From NCBI RefSeq assembly GCF_001592435.1, contig NZ_CP014750.1, positions 682,001 to 746,000 on the forward strand: a DNA stretch of 64,000 bases, read 5' to 3'. The position numbers and the translations under genes are program-made. The notes below the pieces were generated by a model. That model saw nothing but the letters and a program-made list of their open reading frames with translations, was not told the DNA's origin and did not search any database. Origin of the DNA: Thermococcus peptonophilus (GTDB lineage: Archaea > Methanobacteriota_B > Thermococci > Thermococcales > Thermococcaceae). This document shows positions 1 to 64,000 of this stretch, in pieces; within the stretch, counting starts at the first letter, position 1; each line of letters opens with the position of its first letter.

Positions 1-1
1 A

Positions 2-1171
2 ACTGGTATTTTGGCATCGTACACGGACATAAAAACGGGCTTTGTCTTCGATGTGCACGCGTTCCCAACACTTCAGCTCATTGGGAAACTGCTCGGATGG
101 GAAGAGGAGGAAGACGATGTTGGGCTTCCCAAGTGGGTTGAACGAATAATCATACCCTCTGCCGAGATAGGAATTCTTTACTACCTGTACCTTGGACTCA
201 AAAGCGGGGACACTCTTCTGGCACTTTCTGGACTCATTGGGCTTTTAGTAGGTTTTGGACTCGGCCTTCTCCTGTACTATATAGGCGCTTGGGCCAGCGG
301 TGATGTGGTAATACTTGCCGCGTTCTCCGCACTTCTACCCCTTGCTCCCTCGACCGCTAAGATTGTCCCACCTTATGGAAACGGGTACCCACTTTACCCA
401 ATCTCCATACTGTTCAACAGCATCCTTGCGGTCTTTCCGTTTATAATAGCCTATGCACTTGGGGTTCTTATCGTGAGAAAGGAAAAAGACGTCATAAAGG
501 GAATTTTCACCGAAGGCGTAAGGGACACCATTGAGGTAACGCTGTGGATAATGTTAGGGATAGCAGTTACGGCCCTGCTGAACCCCAACAGGCCTCTGCT
601 CGGACTTCTCGTAACTATCCTTGCGTTTCCGATATTCCTCAGATACCGCACAATGGGAGATGCCCTCGGAGTTGCAGGCATTCTCTACCTTCTGTACCTC
701 CAGTCGGATACGGCACTCTTCGCCCTGTTAAAGGTGCTTGCAACTATTTACGCTGTAAAGATTATCCTCTCGACGGTAAAAATACTCCGGGAAAAAGTCC
801 TCGTGGAAGAAGTCCCAGTTGAGGAGCTCCGCGAATGGGACATCCTTGGTGAGACCATTCACGAAATTAACGGCGAGATAAAACGCGAGAGAGAAAGCAC
901 CCTCGAACGGTTCAAAAAGGCACTATTGACAGGGGACTTCTCGAAAATTAGGCCGACCCTGGGTAGTGTAATAGCCTCCTCAACTGCAGAGGGACTCACC
1001 AAGGAGCAGATCGAAGAACTGAAGAAGCTCGTCGAACAAGGCAGGCTTGAGAACAGATTCCTGAGAAAGAAAGCGATGCCCTTTGCACCGGCCATATTCC
1101 TCGGCTTCCTGATAAGCTACTTCTGGGGAGACATCTTCTGGTGGCTGGAGCTTAAGATTATGGGCCTTTAA
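2..1171 (+). CDS. Preflagellin/prepilin (A24-type) aspartyl peptidase, 5' truncated by window edge
   Basis: Membrane aspartyl peptidase expected to cleave the short leader from archaellins and other type IV pilin-like precursors. The reading frame is open to the first base of the window, so the in-frame TTG at 11 is unlikely to be the real start; an N-terminal membrane helix is probably missing. The first catalytic Asp is probably the D of SYTDIKTG near the left end, and the second lies in GAWASGD before a hydrophobic helix, which matches the Gx(n)GD signature of the family. Several further membrane helices follow, then a soluble charged stretch of about 100 residues and a last C-terminal helix, longer than minimal FlaK. 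It lies about 14 kb from the archaellin genes, convergent with their operon. Whether it serves archaellins, pilins or both cannot be told from sequence. Confidence 0.75.
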   Translation, partial: TGILASYTDIKTGFVFDVHAFPTLQLIGKLLGWEEEEDDVGLPKWVERIIIPSAEIGILYYLYLGLKSGDTLLALSGLIGLLVGFGLGLLLYYIGAWASGDVVILAAFSALLPLAPSTAKIVPPYGNGYPLYPISILFNSILAVFPFIIAYALGVLIVRKEKDVIKGIFTEGVRDTIEVTLWIMLGIAVTALLNPNRPLLGLLVTILAFPIFLRYRTMGDALGVAGILYLLYLQSDTALFALLKVLATIYAVKIILSTVKILREKVLVEEVPVEELREWDILGETIHEINGEIKRERESTLERFKKALLTGDFSKIRPTLGSVIASSTAEGLTKEQIEELKKLVEQGRLENRFLRKKAMPFAPAIFLGFLISYFWGDIFWWLELKIMGL

Positions 1172-1201
1172 AGTTTTAAAGATTGAACCTAAAAGTCTCC
1201 G

Positions 1202-1261
1202 GGCCTGGCGTCCCGCCCTCCCCGGGGAAACGTGAACCGGGGCTTCTGCCAGGCCGACACC
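1202..1261 (+). ncRNA. Candidate H/ACA guide sRNA
   Basis: A single hairpin with the geometry of archaeal H/ACA RNAs. The lower stem is GGCCTGGC (1202-1209) with GCCAGGCC (1248-1255). An internal pocket follows (1210-1219 and 1243-1247), then an upper stem CCCCGG (1220-1225) with CCGGGG (1237-1242) closed by a purine-rich loop with GTGA that could form a K-loop. The box ACA at 1257-1259 directly follows the lower stem, and exactly 14 nt separate it from the upper stem, as the family rule requires. A TATA-like TTTAAAG near 1176 would place the start near 1200. Such RNAs guide pseudouridylation with Cbf5, Gar1, Nop10 and L7Ae; a gar1 gene lies at 58.7 kb. Confidence 0.7.
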
Positions 1262-1319
1262 GGGGGATGAAGAGCTTTTGCTTTGCTGACTGTGATGAAC
1301 ACGCCCTTCACTGACCCCG
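1261..1319 (+). ncRNA. C/D box guide sRNA
   Basis: All four boxes are readable: C box GATGA (1266-1270), D' CTGA (1286-1289), C' GTGATGA (1292-1298) and D CTGA (1311-1314). The candidate guides are 15 nt (1271-1285) and 12 nt (1299-1310). CGGGG (1261-1265) can pair with CCCCG (1315-1319) to form the terminal stem. It starts two bases after the ACA box of the H/ACA hairpin, so the two are probably one transcript. Its 3' end overlaps the last codons of the convergent phosphatase gene. It should direct 2'-O-methylation of rRNA or tRNA; targets were not identified. Confidence 0.8.
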
Positions 1320-1937
1320 CGTCAGCTCTTCTATTATCTCCTTGACCTCGTAGAGGCTCTCGACGTTGTGATCGCCTTCAACGCCTTCATGCGGGTTTAT
1401 CGCTATGGCCACGTCAGCTTCCTTGAACATGCTGATGTCGTTGTAGCCATCTCCAACGGCCACACTCAGCTCCGGCTTCAGCTCATCCTTAAGCTTGCGG
1501 AGTATTGCGCCCTTGCCTTGGAAATCAACAACCGGGTTAACTTCTCCGGTTATCCTACCCGCCTTATCGAAAATAAGTTCGTTGGCGTAGACGTAGTCTA
1601 CACCAAGCTCTTCACTCACTCTCTTAGCTAGGCACATAAGTCCACTGCTCAGGATGGCTATTTTAAAGCCGTTTTTCTTGAGGAACTCAATTAGCTCCTG
1701 TGCACCATCCATGTACTCGACGGAGTTTACCCACTCCAGTATTTCATCCTTAGTATGCCCCTTCCAGAGTGAAGCGTCCAGTCTCGCCCACGTGGCATAG
1801 TCTATCTCGCCGCTGAAAAAGGCCTCAGCGTACTCTTTTCCCTTCTCCCATGTTCCAAACTTTTTGTGAAGTTCAACCCATCCCGAAACCGACTTAACCA
1901 GCGTACCCTCAAGGTCAAAAGCTATGAGCCTAACCAT
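1308..1937 (-). CDS. HAD-superfamily phosphatase, phosphoserine-phosphatase-like
   Basis: Cytoplasmic HAD phosphatase of 209 residues. Motif I is FDLEGTL with the nucleophile Asp, but with Glu where most members have a second Asp acid/base. Motif II is the SSG of AILSSGL, and motif IV is GDGYND near residue 160. Together with the alpha-helical cap this resembles the SerB/phosphoserine phosphatase group, though the DxE variant leaves the substrate uncertain. I chose the ATG at 1937 because GGTGG lies 6 bases ahead of it; an upstream in-frame start at 1970 has no ribosome site. A TATA-like CTTTTTTAAG lies about 40 bp upstream. It follows pcm in the same direction with a 42-bp gap. Confidence 0.8.
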   Translation of the reverse strand: MVRLIAFDLEGTLVKSVSGWVELHKKFGTWEKGKEYAEAFFSGEIDYATWARLDASLWKGHTKDEILEWVNSVEYMDGAQELIEFLKKNGFKIAILSSGLMCLAKRVSEELGVDYVYANELIFDKAGRITGEVNPVVDFQGKGAILRKLKDELKPELSVAVGDGYNDISMFKEADVAIAINPHEGVEGDHNVESLYEVKEIIEELTRGQ

Positions 1938-1979
1938 TATACCACCTAAATAAATGCGGGGAAAGGCCACTTAAAAAAG

Positions 1980-2633
<654 letters not shown>

Positions 2634-2675
2634 TCACCACCCGTTAAAAACATCAAAGCAGAGTATTAAAAAGCA

Positions 2676-4664
2676 TCATGAAGATCTGGCCATGTACCAA
2701 GCAACCGCTATGATTGCTCCAGCTCCTATGGCAACACCAACCCCAAACCACAGAAGCTTTGTTGTGAAAGGCGTGTAAGGGACCTCTACTGTGGAGGTTA
2801 CTGTTTTTGTCTTATATTCTGTAACTGTTGTTACGCTGGTGATAGTCACCGCAGTATGGTTTCCAGTTGGGATTACGGTAGCGGAAACGGTCTCATTGGC
2901 ACATTCAGTTCTTGTTATCACAGCCTCGCCTGAAGGCACAACCTCAATCGAGAACTTAACAGGAGAATATCCCCCATAAGGAGTCCCGACTAATGCAGTG
3001 AAGGAATAATTACCTGGGGATGCTGGAACCAGTTTGAATACAAGCGTCTTCCCACTTCCCGGGGCAAGATTAACGGGAACAACAACTGCGCCGTTCTTCA
3101 GCTTCATGCCCTCAGAGAGCTCAACCCCGATTCCAGAAGGTACATCAAGGCTTAGGTTAGCGGGAACACTGACATCGCCTGTGTTCCTAACGGTTAAGGA
3201 GAGGTTGAAAGGAACTCCAACGGGGACACTTTCCGGACTAGTGGGAAGGAGCTCATACTGAATAATAGAAGGTTCCACAGTAACGTTGCCGGTGTTTGAT
3301 GTGAAAGTTAAAATCGCACAGTGGCTACACGCCAGTTCAAAAGGCGCAAGCACGGTTGCGTAAGCCCTCCCAAGCTCAACGGTCCCGCTTTGAATGGAAA
3401 CCACTCTGAACTTGAAAACCGCCTCCTCCCCCGGAGCTATCGAGTTAATGGAGACAGTTCCCTTTGAGAGCAATTTGAGACCTTTTGAAGGCTCGAAAGT
3501 TATGACTGCATTCTTGAGTGGGACACTTCCGGTGTTTTTTACCCTGAGCACCACGTCAAATGGAACGTACTGCTTGACGCTCCTATTCTCTACTTCTAGA
3601 GACATGAGCAGGTTTGCAGTCTTAGTCACATCTGGGAACTCGCTTGGGTCCAGGAACACAACAAATTCGGCGCTTTCGCTGGAGATGTTATCTAGTCCAA
3701 CAATCACACCATGGTACGTCAGAACGTAGGATACCCCACCCGATGTAAGGCGCCCCTCTGCCAGCTTCTGCCCACAGCTGTTGAGGAGCGATACCTTAAC
3801 AGCGTCCCCCAGCGGATAATCATACCTCAAAATGTAAGGCCCAACCGAAGCCGTTTGTCCGGGGCTGAGCTTTATCTGGGCGTCGGGAACGGTTTTGACC
3901 TCCATAGAGACTGCTAGAAGGCCTATCGAGACCTCCGCGTACCCATTGCAGTTGTCACAGCTCCCTTCACCCAGCTCCCCCACTATAGTAGCGCTTTTTA
4001 GGTTCACCACAAAGGGCTGTATAACCTTGGATTCTCCAGACTCTAGGCTGTAGGATTCCCCGTCGATCTCAAACACCGCGCCGGAGACAACCTTTCCACT
4101 GGAGTTCGAGGCCCAGATTTTGACTAGCTTAACGTAGTGCCCATTGACCGTAACGTTCTCGCCGGGGTTTAGAACACCATCAAACACCATCGGGGTGGAA
4201 TTGACCTTTACCTGGAGATGGCCTATCTTGAAACTCGGCTGGGTGAAGATTTTGCTTTCTCCCTTGTAAGTGGCATTAATTTTAAATCCCTTCTGATCGA
4301 CGCTCAAAACCCTAAAGCGATAGCCACCAAGGGTCAATTCATCACCAGCGAGCAGATACGGGTACTCCAAGTCGATCACCACAAAAGACTCAGAGCCAAT
4401 GTATGCACCTTTGTACTCAAATTTAAGGTCGCCAATAGATGTGTTTTCCCCAGGCAGAAGGATCATTGATCTATAGTAAGAGCCGTCGACGTAGACATCA
4501 ACCAGCAGCTTGCCATCAATGGAGAGATCCCCAAACCTCAAGCTGATGTCATCCACAGTGACAGACCCCGGGAGCTTTACCAGTGCTTCGGCAGACAGCG
4601 AACTTACTGGAACACTCGCAGAAACCAGAGAAAGGATAATGAAAAACAGAAACTCCTTCTTCAT
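2676..4664 (-). CDS. Large secreted, C-terminally anchored protein in the archaellum operon
   Basis: A 662-residue exported protein of unknown function. An N-terminal signal peptide (MKKEFLFFIILSLVSAS) precedes a long beta-rich ectodomain, and a single membrane helix (WFGVGVAIGAGAIIAVAW) sits just before the C-terminus. Two immunoglobulin-like modules of the CARDB/S-layer type are visible around residues 340-440 and 470-580, each with the pattern LxVxNTGxVxxxN. Cysteine pairs (CDNC, CSHC) could form disulfides. Its ATG overlaps the flaJ stop by 4 bases, so it is almost certainly translated from the archaellum mRNA. That position suggests a role at the cell surface around the archaellum, such as S-layer passage or anchoring, but this is inference. 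I do not recognise it as one of the core Arl proteins. Confidence 0.8.
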   Translation of the reverse strand: MKKEFLFFIILSLVSASVPVSSLSAEALVKLPGSVTVDDISLRFGDLSIDGKLLVDVYVDGSYYRSMILLPGENTSIGDLKFEYKGAYIGSESFVVIDLEYPYLLAGDELTLGGYRFRVLSVDQKGFKINATYKGESKIFTQPSFKIGHLQVKVNSTPMVFDGVLNPGENVTVNGHYVKLVKIWASNSSGKVVSGAVFEIDGESYSLESGESKVIQPFVVNLKSATIVGELGEGSCDNCNGYAEVSIGLLAVSMEVKTVPDAQIKLSPGQTASVGPYILRYDYPLGDAVKVSLLNSCGQKLAEGRLTSGGVSYVLTYHGVIVGLDNISSESAEFVVFLDPSEFPDVTKTANLLMSLEVENRSVKQYVPFDVVLRVKNTGSVPLKNAVITFEPSKGLKLLSKGTVSINSIAPGEEAVFKFRVVSIQSGTVELGRAYATVLAPFELACSHCAILTFTSNTGNVTVEPSIIQYELLPTSPESVPVGVPFNLSLTVRNTGDVSVPANLSLDVPSGIGVELSEGMKLKNGAVVVPVNLAPGSGKTLVFKLVPASPGNYSFTALVGTPYGGYSPVKFSIEVVPSGEAVITRTECANETVSATVIPTGNHTAVTITSVTTVTEYKTKTVTSTVEVPYTPFTTKLLWFGVGVAIGAGAIIAVAWYMARSS

Positions 4665-6403
4665 GGCATCACCCCCAGTAAATACCCCACAAGTTGGGCA
4701 GCCCCTGCACTACTCTCACCGCCTGTTCCCATCATTCTCGCCATCAACGTCTGGCCAAGGTACATCCCAACGGCGAATATCCATGCGAGAATCACAAAGT
4801 ATCGAGCAGAGCCGAGTACGTGTCCTCCATCCGCCAGCTTGATTACCAGCGAGGATAGCAGTGAGTGAAGGATCATCATGGTTAGCATTATGTACATCAG
4901 AAATGTCATGCCCGTCGGGGGTATCACGTGTATTATGTCCCCAATGTAGTTCGAAGCCGCTCCTAAGTCCATCTGTGAAAACAGGTTGTTTATTGAGACC
5001 GCCACCTGGAAGGACGCCGCGAGAGCGAATGCAAAAGCCCCAGTGAGGCCGTAGATTATGCCTATAAAGCTAGCTATGCTCTGCTGTCTCTTTCTCCTGA
5101 GCCTGACGATCCTCTCGAAGTTCCTGCTTATAACCAAGCCCACATAGTCCGGCTCGGCACCCATACGAAGGCTCTCCCTGAATATCTCCGAGAATATTCC
5201 TATAAGCCAGCTCCCGGTCCCGGCAATGAAGAAGTCCCATGCCCTGTCTCTATCAACCCTAATGGCAAGCCTTCTATAAAGGGCCTTAATGTCATCTGTG
5301 AGAGAACCGAAGTCGTGGGCGCTAAGGTACTTAAGAACGAGAACCAGAGATGCACCGCTCGCGGCAAGTGAAGAGCTGAGACTCCTGATGAAGGCAGGAA
5401 AGTTCTCATCCTTCCTGAAGATGCGCTTTTCTTCTTTATCGACAACCATTCCCAGGTAGTAGAAAGGTGTGAGAACTATCGCCACCACAAACGGCTCAGG
5501 AATAGTGAACCTCTGCCTGATGAAAAGGAAATAAGCCAGCGTCAGTATAACGGTTCCAATGCCCGAGTATATTGCTGCCATTTTGATGTGCTCCCTTTTA
5601 GGATCCCTTATTCCCTTGCTGTCGGCCCAGATTGGATCTTCAGGCATTCTGAACTTAATGACAAGCAGAACGCCAACTTCAGCGGCTATTATCATGAGGA
5701 GTGCGTAGAGGCCCATTCTACCTATATCCATTCCCGTAATGATCGGGCCGATGATAATAAACGACGCTATGAAGACGACGGAGATTATAATGGACTCGTA
5801 TATCTCTTTAAAGACGTCGAGATCATAGAGCGCTCCCTCGTAGAAGGTCTCATAATCATCCATAACCGTTTTCTGCTCCTGGAAGAGGTAGTCCTTTAAA
5901 TCAACACCACTGTCAAGGGAGTACGCAAGTCTGTCCAAGAAGTCCGCAAACATTCTGCTGGGTGTCCTCCTAGCCAGAAAGCGAAAGGCTTCCGGCATCG
6001 CAAGATGAAGTTTGTTCACAAGTGTATGAACCTTTTTCAGCTCACTGGCTATAGCACCGAGTTTTGGATCCTTGGAAAGTATAGATATAAGATCGCTCCT
6101 GCCCATCTCGCTCGTGGACAGGACTGCAAAATAGGTGATGAAGTACGGCATCTTTGAGTTTATCGAAATCTTCTTGGAGTCTGCCACTATGTATGGATAA
6201 GCCACGGCGTAGACTACGAGAACTATGGGTATCAAAAACATGAGAACCCGGAGGCTTCTGGCGACTGGGAGAATTCTCGTTATAAAACCTATGACTATGA
6301 AGAGCACTGCCGAGATTCCAAGATAGGGCAGGAGAATACCCTTGATGTAGGATTCCATGTTTAGATCGGCCTTGGTGAAGATACTGGCTTTCTCTTCCGG
6401 CAT
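4661..6403 (-). CDS. flaJ: Archaellum membrane platform protein FlaJ (ArlJ)
   Basis: Polytopic membrane protein related to TadC/PilC that forms the platform on which FlaI and FlaH act. Hydrophobic helix groups occur near the N-terminus (residues 25-75), in the middle (about 205-315) and at the C-terminus (about 450-580), separated by basic cytoplasmic loops, as in other FlaJ proteins. Of the clustered starts after flaI I chose the ATG at 6403, six bases after GAGGTG. GTG 6412 and ATG 6409 would overlap the ribosome site. It sits directly after flaI and its stop overlaps the following secreted-protein gene. Confidence 0.93.
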   Translation of the reverse strand: MPEEKASIFTKADLNMESYIKGILLPYLGISAVLFIVIGFITRILPVARSLRVLMFLIPIVLVVYAVAYPYIVADSKKISINSKMPYFITYFAVLSTSEMGRSDLISILSKDPKLGAIASELKKVHTLVNKLHLAMPEAFRFLARRTPSRMFADFLDRLAYSLDSGVDLKDYLFQEQKTVMDDYETFYEGALYDLDVFKEIYESIIISVVFIASFIIIGPIITGMDIGRMGLYALLMIIAAEVGVLLVIKFRMPEDPIWADSKGIRDPKREHIKMAAIYSGIGTVILTLAYFLFIRQRFTIPEPFVVAIVLTPFYYLGMVVDKEEKRIFRKDENFPAFIRSLSSSLAASGASLVLVLKYLSAHDFGSLTDDIKALYRRLAIRVDRDRAWDFFIAGTGSWLIGIFSEIFRESLRMGAEPDYVGLVISRNFERIVRLRRKRQQSIASFIGIIYGLTGAFAFALAASFQVAVSINNLFSQMDLGAASNYIGDIIHVIPPTGMTFLMYIMLTMMILHSLLSSLVIKLADGGHVLGSARYFVILAWIFAVGMYLGQTLMARMMGTGGESSAGAAQLVGYLLGVMP

Positions 6404-6413
6404 TGTCATCACC

Positions 6414-8036
6414 TCAAATTCTGAAGCTGAGGCCCTCGAGACCCTTAAGATAGAAGGCCTTGATCTCCCTGTAGACGTCCCAGTAGTTCGTTATTCCGAG
6501 CTCGACCATTCTTTGGAGTATTCTCGCCCTCAGGAACAGCTCGTTGTAAATGTCCTTTGGATCCTCATAACCAGCTATTTCCGCTATCTTCCTCTCTAAG
6601 ATGTACGAGTTGTTGAATCCACGGAATATGTGCCTGTCTGAGACGGGATCCCACTCAAAGACGTTCCTAGTCGCGACACCACCAAGCTCCTCGTAGTAGC
6701 CCTCGATCTCAACGACGCTCACGGTCCTCCTGAGGAACTTCCCTTTAATGTAAACAGCCTGCTGGAAGACTGCTATGTTCAGGTTGTCAATGAAGGTTAT
6801 CGGCACGTTGATTGGGTGGCCAGTAAAACGCTGGATCATCTTCTTTATGTCACCGGCGTGGAAGGTAGACATAACCGGGTGGCCAGTCTGCATTGCCTGG
6901 AAGGCTATAGCACCTTCGGCACCACGGATCTCACCGACGATGATGTAGTTCGGCCTCGAACGCAGGGCTGCCTTCAGGAGGTCGAAGAGCGTGACCCTGC
7001 TCTCCTCCGGGCCGCGCTCCCTAGTTATGAGCCTCTGCCAGACAGGGTGGGGAACCTGGACTTCGGGGGTATCCTCAGCGGTGTAAATCTTTGATCCTGG
7101 CTTGATGAAAGGAATTATCGCGTTTAGGAGCGTTGTCTTACCAGAGGCCGTCTCGCCACAGACGAAGACACTCATTCCGTACTCAAGGGCTATCCACAGA
7201 TATGCAGCAACCTCCGCGCTCAGGGTACCCCATGCTATTAGCTGTGTTATGCTTATCGGGGTCGCGGAGAACTTACGGATGGTCGCACTCGGACCCTTTA
7301 TCGAAATGTCCGGGGAGTATATTATGTTGATACGGGAACCGTCAGGCAGAGCACCATCCACTATTGGATTGCGGTCACTCACCGGCCTTCCTATGCGCTC
7401 AGCCATGTTTTTGAAGTAGTCCGCCAGCTTGACATCATCGCCAAAGTCTATGTTTGTCTGCATCATCTCGAATATCTTGTGGACGAGGGAAACGTTGTGA
7501 GCACCTATGATGTGGATATCCTCAATGTAGGGATCCCTCGCCAGAGGTTCCAGAGGGCCTATACCAATGATGTCGCGCTTTATGAGGTATCGGAACTTCT
7601 CCATCTCGTCCTTGGTTATGGTGAACTTTGTTCTCTTACCCTTTGCAAGGCTGAGGACGGCTTCGTCAAAAAGGGCATCTAGGAATCTCTCAAACTCTTC
7701 CTGGTCCTCTGGGATGTCCCTCGTCGGTGCAAGCTCTAGTATCTTGTCCTTGATGAGTTTGTACTTCTCTTCCTCATCAACACTCTCTATCCTGGGCTCT
7801 ATGACGATGTAACGCTTCTCGGCGGTGACAGGGTCGGTGAAGATGTGGACGAATATTGGGTCACCGACCGGGTAGAGTATGTTGGGGTACGGTATGTCCT
7901 TCATGTCCCTGCTGAGCTGGGCGTGAAACTCCGGAATCCTGCCATACTTCTTCCTGAACTGCTCAATGTACTTCCTGAGGTGGGGGTTCCTCGCCATTGC
8001 GTCTTCGAAGGTGTCGCTGATAACCGTCTGCGCCAT
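6414..8036 (-). CDS. flaI: Archaellum motor/assembly ATPase FlaI (ArlI)
   Basis: Hexameric secretion-type ATPase that powers archaellin assembly and filament rotation. Of 540 residues, the C-terminal half is the RecA-like core: Walker A GETASGKT (294-301), Asp box TAEDTPEVQV (319-328), Walker B IIVGEIRG (365-372) and His box TGHPVMSTFHAG (384-395). The N-terminal half carries the usual FlaI domain. It is separated from flaH by a single base and from flaJ by a few bases, so all three are co-translated. The length is normal for the family. Confidence 0.97.
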   Translation of the reverse strand: MAQTVISDTFEDAMARNPHLRKYIEQFRKKYGRIPEFHAQLSRDMKDIPYPNILYPVGDPIFVHIFTDPVTAEKRYIVIEPRIESVDEEEKYKLIKDKILELAPTRDIPEDQEEFERFLDALFDEAVLSLAKGKRTKFTITKDEMEKFRYLIKRDIIGIGPLEPLARDPYIEDIHIIGAHNVSLVHKIFEMMQTNIDFGDDVKLADYFKNMAERIGRPVSDRNPIVDGALPDGSRINIIYSPDISIKGPSATIRKFSATPISITQLIAWGTLSAEVAAYLWIALEYGMSVFVCGETASGKTTLLNAIIPFIKPGSKIYTAEDTPEVQVPHPVWQRLITRERGPEESRVTLFDLLKAALRSRPNYIIVGEIRGAEGAIAFQAMQTGHPVMSTFHAGDIKKMIQRFTGHPINVPITFIDNLNIAVFQQAVYIKGKFLRRTVSVVEIEGYYEELGGVATRNVFEWDPVSDRHIFRGFNNSYILERKIAEIAGYEDPKDIYNELFLRARILQRMVELGITNYWDVYREIKAFYLKGLEGLSFRI

Positions 8037-8037
8037 A

Positions 8038-8748
8038 TCACACCACCGCCGCTATTTCTACTATAAGCCCGGCCTTCGGCTCGACGCGGAAGGGTATTAT
8101 CTTCTGGAAGACTCCCTTAGCGTTGTTGTACTTCACAATAGTCGCGGAGTTTTTCAGGTCACCACCAAACACCTTAACGTTGAGGCGGATCAGCATGGTG
8201 GCAGCTTCCTCTAGGACAAAGAGAGAGTCCCTGTCTATTTCCTCCGTGTTGGCGGTGAGAATTATCACCTTATCTAGGGAGGCCATCTTCTTGACATAGA
8301 GGAGGAAATCCCTCACGGCATCGGGATCCTGCTCTCGGGAGAGCAGCGATGAAAATGCATCGATAATCATGACGTTGGGCTCCCACAGCCTAGGCTCGCC
8401 GAAAAGCCTGCTCAAAAACTTCCTCTTCTCACTCACACCTGAGAGTAGAGGGTAGAGGGATACAAAGACCAGCTTTTTTCTGATTAGAAAAGGGATTATG
8501 CTATAGCCTAGGGATTCCATCTGTTTGATATACTCAACGGTGGTGTACTGACTTGAGATGTAGCTGGCTGTGTAGCCATTCATCAGAAAGCCATAGAGAA
8601 GTCTCTGGACGAATATAGACTTACCGCTCCCCCTGTCACCCTCAACTAACATTATTGTCCCGGCGGGGATTCCACCGCCAAGGCGCCTGTGCAGCTCATC
8701 GCCTTTGAGCTCTATCTTGAGGAGTTCCTCGACCAACGTGACCACCAC
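8038..8748 (-). CDS. flaH: Archaellum ATP-binding protein FlaH (ArlH)
   Basis: RecA/KaiC-like ATP-binding protein that binds FlaI and helps form the motor ring. Walker A is GDRGSGKS (37-44) and the Walker B Asp is in NVMIID near residue 130. KaiC-type proteins hydrolyse slowly or only bind ATP, and FlaH is thought to be regulatory. The start is uncertain: the GTG at 8748 lies inside a GGTGGTGG run that probably serves as the ribosome site, and TTG at 8736 is an equally good start. Confidence 0.94.
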   Translation of the reverse strand: MVVTLVEELLKIELKGDELHRRLGGGIPAGTIMLVEGDRGSGKSIFVQRLLYGFLMNGYTASYISSQYTTVEYIKQMESLGYSIIPFLIRKKLVFVSLYPLLSGVSEKRKFLSRLFGEPRLWEPNVMIIDAFSSLLSREQDPDAVRDFLLYVKKMASLDKVIILTANTEEIDRDSLFVLEEAATMLIRLNVKVFGGDLKNSATIVKYNNAKGVFQKIIPFRVEPKAGLIVEIAAVV

Positions 8749-8778
8749 CGGGAGGCGTTATTTTAGCTGGCTCTATAA

Positions 8779-9252
8779 TCAGGTCTCAAAGACCAGCGAT
8801 CTCTTCTTTCCGTTCTCAAGCACGATGAGGATTTTGTGTGTTCCAGTTGTGAGCTGATTCCCTAGAGTGACTGTTATCACTCCGACCTCGTAGGGGTTGA
8901 GAGTCGTTATTGAGTTGCCGTTTACATCTGTAAACGTCAGGTTTGCCGGGGGGATGATGCCACCATCAATGAAGACCTGGATCGCGCTTGAGGTAAATGG
9001 GATGGAGGTCTTACCTATATTCTTGACGTAAAACGTGTAGTTGTAGGGTCCAGTTCCCGCCACAGGTATATTGGTGGGATCGTTGATTATCGCGAAGTCA
9101 GTCCTGAGCTGGTCGGCGAGCATCGCCCCCCTGTCGTTCATACCGTGGGCTATGTCGGTGGTCACATAAGCGAGCGCCCCTGCGACGCTCCCTGCGACGA
9201 GCACTGCCACGATGAACATTATCAGCTCGCTCGCTGGCCCCCCTGCCGCCAT
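8779..9252 (-). CDS. flaG: Archaellum stator protein FlaG (ArlG)
   Basis: Pseudo-periplasmic stator component with an N-terminal membrane helix (LIMFIVAVLVAGSVAGALAY) followed by a beta-sandwich domain related to archaellins. In known systems FlaG forms a complex with FlaF that holds the motor against the S-layer. I chose the ATG at 9252, which shares its A with the flaF stop TGA and follows GGAGGTG. The longer frame from 9279 would start inside flaF. A 30-bp gap precedes flaH. Confidence 0.9.
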   Translation of the reverse strand: MAAGGPASELIMFIVAVLVAGSVAGALAYVTTDIAHGMNDRGAMLADQLRTDFAIINDPTNIPVAGTGPYNYTFYVKNIGKTSIPFTSSAIQVFIDGGIIPPANLTFTDVNGNSITTLNPYEVGVITVTLGNQLTTGTHKILIVLENGKKRSLVFET

Positions 9253-9713
9253 CAGCCCACCTCCGTTGGACAGTACCACTGTTGGCTGTTGAGGGTTACA
9301 CTCGTCCCGGACTTCGTGAAGTTGAACCTCAGTATACAGCCGTTATCAAAGACATATTCAAACACATGGTCACCATCGGAAACATCAGAATGTACTATCC
9401 CATTGACCTCCCCCGGAAGGAGGTAGTCCTCATCAAGTGTTGAGCTGTACACCCCATCGCGAAATATGTCGAGATGCCTAGCAGAGAGAGTCGTACCGTT
9501 GTTAATGTAATCAACCGTCACATTCACACCATCACTTGTTATCGACACTATCTCCACACGTGAATGAACCCAAGAGAGCTTTAGATTATACCAATCCTCC
9601 CGGGCGGCCTGGACAGCTGTGTAAGTGTTGTCCCACGCAGTGTAGAGTGTGCTGGCAGCTATTAAAAATGAGATAAAGATGATCGCTGCACTCGCTGACA
9701 CGCTGAACCCCAT
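9252..9713 (-). CDS. flaF: Archaellum stator protein FlaF (ArlF)
   Basis: A 153-residue single-pass protein. The membrane helix lies at residues 8-27 (AAIIFISFLIAASTLYTAW), followed by a helical neck and a beta-sandwich domain with NNGTTLSARHLDIFRDG, typical of FlaF. FlaF binds the S-layer glycoprotein and FlaG. Two cysteines in the C-terminal part may form a disulfide outside the membrane. It overlaps flaG by one base and follows flaD by about 24 bases. Confidence 0.9.
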   Translation of the reverse strand: MGFSVSASAAIIFISFLIAASTLYTAWDNTYTAVQAAREDWYNLKLSWVHSRVEIVSITSDGVNVTVDYINNGTTLSARHLDIFRDGVYSSTLDEDYLLPGEVNGIVHSDVSDGDHVFEYVFDNGCILRFNFTKSGTSVTLNSQQWYCPTEVG

Positions 9714-9737
9714 AGGCCGCCCCCCGATCTCTGTACC

Positions 9738-10166
9738 TCAAATTCCGTAAAACTCGTCGAGGGTCTTTTCCAGCATCTTGATTTCTCTTTCAAGCTTGTC
9801 GAGGACGGCCCTGTTTATCTTGAGGCCCCTGAGTCTCTCGATGAAGAGCAGGCTTATGAGGTGATCCTGGACAGTGAGCTTTTCGGCTGGCTTCCACTCG
9901 GGGTCTCTGTGGTGTGGCCTAGTTCCCCTTGCGTAGTTCAGGAGCTGGTTGAGAACCTCCTCGCTTATCCAGCCTATCTCGTAGTAGAACTCCAGTACTC
10001 TCTCAAGGTTCTGTATTCCGACCCTGTCGATCAGGAAGCCAAGCCACTTGAGCGCTATCATTGTTGAAACGATGTCCTCTGGGAGCTTCTCAAGCCTAGC
10101 TTTCTTTGGCTCCTCCTCGAAGAGGAGGTTTGCTATATCCTCGGGAATCTGGAGCTGGCTTGTCAT
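9738..10166 (-). other. Internal translation product of flaD (C-terminal FlaD/E domain, ~142 aa)
   Basis: In frame within flaD, the ATG at 10166-10164 (codon 323) is preceded by AAGGAGGAAGGTGGTGTTGAG, which holds two ribosome-site-like runs at good spacing. It begins MTSQLQIPEDIAN, exactly at the border between the acidic linker and the conserved C-terminal domain. The product would be about 142 residues, near 16 kDa. From memory, Methanococcus FlaD is known to yield a full-length and a roughly 15-kDa form by internal initiation, so a similar short form is likely here. Confidence 0.6.
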
Positions 10167-11132
10167 CTCAACACCACCTTCCTCCTTCTTTTCTTCTTCA
10201 ACAACTTCGTGAGCGGGAACCTCTTCAACCGAAACCTCTTCAGGGGCTTCCTCCTGCGGAAGGGCTTCACCAGCCCCCGTCATTTCAGGGGCTGTTTCTT
10301 CGGCTGGCCCAACTTCTTCGGGCTGTACCTCTGAAGGTGCCTCCTCCACTTCAGGTGCTACCTCCTCACCACCAACCTCGGGGGCTTCTTCCACAATCTC
10401 TGGCTGAGCCTCTTCAGGAACTATCTCTGCAGGAACTTCAACCGTCTCCTCTGCGGGAACCTCCTCTATCTCCGCGGGAATGGAGACTTCTTCTGCGGCC
10501 TCCTCTGCAGCGCGGGCAACCTCCTCCTGAGCCTCGGCCACTGCCCTCTCGGCCTCCGCAAGCTCCTCCTCACTGACCTCTTCACCAGCCCGTATTTTTT
10601 CCTGGAGCTCTTCGAGCCTTTCTTGGGCCTCTTCAAGCTTTTCAACAGCGGTCTTAGCCTCAACTTTCTCCTCTAGCTCCTCAATCTTCTTACGGAGCTC
10701 ATCAAGTTTCTGGACGACCTCTGACGGAGTTTCCTCCTTCTCCTCCCCGCCCTCAAGAAGCTCCTCAAGTTTTCCAATCTTCTCGTGGACTTCTTCGACC
10801 TTTTCGGAGACTTTCTCAGCCTTTTTCTCGTGAACGTCGAACTTAGCGGTTTCAAGGGTCTCAACGAGTCTGCTGAGCTGCATGCTGAGGTCAGTCAGCC
10901 TCTTGCCAAGCTCGTCCACCCTCTTGCTAAGCTCCTCGTACTTGGTCACCTGGTTGCCGTAGGTTTCCAGCACCTTCTGGACTATCTTCTCCAGCTGCTC
11001 GTAGGTGAGGTTGTCCTTCCTGGCTATCAGCTTCTCCCTGAGATCATTGATTATGACGCTGGGAACCTTGCCCTTCAGCTCGGACAGCTTGGCGTTGATG
11101 TCGGCCTCTGTGACGAGTCTTGCCATCTCCAT
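9738..11132 (-). CDS. flaD: Archaellum cytoplasmic protein FlaD/E (ArlD/E), acidic long form
   Basis: Cytoplasmic archaellum protein that links the motor to the chemotaxis machinery. The 464 residues fall into a helical/coiled-coil N-terminal part (1-200), a very acidic Pro/Glu/Ala-rich linker (about 200-320) and a C-terminal FlaD/E domain (about 335-464) with LEKLPEDIVSTMIALKWLGF and GWISEEVLNQLLNYARG. The start ATG at 11132 follows GAGGTGTGATGC. There is a strong internal translation start at 10166, listed separately. It lies three bases after flaC. Confidence 0.93.
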   Translation of the reverse strand: MEMARLVTEADINAKLSELKGKVPSVIINDLREKLIARKDNLTYEQLEKIVQKVLETYGNQVTKYEELSKRVDELGKRLTDLSMQLSRLVETLETAKFDVHEKKAEKVSEKVEEVHEKIGKLEELLEGGEEKEETPSEVVQKLDELRKKIEELEEKVEAKTAVEKLEEAQERLEELQEKIRAGEEVSEEELAEAERAVAEAQEEVARAAEEAAEEVSIPAEIEEVPAEETVEVPAEIVPEEAQPEIVEEAPEVGGEEVAPEVEEAPSEVQPEEVGPAEETAPEMTGAGEALPQEEAPEEVSVEEVPAHEVVEEEKKEEGGVEMTSQLQIPEDIANLLFEEEPKKARLEKLPEDIVSTMIALKWLGFLIDRVGIQNLERVLEFYYEIGWISEEVLNQLLNYARGTRPHHRDPEWKPAEKLTVQDHLISLLFIERLRGLKINRAVLDKLEREIKMLEKTLDEFYGI

Positions 11133-11135
11133 GCA

Positions 11136-11612
11136 TCACACCTCCGCGAGGACCTCGTATATGATCGAGTCCAGATCAACACCATATCCCGCGAGCACCT
11201 TAATGTCGTTTTTGATCTGAGCAATTTCAAGCTTGAGATCCTCAATCTCCTTCCTGATGTCCTGGATCTCACTGGAGAGCGGGTTTTCCTGGCTCATCTG
11301 CTCCTTGAACGGGTTTATTTCCTGGCTTATGACTTCGTAGAGCATCATGACGTCCTTTATCGTCTTGTCGAGCCTGTCTATTTCGTCCCTCAGCTCCTGC
11401 ATCTGCTTCTTGAGGGTGTCAATGCCGATCTTTATCCTCGGAAGGTCGTTCTCTATCTCATTAACTCTCTCCATGAGCTGGTTCAGCTGTTCGTTCTCCT
11501 CTCTGTTCTCGACGCTCTCTTCAAGCTCTTCCAGGTCAATGTGCTCTTCCTCGGGGGTGGAGCTTTCATCCTTTTTCTTCTTGAACAAAGATGAAAGGAA
11601 GTCGAGTGCCAT
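11136..11612 (-). CDS. flaC: Archaellum cytoplasmic protein FlaC (ArlC)
   Basis: A 158-residue cytoplasmic coiled-coil protein. After a basic/acidic N-terminus (SLFKKKKDESSTPEEE) it is heptad-rich from residue 30 on, and carries the FlaC signature IKDVMMLYEVISQEINPF near the middle. FlaC acts with FlaD/E as part of the cytosolic switch that receives CheF/CheY signals in chemotactic archaea. It is placed between the last archaellin and flaD with only a few bases on each side. Confidence 0.9.
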   Translation of the reverse strand: MALDFLSSLFKKKKDESSTPEEEHIDLEELEESVENREENEQLNQLMERVNEIENDLPRIKIGIDTLKKQMQELRDEIDRLDKTIKDVMMLYEVISQEINPFKEQMSQENPLSSEIQDIRKEIEDLKLEIAQIKNDIKVLAGYGVDLDSIIYEVLAEV

Positions 11613-11627
11613 GCAGTCCCACCCCCT

Positions 11628-12410
11628 TTACTGGAGCTCCATCAGGTTGCTTGTGTACGTTGATGGAGACGTGAAGTCAATGACCCCTCCCGCGCCATTC
11701 TCTGGAATGACCTTTCCAGTCACCTTGGTTCCCGGGGGAATTCCGTATCCGGGTGTGTTAGCATCGTCGTCAAAAGGAATTGTCCAGAGGGCTATTCCCG
11801 CTATGTCACCCCAGCTGAGAGTCGGATGCTGCCAGCTACCGCTGAGACTCTTGTCGGCATCGCTGACAACGATGATGCCAAATAGCATCTTTTTAGGAGT
11901 GACCTGCGTCATATAATAGTAGAGGTTCTTCCATAGCGTGACTATATCATTGGCTGTCGCTGGAATGCCAGTTAGGTTAGCTACCGAGCCCGTTGAATTC
12001 TCCCCAACGTCCGCGAATACATTCTCTACGTCACCACTGTAGAGGAAGTAGTTATCAGTAATACCATCTCCCTCAGGATCAACGTACCTGTAAACCGCCA
12101 TCCTCTTCCCGTCGCTGAGGACAACTCTCACATGGGCAAGGTCTATTCCAGAGCTGCCAGCGTTCGGGCTAACGTAAATGACAATTCTTGTTATGTTCCC
12201 ACTTCCGGGTGGATTCGCCGGTGTGTAGCCATAGACGTTGAGAACCTTTATTCCGCTCGCGACCTCCTGGGTTGTCTGCCTGCCGGTGCTCATTGCCTTC
12301 TGCTGAAGGTAACCGCTCGTGCTTATGAGCACCCCAGCGGCTACTGCAGCTACTAGCACCATAGATATGAACACAATCAGGGTTCCAATGCCTATTGCTC
12401 CCCTCCTCAT
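11628..12410 (-). CDS. flaB5: Archaellin FlaB5
   Basis: Fifth and promoter-distal archaellin, 260 residues. It has a very short leader (MRRG) before [10 protein letters not shown], the class III pilin-type cleavage site used by the preflagellin peptidase, then the hydrophobic polymerisation helix and a variable surface domain. The C-terminus ends with [18 protein letters not shown]. Its helix ([20 protein letters not shown]) and leader resemble FlaB4 more than FlaB1-3. Distal archaellins are often minor or hook-region subunits; that is inference here. Confidence 0.95.
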
Positions 12411-12421
12411 CTCGCATCACC

Positions 12422-13078
12422 TCACTGGAGCTGCATCACGTTGTAGCTGAAGGTAGCCGGCGTGGTGAAGTCGAGCACACCGGCGGCGCCCCTCTCGGGG
12501 ATGACCTTTCCTGTTATCTTGGTGCTTGGTCCTATGCCGTTCTTGCCCTCGTACTCGAACATCGTCGTCCAGATGCACAGTGCCACCATGTCCCCGAACT
12601 CGAGTGTCGGGTGGCTGTTCTGCATTTCACTGCCTATGTCGTTGATAACTGCTATGGCAAAGCTGGCATTGTTCGTTATGTTGTTCCATATTGGAACCTC
12701 TGTAGTGTTGAAGAGGTCCTTAACACTCTCCGCATTCTGGAAGCTACCTGAATAGTTATACACAACCAACCTCCTACCGTCACTAAGGACTATTTTGACG
12801 TTGCTCAGATCAATGCCCTCACTGCCGGCATTTGGGGAGATCAATATGACCATCCTCTGGATTGTGCCACTGCTCGGAGGAGTTGCGTTAGTGTAGCCGT
12901 AGACATTGACGACCTTCAGACCACTTGCAACTTCCTGGGTGGTCTGCCTTCCGGCGGCTTGAGCCCTCTGCTCGAGGTAGCCCGCTGTACCTATGATAAC
13001 CCCCGCAGCCACTGCGGCCACCAGCACCATTGCAATGAAGACGATGAGTGTGCCGATGCCTATTGCTCCCCTACGCAT
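12422..13078 (-). CDS. flaB4: Archaellin FlaB4
   Basis: Fourth archaellin, 218 residues. Leader MRRG precedes [14 protein letters not shown]; the helix ends VIIGTAGYLEQRAQ, unlike the [12 protein letters not shown] of FlaB1-3, so FlaB4 and FlaB5 form a separate subgroup. The conserved core motif SPNAGSEGIDLSNVKIVLSDGRR is present, and the C-terminus is LDFTTPATFSYNVMQLQ. A strong GGAGGTGATGG site precedes the ATG. It lies 11 bases before flaB5. Confidence 0.95.
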   Translation of the reverse strand: MRRGAIGIGTLIVFIAMVLVAAVAAGVIIGTAGYLEQRAQAAGRQTTQEVASGLKVVNVYGYTNATPPSSGTIQRMVILISPNAGSEGIDLSNVKIVLSDGRRLVVYNYSGSFQNAESVKDLFNTTEVPIWNNITNNASFAIAVINDIGSEMQNSHPTLEFGDMVALCIWTTMFEYEGKNGIGPSTKITGKVIPERGAAGVLDFTTPATFSYNVMQLQ

Positions 13079-13130
13079 ACCATCACCTCCGAAAAATCTT
13101 CAAAGAACGAAAAGGAAATTGATTAAGAAG

Positions 13131-13793
13131 TCACTGGAGCTCCATGACGCTCTGGGTGTAGGTGCTGGGAGTGGTGAACTCGATGACTCCTGGGGCACCA
13201 AACTCAGGAACAACCTCACCAGTGACCTTGGTGCCGGGCGCTATTCCGTTGGTATCGCTGAACACGGCACCAGCGTTGACTGCAAGGACAACTATGTCAC
13301 CCTTGTTGAGGGTCGGGAAGTTCTGCTTGACTGAGCCATCGCTATCCTGGATGACGATTATGCCAAAGCCAGTGGCTTTAAGATTGGCCCAATTTATCGT
13401 TGTGTCGCTGAACACGTCCTCAACAGGGGTGTTGGTGTAGACACTCTCGTTGTACTCGAGGGTAGCCTCAATCCTGCCGTCGCTGAGGGTTATCCTGGTC
13501 TTCCTTAGGTCAATGCCAGCAGAGCCAGCGTTCGGAGTAACGTAGATGGCGAGCTTGGTTATGTTGTCGAAGGTATTATCGGCGTTCTTCTGAGCCCATC
13601 CAACGACGCTGGTGACCTTTATTCCGCTGGCTACCTCCTGAGTGGTCTGCCTTCCTGTGGCCTGGCTCTTCTGCTGGAGGTAGCCGCTGGTGTTGATCAG
13701 CACTGCCGCGGCCACTGCCGCAACGAGCACCATGGCAATGAACACGATGAGGGTTCCAATACCAACCGCACCCTTCCTCTTCCTAAACATCAT
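13131..13793 (-). CDS. flaB3: Archaellin FlaB3
   Basis: Third archaellin, about 220 residues. Leader ends RKRKG before [10 protein letters not shown]. Its 5' coding block (13668-13739) is identical over 72 nt to the same block of flaB1, and a block near the 3' end (about 13154-13228) is also shared, whereas the middle differs. This is the mark of gene conversion. Three successive starts (GTG 13796, ATG 13793, ATG 13790) follow GGAGGTGA; I take the first ATG. Confidence 0.95.
13668..13739 (-). repeat. 72-nt block identical to flaB1 15472-15543
   Basis: The sequence coding the end of the archaellin N-terminal helix is identical base for base in flaB3 and flaB1, while flaB2 codes the same residues with several different codons. 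See also the shared 3' block at about 13154-13228 and 14952-15026. Confidence 0.85.
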
Positions 13794-13826
13794 CACTCAC
13801 CTCCTCAGATAAATTGGGAAAGGACA

Positions 13827-14885
13827 TCACTGGAGCTCGATGACAAAGCTAGTGTAGCTGGTTGGAGTGGTGAACTCGATGACTCCTGGGGCACCGAACT
13901 CAGGAACGACCTTGCCCTCGACCTTCTGCCTCGGCTCGAATCCATTGCTAAACACTGAGCTGAAGACGTAGAGGCGGGTTATCTTGGTAATTGATGCAGA
14001 GGTTGAAGTACCCGTGTTAGGATCAACATACTGTAGGGTCACGCCGCTGACTGCCCTGTCGACCCAGTAGTAGTTGCCTCCAACAGGAACTGTGAGCACG
14101 GCAACGTCACCGCCGTTGAGCGTTGGATACTTGGGCTTAAGGGAGTTGTCAGCGTCCTGAATAGCGATTATTCCGAAGTTGGTGGAACTGGTTATGTTAC
14201 CCCAGCTCTCAAGGGTCTTGTCAAAGATGTTGGCAACAACGCCATCAGTGAATGCCGGTCCAATGCTGATGACTTCATTTGTAAAGGTTATGTTGGCGGT
14301 ATCAGTCGAAGTTGAACTATATGAAATTGTGTAGGTGCTTCCACTAACGCTAACAGTAGCACCCGTGAGAATCAACTTCTTGTTAGTTTCATCCCAGCTT
14401 ATAGCACTGCTCGGAAAGCCATTTATGATGTAGGTGTTCGTTCCGTCGCTAAGGGCGACGTAGTAGGTCTCGTTGCTGGTGGTGTAAGCGTTAACAAGCG
14501 ATGTGTTTATCATAGCCGAAAGGTTGGCATTGTAGTCGTCGTACCTGTAGAAGAACACCGCCTGGGAGTTGCCGTCGCTGAGGATTATCCTGGTCTTCCT
14601 TAGGTCAATGCCAGCAGAGCCAGCGTTCGGAGAGACATAAACAGCGAGCCTTGTTATCTTACCCTCAGCGGGCGTGGTGGCATCGTCAATGTAACCGACA
14701 ACCTTGGTGACCTGAATTCCACTGGCAACTTCCTGGGTGGTCTCCCTGCCGGTGCTGGAAGCCTTCTGCTGGAGGTAGCCACTTGTGTTAATCAGCACTG
14801 CCGCCGCCACTGCAGCCACTAGCACCATCGCGATGAACACAATCAGGGTGCCGATTCCGACAGCACCCTTTCTTCCCTTTCTCAT
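13827..14885 (-). CDS. flaB2: Archaellin FlaB2, enlarged
   Basis: Second archaellin, 352 residues against about 220 for its neighbours. The conserved ends are intact: leader RKGRKG before [40 protein letters not shown], and the C-terminal [15 protein letters not shown]. The extra 130 residues lie in the surface-exposed central domain, in two Ser/Thr-rich stretches (about 120-220 and 275-320). It may be a structural specialist or a heavily glycosylated subunit; several NxS/T sites are present. Confidence 0.95.
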
Positions 14886-14925
14886 TCTCTCACCTCCATC
14901 CTAGAAATTTGGAAAAGAAATAAAA

Positions 14926-15597
14926 TCACTGAAGCTCCATAACCTGCTCAGTGTAGGTGCTGGGAGTGGTGAACTCGATGACTCCTGGGGCACCAAACTC
15001 AGGAACAACCTCACCAGTGACCTTCTTGCCCGGGGCTATTCCGTAGCCGAAGACACCAGTTTTGTCATCGGTTCCGACCTTGACCGTCAGAACGACGATG
15101 TCACCCTCGTTGAGGGTTGGATAGTTGGCGCTAAGGCTGGAGTCTCCATCTTGGATGACAATGATACCGTAGTTGGTCTGGTTCTGCTTAATATTTGCCC
15201 AAGCATTAAGGGTAGTGTCGAAGATGTCAGCAACTGGGCCCTCAGTAAAGGCACTAGCGGTGGTGTTATACATTAGAACAGCCTCAACGGTTCCATTGCT
15301 GAGAACAAGCTTGGTGTTCTTGAGATCAATGCCTGCGCTACCGGCGTTGGGCGTTATGTATACCGCCAACTGCTGGATGTATTCAAGGCTTCCGTTGGCC
15401 TTACCAACAACCCTCTCGACCTGGATTCCACTGGCAACCTGTTGGGTGCTAGCTCTTCCAGTGCTGGAAGCCTTCTGCTGGAGGTAGCCGCTGGTGTTGA
15501 TCAGCACTGCCGCGGCCACTGCCGCAACGAGCACCATGGCAATAAACACTATCAAAGTCCCAATACCAACCGCACCTTTCCTAGTTCTAGTCTTCAT
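14926..15597 (-). CDS. flaB1: Archaellin FlaB1 (promoter-proximal)
   Basis: First gene of the archaellum operon, 223 residues, and probably the major filament subunit because it is nearest the promoter. Leader MKTRTRKG precedes [19 protein letters not shown]; the helix runs into NTSGYLQQK. The core has [21 protein letters not shown] and the C-terminus [17 protein letters not shown]. The ATG at 15597 follows GGGGGTGCG. A T-rich tract right after its stop may cause partial termination before flaB2. Confidence 0.96.
15472..15543 (-). repeat. 72-nt block identical to flaB3 13668-13739
   Basis: Partner of the flaB3 block. The identity stops abruptly at both ends, as expected of a gene-conversion tract. 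Confidence 0.85.
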
Positions 15598-15643
15598 TAG
15601 CCACGCACCCCCTGGGGTTCTTTGCGCTAATCTTTACAACGGG

Positions 15644-15653
15644 ATTATATAAA
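15644..15653 (-). promoter_or_regulatory. Archaellum operon TATA box
   Basis: On the minus strand this reads TTTATATAAT, preceded by a purine-rich AAAAAAGGC that may act as BRE. The expected start of transcription, about 25 bp on, is near 15622, leaving a leader of about 25 nt before the flaB1 ATG. No comparably strong TATA box was found between the following archaellum genes. Confidence 0.85.
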
Positions 15654-15686
15654 GGCCTTTTTTGTTGTTGGTAGTGTAAGTAGCTG

Positions 15687-15708
15687 TGTACCTACATATG
15701 TAGGTACA
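15687..15708. promoter_or_regulatory. Perfect 22-bp palindrome upstream of the archaellum promoter
   Basis: GTACCTACATATGTAGGTAC (15688-15707) is a perfect inverted repeat and one more pair extends it on each side. It ends about 35 bp upstream of the archaellin TATA box, the position expected for an activator. It contains TACATA on both strands (15693-15698 and 15697-15702), and a third TACATA follows at 15705-15710. From memory, TACATA-like hexamers are the EarA target in Methanococcus maripaludis; an EarA-like gene lies just upstream. Confidence 0.65.
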
Positions 15709-15725
15709 TAAACAAAAAAAGAAGC

Positions 15726-16682
15726 TCATAATTTTTCCAGTATAAGGAAGCTTCTGCCCGGAGACTTTACATCCACTTCGAAGTCCAAGCTGGAGACTAT
15801 CTCCTTTATTTCCGAAACTGAGGGGAATCCCACAAAGTCCTTGTTGAGGGACTCAAAAAACTCCAGGGCAGGAACGTACTTAAACCGGTCCCTAAATGGA
15901 TCAAGGATAACGAGCTTTCCCCCCTCCTTGAGGCCCTCAAGGGCGTTTTTTATGACCCTTTTCCTATTCCGGATGTACTCAAGGAAAAAGCTCATTATTA
16001 CAACGTCATAGGAATTCACCGGGCGTATAAGGGTGGCATCCATCTCCTTTAGAACGACGGGAAGAGCCTCTCCAGCGATTCTAGCACGGGCTATGTCAAG
16101 GAGTGCATAGGAGTAGTCCAGGCCCAGGTAAAAGCCGTCGTACCCGACGAGCCTGCCGAAATATGCAGGAGAGACCGAGCCACAGCCGATATCCAGAACC
16201 GACATGCCCGCAGTTATACCCGCCACTTCAGCTATCGCTTGTCGGTAAAGAGTGGAAAAGGATGTGCTCATCCTCATGTCCCAAAAATCGGCATCTTTAT
16301 CGAAGTCCATGATGATCTGGGGATGAGTGGGCGTTATGAAGGCATAATCAGCCATCTTGTATATCTCCTCAAGAACGGACGCCCAGTCCGGAGCCAAGGG
16401 ATAGTACCTTTCCGCAGTAATGATCAGGTCATGGGAGAAGCTTACCAGCTCAACATGGTCGTTAGTTCTGATTATGCCGAGCCTATCAAGAGTTACTAAG
16501 AAGCGGGAGAGGAGCCTTCTGTTGGGGATTCCGATTTCATCCATGAACCCCGAGAGAGAAGGCCGTTTTGAAAGAGCTGAAAAAATGCCGCGCTTTATAC
16601 CGAGTGAAATTATAAAAAATAGGGACATCTCTGTCATAAGGTCTAGGTTGGTATCAACGGCACGGATTAGGGGGGTGGACAT
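15726..16682 (-). CDS. SAM-dependent methyltransferase next to the archaellum operon
   Basis: A 318-residue class I methyltransferase. Residues 1-85 resemble the helical/winged-helix dimerisation region seen in O-methyltransferases (LSGFMDEIGIPNRRLLSRFL). The Rossmann core starts near 160 with MSVLDIGCGSVSPAYFG, followed by the acidic D of FYLGLDYSY and GGKLVILDPF. It is translated just after the EarA-like gene (GAGGTGG site, 9-base gap) and ends about 40 bp before the archaellum palindrome. From memory, a methyltransferase beside the Pyrococcus furiosus archaellin genes has been called fam. Its substrate is unknown; archaellin, its glycan or a regulator are possible. Confidence 0.8.
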   Translation of the reverse strand: MSTPLIRAVDTNLDLMTEMSLFFIISLGIKRGIFSALSKRPSLSGFMDEIGIPNRRLLSRFLVTLDRLGIIRTNDHVELVSFSHDLIITAERYYPLAPDWASVLEEIYKMADYAFITPTHPQIIMDFDKDADFWDMRMSTSFSTLYRQAIAEVAGITAGMSVLDIGCGSVSPAYFGRLVGYDGFYLGLDYSYALLDIARARIAGEALPVVLKEMDATLIRPVNSYDVVIMSFFLEYIRNRKRVIKNALEGLKEGGKLVILDPFRDRFKYVPALEFFESLNKDFVGFPSVSEIKEIVSSLDFEVDVKSPGRSFLILEKL

Positions 16683-16691
16683 CTCTCCACC

Positions 16692-17021
16692 TCACAGGAA
16701 GCGCCTGTAATAGCGGTGATATTCTTTGAGGTAATCAACGACTTTTTTGCCATATTCTGTTAGACGGTAGTACTTGAAGCCGTTCCTGCTTATTTCCTCA
16801 ACAAGGCCAAGATAAACGAGGGAACTTTCGTTGTTGTACCTGTTCCCGAGACCCACCAAGGCCCCGCGGACGTTGGAGGGGTCGGAGCCGATCACCCGCG
16901 CTATCTCGGACAGGTAAGTTGCGGAGGGATATATCTCGTTGAGGTACATCAGTATCCTCTTTCTAAGCTCGCTACGGTGAAGGGAGCGCAATACCTGTGG
17001 TTCAATCACTACCGAGTTCAT
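16692..17021 (-). CDS. earA: EarA-like winged-helix archaellum regulator
   Basis: A 109-residue DNA-binding protein with an ArsR/MarR-like winged helix: helix-turn-helix around residues 38-58 (LSEIARVIGSDPSNVRGAL) and the wing to KYYRLTEYGKKVVDYL. Size, fold and position beside the archaellum operon fit EarA, the transcriptional activator of archaellum genes described in Methanococcus, for which homologues in Thermococcales are known. Start ATG follows GGGGGTGACAGG. It is transcribed towards the operon, ahead of the methyltransferase. Assignment rests on context and size as much as sequence. Confidence 0.7.
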   Translation of the reverse strand: MNSVVIEPQVLRSLHRSELRKRILMYLNEIYPSATYLSEIARVIGSDPSNVRGALVGLGNRYNNESSLVYLGLVEEISRNGFKYYRLTEYGKKVVDYLKEYHRYYRRFL

Positions 17022-17066
17022 CCTGTCACCCCCGAAATGCTGGAACTGATTGTAGCCCGCTGATGT

Positions 17067-17095
17067 TAATTGAGCACGCTACCACAGTTCAATTA
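17067..17095. promoter_or_regulatory. Inverted repeat at the earA promoter
   Basis: TAATTGA (17067-17073) and TCAATTA (17089-17095) form an inverted repeat with 15 bases between. The minus-strand TATA box TTATATA (17108-17114) predicts a start near 17085, inside the repeat. It could be a repressor or autoregulatory site of the earA gene, whose leader would be about 60 nt. Confidence 0.45.
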
Positions 17096-17275
17096 GCGAT
17101 TGCAGGGTATATAACTTTTTCGTATAAATCTTGTCCTTTATCTAGGTCTAAACTCTATCAATAGAAGACCATTCAGTTATGTTGTTGCCATTCAAAATAA
17201 AATCTCATCGGCAATTGATTGTAGAATATACAATACGAATTGTCTCATAGTCGAGTAAATAAAAAGCAAAAATGA

Positions 17276-18553
17276 TTATAGCCTACGAATCAGGAATCCA
17301 AGAAGTACAACCAATAGAACCACCATCCCAGGCCCGCAGGTGGCTTTTTTCTCTCGGATAGCATTGATGTCAATCAAGTAGAACTCCGAGCTGGCAGTAC
17401 CAACAACCGCCCTGTCACCGAGAACGGCAATGCTCCTCACATAACCAGTATTGGGAACACTTCCGACGACCTTTCCGCTCTCCGGATCGAGGGCGTAGAG
17501 AGAACCAACGCTGTAGATATAAGTAGTGCCGTTCTGGATCTTCTGTTCAAACTTGCCAACACCAACCAAGAGAAGGCCGTTTGAATACGCCATTGCTTTG
17601 GCCCTATAAGGGAGCCTCTGTTCCCAGAGCACCTTTCCGGACGGAAGCTTTATTGACATTACGGTGCCGTTCTGCCCGTCATAACCGGAGACGTAGGCGG
17701 TGTTGCCGGCTACGAGGATGTCCTCGACGTAGAAGGTACTCATGTTCATCAGAACTTTCCCATTGGGGGAAACCAGATAAATCTCGCCCTTTGAATTGTC
17801 AAAACCCGTCCCTAAGAGAGCGTTACCGTCCCAGACCTCCACATCCCTGACCCAGTGCCCGATTGTTATGTTCCATAGGGGCTTGCCGTCAAGAGAGAAC
17901 GCATAGAGCGATCCAAACTGGTGCGAGAATGAATATCCTGATGGGAACCCAGAGGAAGCGTATATGACTCCATTTCCAACCCTCACCCTCGAGAGCATGT
18001 CACCAATAGAGACGTTCCACATGAACGTTAGATTTTTTCCAAGTCTGATGGCATAGAGGTGACCTTTGTACTCCACCGAAGAGTTCGGGCCGGATATGAA
18101 ATAGTCACCGTCGGCAGCATAAACAACGCCATCTCTAACCATGAAGTCGTAGAGCTTGCCCATGGTGTCGGCCACGGAGAGTATTCTGCCGGAGTTGTCG
18201 AACAGAATCAACCCCCCAAGACTGCCCGCGAGAACATCCCCATCGATTGGATAGAGCTTGACAACGTAGCCAGAAGCATTTTCCCACAGTTTTGAACCGG
18301 TTAAGGAATATGCGTAGAGCGTTCCGAGGTAGTACACACCGATTACTCCTGAGGAGTTTGTAATCTGGCGGTAGGAACAGGCAGCATAGACCGTTGTATT
18401 GGTTATCGCGACGGCCTCAATACTCTTCTGGTACTGAATATCACTGCAGACCGAACCTTTCCACAGCACGGGATTTTCCGAGCTTGAAACAGCCGGAAGA
18501 AAGAGCACTGCGAGGGCAAGCAACAGCACTGAAATACCCTTTATCTGCCTCAT
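17276..18553 (-). CDS. Secreted PQQ-like beta-propeller protein with CGP-CTERM anchor
   Basis: Exported protein of 425 residues. The N-terminal signal peptide (ISVLLLALAVLFLPAVSSS) is followed by seven or more beta-propeller repeats with LYAxxLxGKxLWNxTIG-type blades, and the C-terminus is CGPGMVVLLVVLLGFLIRRL. This last stretch is the Thermococcales CGP-CTERM signal: a Cys-Gly-Pro, a membrane helix and terminal arginines, thought to mark surface anchoring by lipid attachment or protein sorting. No enzyme motif is evident; such propellers often scaffold surface complexes. ATG 18553 follows GGTGA; the in-frame GTG at 18562 lies in that site. Confidence 0.85.
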   Translation of the reverse strand: MRQIKGISVLLLALAVLFLPAVSSSENPVLWKGSVCSDIQYQKSIEAVAITNTTVYAACSYRQITNSSGVIGVYYLGTLYAYSLTGSKLWENASGYVVKLYPIDGDVLAGSLGGLILFDNSGRILSVADTMGKLYDFMVRDGVVYAADGDYFISGPNSSVEYKGHLYAIRLGKNLTFMWNVSIGDMLSRVRVGNGVIYASSGFPSGYSFSHQFGSLYAFSLDGKPLWNITIGHWVRDVEVWDGNALLGTGFDNSKGEIYLVSPNGKVLMNMSTFYVEDILVAGNTAYVSGYDGQNGTVMSIKLPSGKVLWEQRLPYRAKAMAYSNGLLLVGVGKFEQKIQNGTTYIYSVGSLYALDPESGKVVGSVPNTGYVRSIAVLGDRAVVGTASSEFYLIDINAIREKKATCGPGMVVLLVVLLGFLIRRL

Positions 18554-18577
18554 AGTTTTCACCAGGGACAGATGAAA

Positions 18578-18592
18578 AGATTAATATAAAAC
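18578..18592. promoter_or_regulatory. Divergent promoter region (propeller / HEAT protein)
   Basis: AGATTAATATAAAAC reads as a TATA-like AT tract in both directions: TTAATATAAA on the plus strand and TTTTATATTAA on the minus strand. It lies about 32-35 bp from the ATG of each flanking gene, so leaders would be very short. One shared element for both genes is possible. Confidence 0.5.
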
Positions 18593-18619
18593 TTTGACGA
18601 TTTGTACCGCGGTGGGAAG

Positions 18620-19363
18620 ATGGAGGAAGAGCTGGACCTAAGGGAGGCTCTGGCGACAGGAGAGCGAATGCAGGAGATAATAGCAAGGGCCGCCATCGAC
18701 AAGGAGTTCCTTAAAGAAATAATCGGCCTCCTCGATGATGACCTGTGGACCGTTCAGAAAAACGCCCTTAGGGTACTCTCGGCAATAATAGAAGAAACAC
18801 CGGAGCTTCAGAGTGCCCTTGTTACGAAATTAATGGTCATGGTGAGGAGGAGCGAATCTGTTCCGTTAACACAGGAAATAGCGAGAACATTCGGCCTGCT
18901 GTCAAGGATCAACCCAGAAGAAGTCAGAAAAGTTGTGCCAATAATTTTCGCAAACTACCGCCTTGGGGATCCAAAGATTAAGATAAACATGACCTACGTG
19001 CTCGAGGAGATTATGAGGGCAAATCCATCACTCCTCAGCGGGGTTTTCAAAGACATTGGGGTACTGCTCACTTCGAAGAGCAATGCCGACAAGCTCGCCG
19101 CCTTAAACTTCATCTCGGCCCTGGGGGATAACGGGCTGAGGTACGTGACCCCATTTCTCCCAAAGCTCTTTGCGCTCCTGAATGATAAGGACGATGTTGT
19201 GCGCGCGAGTGCAGTCGAAACCCTTGCAAAGCTAGCAGAAAAGAACAAGAAGCTTCGTGCCATAGTCATCGAAAAGTTCAAGGAGCTTGATGAGCGGAGC
19301 GGCCTGGTAAAGCGCAAGGTGGACGAGGCACTCTCAGAGCTTCTCCTCCTCGAAAAGGGATGA
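18620..19363 (+). CDS. HEAT-repeat protein
   Basis: An all-alpha cytoplasmic protein of 247 residues built of HEAT-like repeats, for example LLDDDLWTVQKNALRVLSAI near residue 35 and LLNDKDDVVRASAVETLAKLAE near 190. Each repeat has the paired-helix pattern with Asp before the second helix and Val/Ala spacing. Such solenoids act as protein-binding scaffolds; the partner is unknown. The ATG at 18620 follows GGTGGG; the longer frame from 18602 starts with TTG and lacks a site. It overlaps by 30 bp the 3' end of the convergent coiled-coil gene, and the two acidic products might work together. Confidence 0.75.
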   Translation: MEEELDLREALATGERMQEIIARAAIDKEFLKEIIGLLDDDLWTVQKNALRVLSAIIEETPELQSALVTKLMVMVRRSESVPLTQEIARTFGLLSRINPEEVRKVVPIIFANYRLGDPKIKINMTYVLEEIMRANPSLLSGVFKDIGVLLTSKSNADKLAALNFISALGDNGLRYVTPFLPKLFALLNDKDDVVRASAVETLAKLAEKNKKLRAIVIEKFKELDERSGLVKRKVDEALSELLLLEKG

Positions 19364-20389
19364 CCCTTCCTCGGTGTTCTCACCCGCTGTTCTCTCCTGG
19401 AGAAGCATTTTAAGGGCTTCTTTGAGCTTTTCGTTCTCCCTGCGTAGCCTTTCGTTTTCCTCCTTTAAAGTGTCCATAGCAGCAACGGCGGCCTTTACCT
19501 CACCAAGAATCCTCTCGAACTTTGAGCGCGGGATGAAGTCTTTTTTGATTACTTCAAGGGCCGAAGAAACGTCCTTTGCACCGGTAATCTCAAGCAGCTG
19601 CTTTTCAGCCACCCTCATTCTTTTAAGCTGAGACTCGTAGGCGTTAATTTTTTCTCCCAGTTTCTCAACTCTCGTAGCCATTTCATCCATCAGAGCCAGC
19701 CTCTTTCTCAGTTCTTCCAGCTCTCTTTCCTTCTCAATCAGCTGCCTCTTTAGGGTCTCGTTCTCCCGAGCCAGACCCTTCAACCTGACGTTTTCCTGCA
19801 CGAGCCGTTCGTAGTGCTCCTGAATCTCCTTGAGAGTCTTGGCAAGTTCAACCCCCACTGAAAGCGTCTCCTGCTCCAGCTCCCGTTTCAACTCATCGAC
19901 TTTTTCGGCGACTATCTTTCTCATGTCTTCATCAAGCTTCTGAGAATATGCCTCTTCTAGCCGTTTATAAAGCTCGGCTGGTAGCCTCTCAAGCTTCTCC
20001 TCAAGCTCATTCATGCGTGGAATCATTGCCTCTATGCTGTCCATAAAGAGGGTTCTCTGTTCTAAGGTGGAAATCTTGCCCTCCAGCTCCTTCAGGCGCT
20101 TTTCAAGAGAAGTGTACTGGTCCCGCTGAGCAGTGCTGAGATCATCGAGCTTGGAGGTTAAGATCTCTATCCTTTCACCTAATTGCCCCCTATGGATTTT
20201 AAGCTCCCTAACAACAGCAGCTATGGCCTGAAGAGAAATCAGATGGTAAGCCCCAAGGTTTTCTGCCTCAGGAATTATTGACTTAATCTCATCCCAATTG
20301 TACAGACTCTTCAGTTCCTCAATTATCTCAGGGTGATTCTGCACTATGTAATCCCAGTCACCTCTGCCCCCTTTGGATTTACCAAGCAT
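19334..20389 (-). CDS. Long coiled-coil protein
   Basis: A 351-residue protein without a signal peptide or membrane segment. Residues 1-70 form a small globular region (HPEIIEELKSLYNWDEIKS), and from about 75 to the end it is nearly continuous heptad coiled coil rich in Glu, Lys, Arg and Leu. I recognise no enzymatic motif. It could be structural, SMC-like in architecture but without the ATPase heads, or a scaffold. ATG 20389 is preferred; TTG 20419 lies too near the TATA box (CTATTTAAAT, about 20430). It is tandem with the 5S rRNA gene. Confidence 0.7.
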   Translation of the reverse strand: MLGKSKGGRGDWDYIVQNHPEIIEELKSLYNWDEIKSIIPEAENLGAYHLISLQAIAAVVRELKIHRGQLGERIEILTSKLDDLSTAQRDQYTSLEKRLKELEGKISTLEQRTLFMDSIEAMIPRMNELEEKLERLPAELYKRLEEAYSQKLDEDMRKIVAEKVDELKRELEQETLSVGVELAKTLKEIQEHYERLVQENVRLKGLARENETLKRQLIEKERELEELRKRLALMDEMATRVEKLGEKINAYESQLKRMRVAEKQLLEITGAKDVSSALEVIKKDFIPRSKFERILGEVKAAVAAMDTLKEENERLRRENEKLKEALKMLLQERTAGENTEEGSSLFEEEKL

Positions 20390-20460
20390 AACAACCGACC
20401 AGAAAACATAAGCTTCCAAAATTTAAATAGCTTTTGTGTAGATAATTACGACAGAAAGTT

Positions 20461-20587
20461 AGTGGCCGGCGGCGTTCCCGGTTTCCCGCCCCCTCTCGGA
20501 GGGCAGTACACCCGGGAACGCTGGCGGGCTTAACTTCCGGGGTCGAAACGAGACCGGGTGTAGCCCCGCCGCTATGGCCGCCGTGCC
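20461..20587 (-). rRNA. rrf: 5S ribosomal RNA
   Basis: On the minus strand the segment begins GGCACGGCGGCCATAGCGGC, contains the conserved CCCGGAAGTTAAGCCC of loop/helix region and ends ...CGCCGCCGGCCACT. The ends pair (GGCGGC with GCCGCC) to form helix I, and the order of elements matches archaeal 5S rRNA. No 16S or 23S gene is near; Thermococcales carry 5S copies away from the main rRNA operon. A TATA box lies 23-30 bp upstream. Confidence 0.95.
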
Positions 20588-20609
20588 GAGTTATTGCTCC
20601 AGAGATGAC

Positions 20610-20617
20610 TTTATAAA
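20610..20617. promoter_or_regulatory. Palindromic TATA box shared by 5S rRNA and the MCM-like gene
   Basis: TTTATAAA reads the same on both strands. Its centre is about 26 bp from the first base of 5S rRNA (20587) on the minus strand and about 26 bp from the ATG at 20640 on the plus strand, the normal archaeal TATA-to-start distance on both sides. The plus-strand mRNA would then be leaderless. Confidence 0.75.
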
Positions 20618-20639
20618 CTTTACGGTTGAGCAGGTTTCG

Positions 20640-22142
20640 ATGGAGGAGCTCATAGAACTGATCTACATGGAGAAACGGCCGGTAGTAACTCCTGAGAGAA
20701 GGGTCAAGGACTTCCTCAATTCCATACAGCGAGCCAAGAACGGGGAGGAGATCAGTGTCAGGGGATTCATAATTCTGAGAAGGCCACCAAACGCACCCAG
20801 GGATGGCATCTACTACCTACTGTCTCCTGCGGCACCTTCCGAGATGAAAAGCTACCGCGGTCTTCGAGCTTACCTTGTCATCGAGATAACTGAGAGCACG
20901 GTGATAAACGCAAAAATCCAACCCGGCGAATATGTAGAGGCCGAAGGAGTTATCGACGCTTACCCGTTTGGAACTCTAAGACTGCTACACACGACGAGAA
21001 TATCACCCGCCGACTACTCCGAATACTGGAAGGACTACCGCACACTTGCCCTCTCAAAAAGTGAGCTCGAGGGGTTAATCTCCGACACTATATACGCGGG
21101 CTATGAGTTGGAGAGAGCAATCACGTATTCCCTCCTCACAGCACCTTTTGTAGTGGGTACGAACTGGCTTGACGGGTTCACTCTTTCAGGGTTCAATGGG
21201 CTCGAGGGTTCAAAGAACGTTATGCTTTCCCTGTGGGAGGCTCTAAGGTACATCCACTCCCTGCTCCCCTGGGAGATGCAGTTGAGGAGGGACAAGTGGG
21301 CAGAAATTGAAGACGACGGCCTTCTAGGGGTAGACTTCAGATTCACACGGCCTTCAAGAGCAGGTCCCCTTTACTACGTTCCCCACAACAAGACCCTGCT
21401 TGAGAGTAAAGTTCCAGTCCCGAAGTGGGCGCTGAAAACTTTTGAGAAAAAGGAGGCAACTTTCCTTACGCCAAGAGCCTGGATAAGGCCTGAGGATGAA
21501 GCGGCGCTGTTGGCTGAGACGCCGTTTGTCCTGACAGAGCCGGTTAGTTACGAGAGAAACAGGGAGCTTGAGGAGCTGGTCCCAAACCTGATAGTCACTG
21601 TAATGCTAGCCAGAGAAAAGCTCGGCACACTAAACCCGTGGGAGCTTAAGGACTATGGAAAAAAGTTTGAGTCATTCCTCACAAAGAACAGGCGGGAGTA
21701 CGGCGAGCTGTTCGATGCACTCACCCTCTCCGGGAAGGTCTTCAACGCGAACCTGCGCTACCGTCTGGGAGCTAGGTTGTTGGGTTCAATGGCCCGGCTG
21801 GAGGGACGGCTCTCAAAGCCGCTGATAACGGACTTAATCGGGATTTACCAGGAACTCACCGACCTCTGGGTAAACGAACTCCCTGAGAAGGAGAAGCTAA
21901 GGCTTATAAGGGAATATGAGCGCTACGTTGGGAGCGACAGGCTCGCCGGCAGGGCACTTGGGATCTTCGCCAACCTGGAGGCGACGAGGGAGGACGGCAC
22001 AGTTTCGAGAGAAGAGTACATAAATGCGCTTGTGGAGTACGGGATTGCAAAGGGGAAGGCTGAGGAGATAATAGATAACCTCCTCCGCGAGGGCTACCTT
22101 TACGAACCATTCCCCGGGAAGCTTAGGTTGATAAGGTGGTAG
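20640..22142 (+). CDS. MCM-like protein lacking ATPase motifs (OB fold plus winged helix), function unknown
   Basis: A 500-residue protein upstream of the RNase P component 4 gene. Residues 25-110 look like an OB fold (ISVRGFIIL ... EYVEAEGVIDAYPFGTLRLL). A stretch near 145-160, TIYAGYELERAITYSLL, resembles the MCM IYGxxxVKxAIxxxLFGG helix. The C-terminus REGYLYEPFPGKLRLI matches the last strand of the MCM winged helix. No Walker A or B motif is visible, so I suspect a degenerate MCM relative; that is inference. I chose ATG 20640 because the longer frame from 20574 starts inside the 5S gene and the promoter lies between. Confidence 0.6.
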   Translation: MEELIELIYMEKRPVVTPERRVKDFLNSIQRAKNGEEISVRGFIILRRPPNAPRDGIYYLLSPAAPSEMKSYRGLRAYLVIEITESTVINAKIQPGEYVEAEGVIDAYPFGTLRLLHTTRISPADYSEYWKDYRTLALSKSELEGLISDTIYAGYELERAITYSLLTAPFVVGTNWLDGFTLSGFNGLEGSKNVMLSLWEALRYIHSLLPWEMQLRRDKWAEIEDDGLLGVDFRFTRPSRAGPLYYVPHNKTLLESKVPVPKWALKTFEKKEATFLTPRAWIRPEDEAALLAETPFVLTEPVSYERNRELEELVPNLIVTVMLAREKLGTLNPWELKDYGKKFESFLTKNRREYGELFDALTLSGKVFNANLRYRLGARLLGSMARLEGRLSKPLITDLIGIYQELTDLWVNELPEKEKLRLIREYERYVGSDRLAGRALGIFANLEATREDGTVSREEYINALVEYGIAKGKAEEIIDNLLREGYLYEPFPGKLRLIRW

Positions 22143-22143
22143 C

Positions 22144-22503
22144 ATGGGGAAAAAGGACATCAGGAGAAGGGAGCAGAGGGAGAAGAAGAGAATAGCCCGG
22201 GAAAGGGTAGAGACCCTTTTCACACTTGCGGAGAGAGTCTTCCCGTATTCGCCGGAGCTGGCCAACAGGTACGTGGAAATAGCCCTCGCTGTTCAGCAGA
22301 AGGCCAAGATACGGATGCCAAGGAAATGGAAGAGGCGCTACTGCAAGAAGTGCCACGCCTTCCTCGTTCCTGGGGTGAACGCGAGGGTGAGGCTCAGGGA
22401 CAAGCCCTATCCCCACGTCGTTATAACGTGTCTTAACTGCGGCCACATAATGCGCTATCCGTACCTGAGAGAGAAAAAAGAGCGGAGAAGAGAAAATGGT
22501 TAA
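22144..22503 (+). CDS. rnp4: Ribonuclease P protein component 4 (Rpp21)
   Basis: Protein subunit of archaeal RNase P, which removes 5' leaders from pre-tRNA. The 119 residues are highly basic, with an N-terminal helical pair and a C-terminal zinc ribbon: CKKC at about 67-70 and CLNC at about 97-100. AKIRMPRKWKRRYCKKC and HVVITCLNCGHIMRYP are family signatures. The ATG lies two bases after the previous stop, with GGTGGT inside that gene's end, so the two are co-translated. Confidence 0.93.
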   Translation: MGKKDIRRREQREKKRIARERVETLFTLAERVFPYSPELANRYVEIALAVQQKAKIRMPRKWKRRYCKKCHAFLVPGVNARVRLRDKPYPHVVITCLNCGHIMRYPYLREKKERRRENG

Positions 22504-22504
22504 A

Positions 22505-23710
22505 TCAAGGCTTGCCTACCGAAGTCTGGTTCCCACCGTTCTGCCATCTTCCATTGTGGTTGCCCTTGCCTCTGTGCATCCTCATGTACTGTCTGAGAGC
22601 CACGCGGTTCTCCTTGTAGAGGCTTCTGATCTCTTTTTCAAGCTGGTTGAGTAGCTTCATTGCCTCGCCATAGTTCCCCGCCTTTATGTAGCTTTCAATT
22701 TCAACGAGGGTCTGGTTGTACTCGGTCACGTTTATGCCTATCCTCTGGAGGATCTGAAGCTCGGCTTTTACTTTCCACAGCTTGACGATGACACCGACTT
22801 TACCAGCGCCCGTCTCTTTGGCCATTACGAAGTTGGCCTTTTTCAGCGCGAACTGCGTCCTGACCTGAAGCCACAGGAGCTTTTTGTACGCCTCGGTAAC
22901 GTTGCCTTCCTGGATAAGCTTATTAACTTCCTGAAGTTCGAGCGTGAGGTTGTTCGCAAGTTCTACCAGCTCACTCGAGTTGGTCAGGTTTGCTATCTTA
23001 AGTATCCTGTTTATTCTGAGCTGGATGGCACGTTCCATACGCTGGATCTTAACGTTAACGTTCACGGTTACGTTGGTTACAGGAGCGTTGGCCCTGACGA
23101 GCTTCTTCATAACGCCTTCTGCTATTTTCTCTGTTACCGGCGTGTGAACAACTATGATCTTTTTCAGGGAAACAGTCTTGTTGACCTTGTCGATCGAGAC
23201 GGTCTTGTTAATGTAAACTACAATACCACCGTTCTGGAGAGCAAGCTTAATGGCCTCTTCTATGGCCGCGGTATCGTTACCCGGTGCAATCACCGTGACG
23301 TTCTCCTCCTTAATAAGCCCCAGCTTCTTGGCCATTTGGAGTGCTATGAGGTTTGTCTCGTATCTGTTCATACCTCCCCAGCGGTATACGGTTATGTTGT
23401 AGCTCTCAAGGTCGCTGACGTACTGGTTAACCACCGCCATCGGCCCGCCTATTATGATGACCTGGTCTGGTGCGTAGCTGAGTATCTCCGCGGTAACGTT
23501 AGGCTCGTAGACTCCCCAGGGAGTTGTGACCACAACACCCCCGGTTACATTTGCGAGGAGCTTTGCTATGCCGCTGTCGGCCGTGTTGTCGCTGACCAGG
23601 ATCACTGTAACACTGCCCTCGCTCTCAGCCGCTGAAACACTGCCAGTTCCCATAGTAATGGCCAATAGCATGACCACCATAAAGACCGTAGCAAGCTTCT
23701 TCCATACCAT
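22505..23710 (-). CDS. Secreted protein with CWB2-like domain and helical C-terminal part
   Basis: Exported protein of 401 residues. The signal peptide is about residues 1-28 (VFMVVMLLAITMGTGSVSAAE). Residues 35-190 contain the cell-wall-binding repeat 2 pattern, with QVIIIGGPMAVVN followed by YRWGGMNRYETNLIALQMA, known from bacterial and archaeal surface proteins. The rest (about 200-380) is amphipathic helix resembling a coiled coil, ending in a Gly/Asn/His-rich tail. No membrane anchor is seen. A GAGGTGATGCAGG site precedes the ATG. It is convergent with rnp4, one base apart. Confidence 0.75.
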   Translation of the reverse strand: MVWKKLATVFMVVMLLAITMGTGSVSAAESEGSVTVILVSDNTADSGIAKLLANVTGGVVVTTPWGVYEPNVTAEILSYAPDQVIIIGGPMAVVNQYVSDLESYNITVYRWGGMNRYETNLIALQMAKKLGLIKEENVTVIAPGNDTAAIEEAIKLALQNGGIVVYINKTVSIDKVNKTVSLKKIIVVHTPVTEKIAEGVMKKLVRANAPVTNVTVNVNVKIQRMERAIQLRINRILKIANLTNSSELVELANNLTLELQEVNKLIQEGNVTEAYKKLLWLQVRTQFALKKANFVMAKETGAGKVGVIVKLWKVKAELQILQRIGINVTEYNQTLVEIESYIKAGNYGEAMKLLNQLEKEIRSLYKENRVALRQYMRMHRGKGNHNGRWQNGGNQTSVGKP

Positions 23711-23907
23711 CCTGCATCACCTCGGTTTTATTTTAAGAAGGAAGTCATATTTAAGGAATTCTGTTGGAACAGAGAAACCACAACGAAATTTCTAAGAGAC
23801 AAGGGCATATAATTCGTTTCCCCGGTTTTCTAGATTCCAAAAAACTTTTCAAAACGTTTCATTAGGTTTCAAGTTGGATAAAAACTCCAGATTTTAGCCA
23901 AAAAGCC

Positions 23908-24474
23908 CTACAAAATCGCAACGGCCCTGACTGGACTTCCTGAGCCACCCTCTATCTTCAGTGGGAACGCTATGAACGTGAACTCCCTTCCAAGAACTTC
24001 TTCAAGGTTTGCTAGATTCTCAAAGATTGGGATTTCTTCAGAGAGGAATATAGTATGAGTTGTATCGTCCCCTATCGTCATGTGGTCGGTTCCAACGGTC
24101 TTAACTCCCTCGGCAACGAGGAAAAGTGCAACCTCCGGGGAAAGTTCCCTACCGCCAGTGAGGAAGAGGACTATCTTTCCATAATAGCCAGAATCGGGAA
24201 TTTCTTCAGGCTTGACTGGACCTTCTTCGCCGCGAACATCGAGAACAAATGCCTTACCGACAAACTTGTCGAGTGAAAGCTCGTCCACGGTCTTTCCGCC
24301 GGGAACAAAGTGTGCCGGAGCGTCCACATGAGTCCCGGAGTGCTCTCCCATCTTTATGACGTTCATATAGTAGCCATCGGTATCTATGAAAGCCCACGGG
24401 CGAATCCTTATCTCTGGGTCGCCTGGATAGGTTGGAGTCTCCTCACTGAGGGGAAGGGAAAGGTCAACTATCAT
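23908..24474 (-). CDS. Cyclase-family metal-dependent hydrolase (kynurenine formamidase-like)
   Basis: A 188-residue member of the cyclase family (Pfam Cyclase/KynB). The diagnostic metal motif HSGTHVDAPAHF occurs at residues 46-57, and DLSLPLSEETPTYPGDP at the N-terminus is typical. These enzymes hydrolyse amides or lactones such as N-formylkynurenine, but a tryptophan-degradation role is not supported by neighbours here. Substrate unknown. About 200 bp of AT-rich intergenic DNA separates it from the surface protein gene. Confidence 0.85.
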   Translation of the reverse strand: MIVDLSLPLSEETPTYPGDPEIRIRPWAFIDTDGYYMNVIKMGEHSGTHVDAPAHFVPGGKTVDELSLDKFVGKAFVLDVRGEEGPVKPEEIPDSGYYGKIVLFLTGGRELSPEVALFLVAEGVKTVGTDHMTIGDDTTHTIFLSEEIPIFENLANLEEVLGREFTFIAFPLKIEGGSGSPVRAVAIL

Positions 24475-24521
24475 AGACCCACCACTGAAATTTTGAGCTA
24501 ATCCCTATAAACCTTTTCTGA

Positions 24522-25400
24522 CTATTTCTTCCGCCGAACCCATCTAAGACCGTCCTCAACGACCGCTTCAATCTCCCCTCTGTTGTAGAGTTCTGCTATT
24601 AGTGCCCTAGCGGGCACAAGGTTCAGGGAAAGCTTTTTGGGAGTGATCTCAACGCCCAGAGTGCGCATGATCCTGAAGGCAAGCTCATCCACGGACAGAG
24701 GTTCTCTGAGAAAATCTAGGGCAAGATTTTCCGCATCCTCAACCCGTTTGATATTGAATTCAAGAGTTTCGATGGCTTCTTCGCCTGAGACTGGTTTTCC
24801 GTGGGAGGGTATCAGGAGGTAGCCTGAGCCTGCATACTCTCGCAGAACCTCAAGGGATTTTCGAAAGAGATCCACGTCCACGAGATACGACAGACCAACT
24901 GACTGGAGAAGCTTCTCGCCGAAGAACGAGTCGCCTGCATAGAGGAGACCATTCTCCTCATCCAAAAACCCCGTCATACCGGGAGAGTGGCCGTTGAGCT
25001 GAATCGCCCTTAGACCGGCTATTTCATCGCCCCACTCAAAAACTCCTTGAACCTTCACCTCCTCCGGGATGTAGTAGGCCAGAAAACCTTCTGGAGCCTT
25101 CGACCCAAATGTCAGTATCTCTCTGTTGAGCGAGCTTTCAGCTATTGAGAACTCAAAGCGATGAGTGAGGAGGGGGGCGTCGATCTTTGGGCATACCGAG
25201 ACGTGGTCGGCGTGCCCGTGAGTTGCGAGCTGGAGCTGTATCTCAAGTCCAAGCTTTCTGACTTCCCTCTTCAGGTCTTTGTGTCTCCCGCTCCCGTGAC
25301 CGGGGTCAACGAGAACGGTCTTTCCCTCATGAACTCGAATAAGAGTCGAGGGGCTTCCAAGGTAGAGATATGCTGTGTCTCCGAGCTTTCTAATTCCCAT
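24522..25400 (-). CDS. Metallo-beta-lactamase-fold hydrolase
   Basis: A 292-residue MBL-fold protein. Metal ligands are in THGHADH (HxHxDH, near residue 57) with further His at GHSPG (near 137) and the Asp of AGDSFFG; IPSHGKPV carries the last His. The C-terminal part looks like a winged-helix region often found in LACTB2-like and glyoxalase II-like enzymes. It may be a thioesterase or nuclease; substrate unknown. ATG 25400 follows GGTGG; the in-frame GTG at 25409 lies in that site. Confidence 0.85.
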   Translation of the reverse strand: MGIRKLGDTAYLYLGSPSTLIRVHEGKTVLVDPGHGSGRHKDLKREVRKLGLEIQLQLATHGHADHVSVCPKIDAPLLTHRFEFSIAESSLNREILTFGSKAPEGFLAYYIPEEVKVQGVFEWGDEIAGLRAIQLNGHSPGMTGFLDEENGLLYAGDSFFGEKLLQSVGLSYLVDVDLFRKSLEVLREYAGSGYLLIPSHGKPVSGEEAIETLEFNIKRVEDAENLALDFLREPLSVDELAFRIMRTLGVEITPKKLSLNLVPARALIAELYNRGEIEAVVEDGLRWVRRKK

Positions 25401-25495
25401 CGCTTCCACCGCTCAAAAGTTGCTTCAACGTTAGATAAACCTTCCTGGGGAGAGGCTTTTAAGCTCCCGCGCTGAGTTGTGAGTGGTGAAGTTTT

Positions 25496-26761
25496 ATGGA
25501 CTGCACGAAGAACTACTGCGTTAAGAACATCTCCCTAGCACCGAGCGGGGAGAAGAAGATAGACTGGGTCTCCCGCTTCATGCCGGTTCTCCAGCACATC
25601 AGGAAGGACTTCGAGGAAAGAAAACCGTTTAAGGGCGTTAGGATCGCCGCGACCCTTCACCTTGAGATGAAGACGGCCTTCCTGCTTCTCACTCTCAAAG
25701 CGGCCGGAGCCGAGGTGTCGGCGGCCGCGAGCAACCCGCTATCTACTCAGGACGACGTAGTTGCGGCTTTAGCTAAGGCCGGCGTTAAGGTCTACGCTAT
25801 AAGGGGCGAGAGCAGGGAGCAGTACTACGAGTTCATGCACAAGGCCCTCGACATCAGGCCGAACATAATCATAGACGATGGAGCGGATATGGTCAGCACG
25901 GTTTTGAAGGAGAGGCAGGAGCTGATTCCCGACATCTGGGGGGCAAGTGAGGAAACCACGACAGGCGTCATAAGGCTTAGAGCCATGGAGAAGGACGGCG
26001 TCCTAGAGTTCCCGATCATAGCGGTCAACGATTCCTACACCAAATACCTCTTTGACAACCGCTACGGGACTGGGCAGTCAACGTGGGACGGCATCATTAG
26101 GAGTACAAACCTCCTCGTGGCCGGAAAGAACGTCGTAGTCGTCGGCTACGGATGGTGCGGAAGAGGAATAGCCATGCGCGCCCGTGGACTGGGAGCAGCG
26201 GTGATAGTCGTCGAGGTTGACCCGATACGGGCCCTAGAGGCCAGAATGGACGGATTCCTCGTCATGGACATGAAGGAAGCGGCGAAGATTGGGGACATCT
26301 TCATAACCGCCACAGGGGACATCAACTGCATTAGGAGAGAGCACTTCGAACTCATGAAGGACGGGGTAATTCTGGCCAACGCCGGCCACTTCGACGTGGA
26401 AATCTCTAAACCCGACCTCGAGGAGCTGGCCGTTGAGATAAGCCAGCCTAGGCCGAATATAACCGAGTACAAGATGGCCGATGGCAGAAGGCTCTATCTT
26501 CTAGCTGAGGGCAGATTGGTGAACTTAGCAGCTGCAGACGGACATCCTGCGGAGATAATGGACATGAGCTTCGCGCTCCAAGCGAAGGCCGCTGAGTACA
26601 TCAAAGAGAACCACGAGCAGCTTGAGCCGAAGGTCTACGTCCTCCCAAGAGAGATTGACGAGATGGTCGCGAGGATAAAGCTGGCTTCGATGGGGATAAA
26701 GATAGAAGAGCTCACGGAAGAGCAGAGGAGGTATCTTGAGAGCTGGGAGCACGGGACTTGA
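25496..26761 (+). CDS. ahcY: Adenosylhomocysteinase
   Basis: Hydrolyses S-adenosylhomocysteine to adenosine and homocysteine, removing the product inhibitor of methyltransferases. The 421 residues contain the NAD-binding motif [11 protein letters not shown], and conserved sites [25 protein letters not shown] and [14 protein letters not shown]. It lacks the long insert of eukaryotic enzymes, as usual in archaea. Start ATG 25496 follows GGTGAAG. It precedes trmO by about 30 bases, and several SAM-dependent methyltransferases lie in this window. Confidence 0.97.
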
Positions 26762-26791
26762 TCCCTTTATCCCCTCTTTTGAGGTGAGATC

Positions 26792-27448
26792 ATGGAGTTC
26801 CAGCCCTTCAAAATCATCCCGATCGGCTACGTAAGGAAGGATGATGAGCTTCATGAGACGTTCATCGAAATACTCCCCGAGTTTGCAGAGGCCGTTGAAG
26901 GCCTTCGCGAGGGCGACTGGATAAAGCTCGTCCTGTGGTTCCACGAGAGCGATACTCCGGCCAGGCGAAAGGTTCTCAAGGTGCACCCCTATGGCAACCC
27001 GAAGAACCCACTCACCGGGGTATTCGCGACGCGCTCACCCTACAGACCGAACCCGGTAGCGCTATACACAGTCAGGATACACAGGATATATGATAGCAGG
27101 CTTTACATCGACTGGATTGACGCCCACGATGGGACGCCGGTAGTGGACATCAAGATATTCGTTGAGCGCTACGACTGTCCCAAGGAAGTCCCCATAGGGG
27201 AACGGGAGGCACATATAGAAATGGGCAGGATGATAGGCGAAATGAACATCATCCCGCGGAAGAGCGAACATCTGGATGAGCTCGAGGAGGTCTCACCTGA
27301 GGAGTACGATGCCCTCATCCTTGAAATCGGTCCAAAGACCACAACGCTGACTGCTAAGGAGCTGAAGGACTTGGTAAAGGCCCTAAAAGAGGTCTACGAT
27401 AGCCTTCCCGCTGAGATTAAGGACAAGCTCGGTGAGCCCGGATGCTGA
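26792..27448 (+). CDS. trmO: tRNA (t6A37-N6)-methyltransferase TrmO
   Basis: A member of the TsaA/UPF0066 family, which adds a methyl group to N6-threonylcarbamoyladenosine at position 37 of certain tRNAs. The beta-barrel core is recognisable by IPIGYVRK at the start, GVFATRSPYRPNP near residues 75-87 and DAHDGTPVVDIK near 112-123. About 218 residues with a C-terminal helical extension. ATG 26792 follows GAGGTGAG. Its last codons overlap the next gene by 7 bases, implying co-translation. Confidence 0.88.
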   Translation: MEFQPFKIIPIGYVRKDDELHETFIEILPEFAEAVEGLREGDWIKLVLWFHESDTPARRKVLKVHPYGNPKNPLTGVFATRSPYRPNPVALYTVRIHRIYDSRLYIDWIDAHDGTPVVDIKIFVERYDCPKEVPIGEREAHIEMGRMIGEMNIIPRKSEHLDELEEVSPEEYDALILEIGPKTTTLTAKELKDLVKALKEVYDSLPAEIKDKLGEPGC

Positions 27449-28095
27449 AGGGGATTATCTTTGATGTCGACGAGACCCTCGTTTACTATGAGGGCTACGA
27501 CCATAAAAAGTGGTTCGAAGAGTGGGTCAAGCCAGAGCTTGAGAGGCACAGAATAAACCTTGACTACGAGCTTTACTCCAAGACAGCCCGCCTGGAGCTC
27601 CCGAGAACTTACGTGAGGAAGCTCGGCATAGACCCGGTCGAGCTATGGAAAATTATTGACGCAGTAAATAACAGATATCGGAAGAGAATGCTCGCTAAAG
27701 GGAAGATAAAAGCATTTTCAGATGTTTCAGCCCTCGAAGAGCTGAAAAAGCTAAACCTAAGGCTCGCGGCAGTGAGTAACGCTTCCCTTGAGAATACACT
27801 CCTCGTGCTGAGGGCTTTTGATCTCGAGAAGTACTTCGACCTTGTCCTCGGGAAGGACTACTCGAACCTCGACGGAGTGAAGCCCAGCCCATATCTGATT
27901 CAAAAAGCGCTCAAAATGCTCCACCTTCGGCCAGAGGAGGCATTAGTTGTGGGCGACAGTTCAAACGATGTCTTAGCGGCCCACAGGGCTGGTGTTAAGG
28001 CGGTAAACGTGGTCAGGTTTGGAAAGGTTAACGGCGCTGATTATTACGTGAAAGACCTCTGGGAGCTCGTGGAGCTTGTCAAAAGCATGCTATAA
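27442..28095 (+). CDS. HAD-superfamily hydrolase
   Basis: A 217-residue HAD phosphatase with a helical cap. Motif I is FDVDETLVYY (Asp nucleophile and Asp acid/base), motif II is the SNA of AAVSNAS, the Lys is in GVKPSP and motif IV is VGDSSNDVLAA. It resembles the archaeal HAD-IA phosphatases with broad substrate range. It starts inside the end of trmO (ATG at 27442) in another frame. Substrate unknown. Confidence 0.85.
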   Translation: MLKGIIFDVDETLVYYEGYDHKKWFEEWVKPELERHRINLDYELYSKTARLELPRTYVRKLGIDPVELWKIIDAVNNRYRKRMLAKGKIKAFSDVSALEELKKLNLRLAAVSNASLENTLLVLRAFDLEKYFDLVLGKDYSNLDGVKPSPYLIQKALKMLHLRPEEALVVGDSSNDVLAAHRAGVKAVNVVRFGKVNGADYYVKDLWELVELVKSML

Positions 28096-28172
28096 TAAGA
28101 GTTTAACAGCCGTCGTAACATCTCGGTTTTTCTTTTAAAATACCTCAAAAACTCCAAAATTCTTTACTAACC

Positions 28173-28382
28173 ATAGAAGCGGCCAACATAGAAGAGTTCA
28201 CTTTTAAATGTGAGCGCTGTGGAGCGTCGCTTGAGATTTCTCCCGAGACGATAATAGCGGTTTGCCCCTACTGCGAGCAAGAGATAAAGCGCTGTCCCAA
28301 CGACCACATAGTTCCAGAAGGGGCAAAATTCTGCCCGGTGTGCGGGGCCAAGATTGAGTTTCCCGCGTTTTCAAATTTTTAA
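28173..28382 (+). CDS. Small zinc-ribbon protein with no standard start codon
   Basis: The reading frame encodes about 69 residues with a clear zinc-ribbon layout: CERC, CPYC, then CPNDH and CPVCGAKIEF near the end, finishing with TAA at 28380. No ATG, GTG or TTG lies in frame before the first cysteine pair. The frame is open upstream only to the TAA at 28104. A TATA-like CTTTTAAAATA (about 28132-28142) predicts a start near 28165, just before an ATA at 28173, so a leaderless message with a non-standard start is possible. A decayed or frameshifted 5' end is the alternative. Function unknown; the double ribbon suggests nucleic-acid or protein binding. Confidence 0.6.
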   Translation: MEAANIEEFTFKCERCGASLEISPETIIAVCPYCEQEIKRCPNDHIVPEGAKFCPVCGAKIEFPAFSNF

Positions 28383-28384
28383 TT

Positions 28385-29419
28385 TCAAAAGACGTGGACG
28401 GCGCTCGCCTTGAAGCCCACCCACACATTTTTTCCAGCATCAAGTCCCAGCTCCAGCACCGAAGAGCGGGTAACGAATGCGGAAAGCTCCACTCCACCGG
28501 CCTTTAGCCTTACGCGGACGAGAAGGCCGAGCTCCTCAAGGCCAACAACCTCGGCCCTGAAGGTGTTCCTCATCGAGCTCCTCAAGGGCTCGTCGGACAG
28601 CACGATGTCCTCGGGCCGTATCCCGACCCTAATTTTTCCAGAAGCCTCAGCAGGGAGCTCTATCATGAGGCCATTTGCGCGGAGAATCCTGCCCTCCGCG
28701 AGCCCTTCAATGATATTTTCGAAACCCAGGAACCTGGCGACCTCTTCGCTCACGGGCCGCGAAAACACTTCCCTGACTGCACCAACCTGGACAAGCCTTC
28801 CATTGAGCATGACCCCAACCCTATCGCCCAGGCCCACGGCCTCCTCAAAGGAGTGCGTGACGTGGAGGGCCGTAAAGCCAAGCTCCTTCTTCCACCTCTT
28901 CATCTCGTTAATGAGTCTTCCTCTCGTCTGTACGTCGAGGTTGGCAAAGGGTTCGTCGAGGAGTAGAAGTTCCGGCTCAACTGCCAGGGCCCTCGCTATC
29001 GCAACCCGCTGTTGTTCACCGCCGCTCAGGGTCTTTGGTTTTCTGCCAAGAAGGTGGGAGATGCCGAGGACTTCTGAGAGCTCCTTTACTTTCCACTCAA
29101 TTTCAGCTTTTGGAACCTTCCGCACTTTCAAACCAAAGGCTATGTTGTCGAAGACGCTCATGTTCGGGAAGAGGGCGTAGTTCTGTGGGATGTAAGCCAA
29201 ACCCCTTTTCTCGGGAGGCAGACCAGTTATATCCTCCCCGTTCAGGAATATTTTTCCAGAGTCGGGCGCTATTATACCCGCTATCACTTCAAGAAGGACT
29301 GTCTTTCCGGCGCCGCTCGGTCCGAGGATTATGAAATGCTCGCCCCGTTTGACTGAAAAAGTTATGTCTCGAAGATGAAACTCGCGGTAGTCCTTGGAAA
29401 TCTCCCTAACTTCCAGCAT
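28385..29419 (-). CDS. wtpC: Tungstate/molybdate ABC transporter ATPase WtpC
   Basis: ATP-binding subunit of 344 residues. Walker A is GPSGAGKT (33-40), the ABC signature is LSGGEQQR near residue 134, Walker B is [12 protein letters not shown], and the switch His is in LHVTHS. A TOBE-like C-terminal domain (about 230-340) is expected to sense oxyanion. It overlaps wtpB by 14 bases. Tungsten is essential to Thermococcales for aldehyde:ferredoxin oxidoreductases. Confidence 0.93.
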
Positions 29420-30155
29420 TCCTCCTCCCCACCAGCCAGCGGAGTATTACAAAGATCCCAAGGCTCAGGCTTACCATAACAACCGCTATCGGTCTAGATG
29501 CCCTCAGACCGTAGTTGTTGAAATACTCCAAGATGAGAACCTGTGCTGTCTTTGGGTAGTATGCGACTATCAGTATCGCTCCGACCTCGCTTATTGCCCT
29601 CGCCCACGTCATTATTGCCCCGCTCGCTATGGATGAAAATGCCATCGGGAGGGATATTGAGAGAAACGCCCGCCAGCGGGAAGCGCCGAGGGTTCTGGCT
29701 ACTGCCTCAAGCTTCTCATCAACGGCCAGAAACCCATCCCTTGCGGCGTTGATCGTGAACGGAGCAGAAACAAATAACATCGCGGCTATTATTCCCCTGT
29801 AGCTGTCGAGGATTGAGCTTGAGAACGTGACGAGAAGCATTATGCCGACGACGGAGTGGGGTATAACTATCGGGACGTCCACCAAAGCCTGAACCACGCT
29901 CTTTCCAGGGAAATCCCTCCTAGCCAGAACGTATCCGAGGGGGACGCCGAAGAGGAGGGCTATCAGAGCTGTCGCGGTCGCGGTTAGGAGGGAGTTCCTG
30001 ACCGCTTCTACCACGTACGGATCATGGAGGGTTTTAACAAGCATTCCAACATCAGAGGCCTGTTTGATAAAAACTACAGCTATCGGGACGGCTATGTAGG
30101 CTATCAGGAAGCTTCCCAGTGCCGCGAAGAGGTAGAGGGTGTAGTCCCGGCGCAT
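29406..30155 (-). CDS. wtpB: Tungstate/molybdate ABC transporter permease WtpB
   Basis: Membrane subunit of 249 residues with about six helices. The EAA loop with [20 protein letters not shown] (about 150-170) contacts the ATPase. The [16 protein letters not shown] stretch is typical of molybdate/tungstate permeases. It is between the binding protein and the ATPase in the order wtpA-wtpB-wtpC. Confidence 0.93.
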
Positions 30156-30193
30156 CGCACTTCACCGGAATAATGAAATGGGGGATAAAAACC

Positions 30194-31300
<1,107 letters not shown>

Positions 31301-31858
31301 TTAAAGCAAACGCTTTTGTTTTCTTAGCTCTCCGAGGCCGTCAACTATCTCCTTGAAATACCCGTAGAACTCGCTCTTTCTGATGCTTTCAAGAGTGCTC
31401 CAGAACTCGTCGAGGCCTGAAGCTCCGGCGGACTCATACTCAAGTGCCTGGATGAGCATCTCGAGCTTGTCGGCGAACCTTACAAGCCGGCCTTCCGGTG
31501 TGCTCCCCTCTTCGTACTCGAGCCAGAGTTGGTAGTATTCCTCGGGAAGCGGACTGGTTTTCAGAAGGTCTTCAACGGCCTTTCTTTCCGCTTCGGACTT
31601 GTCCACATACTTAAGGGCCGGCTGGGGAATGTCTGTTATCCTTGCCTCCCCGATGTCGTGGATGAGGGCTATTCGAAGAGCTTTGTCAGGGTTTATTTCA
31701 ACGCCCCTTCTTTTAAGCTCGTCCGCCAAAAAAAGTGTTATCAAGGCCGTCCTGAAGGAATGGTCGGCTATGCTCTCCGGATTTGAGACACCCCTCAGAA
31801 CCCACCCAGTCCTCTTCAGCTTCTTCAGGTTGCCGAGTTCAACGAAAAGCCCCAGCAT
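31301..31858 (-). CDS. HD-domain phosphohydrolase (5'-nucleotidase YfbR-like)
   Basis: A 185-residue HD-domain protein. Metal ligands are the His of SIADHSFRTAL (near residue 31), the HD pair in ALIHDIGEARITD (near 68) and a later Asp in VRFADKLEML. This order matches the COG1896 group, which contains dNMP 5'-nucleotidases. ATG 31858 is preferred, 7 bases after GGAGG; the ATG at 31864 is too close to it. It overlaps the upstream OB-like gene's end region. Confidence 0.85.
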   Translation of the reverse strand: MLGLFVELGNLKKLKRTGWVLRGVSNPESIADHSFRTALITLFLADELKRRGVEINPDKALRIALIHDIGEARITDIPQPALKYVDKSEAERKAVEDLLKTSPLPEEYYQLWLEYEEGSTPEGRLVRFADKLEMLIQALEYESAGASGLDEFWSTLESIRKSEFYGYFKEIVDGLGELRKQKRLL

Positions 31859-31860
31859 GG

Positions 31861-32172
31861 TCATTCCTCCGTAGTGAAAATAGCCCTTTCGGTCTCGATG
31901 GCGGTCGCTATTATTCCGTCTCCAACAAAGCGGCCGTAGACCTTCACTGTGTCTCCCTTCCCAACGCAGGGACTTCCGGCGAATTCAACGGAGAACCCGT
32001 GGAGCCTGAAGGTCGTCCTCCAGCTTGGGAGCTCCATCGGAAGGAACTCCACGAGGGGCTTGTCCTCTACGACTCCCTCAAGAACGATGTTTTTTCCTCT
32101 AAATTTTCTAGTTGAGAGGTCGTCGGGGGTTACAACGTAATAATAGTGATGACCCAGCTTGACCCTCTTCAT
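31861..32172 (-). CDS. Small hypothetical protein, possible OB fold
   Basis: A 103-residue protein of unknown function. The order of short beta strands (KNIVLEGVVEDKP, TTFRLHGFSVEF, GDTVKVYGRFVGDGIIATAIET) suggests an OB fold, as in nucleic-acid-binding proteins, but no family was recognised. ATG 32172 follows GGTGATGAGC; a GTG nine bases earlier lies in that site. It shares its stop region with the HD gene, so they form a two-gene unit, divergent from the GTPase gene. Confidence 0.65.
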   Translation of the reverse strand: MKRVKLGHHYYYVVTPDDLSTRKFRGKNIVLEGVVEDKPLVEFLPMELPSWRTTFRLHGFSVEFAGSPCVGKGDTVKVYGRFVGDGIIATAIETERAIFTTEE

Positions 32173-32221
32173 GCTCATCACCTTTATATCCCGTCCGCTC
32201 TACCACTTTATGGGTGGTGGT

Positions 32222-32779
32222 ATGATAAAGGTTGCGATTATAGGTGCTGAGAACGTTGGTAAATCAACTCTTATGAACGCTCTCATCGGCGGGAAGGTAA
32301 GTGAAGTCGAGGACCTGCCGGGGACAACAAAGGGGATAATAAGGAGGCGCTTTGGAAAGCTTAAGATACCAAAGGGCATGAAGAACCCCTACGGTGGGGC
32401 CGATGAATTCGTTCTCATAGACACTGCCGGTCTCTTTGACCCGGAGAGGGAGCTCAGGGGCAAAGTTCTGAGCGAGGAGAAATTCCGGGAGATAATCAAT
32501 GAGATAACCTCGGCCGACATCATTATCCACATGGTGGACGCGACGGTGGGCCTTCACAGGGGAATGGAGAAGCTCCACCACATGCTGAAGTTCCGGTACG
32601 AGAAGCCCATAATAGTGGTTATCAATAAGATTGACCTCGTTCCACGGGAGCGCGTCGAGGAACTGAGGGAAATCATAAAGAAGAGACTTGAACAGGAGCC
32701 GATAGCACTCTCGCTGGTTACCTACGAGGGCTTTAACGAACTGCTTGAGAGGATAGCCTACATGGCCCAGTACGTGTGA
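32222..32779 (+). CDS. Small Era/TrmE-like GTPase
   Basis: A 185-residue P-loop GTPase. G1 is GAENVGKST (residues 8-16), G2 probably the PGTTKG, G3 DTAGLF, and G4 NKID (near 140). There is no membrane or RNA-binding extension, so this is a stand-alone G domain of the TRAFAC class. ATG 32222 is preceded by GGTGGTGGT; the upstream frame from 32159 begins before the TATA box (CCTTTATATCC, 32181-32191). Its role is unknown; ribosome or RNA maturation is a guess from the family. Confidence 0.85.
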   Translation: MIKVAIIGAENVGKSTLMNALIGGKVSEVEDLPGTTKGIIRRRFGKLKIPKGMKNPYGGADEFVLIDTAGLFDPERELRGKVLSEEKFREIINEITSADIIIHMVDATVGLHRGMEKLHHMLKFRYEKPIIVVINKIDLVPRERVEELREIIKKRLEQEPIALSLVTYEGFNELLERIAYMAQYV

Positions 32780-33202
32780 TCACTCCTCCGGGAACTCGGG
32801 GCAGGGGCATATCATCACGTAGACCCGCCTGTGTCTGGGTCCGTCGAGCTCGACGAAAAGAACCCTCTGCCAGGTTCCAAGCTGGAGTTCAGCCTGGTCT
32901 ATGGGCACGACAACCTCCGGATTCAGAAGCAGGGAAGCCCGGAGGTGGGCATGGGCGTTGCTGTCTATCCTGTCATGAGAGTAGCCGGCTCCCTTCGGGA
33001 TCAGCTCCTTCATCTTTGCTTTGAAGTCCTCTATGAGGTTGCTCTCGTACTCGTTTATCATAAGACCGGTTGTCGTGTGGTGGGTGAAAACAACTGCTAT
33101 GCCGTGCTTCACCTTCGATCTGTAGACCATCTTCTGAACTTCATCTGTTATGTCCATTATCTGAAACCTCTCCTTCGTCGATATGGGTATTTCATACAGC
33201 AT
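32780..33202 (-). CDS. YjbQ-family protein (UPF0047)
   Basis: A 140-residue member of the YjbQ/UPF0047 family. FTHHTTTGLMINEYE near residue 44 supplies the conserved histidines of its metal-like pocket, and HDRIDSNAHAHLRASLL follows. Some members show weak thiamine-phosphate synthase activity, but the physiological role is open. ATG 33202 lies six bases after GAGGTG. It is the last of three genes translated together. Confidence 0.85.
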   Translation of the reverse strand: MLYEIPISTKERFQIMDITDEVQKMVYRSKVKHGIAVVFTHHTTTGLMINEYESNLIEDFKAKMKELIPKGAGYSHDRIDSNAHAHLRASLLLNPEVVVPIDQAELQLGTWQRVLFVELDGPRHRRVYVMICPCPEFPEE

Positions 33203-33207
33203 CTCAA

Positions 33208-33492
33208 TCACCTCAGATCTTCGAGAATACCCTTAAGGAGCTTTTTTGGATCCGCTTCCTCCCCAAAAACCACAGCCCTAAGAAGAACGGCTTTTTCATA
33301 CGCGCTGGCCAGCTCTTTGTTACCCTTTTCGATGACCTCTCCCCTCAGGATTGAGTATATCTCATCAACGGCATCCTTAAACAGAACCTCGTTGGAAAAA
33401 TCAACGTCGGGAGAAGCCATAAAAACTACCAGATCGCGCACGAACTCGACCTTGTCCGAAGACTTTCCCTTCAACAGACGGATAATCTCCAT
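33208..33492 (-). CDS. Small helical protein of unknown function
   Basis: A 94-residue all-alpha protein (IIRLLKGKSSDKVEFVRDLV ... EKGNKELASAYEKAVLLRAV) with no recognisable family. Its ATG is directly adjacent to the stop of the 416-residue repeat protein, and its end carries the ribosome site of yjbQ. It probably acts with the upstream protein. Confidence 0.6.
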   Translation of the reverse strand: MEIIRLLKGKSSDKVEFVRDLVVFMASPDVDFSNEVLFKDAVDEIYSILRGEVIEKGNKELASAYEKAVLLRAVVFGEEADPKKLLKGILEDLR

Positions 33493-34743
33493 TCAGGTTC
33501 CCCCCACGCTCAGCGCCCTAACCAGTATTTCCGACATTAGCAGGGAAGCAAATTTCCTGTCCCTGACTTCGAGGGCGGCATCTATAGCCTCTTCTATCCT
33601 GTTCTGTTTTAAGTAGCTTCTGGCAACGTCCGCAAGAACTATCGAGCGGAGCTTGGGATCCTGGAGTACAACCCCGATATTTCTGGCGGTCTCAACCTCT
33701 CCCAGCAGAGTGTAGTACCGGGCAACCTTTACCCACATGGCCTCAGATCTAACTCTCCTCGCCACGGCCTTGACCACTTCCTCAAGGGCCTTAGTCGGGT
33801 TTTCAAGGATTTTATCCATCAACAACTTTCCAACGATACGTGCATCCTCATCGGATAGCACTTCAAGGAAATCCGGAATGATCGCAGGGTTTTTCTCCAG
33901 AACATCCAGCGCGACTTCAGAGATCGCATGGAGTGAATCCTCAAGATTGTGGAGCATTCTAACGGCTATATCGGGCTTTCCGGCAAGCAGAAAAGCCTCC
34001 GCAAGTTCTATAACAAAATCGGCACCAAAACGCGAGCTGAACTCATTTGCCAGTTCTGAAAGCCCACCTATGAACTTGTCTATGACTCCCCTTTTGTTTA
34101 GACTGAAGGTAAGCTCCTTGAAGGCGATCTTTGCCCAATCTGGGGATTCTATTTCCCTGATCGTGGCCAGCGCTCTCTCATAACTCCCCACCGCAACAAA
34201 AGCCTTTGCTAGCTCTATCAGGGCCTTTGAGCGGTATGGCTCGTCAGTTATGTATTCAAGTGCCAGTTTAATTTTCCTGAGCTTGTAAGCGGCCTTTAGG
34301 GAGCTGTCCTGGGTTAATCTGCTCCCCGCCCGGACTATCGAGAAGAGAGTGGCCTGTCTGAGTTTTTTATCCGAAATTTCGGTAGCAAGTGTTACGGCCT
34401 GTCCGAGGTCTCCAAGGCTCACGAGATACCTGACAGCAAGTGCCAGAATTTCGTCTCTAACAGGAGGGGACAAAGCAGCGGAATCTTCAACCACCCTCAG
34501 AAACACCTTGTAGTACGCTTTAATCCCAGCCTTTCCCATATGGTATCCTATGGCCAGAGTGGCCCTGAGTAGAAGTTCGGGATCGTTTATATCCTTCAAC
34601 GCGTCAAACGCCTTCAAAAACGCCTCTTTATACAGCGAGTCCCTCCTGCGCACGAGGGCTTCACCTAAACGGGCGTAGGTTACCGCGCGGGTATATGGAT
34701 CAGGGATGATGTCAGCTGATTTAAGAACTTCAACCGTCAGCAT
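33493..34743 (-). CDS. TPR/HEAT-like alpha-repeat protein
   Basis: A 416-residue soluble protein made of repeated helix pairs of about 35-40 residues, e.g. AVTYARLGEALVRRRDSLY, KALIELAKAFVAVGSYERAL and ADVARSYLKQNRIEEAIDAA. The last of these is TPR-like. It is a likely protein-binding solenoid; partner unknown. It starts a three-gene unit with the 94-residue protein and yjbQ. Confidence 0.7.
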   Translation of the reverse strand: MLTVEVLKSADIIPDPYTRAVTYARLGEALVRRRDSLYKEAFLKAFDALKDINDPELLLRATLAIGYHMGKAGIKAYYKVFLRVVEDSAALSPPVRDEILALAVRYLVSLGDLGQAVTLATEISDKKLRQATLFSIVRAGSRLTQDSSLKAAYKLRKIKLALEYITDEPYRSKALIELAKAFVAVGSYERALATIREIESPDWAKIAFKELTFSLNKRGVIDKFIGGLSELANEFSSRFGADFVIELAEAFLLAGKPDIAVRMLHNLEDSLHAISEVALDVLEKNPAIIPDFLEVLSDEDARIVGKLLMDKILENPTKALEEVVKAVARRVRSEAMWVKVARYYTLLGEVETARNIGVVLQDPKLRSIVLADVARSYLKQNRIEEAIDAALEVRDRKFASLLMSEILVRALSVGGT

Positions 34744-34833
34744 AGGTGGTCACCGGACTCCCATTTCTTGATATTGAATTCCCAGTTTATATTTACGCGG
34801 AATCTTTTTAAAAGCTTACTCAAAGCGCAATCC

Positions 34834-35934
34834 ATGTATGGAGTAATCTTAGGGAAGAATTCAGAGCTCAGTCGTGCTGAATTTTATTCTTTCGGGAGAA
34901 GATTCGGACTAAAGGTTAGGCCAGTTGAGGAAGGTCATAACTGGATAGTTTTTGAATCCAAACCCTTGGTGGAGAGATATTTCCGCTGGATAGGCGGTTC
35001 TCTCAAACTCGTCAGGATACTTGGAGAGGGTGAAGAGGCACTGGATGAGATGGAGTACTCCAGGCTTTTCACTGTCAGTCTCTACGGGAGAGATGACTGG
35101 AAGCTCTGGCGTAAGCTCGGGAGCGAGATAAAGAAGAGGTTCAAAAAGGAAGGGTCAGCTAAGTTCTTCAAGCCTGCAAAGACATACGCCATGCCCGCGG
35201 AGCTCATTCTTAAGGGTTTCCCCGATGTCAAGGACTTTGTCTTCCTCTTCAGAGAAGACGGTAGCTTCCTCGTCGGCGAGACGATCAGGGTAACGAATCC
35301 CTTCGAGCTGAAGAAGCTCGACGTCGAGAGACCTGTTCAGAAGCCGATCCTCTCCATACCGCCGAGGCTGGCGAGGATAATGGTGAACCTGACGGAGGTC
35401 AGAAAGGGCAGCTTCCTGGACCCTTTCTGCGGCATCGGAACGGTAGTGCAGGAGTTCGTTCTTCAGGGGCTTACTGCCTACGGGAGCGACCGTGACGAGG
35501 GGCAGATCAAAGACGCCAAGAAGAACCTTGCCTGGCTGAGGAAGGAGTTCAGACTCAAGAACTCGGCCCATCTGGAAGTCTGCGATGCCAGAAAGCTGAA
35601 GAAGTGTTTTAGACAGAGGTTTGACGCGATAGTTACCGAACCCTACCTCGGAAAGCCGCTCAAGAGGCATCCGAGCAGAGGTGATGCCATAAAGCTGGCC
35701 AACGAGCTAGACCGCTTCTATTATTCGGTCTTCGAGAGCTTTGCCGACGTTCTGAAAAGAAACGGAAAGGTTGTCTTCGTCTTTCCAGCCTATAAGCTGA
35801 GCGGTGGAGGAATATATCGGAAGGATAGGAAGTGGCTCGGGAAGCTCGGCTTTGAGGTTCTCGGAAGATACCTCGACTACGAGGAGAGGCACAGGGTCGT
35901 AAGGGACATTCATGTGATGAGGTATAGGGGTTAG
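34834..35934 (+). CDS. Trm-G10/Trm11-like RNA methyltransferase with altered catalytic motif
   Basis: A 366-residue class I methyltransferase of the group that modifies guanine 10 of tRNA. The N-terminal 150 residues look THUMP-like. Motif I is FLDPFCGIGTV (near 217), then YGSDRDEGQIKDAKKNL. The catalytic motif IV reads TEPYLG rather than the (D/N)PPYG of TrmG10, so the activity may differ or be lost. ATG 34834 fits a leaderless message from the TATA box CTTTTTAAAAG near 34803-34813. The frame from 34768 starts upstream of that box. Confidence 0.75.
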   Translation: MYGVILGKNSELSRAEFYSFGRRFGLKVRPVEEGHNWIVFESKPLVERYFRWIGGSLKLVRILGEGEEALDEMEYSRLFTVSLYGRDDWKLWRKLGSEIKKRFKKEGSAKFFKPAKTYAMPAELILKGFPDVKDFVFLFREDGSFLVGETIRVTNPFELKKLDVERPVQKPILSIPPRLARIMVNLTEVRKGSFLDPFCGIGTVVQEFVLQGLTAYGSDRDEGQIKDAKKNLAWLRKEFRLKNSAHLEVCDARKLKKCFRQRFDAIVTEPYLGKPLKRHPSRGDAIKLANELDRFYYSVFESFADVLKRNGKVVFVFPAYKLSGGGIYRKDRKWLGKLGFEVLGRYLDYEERHRVVRDIHVMRYRG

Positions 35935-36359
35935 CTGATAAGCCTCTCGTGCTCCTGCTTTATGCAACGGTGGGCGACGGCTGTAAGGCCCGCTTCTTTC
36001 GCTTTCTTGAACGCCTCCCTGTTGTAGGTGTTGAACTGGAACCAAACCGCCTTCGCGCCCTTCTTTATCGCCTGCTCAACGTAGTCCATCGTGAACTCTG
36101 GCCTTACGAAGAGGTCAACGATTTCAACGTCATCAGGTATATCAAGAACGCTCGGGTAGCACTTCCTTCCGAGAACCTCCTCGTAGCGCGGGTTCACGGG
36201 ATAGACCTCGTAACCGTGTTCGAGGAGATAGCGCATGACCCTGTTAGCATCGCGCTCCGGCTTCGGTGAGGCACCGACGAGCGCTATCTTCCGGTACTTC
36301 GTGAGAATTTCCCTCACCTTCTCATCGCTCAGCCTGTCAACGGGCATTATCCGAACCAT
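35931..36359 (-). CDS. CoA-binding (YccU-like) protein
   Basis: A 142-residue Rossmann-fold protein of the CoA_binding_2 family. KIALVGASPKPERDANRVMRY supplies the dinucleotide-type loop and VYPVNPRYEEVLGRKCYPSV is diagnostic. Function is unknown; homologues bind CoA in structures. ATG 36359 follows GGGTGATAAG. It overlaps the convergent methyltransferase gene by 4 bases. Confidence 0.85.
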   Translation of the reverse strand: MVRIMPVDRLSDEKVREILTKYRKIALVGASPKPERDANRVMRYLLEHGYEVYPVNPRYEEVLGRKCYPSVLDIPDDVEIVDLFVRPEFTMDYVEQAIKKGAKAVWFQFNTYNREAFKKAKEAGLTAVAHRCIKQEHERLIS

Positions 36360-36377
36360 CTTATCACCCGGTAACCT

Positions 36378-36866
36378 TTGGAAAAGGGCTTTAAAGAGGT
36401 AGTGGAAAATCCCTCGGTGGTGGCCATCTACTCCGAGACTGTCAGGAGCTGGAAGATGCTCCTCATAATGTTCCCAGCTTTCATTTCAATGGCCATAGGA
36501 ATAGGGGCCTCATACATGGTAGGCGAAAACGTGACGCCACTTCTCATTATCTTCCCCCCAGTTATGGTGATAGTTCTTGACCTGATGCAGCTAAGTATTG
36601 AGGTAGATGAGGAGACGCTGAAAATCAGAAGTACCCTTGGACTGCTCGCCAGAAAGACAATTCGGCTTAACGAGATAAAGCTTGTCAAAATATCAAAAGG
36701 CTGGATGAGCTGTAGCGGGATGATACACTACACCTACCCCGGAAAGGCCTGCGTTCTCATTGAAAGAACCAAGGGCTGGAGCATCTCATTCACGACAAAC
36801 CGGCCGGAGGAGCTGGCGGAAGCTCTCAGGACTCTGGGCGTTCCAGTAGTAGGAGGTTCCCCCTGA
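36378..36866 (+). CDS. Membrane protein with PH-like cytoplasmic domain
   Basis: A 162-residue protein with two membrane helices at about residues 27-46 and 54-70 followed by a beta-rich domain with a PH/bPH-like pattern (IEVDEETLKIRSTLGLLARKTIRLNEIKLVKI). Function unknown. The start at TTG 36378 is tentative; GTG at 36402 is an alternative. Its end overlaps the convergent nfeD-like gene by 41 bp. Confidence 0.6.
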   Translation: MEKGFKEVVENPSVVAIYSETVRSWKMLLIMFPAFISMAIGIGASYMVGENVTPLLIIFPPVMVIVLDLMQLSIEVDEETLKIRSTLGLLARKTIRLNEIKLVKISKGWMSCSGMIHYTYPGKACVLIERTKGWSISFTTNRPEELAEALRTLGVPVVGGSP

Positions 36867-37215
36867 ATCCAACTATTCTGACTTTTTCTCCCCTCTTGGC
36901 CTCACCGTTTAAACAGACTCCTCTCCACAGCTCATTTTCGACCTTGACAATGCCCTCTGGAGACAGATCCTCAATGACAACCGCTTCCAATCCTATCAGA
37001 GCCTCAGGACCAGTTAAGGGCCTCTTCTCAAGCCCACCCCTTAGGACGTAGGGAGCTACCAGAAGGTCCTTAAGCAACAGGAACAGTAAAAGAGGCAGAG
37101 AGAGTTTCAACGGGATTTTGATTCCAAACTCTGAAAGGAGAACAAAAACGAAGACCGCGACGGCTATCTCGTCCGCTGAGAGAAGGAGGAGCTTCAAAAC
37201 CCTCTTCAGCTTCAC
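36826..37215 (-). CDS. NfeD-like membrane protein (short form)
   Basis: A 129-residue protein with two membrane helices (about 10-28 and 36-52) and a C-terminal OB-like NfeD domain (GLEAVVIEDLSPEGIVKVENE ... KVRIVGFRGNLLLLER). NfeD proteins usually partner stomatins or membrane proteases, but none is adjacent. GTG 37215 is preferred because it overlaps the upstream stop and follows GGAGGG; the longer frame starts 58 bp inside that gene. Confidence 0.8.
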   Translation of the reverse strand: MKLKRVLKLLLLSADEIAVAVFVFVLLSEFGIKIPLKLSLPLLLFLLLKDLLVAPYVLRGGLEKRPLTGPEALIGLEAVVIEDLSPEGIVKVENELWRGVCLNGEAKRGEKVRIVGFRGNLLLLERPES

Positions 37216-37859
37216 ACCCTTCCCTCCAGCCACCGCCAGTATGGGTTCAGCTCCAGAATGCTCCACCACTTCTTCAGCTCCTCTCTCGCGGAGCGGTAGT
37301 TAGGGTAGAAGCGGGAGACAAAGCTCCAGAAGGCTCTTGAGTGGTTCCTGTGCTTCAGGTGGGCAAGCTCGTGGACGACAACGTACTCCCTGAGCTCCGG
37401 GGGAAGGGCTATCAAGCGGAGGTTGAAGTTCAGGTTGCCCTTTCCGGAACAGCTGCCCCACCTTGTCCTTTGCGAACGAATAAAGATCTTACTGGGGGAG
37501 ACACCCATTTTTCCAGCGTATTTCTCAATAAGCTCCACTAACTTAGGTCGGAGAAGCCTTTTCAGTTCTTCCCTCATGTCTTCGGGATAAGGGGGAAGGA
37601 CAACGGTCTTAAAGCGGTCATGGACTTTAGCCCTCCTTCCATGTACGACCTTGTAGAACTCACCGTTCAGAGGGAAGCCCGACTCTGCAAGCTCTTTCAG
37701 GTCTTCAATCTGGGCCAACTTCCCCTCCAGCCAGGCGGCGTTCTTTGCTATGAACTCCTCAACGTTGAACCCCTCGGGGGCGGTGACGACTACCCTGCCG
37801 TCCGGCTTCACCTCTATCCTCGCATACTTGACGGGACTTCGACGGATTTCTATTTTCAT
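37212..37859 (-). CDS. M48-type metallopeptidase (YgjP/DUF45)
   Basis: A 215-residue cytoplasmic zinc peptidase-like protein. The active-site helix is VVHELAHLKHRNHS (HExxH with a third His), close to residue 165, and RWGSC upstream is the family signature. Proteins of this type are related to WLM/SprT proteases that act on protein-DNA crosslinks, but function here is unproven. It overlaps the nfeD-like gene by four bases. Confidence 0.85.
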   Translation of the reverse strand: MKIEIRRSPVKYARIEVKPDGRVVVTAPEGFNVEEFIAKNAAWLEGKLAQIEDLKELAESGFPLNGEFYKVVHGRRAKVHDRFKTVVLPPYPEDMREELKRLLRPKLVELIEKYAGKMGVSPSKIFIRSQRTRWGSCSGKGNLNFNLRLIALPPELREYVVVHELAHLKHRNHSRAFWSFVSRFYPNYRSAREELKKWWSILELNPYWRWLEGRV

Positions 37860-37929
37860 GGCCTTCCCTCTGAGGGAGAGTTTTGAAAGGGAAGTTAAAG
37901 GGTTATCCGCTGGAAAACAAATGGAAAGG

Positions 37930-40254
37930 TCAAGTTCCCTTCGGCTTCAGCCAAGCACTCAAACCAACCTGTCTCGTCTTCTGGTAGCGCAGGTCTTCCT
38001 TGCGGTAGCCAAAGGCCCTCAGGATTCTCTCAACGGCAGGCAGAACCTGGTTTTCAATGTAGTACTCAGCGTCGTACTTGTGCTTTGTCGGGTCAAACTC
38101 GTCGAATGGAATAGCTCTGTCCCCAATCCTTCCAGAGCCCTTTAGCACGATGTAGCTTATCACCGTTCCAGGGCGTATTTTGACGCCCCTCGCGGCCAAT
38201 CTCTTAGCAACGGCAACGTGAGGTCCTGTCGCTTTGTAGTCGCTCAGATCCCTTGTTATCTGCTCGTGGATCACCAGTTTCTCCGGCGGAACCTCGTACT
38301 TGCTCAGCTTTTCCGTTACTTCTTTAACGATTTTAACCGCCTCTTCAACGTCACCGTCCTTTAGTAAAGCTTCAAGAACTCTAGCCTGCGTCTCCTTAGC
38401 TATCTCGCTCCAGTCGCGCCTCACAATCTCAAGTCCGCGCGTTGTTATCTTGCCTTCCTCGTCTATCACCGCGTACTTCTTTTTAGTGACGAAGAAGCCG
38501 CGCTTGTAGAAGCCCTCGTACTCGAGCTCAAGCGCGCCCGGAAGTTTATCGTTGATGTACTTGAGGAACTCCATCGCTTTCTTTTTGACGGTTTCGGCAT
38601 CAGCTCCAGGTATTGTCGCGAAGAAACCGTCTGTGTCCGCGTACAGAACTTTAAAGCCATACTTTTCCTCTATCTCCCTGATGGTCATCGTTATGTACTC
38701 CCTTCCCCAGGCAGTGACGCTCTCCGCACACTCCTTGCAGTACCAGCGGGCCTTTGCATAGCCGTAGTAGCCGTAAAAACTGTTTGCTAGGATCTTGATA
38801 GCCCGCTGTCTGTAATCAAGGAGCTTCTTCTCAAGTGGATCAATCGTTGCCTTCATTCTCTTCTTTATCTTCTGCCTCTCCTCAAGCAGGGCCCCAAGGA
38901 GGCTCGGAATGAAGCCCGGGAAGTCCTTGCAGAAGCGGTGGCCAACCTGGGGGGCGGTGTCATACTCCTTGCATCCTTCCCTGTTGAGAGTATCCGGCGA
39001 GACGTTGTGGGTGATGATGATTGAGGGGTACAGCGAACGGAAATCCAGATAAACTATGTTCTCCCATAGACCTCTCTCCGGCTCTTTTACGTAGCCCCCT
39101 TCATAGCTCTGCCGTCTTCTGGCCAGCTCCTTTTCATCGGGCTTGTTCGGGGCCAGCTCGTTCCCCTCATAGGCCTTCCGGAGGAGGAACCACTCGACGA
39201 GGTTGCCAGTGCTGGAGCGGGAAACGTCCCAGAGGGACTGGCCGATCAAGCGGGAAAGCTGGGCCTCCATCGGGAAGAATTCCTTTCCGAGCTCGTAGGT
39301 AACCTTGGCGTCCTCCATAGAGTATTTAGCTACCCTCTCAAGCCCCTCCCCGCTCTCCCAAGCGGTGGCTATCTCCTCGGCGTAGACTTTCTCCTTTGGC
39401 TTTCCAAAGATCGCTTCATAGACGGCCTCAAGCGTATATGTGGGGAGGTTTATCGTCCGTCTTATCACGGGGTAGAGATCAAAGTGTATCCTGCCCTTAA
39501 CCTCGACAGCAAACCTATCGCCCATCCTCTGAATCTTAGGCTCGCTTCCGTCCCTTCCGAGGGCAAAGTTTATTCCAAGCTTTTCACAGCGCTTCTTGAG
39601 GTAGGCAAAGTCAAAGTTGTCACCGTTGTACGTTATCAGTACATCCGGGTCTTTCTCCTTCACAATCCTGAGAAAGCGCTTTATCATCTCCCTCTCCGTC
39701 GAGACGACGTCAACGTAGGGGGGGTCTATGTTCTTCCACGTTATCACCCTCGCTCCTTCTTCGTCGGCGTAGCTTATCATAAGGATTGGCCCCTCGGCAA
39801 ACTCCTCGCCCTCGTGGTAGAGCGTTTCAATGTCGAAGGCGAGCATTTTCAGATCCTCGTCGCCTTCCATCGGGATCAGGCCCTTATCTATGAGGTAGCG
39901 CTTGGCGAAGGGTATGTCGTACTCGTAGATGTCAATAACTGCTGGATGCTCTCGTATCTTGTCCCTTATCGCTGGAACGTCCTGCGGGTGAGTAAAGTAG
40001 AGCTTCCAGACCTCCAACGGCCTTCCGAGGAACTTCTTCTCCACTTTCTCGGCGCGCTTTACAGTTACAACCGTCCCGTGTCTCTCGGCAGTTATCTTCT
40101 TGACTTCCTCTATTGCAGAATCGTCCTTCAGGAGGGCGTAGATATAGGGCTCAAAAGTCCTGTCGTACTCGATCTTGAACTCGCCGTTTTCCTTCTTGAA
40201 AATCCTGATGACGGGCTTTCCATTCTCAGTTATGTAGTCAGTGTCGAGGATCAT
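37930..40254 (-). CDS. polB: Family B DNA polymerase I, intein-free
   Basis: Replicative/repair DNA polymerase of 774 residues with 3'-5' proofreading. The exonuclease motifs are [10 protein letters not shown] (about 140), [10 protein letters not shown] (about 210) and [10 protein letters not shown] (about 311). Polymerase motifs are [10 protein letters not shown] (about 404), [13 protein letters not shown] (about 487) and [10 protein letters not shown] (about 539). The N-terminal uracil-recognition region is present. Residue order is very like KOD/Pfu polymerase. The intein insertion sites at the polymerase motifs are uninterrupted. ATG 40254 follows GGTGTCCCTT; GTG 40263 lies in that site. 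Confidence 0.98.
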
Positions 40255-40335
40255 AAGGGACACCTAGAATCAATTACAGTTAAGGGCTAATAAATTCACC
40301 GCCACCTTTTTAAGTCAATTTTCAAAGGCCCCCTC

Positions 40336-41688
40336 ATGGAGCTGTTTTACCGCGTGAGCTTTCAGGAAGTTGTGGCCGATGCGCTCATGCTTGTGGAGGA
40401 GCGTGAGCTGTCATCGAAGCACGCCCTTGAGAGGGTCTTTAAGAGGGTGGCCGGAAGAGACCGCGAGAAGGCTCGCGGTTTGGCGCATGCCTACGTCTTC
40501 GAGATCGAGAAGTGGCGCGCGAAGATAGACTTCATAATAAACTCAGTCCTCAAGGGTTCAAAGGTTGAAGACCTTGACCCCTATCTTGCGAACCTCCTTC
40601 GCATAGGGACTTTCGAAATACACTTCCGCAAAGTGCCGCCCGCTGTGGCAACGGACTCGATAGTTCGCGTCGTCAAGGAGAAGTTCGACTTCTCCAGAGC
40701 CAAGTTCGTCAACGCCCTAATGCACGAGATAGAGAAGTTCAACATAGAGAGGGCTTTAAAGAGACTCAAAGAGAAGGACAGAATTGAGTGGCTCTCCGTC
40801 CGCTTTTCCCACCCCCGCTGGTATGTGGAGTACGTTATAAACCTCTTCGGCTACGACGAGGCCGTAAGGCTCCTTCTCAGCAACAACCGGCCCCAGAGGT
40901 ATTACGTGAGGGCCAACACGCTAAAGACAGACGTTGATTCCCTCCGCGACTACCTTGAAGAGAACGGCGTTAGAACTGCACTAACTCCAGTTCCAGACGT
41001 TTTAAAGGTTCTTGAGTACAAAACGCCGGTTACAAGGCTTGGCTGGTACAAGGAAGGCAAATTTGTAATTCAAGACTTGGCCAGCGCCTACGTCGCCCAC
41101 GTTTTAAAGCCAGAGGCTGGTGAAAGGTTGCTCGATCTGGCGGCAGCTCCTGGCTCCAAGACCTTCCATGCTGCGGCGCTGATGGAGAATAAAGGAGAAA
41201 TCGTGGCCGTCGACTACTCCTACGACCGGCTTATGCGCATGAAGGAAAAAGCAAGAGTTCTCGGTATTAAGAACGTCCGTTTCGTTCACGCCGACGGCCA
41301 GAGCTTCAGGGACAAGGAGAAGTTCGATAAGATAATCCTCGACGCCCCTTGTTCTTCATCCGGAACATACCGCCAGTTCCCGGAGGTGAAGTGGCGCTTC
41401 GATGAGGCAAAGATAAGGAGGATCATCAGCGTCCAGAGGAACATGCTCCGCAATGCTTACGAGAACCTCAGAGAGGGCGGTGAGATGACTTATTCTACCT
41501 GCTCAATAAGGATTGACGAGGACGAGGAGAACGTTCTGTTTGCTATCAACAAGGTGGGTCTTGAACTGGTGGACTATCCCTTCAGCTGGGGAGACCGGGG
41601 TTTCCTGGAGATAGGAAACAGAGTGTTCAGAGCCTGGACGCACAGGCACGACTGCAACAGCTTTTTCATTGCAAAGCTGGAGAGGTAG
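40336..41688 (+). CDS. RsmB/NSUN-family RNA (cytosine-5)-methyltransferase
   Basis: A 450-residue RNA m5C methyltransferase. Residues 1-150 form a NusB-like helical domain. The catalytic part has LDLAAAPGSKTFHAAALM (SAM motif), DAPCSSSG (motif IV Cys) and YSTCSIR (motif VI catalytic Cys). The architecture is RsmB-like; target may be rRNA or tRNA. ATG 40336 fits a leaderless start about 27 bp after CTTTTTAAG. It is divergent from polB. Confidence 0.9.
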   Translation: MELFYRVSFQEVVADALMLVEERELSSKHALERVFKRVAGRDREKARGLAHAYVFEIEKWRAKIDFIINSVLKGSKVEDLDPYLANLLRIGTFEIHFRKVPPAVATDSIVRVVKEKFDFSRAKFVNALMHEIEKFNIERALKRLKEKDRIEWLSVRFSHPRWYVEYVINLFGYDEAVRLLLSNNRPQRYYVRANTLKTDVDSLRDYLEENGVRTALTPVPDVLKVLEYKTPVTRLGWYKEGKFVIQDLASAYVAHVLKPEAGERLLDLAAAPGSKTFHAAALMENKGEIVAVDYSYDRLMRMKEKARVLGIKNVRFVHADGQSFRDKEKFDKIILDAPCSSSGTYRQFPEVKWRFDEAKIRRIISVQRNMLRNAYENLREGGEMTYSTCSIRIDEDEENVLFAINKVGLELVDYPFSWGDRGFLEIGNRVFRAWTHRHDCNSFFIAKLER

Positions 41689-41694
41689 AACAGC

Positions 41695-41944
41695 TTAGAA
41701 AGGAGACTGGGAAGAACTATGTGAGAATTTCAAGGTTTGTTTTAGTTTTTCAACCCTTCCAAGCGGACAGAAGGCCCTGGCGCGATTCTTTATTGCTCTG
41801 ACCATGATCCGGTCGTTCGACACAAGAACAATACCTCTGAACTTATCTCCATACTGACGAAGCTTTCAGAAAAAAGTAAAACAGCTCTATCCCCAAGACA
41901 ACGTCCCCATAGCGAAATTGGATTGCTTCGAAGCTTAACAACAT
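41695..41944 (-). pseudogene. Degraded PIN-domain (VapC-like) gene
   Basis: The region between the m5C methyltransferase and the ABC exporter holds two pieces of one gene in different frames. The first begins at ATG 41944 and reads MLLSFEAIQFRYGDVVLGIE. The second reads KLRQYGDKFRGIVLVSNDRIM then RAIKNRARAFCPLGRVEKL and ends at TAA 41695. The second part is like the end of a PIN-domain ribonuclease. A frameshift near the T run at 41866-41880 separates them, and the N-terminal active-site part is missing. Confidence 0.5.
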
Positions 41945-41962
41945 CGCGGGGTGAGGGAGGTT

Positions 41963-42643
41963 CTAATCTTCAAACCCTTTGAACTTCCAGAGGAGGAGCG
42001 CTCCGAAAACTGTCCAGAAAAGAGAGATCAGAAAAGCGCTTCCACCACCTCCCGTCATCAGCTTGGCAGCGCTCACCGTTGGGAGAAAGTTCATCGCCAC
42101 GACGATTTTCTCAGGAAGAACGCTTTCGGGATAATACACAGGTGGAAAGACCGTTAGGGCCGTGACGGTCAAATTGGAGAGTCTCATCACGGTGAGCGGT
42201 TCCTTTATCTTGACCCCCATGAGGAAGCCAACTCCAGCACTCCAGAGCCAGAGAGAAACTATTCCAAACAAGATTCCGGGTATTGCTTCTAATCCGAGAC
42301 GCCACGAGATCAGGAGCGTTAGGAGGGTGACGTAGGGAAAGGCTGGAATGCTCATTCCAATGGATATTCCAAGGGCCTTCCTCCAGTTTCCACCGGGGAG
42401 AGACATAATTATGTCGTAGAACTTCGAACGGGCCTTCATACCCACGAGCTCGATGGAGAGGTCGGCTATGCCGACGCCAGCTATGAAGCTCACTATCGCT
42501 CCCGCCAGAGCCCTGTCAAGGAACCTCCCGCCGCTCACGACGTAGACTATGAAGATGAAAGAGAGTGGCTGAAGAGCAAAGCTCACAAGTGCGAACTTTC
42601 CCTTGGTTAGGGCCCTCGCGTAGTACTCAATCAGCGCCATCAT
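41963..42643 (-). CDS. ABC-2-type exporter permease
   Basis: A 226-residue membrane protein with six predicted helices and a gating-loop MSLPGGNWRKALGISIGMS. It is the membrane half of an ABC-2 exporter with the ATPase gene it overlaps. Substrate unknown; candidates are lipids, glycans or antimicrobial compounds. ATG 42643 follows GGTGGTCTCG; the longer frame from 42652 lacks a site. Confidence 0.85.
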   Translation of the reverse strand: MMALIEYYARALTKGKFALVSFALQPLSFIFIVYVVSGGRFLDRALAGAIVSFIAGVGIADLSIELVGMKARSKFYDIIMSLPGGNWRKALGISIGMSIPAFPYVTLLTLLISWRLGLEAIPGILFGIVSLWLWSAGVGFLMGVKIKEPLTVMRLSNLTVTALTVFPPVYYPESVLPEKIVVAMNFLPTVSAAKLMTGGGGSAFLISLFWTVFGALLLWKFKGFED

Positions 42644-43508
42644 CGAGACCACCGACCAGAAAGACGTCCTCTATGGTTACCTCCTCCCTCCTGAAGGGAA
42701 TCCCAAGCTCCTCAAGCCTCTCGATTATTTCCCTCTCCTCCGCTTTGGAGCGTGCGTAGATGTAGGTGTTCCTCCCGGCCCTCCTCAGGAAGAAGCCCCC
42801 GAGGGAAACTCCTTCAAAAGCCACGATCTTCGATGTAAACCCGCTGAGGTAGTCCCGCGCTATCTTCTCCGGCTTGCCGTCTGTGACTATCTTCCCAGCT
42901 TTGAGGAGGAGCACCCTGTCGCAGACGCTCGATATCTCGTTTAGGTAGTGGCTCGTGAGGACTATGGTGGCTTCCTCAGCCCTCTCGCGAAGGGTTTCCC
43001 ACAGCCTGAGCCTGTTCTGGACGTCGAGGCCGACGGTAGGTTCGTCGAGGAAGTAAAGCGGAACATCAGCGGAGAGAACCATGGCCAGAAGGGCCCGTCT
43101 AACCATTCCTCCAGAAAGGGTTGAAAAGAGCTCATCCGCATACGTTATCCCGAAGGCTTCCATCGCTTCATCGGCCTTCTCCCTTGCCTCCTCCTTTGAG
43201 AGAGCGCGCATCCGGAGGTAGTGGTAGACGTAATCCCTCGGCGTGAGCGTGTAGAAGTGGGCCCTAACATCTTGGGGCAGGAGGGCGAATAGCTCCCTGG
43301 CTTTCTTGGGTTCTCTCCCGAAGAGCTCAATCCTTCCAGAATCGGGCCTCAAAAGACCAGTAAGGATTCTGATCAGCGTTGTTTTTCCAGCGCCGTTGGG
43401 GCCTATTATTCCTACTATCCCTGACCCTTCTATGGAAAAGGAAACGCCATCGAGGGCGCGCTTTGAGCCGAAGGATTTTGAGAGGTTCTCCGCTTTGATT
43501 GGGAGCAT
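42627..43508 (-). CDS. ABC-2-type exporter ATPase
   Basis: A 293-residue ATPase. Walker A is GPNGAGKTT (near 37), signature LSGGMVRRALLA, Walker B LYFLDEPTVGLD, and SHYLNE the switch. The C-terminal extension of about 80 residues is typical of the drug/daunorubicin-type group. It is leaderless or nearly so, with a TATA box GTTTTAAATC about 25 bp upstream. Confidence 0.9.
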   Translation of the reverse strand: MLPIKAENLSKSFGSKRALDGVSFSIEGSGIVGIIGPNGAGKTTLIRILTGLLRPDSGRIELFGREPKKARELFALLPQDVRAHFYTLTPRDYVYHYLRMRALSKEEAREKADEAMEAFGITYADELFSTLSGGMVRRALLAMVLSADVPLYFLDEPTVGLDVQNRLRLWETLRERAEEATIVLTSHYLNEISSVCDRVLLLKAGKIVTDGKPEKIARDYLSGFTSKIVAFEGVSLGGFFLRRAGRNTYIYARSKAEEREIIERLEELGIPFRREEVTIEDVFLVGGLDDGAD

Positions 43509-43588
43509 ACACGTAGAATTCTCAAAACCGATTTAAAACAGTTTTTGATGGGCTAAGAACAGGAAGAAAAGGTTAGAGAGCAGAGACT

Positions 43589-45232
43589 TCAGTCAAGGTC
43601 GCTGCTGAAGTCCTCGCTACCGCCCTTGCCACCGCCTTCCTTGTCCTTCTCGAGCTTGCTGGCGGCAATGACGTCGTCAATCCTGAGGATCATTATGGCT
43701 GCCTCACTGGCGCTCTTGATGGCCTGCTTGGTAACCCTGACCGGAGCGATAACGCCGCGCTCCATCATGTCGGCCGGCTCGCCCTCGAAGACGTCAACAC
43801 CGATTGTCGGTCCCTTCTCCTTGTGGGCTGCGATGACCTTCACGAGGGTCTCGATCGGGTCGAGACCTGCGTTCTCGGCGAGGGTCCTCGGGATGACCTT
43901 GAGAGCCTCTGCGAAGGCCTCGATGGCGAGCTGCTCCTTGCCGCCAACCTCCTTGGCGTACTCGTCGAGCCTGATGGCGAGCTCGATCTCCGGAGCACCG
44001 CCAGCTGCAACGATCTTGCCGTCCTCGACGATGTCCTTGACGACCTTGACTGCATCTTCGAGGGCCCTCTCAACCTCGTCAACAACGTGCTCAGTACCGC
44101 CCCTGATGAGTATCGTGACAGCCTTCGGGTTCTTGCAGCCCTCAACGAAGATCATGTTTTCGCCAGCGACCTTCCTCTGCTCGACGAGCTCGGCCTCACC
44201 GAGGTCCTCCGGGGTGAGGTCGCGGACGTTGGTGACGATCTTGGCGCCGGTGGCCTTGGCGAGCTTCTCCATGTCGCTCTTCTTGACTCTCCTGACCGCC
44301 ATTATGCCGTACTTGGCCAGGTAGTGCTGGGCAAGGTCATCAATACCCTTCTGAACGAAGACGACGTTGGCGCCGACCTCCTTGATCTTGTCGACCATCT
44401 CCCTGAGCATCTTCTCCTCCTGCTCGAGGAAGGCCTGGAGCTGCTCCGGGCTGGTGATCCTGATCTCGGCGTCGGTCTCGGTCTCCTTGACCTCGAGGGC
44501 CTCGTTGATGAGGGCGATCTTAGCGTTCTCGACCCTCTTCGGCATGCCTGGGTGGACGACCTCCTTGTCGATGACGACACCCTTTATGAGCTGGGTGTCC
44601 TTGACGCTTCCGCCCTCCTTCTTCTCGAACTTGATGTTGTCGAGGTCAACCTTGTAGTGGCCATCAACCTTCTCAGCGACCTGCTTGACGGCCTCAACCG
44701 CTATCTCGGCGAGGTACTCCCTCTCCTCCTCGGCGGCCTTTCCGGTGATTGCGGTCATGGCAGCCTTCTTGAGGATCTCCCTGTCCTCGACGTCAACGTC
44801 CTTGGCGATGCTGTCGAGTATTTCCTGGGCTTTTTCAGCGGCGAGGGCGTAACCCTTGATGATTATGCTCGGGTGAATGTTCTGGTCCAAGAGCTCCTCA
44901 GCCTTCCTGAGAAGCTCGCCAGCGATGACGACAGCAGTAGTAGTACCATCACCAGCCTCCTTATCCTGAGTCTTAGCAACCTCAACCATCATCTTAGCAG
45001 CAGGATGCTGGATGTCCATCTCGTCGAGGATGGTGGCACCGTCGTTGGTGATGACGATGTCCCCGAGGCTGTCGACGAGCATTTTATCCATTCCCTTCGG
45101 GCCGAGGGTTGTCCTGACAGTCTCGGCGATGATTCTCGCGGCAAGAATGTTCAGCCTCTGGGCGTCCCTACCAACGTACCTCTGAGTCCCCTCAGGCAGA
45201 ATAACAACCGGCTGGCCTGCAAGCTGGGCCAT
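43589..45232 (-). CDS. cpkB: Thermosome (group II chaperonin) subunit, CpkB type
   Basis: ATP-dependent protein-folding chaperonin, 547 residues, forming a double-ring. Nucleotide motifs are [11 protein letters not shown] (near 45), [16 protein letters not shown] and GGGAPE-like GGAPEIE. The C-terminal tail ends with [16 protein letters not shown] rather than a Gly-Gly-Met run. From memory, T. kodakarensis has a heat-induced CpkB with an acidic tail and a cold-induced CpkA; this neighbourhood corresponds to CpkB. A hairpin precedes the ribosome site GGAGGTGAGGGG. Long antisense frames over this gene are codon-bias shadows. Confidence 0.95.
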
Positions 45233-45244
45233 CTCCCCTCACCT

Positions 45245-45270
45245 CCACCCTTTTTTGTTTTTGAGGGTGG
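45245..45270 (-). promoter_or_regulatory. Inverted repeat ahead of the chaperonin ribosome site
   Basis: CCACCCT and AGGGTGG (minus strand 45270-45264 and 45251-45245) are perfect inverted repeats with a 12-nt A-rich loop. The 3' arm abuts and shares bases with the GGAGGTGAGG ribosome site. If transcribed it could form a hairpin touching the site; if not, it may be an operator. The TATA box could not be placed with certainty. Confidence 0.4.
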
Positions 45271-45400
45271 ATAAGTTTTAGTTACAATTCGTGTTTCCGC
45301 GCTATTGTTCTTTTGTACTATTTATAAACTTTTCGGTAATGAACAAACGTTAAAAGCTATCAGCTGCAATGGTCAGAGGAAGCGAGAAAAGGTGATAAGG

Positions 45401-46651
45401 ATGGACTACCGCGAGTTCTTTTCTCAATTTAAGTACCTCAGCGAGAAGCCGGGAATAGGCGGGAAGATAAAGGTTCACCCCGAGGACTTCATCGTAATCG
45501 AAGAGCCCCTCCCCCAAATCTTTGAGGGAAGGCGGTACGCCATCTTCCTTCTCAAAAAGCGGAACTGGGAGACGATGGCGGCAGTGAAGGAAATAGCCAA
45601 AAGGGCCGGCATAAGCCACAGGGATATTGGATTCGCCGGGACAAAGGACAGGCACGCGGTTACCTACCAGTACATAAGCGTGCCGGCTGGGGCCAAAGAA
45701 AGGATTGAACAGGTAAAGATCAGGGATATTGAGCTACGCTTCGTCTCCTATGGGAAGTTCATTAAGCTCGGCCATCTCCTCGGCAACAGGTTCAAGATCA
45801 TAGTTAGAGATGTCAGCGAAGACACCCTTGATAGGACTAAGGAAATAGTGCGGGAACTCAGGGAGAAGGGCGGTTTCCCAAACTACTTCGGCTACCAGAG
45901 GTTTGGGGAAAGAAGGGTAGTGAACCACATGATAGGCAAACTGCTCCTTCAGGGAGATTTCGAAGAAGCGGCGAGGCTCTTTTTGGGTGCACATGATGGG
46001 AGCATGGAGGGAGACGAAGCCAGAAAAAACTTCTGGGAGACCGGGGACGTTGAGAGAGCGCTTGAGGAGTTCCCGGGCTTTCTAAGGTACGAGCGGACGC
46101 TCCTTCACAGGTATAAAGAGACAGGAAGCTGGAAGAGGGCTTTTCTCAGCCTGCCGCTCCCGATAATGCGCATATTCATCCACGCCTACCAGAGCTATCT
46201 CTTCAACCTCTACCTCTCGAGGAGGATTGAAAAGGGCCTGCCCCTGAACGAACCCCTCGTCGGCGACATAGTAGTGCAAGTTAAGGGAGGGATACCGTAC
46301 AGGGATAGAACCTACCGCGTAACTGAAACCAACCTTGAATTCGTCAGGGAAAAAGTGAGGAATGGCCACGCCATGGTTTCAGGCCCGCTCTTCGGGTTCG
46401 CGATGAGGAGGGCAAAGGGCCTTCCAGGAGAGCTTGAGGAGGAAATACTTAAGGAAGAAGGGGTTAAGCTCGAAGCCTTCAGGAGACTCCCAAAGCCGAT
46501 GGCTGAACCTGGTGGGAGGAGGGAGCTTCTCCTAAGGCCAATTGGCCTGACCTATGGCTACATCCCCTGGGTTGGAATGTGCCTCCGCTTCTTCCTGCCG
46601 AAGGGAACATATGCCACGAGCGTTCTCAGGGAAATCATGAAAGACCACTGA
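45401..46651 (+). CDS. truD: tRNA pseudouridine synthase TruD
   Basis: Makes pseudouridine 13 in tRNA. The 416 residues carry the TruD signature [16 protein letters not shown] (catalytic Asp) around residue 75, and [12 protein letters not shown] in the core, plus the TruD-specific insert. ATG 45401 follows GGTGATAAGG; the frame open from 45305 includes a TATA box (TATTTATAAAC, about 45318-45328) and is not translated. The gene is divergent from cpkB. Confidence 0.93.
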
Positions 46652-46700
46652 GGGGAACCCTTTTATTGGAACCTTTTCTTTTCATTCTCTGGTGAGAGAA

Positions 46701-47420
46701 ATGACGATAAAGGCGATATCGGTTGACATAGACGGCACAATCACTTATCCCGACCGGCGTCTTCACGAGAAAGCCCTGGAGGCGATAAGGCTCGCAGAAA
46801 GCCTTGGAGTACCCGTAATGCTGGTTACGGGGAACACAATCCAATTTGGCGAGGCGGCAGCGATACTCATAGGAACGAGCGGGCCTGTTGTAGGTGAGGA
46901 CGGAGGGGCGCTCTCAATTAAGGAAGGAAGGCTCAGGAAGAGGATTTATCTCACCAACATGGACGAGGAGTGGATACTCTGGAGTGAGCTGAAAAAGAGG
47001 TATCCCGAGGCTCTCTTGAGCTTCTCAATGCCCGAGAGGAAAGCCGGTCTCGTCGTGCTCAGGACTGTTCCGGTAGAAGCCGTGAGGGATCTCATAAAGG
47101 AACTCGGACTAAATTTAGTGGCCGTTGATTCGGGCTTTGCAATTCACATAAAAAAACCATGGATAAACAAGGGAACGGGAATAGAGAGGGCCTGCGAGTA
47201 CCTAGGCATCTCGCCGAAAGATGTCGCCCATATAGGTGACGGGGAAAACGACCTCGACGCATTCAGGGTTGTCGGCTACCGCGTTGCCATAGCTCAGGCC
47301 CCAGAAAGCCTCAAGGAAAAAGCTGAGTACGTGACGACTAAGCCCTATGGAGAAGGAGGCGCGGAGGCCATAGAGCACATCTTGAGAAAGTTTGGATATC
47401 TTCCCGAAGAAAAGTCCTGA
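46701..47420 (+). CDS. Phosphoglycolate phosphatase (archaeal HAD type)
   Basis: A 239-residue HAD phosphatase of the archaeal phosphoglycolate/SPP-like group (C2 cap). Motif I is [15 protein letters not shown], motif II the TGN in [10 protein letters not shown], motif III the Lys in [10 protein letters not shown], motif [16 protein letters not shown]. It may clear 2-phosphoglycolate or similar. ATG 46701 follows GGTGAGAGAA; GTG 46692 lies in that site. It overlaps no gene and precedes pth2 by 13 bases. Confidence 0.88.
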
Positions 47421-47433
47421 AGAGGTGAGGACA

Positions 47434-47790
47434 ATGTTCAAGTACAAGCAGGTTATCGTCGCCAGAAAGGACCTCAAGCTCAGCAAGGGGAAGTTCGCCG
47501 TCCAGGTCGCCCACGGGGCTGTTACTGCTGCAATAAAGGCCCAGAAGGAAAAGCCAGAGTGGTTTAAAGCATGGTTCCATGAAGGGCAAAAGAAGGTCGT
47601 CGTCAAGGCTGAAAATCTTGAGGAGCTGTTTAAACTAAAGGCAGAGGCAGAGAAGCTAGGACTCCCAACAGCCCTCATAAAGGACGCAGGGCTGACGGAA
47701 ATTCCACCCGGGACTGTAACGGTTCTCGCCATCGGGCCCGGGCCAGAAGAGGTCGTTGACAAGGTGACTGGGCACTTAAAGCTCCTGTGA
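47434..47790 (+). CDS. pth2: Peptidyl-tRNA hydrolase Pth2
   Basis: Rescues stalled peptidyl-tRNA in archaea and eukaryotes. The 118 residues show the Pth2 core: [28 protein letters not shown] (first part with conserved Lys/His), [23 protein letters not shown] and [14 protein letters not shown] 47434 follows GGTGAGGACA; the frame from 47392 starts inside the upstream gene. Confidence 0.95.
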
Positions 47791-47810
47791 TTCAAAAAGA
47801 AAATGAAAAG

Positions 47811-48521
47811 TCAAGCAAAGCGGTTCACGTAGGTTCTAATCCCAATTTCTCCCAGCTCCTTCTTCAGATCTTCCACTTCTCTCTCAGGCCAGCAGTGCTC
47901 CGAGCACCACGCTCCGTTTCTGGGGTTGGTCAAAGGTGGGCCCACGAGGGGATTCAGGACAGCGTAAAAGTCCGTGTCAATATGTTTGAGCCCCTCCTCT
48001 ATCCACGGCCACTGGTCGAACCCTCTGGCCACTGGTATTCTTAGCTCCAAGGGGATGCCGTAATCCGAAATCAAGTCAAGACCCCTGAGGAACAGCCTCC
48101 AGAGGCGCGTTGATGCTTCCCCTGGAAGGCCGTAGAGTTCTGCAGGAGGGGCTTTAAGGTCGGTAGCTATGTGGTCAACCAGCTCAACCTTAAGGAGTCT
48201 CTCGAGGGGTTTTAAGAGAGTCAAGTTGGTGTTCAGGCTGATTGGGAGGAACTCTTTGGCTTCTGAGAGCAGGGAGGAAAGCCCAGCCCACTGCATTAGC
48301 GGTTCTCCGCCGGTTACGTGGAAGTAGTCCACGAGGAAGGAGCTGGAAGATAAGTCGCCGAGGAGAGCATCTCTATCAAGGGGAAAACACTCCTTGCCCT
48401 CAGCTATACGCCAGTTGTGGCAGAACGGACACTTAAGGTTGCAGCCGCAGAGCCAGAGGGTAAAGGTCACCTTCCCGTGTACATCGACCATGCTGACCGT
48501 CTTCCAGCCGCTTGTGAGCAT
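47811..48521 (-). CDS. nrdG: Anaerobic ribonucleotide reductase activase NrdG (radical SAM)
   Basis: A 236-residue radical SAM enzyme that makes the glycyl radical on NrdD. The cluster motif is CGCNLKCPFC, with HNW after it, near residues 25-37. GGEPLMQ follows as the SAM-binding segment. It follows nrdD in the same direction with a gap of about 20 bases. ATG 48521 follows GGGTGATTCA. Confidence 0.9.
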   Translation of the reverse strand: MLTSGWKTVSMVDVHGKVTFTLWLCGCNLKCPFCHNWRIAEGKECFPLDRDALLGDLSSSSFLVDYFHVTGGEPLMQWAGLSSLLSEAKEFLPISLNTNLTLLKPLERLLKVELVDHIATDLKAPPAELYGLPGEASTRLWRLFLRGLDLISDYGIPLELRIPVARGFDQWPWIEEGLKHIDTDFYAVLNPLVGPPLTNPRNGAWCSEHCWPEREVEDLKKELGEIGIRTYVNRFA

Positions 48522-48542
48522 TGAATCACCCCAAAAAGAGAA

Positions 48543-50384
48543 TCAGGAGGAGTAGTGCCTCCTGCTCCAGAACTCCCTTTTCCTGTAGGGGTTCCAGTTC
48601 TTGAGCGGGCGGTAGTAGCCTATGATCCTGCTCCATATTTCAACGTCCTCGCTTCCGCAGTGGGGGCAAGCCGTGTGGAGTCCCGTTGAGGATCTCCCGC
48701 AGGCATTGCAGACAGTTACTGCAGGCGTGTAGCTCCAGTAGACCAGCTTCGTCCTCAGGAGCCTTTTGGTGAGCTTCGCCAGCGCCTCAGGGTCTGGTTC
48801 CTCCCCAAGGAAGATGTGCATCATGACTCCTCCAGTGAAGCTTCCCTGAACTTCTTCCTCGATCCTTATCCTGTCGGCCAGCTCAATCGGACCGTAGTAG
48901 GGTGCGATGCTCGTTGAGTATATTGGGTTCTCGGGGTCGTCGAGGTAATCCCTCAGCTCCGGGAACTCGCGCAGGTCTTTGATGGCAAGCTTTGCCGCGG
49001 CGCTCTCTCCTGGGACTTCCTCAACGTTCCAGGGAGTTCCGCTCTCCCTCATCCATTTCCGTGCTTTTTCAACCGCGAACTCCACCATTCTCTTCATCAG
49101 CTTCGCTGCCTTCATCCGCTCGGCCCTTGAGCCCTCCTTCCACAGATCGGGCTCGTTGAGGTATATCGCCGCTGCCTCCGGCAAACCGAGGATTCCGATG
49201 GTGTTGAAGTGGCTCGACGGGAACTCCTCCAGATAGGTGTAGATCATGCTGTACATCTCGCGGTAGTTCGTCAGCAGCTTCACATACCTCTCCCTGAACC
49301 AGTCGGTGGTTTTCCTGACGGTTTCGAGGATTCTGGCGTACTCCTCCCAGAACCTATCGTCGTCCCCAGCCTTCAGCGCGAGCCTCGGCAGGTTAACTGT
49401 CGTGACGTTCACCGAACCGGTTACGTCGGGCATCGCCCATAGGCCGCCAAAGCGCTGTCTCTCAAGTCTCTCCATCGCCTCTTCCTCGGCGCTCTTGGGA
49501 GAAGCGCTGAAGGCGAATGCGAACTCCCTCTTGTCTATGTTTATCCTGCAGCACATCGAGTAGCTTGCATCGGGATCAACCACGTTCGTGTTGAGCCAGT
49601 AGAAGCTCCCTCTCTTCGCAGCCGTCGTGAAAACGGCCTCGAACACCTCGGGATCGTCCCAGAGCATCTTCGCGGTTCCCATTATCGTTGGTATCGGGAA
49701 GGTGAAGGGCTGGCCCTTAGCATCGCCCTCCCTGAGAACGTCAACCAGAGCCAGAAAGAACTCCTTTGCTTCCCTCTCGTAGCCCCCGAGCGGGCCAACC
49801 TCCTTCCCGTCGTAGACGGCCATATCGCCCGTGAGCATTTCCTTGGGAGCGTCGAGGGTCACGGTGAAGTTTGTAAAAGGCGTCTGCATCCCGACCCTGC
49901 TCGGGTAGTTGAGGTTGTAGACGAGCCTCTGAACGTGCTGGCGTATCTTCTCCCTGCTCAGACCGTCCTTTCTTATGAAGGGCCCCGCGTACCACTCGAC
50001 GCTTGAGAGAGCCTGAGCGCCGCTGAAGTAGTGCTGCATGGTTATGAGGTAGTTCGCTATGTGGTCAACGTAGGTGTCGAAGTGCCTGGCTGGTCTAGAA
50101 GTTATCGTCGGGGTTCTCAGCCCCTTTTTGAGCAGCCTTGAGGTGCTGTGGCCAGAGCAGTAGGGTATGTACAGGCTGTAGGGGAGCTTGTGGATGTAGA
50201 CCTCCCCCAAGAAGTGCGCCTTCCTCCCGTCCTCTGGAACCAAGGCCGTGCTCTCCTTCAGGGCCTCCTCCATGACGTAGGCGAAGAACCCCGTCGGACC
50301 TGGATAGCGGTTGGCGTTTTCAAGCACGTCCAGACTTTTCCAGCCAGCGTATTCTTGGATCACATCCTTTTTCACTGCCTCCAT
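48543..50384 (-). CDS. nrdD: Anaerobic ribonucleoside-triphosphate reductase NrdD
   Basis: Makes deoxyribonucleotides from ribonucleotides without oxygen by a glycyl radical. The 613 residues end with a zinc site (CNAC then CPHC) and the glycyl-radical motif SRIIGYYRPL. The N-terminal ATP-cone of the bacterial enzyme is absent or very short. No intein interrupts it. ATG 50384 follows GGTGCTGAAA; a GTG nine bases earlier lies in that site. A palindromic operator overlaps the leader. Confidence 0.93.
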   Translation of the reverse strand: MEAVKKDVIQEYAGWKSLDVLENANRYPGPTGFFAYVMEEALKESTALVPEDGRKAHFLGEVYIHKLPYSLYIPYCSGHSTSRLLKKGLRTPTITSRPARHFDTYVDHIANYLITMQHYFSGAQALSSVEWYAGPFIRKDGLSREKIRQHVQRLVYNLNYPSRVGMQTPFTNFTVTLDAPKEMLTGDMAVYDGKEVGPLGGYEREAKEFFLALVDVLREGDAKGQPFTFPIPTIMGTAKMLWDDPEVFEAVFTTAAKRGSFYWLNTNVVDPDASYSMCCRINIDKREFAFAFSASPKSAEEEAMERLERQRFGGLWAMPDVTGSVNVTTVNLPRLALKAGDDDRFWEEYARILETVRKTTDWFRERYVKLLTNYREMYSMIYTYLEEFPSSHFNTIGILGLPEAAAIYLNEPDLWKEGSRAERMKAAKLMKRMVEFAVEKARKWMRESGTPWNVEEVPGESAAAKLAIKDLREFPELRDYLDDPENPIYSTSIAPYYGPIELADRIRIEEEVQGSFTGGVMMHIFLGEEPDPEALAKLTKRLLRTKLVYWSYTPAVTVCNACGRSSTGLHTACPHCGSEDVEIWSRIIGYYRPLKNWNPYRKREFWSRRHYSS

Positions 50385-50394
50385 TTTCAGCACC

Positions 50395-50409
50395 TGGATA
50401 ATTTATCCA
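50395..50409. promoter_or_regulatory. Palindromic operator copy 1 at the nrdD leader
   Basis: TGGATAATTTATCCA is a near-perfect inverted repeat (TGGATAA/TTATCCA around one base) and lies 11-25 bases before the nrdD ATG. The plus strand continues AAAC, as in copy 2. Confidence 0.65.
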
Positions 50410-50685
50410 AACAAAGTGAATGAGAGAGGAGTTAATAACGGTTGCCTTTGAACCGATGGTCATTGCTCCATAAACGAGGCGGCTTATGGATAAATTATCC
50501 AAACTAGTTGCCTAATTATTGACGTTCTTACAGGTCAAAACGTCAGGAGAACCCCATACCCAAATAAAATGCGTCAGAATTTTGACATTTATTCAAAAAT
50601 AGAAGGATTTTTCTGACAAAATGCTCCGAATCTGGACGGCATACCTTTTTAACCTCTCAACCAAGATAAGGCCCGGTGATCAGAA
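50410..50685. other. Intergenic region between nrdD and the TPR gene
   Basis: About 275 bp of AT-rich DNA holding the divergent promoters. The TPR gene has a TATA-like CTTTTTAACC at about 50645. Apart from operator copy 2 and the nrdD promoter I see no gene or RNA in it. Confidence 0.6.
50487..50501. promoter_or_regulatory. Palindromic operator copy 2 upstream of nrdD
   Basis: TGGATAAATTATCCA repeats the same palindrome 92 bp from copy 1 and is also followed by AAC. It lies upstream of the probable nrdD TATA box (GTTATTAACT near 50430-50440 on the minus strand). Two copies flanking a promoter suggest cooperative or looping repression. Confidence 0.65.
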
Positions 50686-51711
50686 ATGAGTGAAATTAAA
50701 CTCGAATGGGAAAAGGCTCTCGAAGAGAAGGACTGTGAGAAGCTCCTTGAGCTCTTTGACGATTATATCGACTCAATCGAGGACGAGGAGACTCTGAAGA
50801 AGGAGCTTGAACGCCTCAAAGAGGTAGCCCTCCAGTGCGAGGACCCCTACGACCTGGCCCATGAGATAGCCCATGTTTATTCCCACCTCGGCGATGTTGA
50901 GGCGGGAATTGAACTCTACAAGAAGCTCGTCGAGATGAAGAAGGACGATCCCGAAGAGTATGCGACGGCACTCTATTACCTGGCAGACGCCTACGAGCAC
51001 TTTGGAATGCCGGAGAAGGCTATAGAGACCTACCAGAAGCTCCTTGAGCATGAAGAGAAAGTCCTGAAGAACGAGAAGGAGATAGCCCTGACCCTCGCCA
51101 ACCTTGCGGTGAACTACGACGAGATAGGCGAGACCGAGAAGGCCATAGAGCTCATGGAGAAGGCCAGAGAGATATTTGAGAAGCTGAACGAGGAAAAGAA
51201 CTACCTTATAAGTCTCCTTGACCTAGCCCACTTCAAGTACGAGCTGGGCGAATACGACGAAGCCGAGGCCCTGATAAAGGAAGTCCTCAGGAACCCGAGG
51301 GACGACGAAATAGAGATTAACGCCAAGCTCATTGAGGCCGAAATCTGGGCAGGGAGAGGAGACTACGATAAAGCCTTCAAGGCCCTGCGCGAGGCCCTCG
51401 TCAAAGCGATAGACGTGAGCGACGATATCTTTGGGATAGTCTTCGACACCCTGATAGACTTCATCAGCGGGCTTTTCGAAGAAGGCTCCTACGAGGCCGT
51501 TGCAAAGAACATGGAGAGCTTCGCAGAGCTGTTCGAGGACGACACAGCATACTTCTTCAGGGCCATTGGGGAGCTTGCCAGGTGGAAGGCAGGAGACGAC
51601 GAGGCCAAGAAGCGTTTTGATGAACTTTATGAGAAAGTTAAGAACGAAGAACTGAAAGAAATCCTCGACGACTGGAAGAAGCCCAAGCTGGCTCTCGGTT
51701 TAAGTCTCTGA
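50686..51711 (+). CDS. TPR-repeat protein
   Basis: A 341-residue acidic protein with tandem TPRs, e.g. AHVYSHLGDVEAGIELYKKL, ADAYEHFGMPEKAIETYQKL and AVNYDEIGETEKAIELMEKA (about residues 60-200). The C-terminal third is helical without clear repeats. It is a likely scaffold or co-chaperone; partner unknown. ATG 50686 follows GGTGATCAGAA. Confidence 0.8.
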   Translation: MSEIKLEWEKALEEKDCEKLLELFDDYIDSIEDEETLKKELERLKEVALQCEDPYDLAHEIAHVYSHLGDVEAGIELYKKLVEMKKDDPEEYATALYYLADAYEHFGMPEKAIETYQKLLEHEEKVLKNEKEIALTLANLAVNYDEIGETEKAIELMEKAREIFEKLNEEKNYLISLLDLAHFKYELGEYDEAEALIKEVLRNPRDDEIEINAKLIEAEIWAGRGDYDKAFKALREALVKAIDVSDDIFGIVFDTLIDFISGLFEEGSYEAVAKNMESFAELFEDDTAYFFRAIGELARWKAGDDEAKKRFDELYEKVKNEELKEILDDWKKPKLALGLSL

Positions 51712-51767
51712 CTTTTCTTTTCCAACCTTTACCCTTTACCCCCGGTGCGTTGAGATGGAAATGAATT

Positions 51768-52562
51768 ATGAATATAATAAAGACCCGCGCAAAGAGCATC
51801 TACACTCCCTCCAGGATACCAGGAGTTAGCTGGTCAGTCAACCAGTACGTCGGCTGCTCCTTTGCCTGCTCCTACTGCTACGCCAAGTTCCTGACGAAGT
51901 GGAAGGACTACGGTAAGTGGGGGAGCTGGGTTGAGGTTAAGGTCAACGCCCACGAGCTTGCGAGAAAGAGAGTAAGGGGAAGCGTCGTCATGTCAACGGT
52001 CAGCGACCCCGACCAGCCGATAGAGGCGGAGCTGAAGCTTACGCGGCGGGTTCTCCAGTACATGGACAAGAGGAACGAGCTCTCAATCCTGACGAAGTCG
52101 CCGCTCGTCACGCGGGACATAGACCTTTTCAAACTCTTTGACCGCATAGAGGTCGAGCTGACAATAAACGGGTTTAAGGGAAGGGAGAAAAGGCTCTTTG
52201 AGCCCCTAACGCCAGTTCAGGAAGCCCGGATTAACGCCCTGAAGGAACTTAAAGAAGCCGGTCTGAAAACCTACGTCTTCGTGAGCCCAATAATACCGGA
52301 AGTTACGGACATCTCTTCCATAGTGGAGGAAACACGGGACTTCGCTGACTACTACTTCTTCGAAGTCCTCAACCTCCGCGCTTCCGGCAGGGAGTTTCAA
52401 AGGCTCCTTCAGGAGGAGTATCCGGAGAGTTACGAAATCCTAACCGACGACGGAAAGTTCGAGAAGTTCATAGAGAAGCTCAGGGAAGAAGTCAAAGACC
52501 TCAAGGTAAAAACCGAGGGGATAGAGACGCACAAGCGGGGTTGGGAGCTTGTTAAAGTTTGA
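51768..52562 (+). CDS. Radical SAM protein (SplB-like, COG1533)
   Basis: A 264-residue radical SAM protein. The cluster motif is CSFACSYCYAK (CxxxCxxC) near residues 31-41. The rest resembles the DNA-photoproduct-lyase-like family, but many archaeal members act otherwise and function is unknown. No extra cysteine motif for a second cluster was seen. Start is ATG 51768. Confidence 0.85.
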   Translation: MNIIKTRAKSIYTPSRIPGVSWSVNQYVGCSFACSYCYAKFLTKWKDYGKWGSWVEVKVNAHELARKRVRGSVVMSTVSDPDQPIEAELKLTRRVLQYMDKRNELSILTKSPLVTRDIDLFKLFDRIEVELTINGFKGREKRLFEPLTPVQEARINALKELKEAGLKTYVFVSPIIPEVTDISSIVEETRDFADYYFFEVLNLRASGREFQRLLQEEYPESYEILTDDGKFEKFIEKLREEVKDLKVKTEGIETHKRGWELVKV

Positions 52563-52573
52563 AACAACATCAA

Positions 52574-53023
52574 TTAATCCCCATTCCCACTTGGCCCAGC
52601 TTCAACCTTTGCATTCCTGATATCGCAGCCCGCCAACTGGAGGGAAGCAATGACCCTTCTGGCTTCTTCCTCGGTTATCCTGCCCTCCTCAACGGCCTTT
52701 TCAAGGAGGTACAGAGTCGTAAAGCACTGGGCTGGGAGGAGTGGGTTCCTGGTCAGGGCGTAGCTCTGCTCCCTCTTGTACATGAAGTGCCAGTCGAGCT
52801 GGGCCAGAACTATAAACCCCACTATCGCCAGGGCGTAAGCGATGCCCACGAACTCCCTGAAGGAGAACCTCTCCGCTATCCATGGAACCGAATAGAGCTC
52901 CTTGACGAAAACGAAGAGTATCATGAAGCTGTTGGCGATGCTGAGGTAGCTCGCTGCCCTCGTTATCTTAAGCTTCCACAAAACCAGCAGGTCCCTCGTC
53001 CGTACGAGCTTTCTGATGTCCAT
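52574..53023 (-). CDS. Small membrane protein
   Basis: A 149-residue protein with two membrane helices (about 24-42 and 58-75) flanked by a basic N-terminus and a soluble C-terminal helical domain (LEKAVEEGRITEEEARRVIASL). No family recognised. It is convergent with the radical SAM gene. Confidence 0.6.
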   Translation of the reverse strand: MDIRKLVRTRDLLVLWKLKITRAASYLSIANSFMILFVFVKELYSVPWIAERFSFREFVGIAYALAIVGFIVLAQLDWHFMYKREQSYALTRNPLLPAQCFTTLYLLEKAVEEGRITEEEARRVIASLQLAGCDIRNAKVEAGPSGNGD

Positions 53024-53063
53024 ATTCCCACCCGAAGAAAATTGAAAAACGGCTTAAAGCCCT

Positions 53064-53732
53064 TCAGTCGAGCATAGCGAGTATCTTATCAACCTCGTTG
53101 GAGACCTCAACGTCGAAGAGGTGTATTGTCGGCAGGAGCCACCAGAGGCGGTACTGGTGGGTCTTGTCTTCCTCTCCAAAGTACTGGAAGACGAACCTTC
53201 CGAAGCCTGTCAGGTCTCTGTGGACGTCCCTTACCTCCCTTAAGACCCTTCTAACCTTCGGCGGGTACTCCTCGTAAGGAAGAGGCAGACTCTTGACGAA
53301 GACCCTGTCCTTGAAGAAGTCTGTTGTCAGGCCGACGCTTCCTACGTGCTTCTCGAGCTGGTTGAACTTCTTCTCGGTCCAGAAGCGGTGGAGTATGAGC
53401 CTCGGGTCTTCCTTTGCCAGCGGAAAGTTGCCCTCCTCTGTGTCGAGCCAGAACTCAAGGTAGGGCTGGCCTTTCTCGATGATTATTCTAGCGAGAAGCC
53501 TTGCGTTCTTTGGTATCTCTCTCTGGGTCTCGCTGATGTGGTACTCCTTTCCTCCTTCCGTGTAGGTCTCTCCCTCTTCCCTGGTGCCGGCCTTTGAGAC
53601 GAAGTAGGCTTCCCTGCCGTCTATCGTTCCAAGGTGCAGGTCGTAGCCCCAGGCCTTGAGGTCCTTGAACTTGAACCTCCTCTCAGCTGGCACAACGCCG
53701 GTGTTCTCAACTATGTAGTATCCCTCGAGCAT
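53064..53732 (-). CDS. Hypothetical Thermococcales protein
   Basis: A 222-residue soluble protein of mixed alpha/beta type, rich in aromatic residues (FWTEKKFNQLEKHVGSVGL, RFVFQYFGEEDKTHQYRLW). I recognise no family or catalytic motif. ATG 53732 follows GGTGATGAAA. Confidence 0.6.
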   Translation of the reverse strand: MLEGYYIVENTGVVPAERRFKFKDLKAWGYDLHLGTIDGREAYFVSKAGTREEGETYTEGGKEYHISETQREIPKNARLLARIIIEKGQPYLEFWLDTEEGNFPLAKEDPRLILHRFWTEKKFNQLEKHVGSVGLTTDFFKDRVFVKSLPLPYEEYPPKVRRVLREVRDVHRDLTGFGRFVFQYFGEEDKTHQYRLWWLLPTIHLFDVEVSNEVDKILAMLD

Positions 53733-53767
53733 TTTCATCACCAAAGGTTAGTAAAAACGTTGAGCTT

Positions 53768-54199
53768 TTAAAGGTTTTCGTTGTCCTCGATAATAAGCTC
53801 AATAATGGCCCTCTGCTCGGGATTTTTCAGGAGTTCAATGATACGCCTGTTTACATCTCTGGCAGCCTTGTTGGCCCTTATAGCGAGCGTTCTCGCATCT
53901 ATGTAATCGCTCTTTCTGATGACCATTGAGACGTCGTGGTCAAGAATAAGCTCAGGACTTCCCCAGGCAACGACCTCATCCACGAGGTCGCCGACCTTTA
54001 TCCTTATCAGGAGCTTTTTACCTGCCCTAAGGGCATTTTTGAACTCATCGCTGAGGTCGTTGATTGCTTTGTCTGCCCCAATGCAGATTATGCAGTCTCC
54101 TCTCGGTGTCAGAAAGTTCTCTTTGGTGAATTCAAGGGTTGAGCGATGCGTGGCTTTGACGTTCTCGTGCCCGTGGCAGTGGATTACTTCCCTCAACAT
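53768..54199 (-). CDS. DUF371 family protein
   Basis: A 143-residue archaeal protein with the DUF371 signature HCHGHENVKATHRSTLEFT at the N-terminus and CIICIGADKA near 40. Function unknown; the conserved His and Cys residues may bind a metal. It is divergent from the eS17 gene. Confidence 0.85.
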   Translation of the reverse strand: MLREVIHCHGHENVKATHRSTLEFTKENFLTPRGDCIICIGADKAINDLSDEFKNALRAGKKLLIRIKVGDLVDEVVAWGSPELILDHDVSMVIRKSDYIDARTLAIRANKAARDVNRRIIELLKNPEQRAIIELIIEDNENL

Positions 54200-54324
54200 G
54201 GTCTCACGTTCCCGGAGGCGGTTAATAACGTTTGCTTCTTTGAAGAATCAACAGGACGGGAAAACCTTTAAAAGGACACTCCTGATTTTGGTTACGGCTG
54301 AAGATTATCCGAGAGGTGGTGAGA

Positions 54325-54528
54325 ATGGGAAACATCAAGCAGACGTTCATTAAGAGGACTGCCCGTGAGCTCTTTGACAGGTACCCTGACAAGTTCACCA
54401 GGGACTTCGAGCACAACAAGAAGATGGTGGCCGAGCTCACCAACGTTACCAGCAAGACGATAAGGAACAGGATCGCCGGCTACATAACGAGGCTCGTAAG
54501 AATGAAGGAAGAGGGCAAAATACTCTAA
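54325..54528 (+). CDS. rps17e: Ribosomal protein eS17
   Basis: A 67-residue basic protein of the small ribosomal subunit. [20 protein letters not shown] and [21 protein letters not shown] match archaeal eS17. ATG 54325 follows GGTGGTGAGA. Upstream AAACCTTTAAAAGG supplies the TATA box. Confidence 0.96.
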
Positions 54529-54560
54529 AGTCTCTCTTTTTCAGCTTTCTCCTTTAACGA
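54529..54560 (+). terminator. T-rich terminator after eS17
   Basis: The eS17 stop is followed by AGTCTCTCTTTTTCAGCTTTCTCCTTT, a set of T runs typical of archaeal termination, before the convergent phr gene end. Confidence 0.5.
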
Positions 54561-54564
54561 CTTC

Positions 54565-55161
54565 CTAAAAGCCCTCCAAGTCTTCCAGTATCTTCTTTGG
54601 AAGCCTTGGCCCGAGTTCCTTCAGCAGTCTCTCGAATTCCTGCTCGTCTTCCTGGGCAATTCTTCGCATAAGGTTCTCTATGTAAGTCTCAACAAGCAGG
54701 CGGACCTCCTCAAGCTCCTGCTTCATTCTCATGGCCTCATCAATGCGCCTCTGCACCTCATCGAGAAACTGAACCAGCTCGTCCACTTTAGTTTCAATTG
54801 GCTCCGTTGACTTTATCAGCTCTCTAGCCTGCTGGTATTCGGCAGTCGCCCTTGGTTTTTTCGGTTCGTATATGTCTGTGCCGAATGTGTACGGAGTGAG
54901 CAGTACCTCAAGCCTGAAGCCGCGCTTTATCGTGTAGTACTTTCTCGGCCTGCCTCTGGGTATCTTTTCTGTCCTTCCCTCGATCAGTCCTGCACTCTCG
55001 AGTATTCTGAGGTGCTCCAGCACCGCCTTCTGCCCAACACCAAGCTCCTGACTAAGCTCGCTGACGAAGTATGGTCTCTTTGTGAGCAGGAGGAGTATTC
55101 TCCTCCTCGTCTCATTACCCAGGATATCGAGGAGTTTTCCAAGCTCTCGATTTGACTCCAT
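54565..55161 (-). CDS. phr: Heat-shock transcription regulator Phr
   Basis: A 198-residue DNA-binding repressor. The ArsR-type winged helix lies at residues 8-80 (LDILGNETRRRILLLL, VSELSQELGVGQKAVLEHLRIL, wing to PRKYYTIKRGF), and the C-terminal half is a coiled-coil dimerisation region. From memory, Phr represses heat-shock genes (chaperonin, small HSP, AAA ATPase) and itself at normal temperature, and T. kodakarensis phr lies next to Rubisco as here. ATG 55161 follows GGGTGAGAGCT; GTG 55170 lies in that site. Confidence 0.9.
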   Translation of the reverse strand: MESNRELGKLLDILGNETRRRILLLLTKRPYFVSELSQELGVGQKAVLEHLRILESAGLIEGRTEKIPRGRPRKYYTIKRGFRLEVLLTPYTFGTDIYEPKKPRATAEYQQARELIKSTEPIETKVDELVQFLDEVQRRIDEAMRMKQELEEVRLLVETYIENLMRRIAQEDEQEFERLLKELGPRLPKKILEDLEGF

Positions 55162-55179
55162 AGCTCTCACCCCCTTTCC

Positions 55180-55194
55180 CTAACTTGAAGTTAG
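55180..55194 (-). promoter_or_regulatory. Palindrome at the phr start site, probable autoregulatory operator
   Basis: CTAACTTCAAGTTAG (minus strand) is a perfect inverted repeat, 7 bp each side of a centre base. The TATA box GTTTAAATAC lies at 55210-55201, so the predicted start of transcription falls in or beside the palindrome. This is the arrangement expected when a repressor blocks RNA polymerase, and Phr is known to bind its own promoter. Confidence 0.6.
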
Positions 55195-55301
55195 TAAAAA
55201 GTATTTAAACCTTTTTCGGTTTGAGCTGGTGGTAATGTCAAGTACACATACAGATAAAGGACAGATAGAAAAGGAAGAAAAGACACTAACCCTGAAACAG
55301 C

Positions 55302-56636
55302 TCAGACTGGAGTAACGTGACCCCACTTCTCCAGGGCCCTTGCGAGCTCTTTGTGGGTCTTAGCGTACTCGTCGAGCGGTATTCCCTGCATTATGGCGTC
55401 TATCGCCTGCCTGACGGCCCTTGCACCAGCAGCAGGCCCGTCCGGGTGGCCGAGGGTTCCGCCTCCGAGCTGGAGGACTATGTCGGTTCCGAGGGCCTCT
55501 ATAACGGGCTGGATGTTGCCTGGGTGAAGGCCGCCAGAGCTCGTTGGGAACGCGGCCTTTATGCTGTAGAACTTCTGCTCAAGGTGGAAGACGTCGTTTT
55601 CATCGGGCTTGTAGTGACTCTCCCTGAGAATCCTCGCGTTCTGGATGACGTCCCACTTGCCGCCCTCAAGCTTGCCAGCTCCCGCAGTTCCAACGTGGAG
55701 CTGGTCGATGCCTATGAGCCTGTAGAGCTTGGCAAGGACGAACATCGAGATGCCATGGTACGGGTTCCTCGTGAAGGTCGCGTGCATTGCCCTGTGACCG
55801 TGGATTGCCAAACCGTAGTCGGCCGCGAGGTCTCTGATGTACCTCAGCGCTCCCCAGCCGGTTATGACGACGTCAACCATAGCGTGCTTGAGGCCGAGAT
55901 CAGCAAGAACCTCAAGCCTCTGCTCCATCTCAAGAAGGTCAGCGGTTACGTTGGCAAACCACGTCTTCTTCTCGCCCGTCTCATTTTCCACCTTGTCAAT
56001 TATCCTCGCCATTATCTCGGCCCTCTCCTCGAAGCGGTTGTACCACGGGCTCGTTAGGTTCTCATCGTCCTTCATGTAATCCGCACCGTTTAAGAGAAGG
56101 TCATAGGCCAGCTTCTCGAACTCCTCAGGAGAGTAGCCGACCTTCGGCTTTGGAACGACACCATAGATAGGCCTGTCTTTAATCTCGAGCATCTTCCTGA
56201 CGCCCTCGATACCGAAGGCCGGGCCGTCGAACTCCCTTATGAGCTTCTCTGGAAGGTAAAGGTCCTCAAGGCGGAGCCCCTTGACGCGCTTCATTCCGAA
56301 GACGTTTCCGGCTATGCTCGCGAGAAGGCCCGGAAGGTTTGCTTCCTCAAAGGCGTGAAACGGGTAGGCGATCTTGACTATCCAGCTGCCGTCTCCCATG
56401 TCGTGGAAGTCGTAGGCCTTAGCTGAGAGGTCGGCCCATCTCTCCTGCTCGTACCAGGGATAGAGGGTTGTCCATGTACCAGTGGAGCTCTCAGCTGCCA
56501 CAGCTCCGGCCGCCTGCTCGATGGTGTAGCCCTCTGCCGGCGTCACCCGGAACACGGCTATGATGTCCCTCTTCTTGCTGGGCTCATAGCCCTTGTCAAC
56601 ATAGTAGTCGTAGATCTTATCAAACTTCTCAACCAC
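55302..56636 (-). CDS. rbcL: Ribulose-bisphosphate carboxylase, type III
   Basis: Archaeal Rubisco of 444 residues. It takes part in the AMP (nucleoside) salvage pathway with AMP phosphorylase and ribose-1,5-bisphosphate isomerase, which are not in this window. Motifs are KPKVGYSP (catalytic Lys in loop 1), NGADYMKDDEN (carbamylated Lys and metal ligands), HGHRAMHATF and GTLGHPDGPAAGARA. GTG 56636 is chosen because GGAGGTG lies six bases ahead and the Thermococcus enzyme begins MVEKFD; the GTG at 56645 overlaps the site. Confidence 0.97.
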   Translation of the reverse strand: MVEKFDKIYDYYVDKGYEPSKKRDIIAVFRVTPAEGYTIEQAAGAVAAESSTGTWTTLYPWYEQERWADLSAKAYDFHDMGDGSWIVKIAYPFHAFEEANLPGLLASIAGNVFGMKRVKGLRLEDLYLPEKLIREFDGPAFGIEGVRKMLEIKDRPIYGVVPKPKVGYSPEEFEKLAYDLLLNGADYMKDDENLTSPWYNRFEERAEIMARIIDKVENETGEKKTWFANVTADLLEMEQRLEVLADLGLKHAMVDVVITGWGALRYIRDLAADYGLAIHGHRAMHATFTRNPYHGISMFVLAKLYRLIGIDQLHVGTAGAGKLEGGKWDVIQNARILRESHYKPDENDVFHLEQKFYSIKAAFPTSSGGLHPGNIQPVIEALGTDIVLQLGGGTLGHPDGPAAGARAVRQAIDAIMQGIPLDEYAKTHKELARALEKWGHVTPV

Positions 56637-56989
56637 GCCTTTCACCTCCAGGTAAATTTAGTATTACATTGACACACATAAAAAGTTTTCTGGGCAGATT
56701 TGGCCATCCAGGCACATAAGTTTACAGAAACGCTATTGGACAACGGAGCTTAATGGCGGTTTATTAAGCCAATTGGGGCGTTTTTATGTCCAGACCCGAT
56801 GGCGGTTAAAAACTCTCAATTTCCAACCTTATAACCCAACAGGTGTCCCCGGCCCAATTTCTAACTGTCCAACCCAAAATCGCCAGAAAGCCGGCCCCAC
56901 AACTGTCCTTTTCCGAAAGGTTTATATAGGCCTTTGCTCTTAATTTAGAACGCAGAACTCTGCAGACAACCATAAAGGAGGTGTTGTGA
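56637..56989. other. Divergent promoter region of Rubisco and histone
   Basis: About 350 bp without a gene. The Rubisco TATA box is CTTTTTATGTGT (minus strand, 56674-56685); the histone box TTTATATAGG is at 56920-56930, preceded by GAAAGG. In between, ATGGCGGTT occurs at 56753 and 56799, 46 bp apart, and AATTGGG/CCCAATT words recur. These could be regulator sites. No RNA gene is evident. Confidence 0.6.
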
Positions 56990-57193
56990 ATGGCTGAGCT
57001 TCCGATTGCCCCAGTTGACAGGCTTATAAGGAAGGCCGGTGCCGCCCGCGTCAGCGAGGAGGCTGCCAAGGTTCTCGCCGAGCACCTTGAGGAGAAGGCC
57101 ATTGAGATCGCCAAGAAGGCCGTCGCCCTCGCCCAGCACGCTGGCAGAAAGACCGTCAAGGCCGAGGACATCAAGCTTGCCATCAAGAGCTGA
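56990..57193 (+). CDS. hpkB: Archaeal histone
   Basis: A 67-residue histone-fold DNA-wrapping protein. The sequence begins [19 protein letters not shown], and the three helices follow in HMf order; [12 protein letters not shown] and [13 protein letters not shown] are DNA-contacting. No extension. ATG 56990 follows AAGGAGGTGTTGTGA. From memory, T. kodakarensis HpkB sits beside Rubisco, so I use that name. The strong promoter suits high expression. Confidence 0.95.
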
Positions 57194-57195
57194 TG

Positions 57196-57235
57196 GCGCT
57201 TTTTGCCTCTTTGCCTTTTCATAACTTTTCTGAAA
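57196..57235 (+). terminator. T-rich terminator after histone
   Basis: TGGCGCTTTTTGCCTCTTTGCC and CTTTTCATAACTTTTCTG follow the stop codon, giving several T4-T5 runs before the convergent gene's end at 57237. Confidence 0.55.
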
Positions 57236-57236
57236 C

Positions 57237-57731
57237 TTACCAGAACGTTATTCTCTCAACACCCACGTTTTCTCCGGAGACCTTGAGAACAGCAAAGCCT
57301 GGAGAGTCCATCCTGGGAAACACCGGCGATCCTGGATTGAGCAGAATAACTTTTTTGCCATAAAGGGAGTGTATATCATAATAGTATCTATGAGTGTGGC
57401 CGAAAACAAGAACGTCAACGTCCATCTCGAGGGCCTTGAGAGTTAAGAAGTGGGCATTCAGAGAGAGCAGTTGATGGCCGTGGATCATGCCTATCTTAAC
57501 GTCTTCGACCTCGACGACCTCTTCCTCGGGAAGGTTAAGCCTGTCAACGTTCCCCCTAACTGCAAGGGTTGGGGCAATCTCCTCAAGCTTCTCAAGAAGC
57601 TCAGGGCTGGTTACATCGCCTGCGTGGAGAATAAGCTCCGGCTGGATTTTCCTGAGGTGTTCAAATAAAAAGGTAGGGAGGTTTCTTGTCTTGTCCCCGT
57701 AGTGAGTGTCGCTTATCACAGCCACTTTCAA
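57237..57731 (-). CDS. YfcE/MJ0936-type phosphodiesterase
   Basis: A 164-residue calcineurin-like metallophosphoesterase. Metal motifs in order: VISDTHYGD, HAGDVTS, VRGNVDR, MIHGHQ and FGHTHRYYY. LLNPGSP ends the core. Archaeal members hydrolyse bis-pNPP-like phosphodiesters in vitro; natural substrate unknown. It lies downstream of tfb in the same direction. Confidence 0.9.
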   Translation of the reverse strand: MKVAVISDTHYGDKTRNLPTFLFEHLRKIQPELILHAGDVTSPELLEKLEEIAPTLAVRGNVDRLNLPEEEVVEVEDVKIGMIHGHQLLSLNAHFLTLKALEMDVDVLVFGHTHRYYYDIHSLYGKKVILLNPGSPVFPRMDSPGFAVLKVSGENVGVERITFW

Positions 57732-57740
57732 GGGTATCCC

Positions 57741-58661
57741 TCATATCGGGACGTTTATGCCGAGCTTTTCAACGAGCTCCTTATAGCGGTTCCTGACGGT
57801 TACTTCGGTTACGTGAGCAACTTCAGCGACTTCCCTTTGGGTCTTCTTTTCGCCCTCAAGGAGAGCCGCTATGTAGAGGGCCGCCGCGGCGAGACCCGTT
57901 GGGCCCTTACCGCTTGTTATCCCGCGCTTTATAGCCTCGTTCAGGATTTCCTTGGCCCTCTTCTTGGTCCTGGCACTCACTCCAAGGGCGTCGCCAAAGC
58001 GGTCAACGTACTCTATTGGGCTGGTTGGCCTGAGGTTCAAACCTAACCCCCTGGCCATAAAGCGGTAGCTCCTACCGATTTCCTTCTTTGAGACCTTGGA
58101 TACAGACGCTATCTCATCCAGCGTTCTCGGAATGCCTTCCATCCTGCAGGCGGCGTAGAGTGCAGCGGAGACCATACCCTCTATTGAACGGCCGCGGATG
58201 AGCTTCTTCATGACCGCCTTCCTGTAGAGGGAAGCGGCGACTTCCTTGAGATGCCTCGGCAGGCGGAGCTGGGCGGCCATCCTGTCAAGCTCGCTGAGGG
58301 CGAAGGCAAGGTTTCTCTCGGCGGCGTCGTTGATGCGCATCCTCCTCTGCCACATACGGAGCCTTCTGAGCTTTGTCCGGTACATACCGGTTATCTGGTT
58401 GCCGTGAATGTCCTTGTCGCGCCAGTCTATGTCGGTGGAAAGACCTTTGTCGTGGATCATCAGGGTCATGGGTGCCCCAGTTCTGGCACGCTTTTCCCTC
58501 TGACCCGGCTCGAACGCTCTCCACTCCGGCCCCTCATCAACCACGTTCTCCTCAATTACGTAGCCGCACTTGGCACAGACTATCTCTCCCCTACGAGGGT
58601 CGTATATAAACTCGGTCGAACCGCAAACTGGGCATACTCTCCTCGGGCTAATATCTCTCAC
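57741..58661 (-). CDS. tfb: Transcription initiation factor B (TFB)
   Basis: General factor that binds TBP-DNA and recruits RNA polymerase. Zinc ribbon CPVCGS...CAKCGY at residues 10-32, B-finger/linker to about 110 ([21 protein letters not shown] intact), then two cyclin folds (about 110-200 and 205-300) with the helix-turn-helix [19 protein letters not shown]. All parts are present, so it should be active. Thermococcus has two TFBs; position beside histone and Rubisco suggests TFB2. GTG 58661 overlaps the gar1 stop by four bases (GTGA). Confidence 0.96.
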
Positions 58662-59017
58662 CCCCTTCTCCTGGGGGTGGGGCCGGAACGCTTGCCAGTC
58701 TTACCCTTTTTAGAATGGACTTTGTCCTTCTTTGAGGATTTGTTTTTACCACCGGTCTTTCCTTTCTGAGGGGCCTTCTTGCTCCCTTTTTCCCGCCTGC
58801 CAACGTAGAGAAGGGCACCAACGTACTTCTCGGGATCCTTAACCCGAGGCTTAACGGCGACATAGGGATAATTAACCGGACCAAAAACATCCTTGACTAC
58901 TCCGACGGGTTTCAATTCCTTGTCAACAACCGGATCGTTCAGCGACGGTACCCAGTTTGTCCTAACTATGAGAAAGCCCTGCTTCGCGTAGTGAGAAACA
59001 ACTCCCAGGCGTTTCAT
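58658..59017 (-). CDS. gar1: H/ACA RNP protein Gar1
   Basis: Subunit of the RNA-guided pseudouridylation complex (with Cbf5, Nop10 and L7Ae). The 119 residues form the Gar1 beta-barrel ([18 protein letters not shown] ... [20 protein letters not shown]) and a basic Lys/Gly-rich tail. It is translationally coupled to tfb, an arrangement common in Thermococcales. A TATA box GCTTTATAAAG lies upstream. It is the natural partner of the H/ACA RNA at 1202. Confidence 0.93.
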
Positions 59018-59139
59018 AGCCCCACCCCAAAACCAGATTTCCTTTTAAACTTTTCGCTTTTTCCCTTTATAAAGCTTTCGATAATCAGAGAAAAATTTTT
59101 AATAAAGAGCGCCGAATAATAGAATTTGGGAAGGGTAAA

Positions 59140-59961
59140 ATGAAGTGTCTTGTTGTTGGCCATGTTGTCAGAGACATAATTAAAAAAGGCAATAAGGTTC
59201 TTGAAAGGCTCGGTGGCGGTGCTTATTATTCTGCACTCGCCCTTTCAAGATTCTGCGATGTTGAGATACTTACTTCTTTCTCAAATCTCCCAGAGGAGTG
59301 GATCAAAGAATTGGAGGCAATGGCGAAACTGCAGGTAGTCCCCTCTGAGGCAACAACGACTTACGAACTGATGTACCTCGACGGTAACAGGAGGAGGTTA
59401 AAACTCCTAGAGAGAGCCTCTACAATTAACGAGCTTCCGAATGAAGAATATGACATCCTCCTCATAAATCCCGTTGCAGGAGAAGTGCCCCCTGCCCTGG
59501 TTGCCAGCGCTCTCAAAAGGTTTCCATTTGTTGCGGTTGACCTACAGGGGTTTATCCGTTCCTCAAGTCCTGGGGAAATTAAGTACCTGCCCATCGACGG
59601 CTCATTCTTAAAGGGAGCGAATATTCTTCACGCAGACCTTGGGGAATACCAATATCTGGAGGGGTTCTCCCCGGAGTTCGTTGACGTTCTTCTTCTCTCC
59701 AACGGGCCAGAGCCTGGGAAGGCATTTTTCCGCGGAAGGGAGTACACGTTTGAGCCAGTCCCCGTAGAAGTGGACGAATCGACTGGGGCGGGAGATGTTT
59801 TTCTTGGAGCCTTTACTGGATTCTACTCCCAGTGCCCCTTCGTGCAGGCCCTTAAACGAGCAGCTGCCTTTACGGCGCTGTTCCTAAAGAACAGACACCT
59901 AAATTTTTCCATGGAAGAAGTCAACAGACTCGCGATTGAAGTTGAAGTGAAAAGGGTATAA
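59140..59961 (+). CDS. PfkB-family kinase, probable myo-inositol kinase
   Basis: A 273-residue ribokinase-family sugar kinase. N-terminal GxGG loop is in [16 protein letters not shown]; the anion hole/catalytic Asp is [16 protein letters not shown] near residue 210. From memory, a Thermococcus ribokinase homologue at this position, next to the NUDIX gene, is a myo-inositol kinase. That fits inositol metabolism genes downstream. TATA AAATTTTTAATAAAG precedes it. The assignment rests on synteny as much as sequence. Confidence 0.8.
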
Positions 59962-59982
59962 ACCTTATCTTCCAACTCCCAA

Positions 59983-60040
59983 CGCCGATGATGAAACGTC
60001 AGCACGCTGAATGATGATGAGAAGGGACTTCCCTGAGGTG
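59983..60040 (+). ncRNA. C/D box sRNA in the leader of the NUDIX gene
   Basis: Complete box set: C ATGATGA (59988-59994), D' CTGA (60007-60010), C' ATGATGA (60014-60020), D CTGA (60033-60036). Both candidate guides are exactly 12 nt (59995-60006 and 60021-60032), the standard archaeal size. A TATA box GGTATAAACC at about 59955-59964 puts the start at the 5' end of the sRNA. The D box shares its last bases with GAGGTG, the ribosome site of the next gene. Confidence 0.82.
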
Positions 60041-60046
60041 GTTTCA

Positions 60047-60550
60047 ATGGACAGGTACGTCCTTCTGGTTAAGGCCTCGGGAGGAGCGGACGTGTTCTCC
60101 TTCAGAGAAGAGGCGAAGAAGCTGGCTGAGAAGTACGGCTTTGAAGCAGAGACCCACAGGTGTATCGGTCTTACGGTCGATGCCGTGATAGTGTACAACA
60201 ACGGAATCGTCCTGATAAAGCGGAAGAACGAGCCTTTCAAAGACTACTACGCCCTTCCTGGGGGCTTCGTCGAATACGGCGAGACCGTTGAGGAGGCCCT
60301 CCTCCGCGAGGTTAAGGAAGAGACGGGGCTTGACGTGAAGCCAGTAAAGCTGGTGGGCGTTTATTCAAGGCCTGACAGGGATCCCCGGGGGCACACGGTA
60401 ACGGTCGCTTTCCTCTGCATCGGAGAGGGGGAGCTGAAGGCAGGCGACGACGCCAAGGAAGTCTTCGTGTTCCCGATAGAGGAGGCCCTGAAGCTTCCAC
60501 TGGCATTTGACCACGGGGAGATACTCCGGGATGCACTAAGTCTGGGGTGA
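60047..60550 (+). CDS. NUDIX hydrolase, probable ADP-ribose pyrophosphatase
   Basis: A 167-residue NUDIX enzyme. The Nudix box is [20 protein letters not shown] followed by ETGL, with all catalytic Glu residues. An N-terminal extension of about 40 residues precedes it. From memory, the T. kodakarensis homologue next to the inositol kinase hydrolyses ADP-ribose. ATG 60047 follows GAGGTGGTTTCA; the longer frame from 60011 runs through the sRNA and is rejected. Confidence 0.88.
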
Positions 60551-60554
60551 GAGC

Positions 60555-60911
60555 ATGAGGCTCGAATACCCCGCTTTCGGGAAGATAATCGTTGATGGAA
60601 CCACTTACGAGCACGATATAGTTATCTATCCAAGCGGAAGGGTCGAGCGCAGGAAGAAGGAAATAAGCAAGCAAAAACACGGGACGAGCCACAAGCTCGA
60701 CCCTAAAGAGTTAAAGGAATACCTTACCGAGGACTTTGACGTCCTCATCGTGGGGACTGGGATGTACGGAAAGCTATCACTCCTTCCTGGGAGCAGAGAA
60801 CTCGTGAAGGAGAAAGAAGTCCTCGAACTCCCAACCAAAAAGGCCGTTGAAGTTTTCAACGAGATTTATGGAGAGAAAAAAGTGCTGGGAATATTCCACG
60901 TCACATGCTGA
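60555..60911 (+). CDS. Mth938-like domain protein
   Basis: A 118-residue protein of the Mth938/DUF498 family. The fold signature is YPAFGKIIVDGTTYEHDI, then DFDVLIVGTGMYGKLSLLPG and LPTKKAVEVFNE. Function unknown; a conserved surface pocket suggests ligand binding. It starts four bases after the NUDIX stop, so they are co-translated. Confidence 0.85.
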   Translation: MRLEYPAFGKIIVDGTTYEHDIVIYPSGRVERRKKEISKQKHGTSHKLDPKELKEYLTEDFDVLIVGTGMYGKLSLLPGSRELVKEKEVLELPTKKAVEVFNEIYGEKKVLGIFHVTC

Positions 60912-60915
60912 ACTT

Positions 60916-61593
60916 TTACTCTTTTGGTTCAAGGTGAGCCCTCTTCACTTCCAGCACACCAGAATATGTGCACCCATTCCACTTCTTCTCGACCTCGTCG
61001 AAGACAACCCTCGCCCTGAAGAACGGCGCGTCCCTCACGAAGGTCTCAAACTCACCACCCTCTCCCGCAACGTGAACCCCGTACTTTTCGTTGAGCTTTA
61101 TCAGCTCTTTAAGAGCCTTCTCATCTATCCTCCTTCCGAGCCAGTTCTGATCAAGACCGTAAGCTGCTGTTCCGACTATGACCACGTCAAAGAGGCCTAT
61201 GATTTCCCTCATGTAATCAACCGGATCCCTGTGCCAGGCGGGGGCAAAACTCCCTATTCCAAGCTCTTTGGCGACCCTATCGACCCTCTGCTTCTGGTAC
61301 TCACTCGCCAATGCGCCAGCAACGATCCCATCAATCTTCAGCCCCTCAAGGACGGCCTTCATATCCTCGACTTCCTTCTCCTTTTCTCCTGACGTGAAGC
61401 CCTTGACGATGGGAATCCCTATTGCCCTGGCCTGAAGCTCGGTGAGATGTATGTTTGGGACGTGGTACATGTAGCTCTCGTCGCTCTCGCTCACCATTGA
61501 GACGAGGTACTTGACCTCAAACCCCTGCTTGAGAGCCCAGTAGAGAGCGTAGTTTGAGTCTTTCCCGCCTGAATAGAGGACTGCAACGCGCAT
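60916..61593 (-). CDS. dph6: Diphthine-ammonia ligase
   Basis: Final step of diphthamide synthesis on elongation factor 2. The 225 residues have the adenine-nucleotide alpha-hydrolase P-loop [11 protein letters not shown] at the start and [10 protein letters not shown] near 175, diagnostic of Dph6/MJ0570. ATG 61593 follows GGGTGG; the GTG at 61602 lies in that site. It is divergent from the next gene and convergent with the Mth938-like gene. Confidence 0.9.
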
Positions 61594-61695
61594 TTTTCCC
61601 ACCCGAAAATTTTTAAATACTCTAGGTTAATTTAACTTCGAGCGTTAGAGTGTTTCTAGCGGCTCTTGGCAGCGGCCGTTAAAAAGGTGATGGCC

Positions 61696-62994
61696 ATGGT
61701 CCCAGAGAGGGCAGTAATCCTAGCGGCTGGTCTCGGGACGAGGATGGGCGGAAAGCCCAAGGGACTTGTCAGAGTAGCCAGAAGGGAGATTCTGTACAGG
61801 ACGATGGCGCTGCTCCAGGAAAAAGGGGTTAAAAAGTTCGTAGTGGTCACCAACGGGAAGTACGCGCCCCTTTACCGGGAGTTCATAGAAAGGTACGGCT
61901 TCGACGCTGAACTCATAATAAACCCCGAGCCGGGGATGGGCAACGGCCATTCCCTCCACCTTGCCAGAGGAAAGGTTTCAGGAAAGTTCGTACTGGTAAT
62001 GAGCGACCACGTATATTCTAGGGATTTCATCGAGCGGGCGGTGAACGGGGAAGGCCTCATAGCGGACAGGGAGCCGAGATGGGTCGATACTGAGGAGGCA
62101 ACGAAAGTCCAAGTAAAGGACGGAAAAGTCTGGAAAATCGGGAAAGGACTCAAGGAATGGGACGCCGTTGATACCGGGTTCTTCATCCTCGATGGGAGGA
62201 TCTTCGAGGTTACAGAAGCCCTCGAAAAAGAGAAGAACGGCGACTACTCCCTGAGCGAGGTGATGGAACGGGCAAAGGTTCCAGTGACCTTCGTTGACGG
62301 CCTCGGCTGGACGGACGTTGACACCCCTGAGGAGATTAATAGGGCAAGGAGAATGCTCGTCAGAACCGCAGTGAAGGGAACGGGAGACGGGTTCATCAGC
62401 AGACACCTGAACAGGAGAATTTCAACAAGGGTCAGCGAACTGCTGGTAGAGAAAGTTACACCGAACCAGATGACAGTCCTAACGTTCTTACTCGGTATCC
62501 TCTCGGCGCTGGCGACACTGGTGAGCCTTCCGTTGGCAGGAATACTCTACCAGCTAAGCTCCATCCTCGACGGCGTTGATGGAGAGCTGGCAAGGGCACA
62601 GTTGAGGTCAAGTAAGCTCGGCGGCTACGTTGATTCAATCCTCGACCGCTACGTTGACGGGAGCTTCCTGGCAGTGCTGGCCTATGCGATACTCAACGAG
62701 CCAATCTGGTATCTGGTTGCCCTCCTGGCCCTCCTCGGCTCGGTGATGGTCAGCTACTCAACGGAGAGGTTCAGGGGAGCTTTCTGCAGGGACGCCTACA
62801 AAGAGGTACCAGCCCTCAGAAAACTGCCCGGAAAAAGGGATGAGAGAGTCTTCCTGACGATGCTTTTCCTTCTGTATCCGGCGACACTATCGGTCAAGGC
62901 ACTCTTCCTGACCCTTGCCGTACTGACAAACTTCAGGGTTGCACTAGCCATATATTTCGTCGTCAAAAAAGTTTCACGTCCGAAAACTATTTAA
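61696..62994 (+). CDS. Bifunctional inositol-1-phosphate cytidylyltransferase / DIP-phosphate synthase
   Basis: Makes di-myo-inositol phosphate phosphate, precursor of the heat-stress solute DIP. Residues 1-225 are the cytidylyltransferase with AAGLGTRMGGKPKGL and DTGFF. Residues 235-432 are a CDP-alcohol phosphatidyltransferase membrane domain with the signature DGVDGELARAQLRSSKLGGY followed by VDSILDR (DGxxARxxxxxxSxxGxxxDxxxD-type) and several helices. The fusion is the Thermococcales form. ATG 61696 follows AAGGTGATGGCC. Confidence 0.93.
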   Translation: MVPERAVILAAGLGTRMGGKPKGLVRVARREILYRTMALLQEKGVKKFVVVTNGKYAPLYREFIERYGFDAELIINPEPGMGNGHSLHLARGKVSGKFVLVMSDHVYSRDFIERAVNGEGLIADREPRWVDTEEATKVQVKDGKVWKIGKGLKEWDAVDTGFFILDGRIFEVTEALEKEKNGDYSLSEVMERAKVPVTFVDGLGWTDVDTPEEINRARRMLVRTAVKGTGDGFISRHLNRRISTRVSELLVEKVTPNQMTVLTFLLGILSALATLVSLPLAGILYQLSSILDGVDGELARAQLRSSKLGGYVDSILDRYVDGSFLAVLAYAILNEPIWYLVALLALLGSVMVSYSTERFRGAFCRDAYKEVPALRKLPGKRDERVFLTMLFLLYPATLSVKALFLTLAVLTNFRVALAIYFVVKKVSRPKTI

Positions 62995-62996
62995 CT

Positions 62997-63006
62997 GATA
63001 TAAAAT
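62997..63006 (+). promoter_or_regulatory. TATA-like element before inositol-1-phosphate synthase
   Basis: GATATAAAAT lies just after the previous stop. It would start transcription close to the ribosome site, so the synthase may have a second, independent promoter; a CTATTTAAC at 62988 is an alternative. Confidence 0.4.
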
Positions 63007-63039
63007 ATTTCAAGAATAACGGAAAGGAGGTGAAGGAAG

Positions 63040-64000
63040 ATGGTGAGGGTCGTTATACTCGGACAGGGATACGTTGCCAGCATCTTCGCGAGCGGGCTTG
63101 AGAAGATAAAGGCAGGAAAGATGGAGCCCTACGGGGTCCCGCTGGCAGATGAGCTCCCGATTAAGATAAAAGACATCGAGATCGTTGGTTCCTACGACGT
63201 TGACTCCAACAAGGTCGGAAAGGACCTCTATGAGGTCGTCAAGGGCTACGACCCGGAGGCCCCCGAGAGCCTTAGGGGAATGACCATAAGGAAAGGAGTC
63301 CATCTCGGAAGCCTCAGGAACCTGCCGCTTACCCCCACAGGTCTCGACGACGAGATGACACTTAAAGAGGCCGTTGAGCACCTCGTTAACGAGTGGAAGG
63401 AGCTCAAGCCGGACGTCTTCGTGAACGTCTGCACAACCGAGGCCTTCGTCCCGTTCGAGAGCAGGGAGGAGCTTGAGAAGGCCATCAAAGAAAACAACAA
63501 GGAGAGGCTCACAGCGACACAGTTCTATGTGTATGCTGCCGCCAAGTACGCCAAGGAGGTCGGCGGAGCGGCCTTCGTTAATGCAATTCCGACCCTCATC
63601 GCCAACGACCCGGTCTTCGTCGAGCTAGCGAAGGAGAGCAACCTCGTCATCTTCGGTGACGACGGTGCCACAGGCGCGACACCGCTTACCGCAGACATAC
63701 TCAGCCACCTCGCTCAGAGGAACCGCTACGTCCTCGACATAGCCCAGTTCAATATCGGCGGCAACCAGGACTTCCTGGCTTTGACTGACAAGGAGAGAAA
63801 CAGAAGCAAAGAGTTCACCAAGAGCTCGGTCGTTGAGGATCTGCTCGGCTACGACGCTCCTCACTACATCAAGCCGACCGGATTCCTCGAACCGCTCGGC
63901 GACAAGAAGTTCATAGCCATGCATATCGAATATGTCAGCTTCAACGGCGCCCACGACGAGCTTGTCATTACCGGCAGGATAAACGACAGTCCTGCCCTCG
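63040..64000 (+). CDS. ino1: myo-Inositol-1-phosphate synthase, 3' truncated by window edge
   Basis: Converts glucose 6-phosphate to L-myo-inositol 1-phosphate with NAD. The frame is open from ATG 63040 to the window end (320 codons). It has an N-terminal NAD motif (VVILGQGYVAS), FVNAIPTLIAND, FGDDGATGATPLTAD and AQFNIGGNQDF, all typical of archaeal MIPS. GGAGGTGAAGGAAG precedes the ATG. It lies 45 bp after the DIP-phosphate synthase and has a TATA-like GATATAAAAT of its own at 62997-63006. Together they make the DIP pathway. Confidence 0.95.
   Translation, partial: MVRVVILGQGYVASIFASGLEKIKAGKMEPYGVPLADELPIKIKDIEIVGSYDVDSNKVGKDLYEVVKGYDPEAPESLRGMTIRKGVHLGSLRNLPLTPTGLDDEMTLKEAVEHLVNEWKELKPDVFVNVCTTEAFVPFESREELEKAIKENNKERLTATQFYVYAAAKYAKEVGGAAFVNAIPTLIANDPVFVELAKESNLVIFGDDGATGATPLTADILSHLAQRNRYVLDIAQFNIGGNQDFLALTDKERNRSKEFTKSSVVEDLLGYDAPHYIKPTGFLEPLGDKKFIAMHIEYVSFNGAHDELVITGRINDSPAL

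Follow-up and report, generated by a model that had tools for sequence, protein, structure and literature searches.

A palindrome before the archaellum operon of Thermococcus peptonophilus lies within a putative three-box EarA operator that recurs upstream of chemotaxis genes

Why does a long perfect palindrome stand just upstream of the archaellum (arl) promoter in Thermococcus peptonophilus? A first-pass annotation of the 64-kb stretch of DNA analysed here (the window) had noted three TACATA words in and beside this element, had pointed to an EarA-like gene further upstream, and had read the palindromic arrangement as suggesting dimer binding. Our analysis places the palindrome, with high probability, in a three-box operator for EarA. 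It also points to EarA as the probable common activator of motility and chemotaxis, with binding of EarA at the chemotaxis arrays inferred from sequence.

The palindrome and the arl promoter

The element is the sole perfect palindrome longer than 14 bp in the window. Its distance from the TATA box of arlB0, on the upstream side, is 34 bp, where about 35 bp had been annotated. With independent bases, 0.015 palindromes of at least 22 bp are expected per 64 kb. Because 8 of 200 windows simulated under a Markov-1 model contained one this long, its length by itself is only moderately unusual. The three TACATA copies were recovered as described, two on the plus strand (at 15693 and 15705) and one on the minus (promoter) strand (TATGTA at 15697). 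The third TACATA (15705-15710, plus strand) runs beyond the palindrome end at 15708, which accounts for the end at 15710 in the first-pass annotation. It was rejected as an EarA box, being out of the conserved register and absent in a close relative (G011). The gene order on the minus strand is earA, a methyltransferase gene and arlB0, and the EarA-like gene proved to be a member of the EarA family, the only one in this 1.9-Mb genome. The features are as follows.

16692..17021, minus strand: earA, winged-helix activator; PF07381, E-value 8.4e-33, score 112.5 bits (cut-off 22); the genome has no second PF07381 match
15726..16682, minus strand: SAM-dependent methyltransferase gene between earA and arlB0; PF08242, E-value 6.1e-12
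15698..15705, minus (promoter) strand: putative EarA box 1, ACCTACAT; 1.2-1.9 bits in each of columns 1-8 of the arl alignment
15687..15708, no strand assigned: 22-bp perfect palindrome TGTACCTACATATGTAGGTACA, spanning box 1 and most of box 2; longest in the window
15686..15693, minus strand: putative EarA box 2, AGGTACAC; 12 bp downstream of box 1, conserved in the arl alignment
15674..15681, minus strand: putative EarA box 3, ACTTACAC; 12 bp downstream of box 2, conserved in the arl alignment
15658..15663, minus strand: A6 tract at the BRE position, separated by 10 nt from box 3 upstream of it; all 39 of 39 arl promoters have AAAAAA here (alignment anchor)
15646..15653, minus strand: arlB0 TATA box TTTATATA, in register in 39 arl promoters
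14926..15597, minus strand: arlB0, first archaellin gene of the arl operon; PF01917 (Arch_flagellin), E-value 2.8e-44

In addition, a T7 tract (15714-15720, minus strand) closely follows the stop codon of the methyltransferase gene, on the upstream side of the palindrome, and is a likely terminator of the earA-methyltransferase unit.

EarA boxes before arlB0 have already been published. According to Stoeckl et al. 2023 (PMC10665913), Thermococcales arlB0 genes are preceded by EarA sites of the form A(C/G)(C/G)TACA(T/C), in up to three copies and about 9-11 nt upstream of an A-rich BRE, and EarA is essential for archaellation and needed for arl expression in P. furiosus. Motif, copy number and BRE distance are the same as for the boxes here. 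Boxes 1 and 2 fit the motif exactly, box 3 has one deviation, and the 10 nt between box 3 and AAAAAA fall inside the published range upstream of a weak A-rich BRE. The TACATA-type hexamers, which the first-pass annotation had given as EarA recognition words, also fit this published motif. In M. maripaludis, four EarA sites, as opposed to three boxes here, lie directly upstream of the A7 BRE of the fla promoter and are needed for fla transcription (PMC5512572); as quoted in PMC10665913, that site is a 6-bp TACATA-type hexamer as here. With the boxes, their place before the BRE and an encoded EarA all found, the arl promoter of T. peptonophilus appears from its sequence to contain an EarA operator. 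The available text of PMC10665913 limits EarA to arlB0 and gives neither a 12-bp period nor a palindrome, in contrast to the present description of both.

Direct repeats among arl promoters

Promoters of relatives were drawn from 61 genomes of the same genus and 30 further genomes, and 39 non-redundant Thermococcaceae arl promoters were aligned on the A-tract, with two of them (L017 and L151) one base out of step. They share the layout ACCTACAT-ATGY-A(C/G)NTACAY-N4-NNYTACAY, followed by 10 nt, AAAAAA and the TATA box. The conserved unit consists of two or three direct copies of ACCTACAY on the promoter strand with an exact period of 12 bp. Within the window, the three-box score at period 12 was 32.9 bits, against at most 15.0 in the rest of the period-12 scan and a best score of 11.8 bits at the other periods from 8 to 17.

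The same alignment ruled out the palindrome as the conserved unit. A palindrome of at least 16 bp occurs in 5 of the 39 promoters, and its length is 22 bp here, 24 bp (G011) and 30 bp (G083) in the three closest genomes and 6-18 bp in most other relatives. A long inverted repeat, as a palindromic dimer operator would show, is not conserved among orthologous promoters; the 12-bp period of the tandem direct repeats is constant across orthologs and target genes. Comparison with other Thermococcus fla promoters, which the first-pass annotation had proposed, upheld the boxes and not the long palindrome, and did not support the view that the palindromic arrangement matters. Since most other Thermococcus carry the direct repeat ATGCACCTACAC, the palindrome probably arises inside the degeneracy allowed by the EarA motif, at a point where box 1 would be mirrored by the C or G permitted in box 2 together with the T in the first spacer. 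It appears to be an elaboration specific to this lineage, built around a CATATG core that is commonly conserved, and selection for it may have operated inside this clade of three related genomes. Because CATATG is kept in 28 of the 39 arl promoters, a dyad may still have some role in them. In the closest relative, G083, a 30-bp perfect palindrome (GTTATGTACCTACATATGTAGGTACATAAC) occupies the same place (L106, G083:C1:176900-179900).

Could the palindrome instead be a dyad operator for one EarA dimer, with the direct repeats secondary? Winged-helix (wHTH) dimers of the ArsR/MarR type read inverted half-sites. The EarA model (pLDDT 89.7) shows a winged-helix fold with a long helix at the C-terminus, and the solved folds predicted to be nearest to it are AspA of pNOB8 and ArsR/MarR proteins, which are dimers; searching the PDB with the EarA sequence gave nothing useful. 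Retention of the CATATG core, conservation of the first spacer ATGY (1.1, 1.0 and 1.7 bits in its first three columns), and extension of the palindrome in G011 and G083, where the same outer pair is G-C and A-T, are also in line with a dyad. However, beyond the rarity of palindromes of at least 16 bp, the right arm is free to vary whereas ACC is almost constant in box 1, and dyads are missing from the MCP-A, MCP-B and soluble-MCP receptor arrays described below. We consider a dimer operator of this kind unlikely.

The tandem arrangement suggests the following mechanism for the arl operon. EarA, encoded about 1.3 kb upstream, would bind the ASSTACAY boxes, which follow one another head to tail with a 12-bp period, would then sit next to the weak A-rich BRE, and would recruit TFB to start arl transcription, according to the recruitment model published for Methanococcus and Pyrococcus. 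The Pho box of PhoB offers an analogy in mode of action only: it is made of direct 7+4 bp repeats, compared with 8+4 bp here, and is read head to tail by winged-helix proteins; PhoB belongs to an unrelated family and another domain of life.

Arrays upstream of chemotaxis genes

Chemotaxis genes came up in searches with patterns of 12-bp period, and a matrix trained on arl promoters only was applied to chemotaxis promoters. It found the array in 18/18 orthologs of the cheR operon of this genome, in all 10 orthologs of a dCache receptor gene (MCP-A, in the form ACCTACAY-N4-YCCTACAC-AAAA), in the 3 examined copies of a second receptor gene (MCP-B) and in both soluble MCPs. At two further MCP genes of T. 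peptonophilus the array is inverted (positions 1355104 and 1530255). The MCP-A, MCP-B and soluble-MCP arrays are without a dyad, and chemotaxis promoters with boxes mostly lack a palindrome. Allowing at most one mismatch to ACCTACATN4ASSTACAY, we detected five loci in the T. peptonophilus genome, all of them intergenic, with about 0.25 expected by chance. Four of the five are upstream of arl or receptor (MCP) genes, with a hypergeometric value of 7e-9 that is good for order of magnitude only, as it rests on a rough estimate of 9 motility units among 1200. Matches with two mismatches inside coding genes (e.g. at 442, 532, 980, 1362 and 1477 kb) were taken as chance.

The array was not seen at every chemotaxis gene: the MCP gene at 1383 kb of this genome and the 34%-identical cheR of another genome (G016, L100) are without it, and receptor genes inside the che operon have no arrays of their own. 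A receptor gene divergent from cheR (L086-L098) carries a single EarA box followed by 8 nt and CTTTTAT, at a fixed distance to the TATA box, in 13 of 18 genomes.

Counted from the last box (first base) to the T of the TATA box, the distance is 28-29 nt in arl promoters and 15-19 nt in the other promoters measured. Because the arl array is thus displaced outwards by about one repeat unit, both types of array can, from their spacing, present the same DNA face. Conservation of this array upstream of their orthologs makes cheR and MCP genes candidate members of an EarA regulon. With the same boxes at the same 12-bp period, one repeat closer to the TATA box, before the cheR operon and most receptor genes, EarA therefore most likely activates motility and chemotaxis together. 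Activation at the chemotaxis arrays and head-to-tail binding are inferences, as is TFB recruitment, which follows the published model for arl. Relative to the available text of Stoeckl et al., which names chemotaxis genes as a future question (PMC10665913), the arrays before chemotaxis genes are a new result.

EarA is present in 45 of the 61 genomes of the genus. Exact triple arrays occur in 41 of these 45 versus 1 of the 16 EarA-negative genomes, that one being chance-like, and every genome with cheR also has EarA. Such co-occurrence is supporting evidence only, because it would also be seen if che were of use solely to cells with archaella; the genomes are related, and motility itself is a confounder. 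In the EarA-positive Archaeoglobales- and Methanocaldococcales-like genomes tested, the 12-bp triple array was not found; two single-mismatch matches equalled the reversed control, and arlB was not on those loci.

The T. kodakarensis motif and other arrays

A 23-bp motif, TTTGTGTABSTGBTTATGTAGGT, has been reported in T. kodakarensis before the co-regulated fla, che, TK0156, TK2147, TK1139 and TK1605 units (Villain et al. 2021, PMC8643681). Its reverse complement (ACCTACATAAVCASVTACACAAA) reads ACCTACAT-AAVC-ASVTACAC-AAA, that is, two EarA boxes 12 bp apart. Array and gene classes (fla, che and receptors) are the same as here. Villain et al. treated it as a motif of supercoiling-responsive promoters, called its function unclear and guessed at topology sensitivity; unlike here, it was not linked to EarA, which that paper does not mention (PMC8643681). 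Genes with this motif fall together in histone mutants, for which no candidate regulator was found (Sanders et al., PMC8155482). A search of the literature collection used here retrieved no paper joining EarA, the 23-bp motif and the histone-mutant data. The arrays of G011, which we take to be T. kodakarensis KOD1, precede fla, che, an MCP gene, an AAA ATPase gene and an MBL-MCP operon, in agreement with the 23-bp-motif loci; an MCP profile search did not find TK2147, an MCP homolog, in G011.

That the chemotaxis boxes are bound by another regulator, or form an element sensitive to DNA topology or histones, an idea put forward for the 23-bp motif, would accord with the response of fla, che and TK0156 to gyrase expression and histone mutations (PMC8643681, PMC8155482). 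We regard this as improbable: every letter of the boxes agrees with the published EarA motif and the 12-bp period is the same, the genome encodes a single PF07381 protein, and a topology effect, which names no binding protein, can act through EarA. The palindrome was rejected as an RNA hairpin terminating the earA-methyltransferase transcript, a very remote prospect although a perfect palindrome is able to fold and this one is placed 18-39 bp beyond the stop codon of the methyltransferase gene, as the T7 tract, the usual archaeal terminator, already intervenes (15720-15714, minus strand) and the direct repeats are conserved, not the palindrome.

If EarA does act on both sets of promoters, it would be a switch shared by archaellum and chemotaxis system and not the regulator of one operon. 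The unexplained 23-bp promoter motif of T. kodakarensis would then be identified, and there would be a candidate for the factor through which histone mutants lose fla and che transcripts together. The idea can be tested in a genetically tractable species. More tentatively, and in our view with the odds against it, EarA might act as master activator of motility and chemotaxis as a whole in Thermococcales. It would assemble head to tail on 12-bp repeats in helical phase, nucleating at the dyad that marks the far end of the arl array, and chromatin and supercoiling would influence fla and che expression through this assembly.

Several further arrays were noticed. A three-box array precedes a conserved gene for a 140-aa protein (MLFTRHAKERLKKRLAKRG...) without a Pfam match in two genomes, T. 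peptonophilus (L067, C1:8846-8877) and G011 (L101/L184, G011:C1:896135-896166), and a divergent membrane-protein gene starts on its other side. Five tandem TACAY repeats with a 12-bp period are present in a genome without cheR (L053, G019:C1:1310236-1310288), with no ORF of at least 80 aa directly downstream. A two-mismatch array of T. peptonophilus (L079, C1:1052773-1052792) is located before a gene for a 125-aa, winged-helix-like protein without a Pfam match. Finally, an identical weaker array, CCGTACAC-CAAT-ATGTACAC-AATT-GCCTACAC, was observed in three genomes (L045, L103 and L105), before a gene that encodes a secreted or membrane protein and lies downstream of an aspartyl-tRNA synthetase-like gene.
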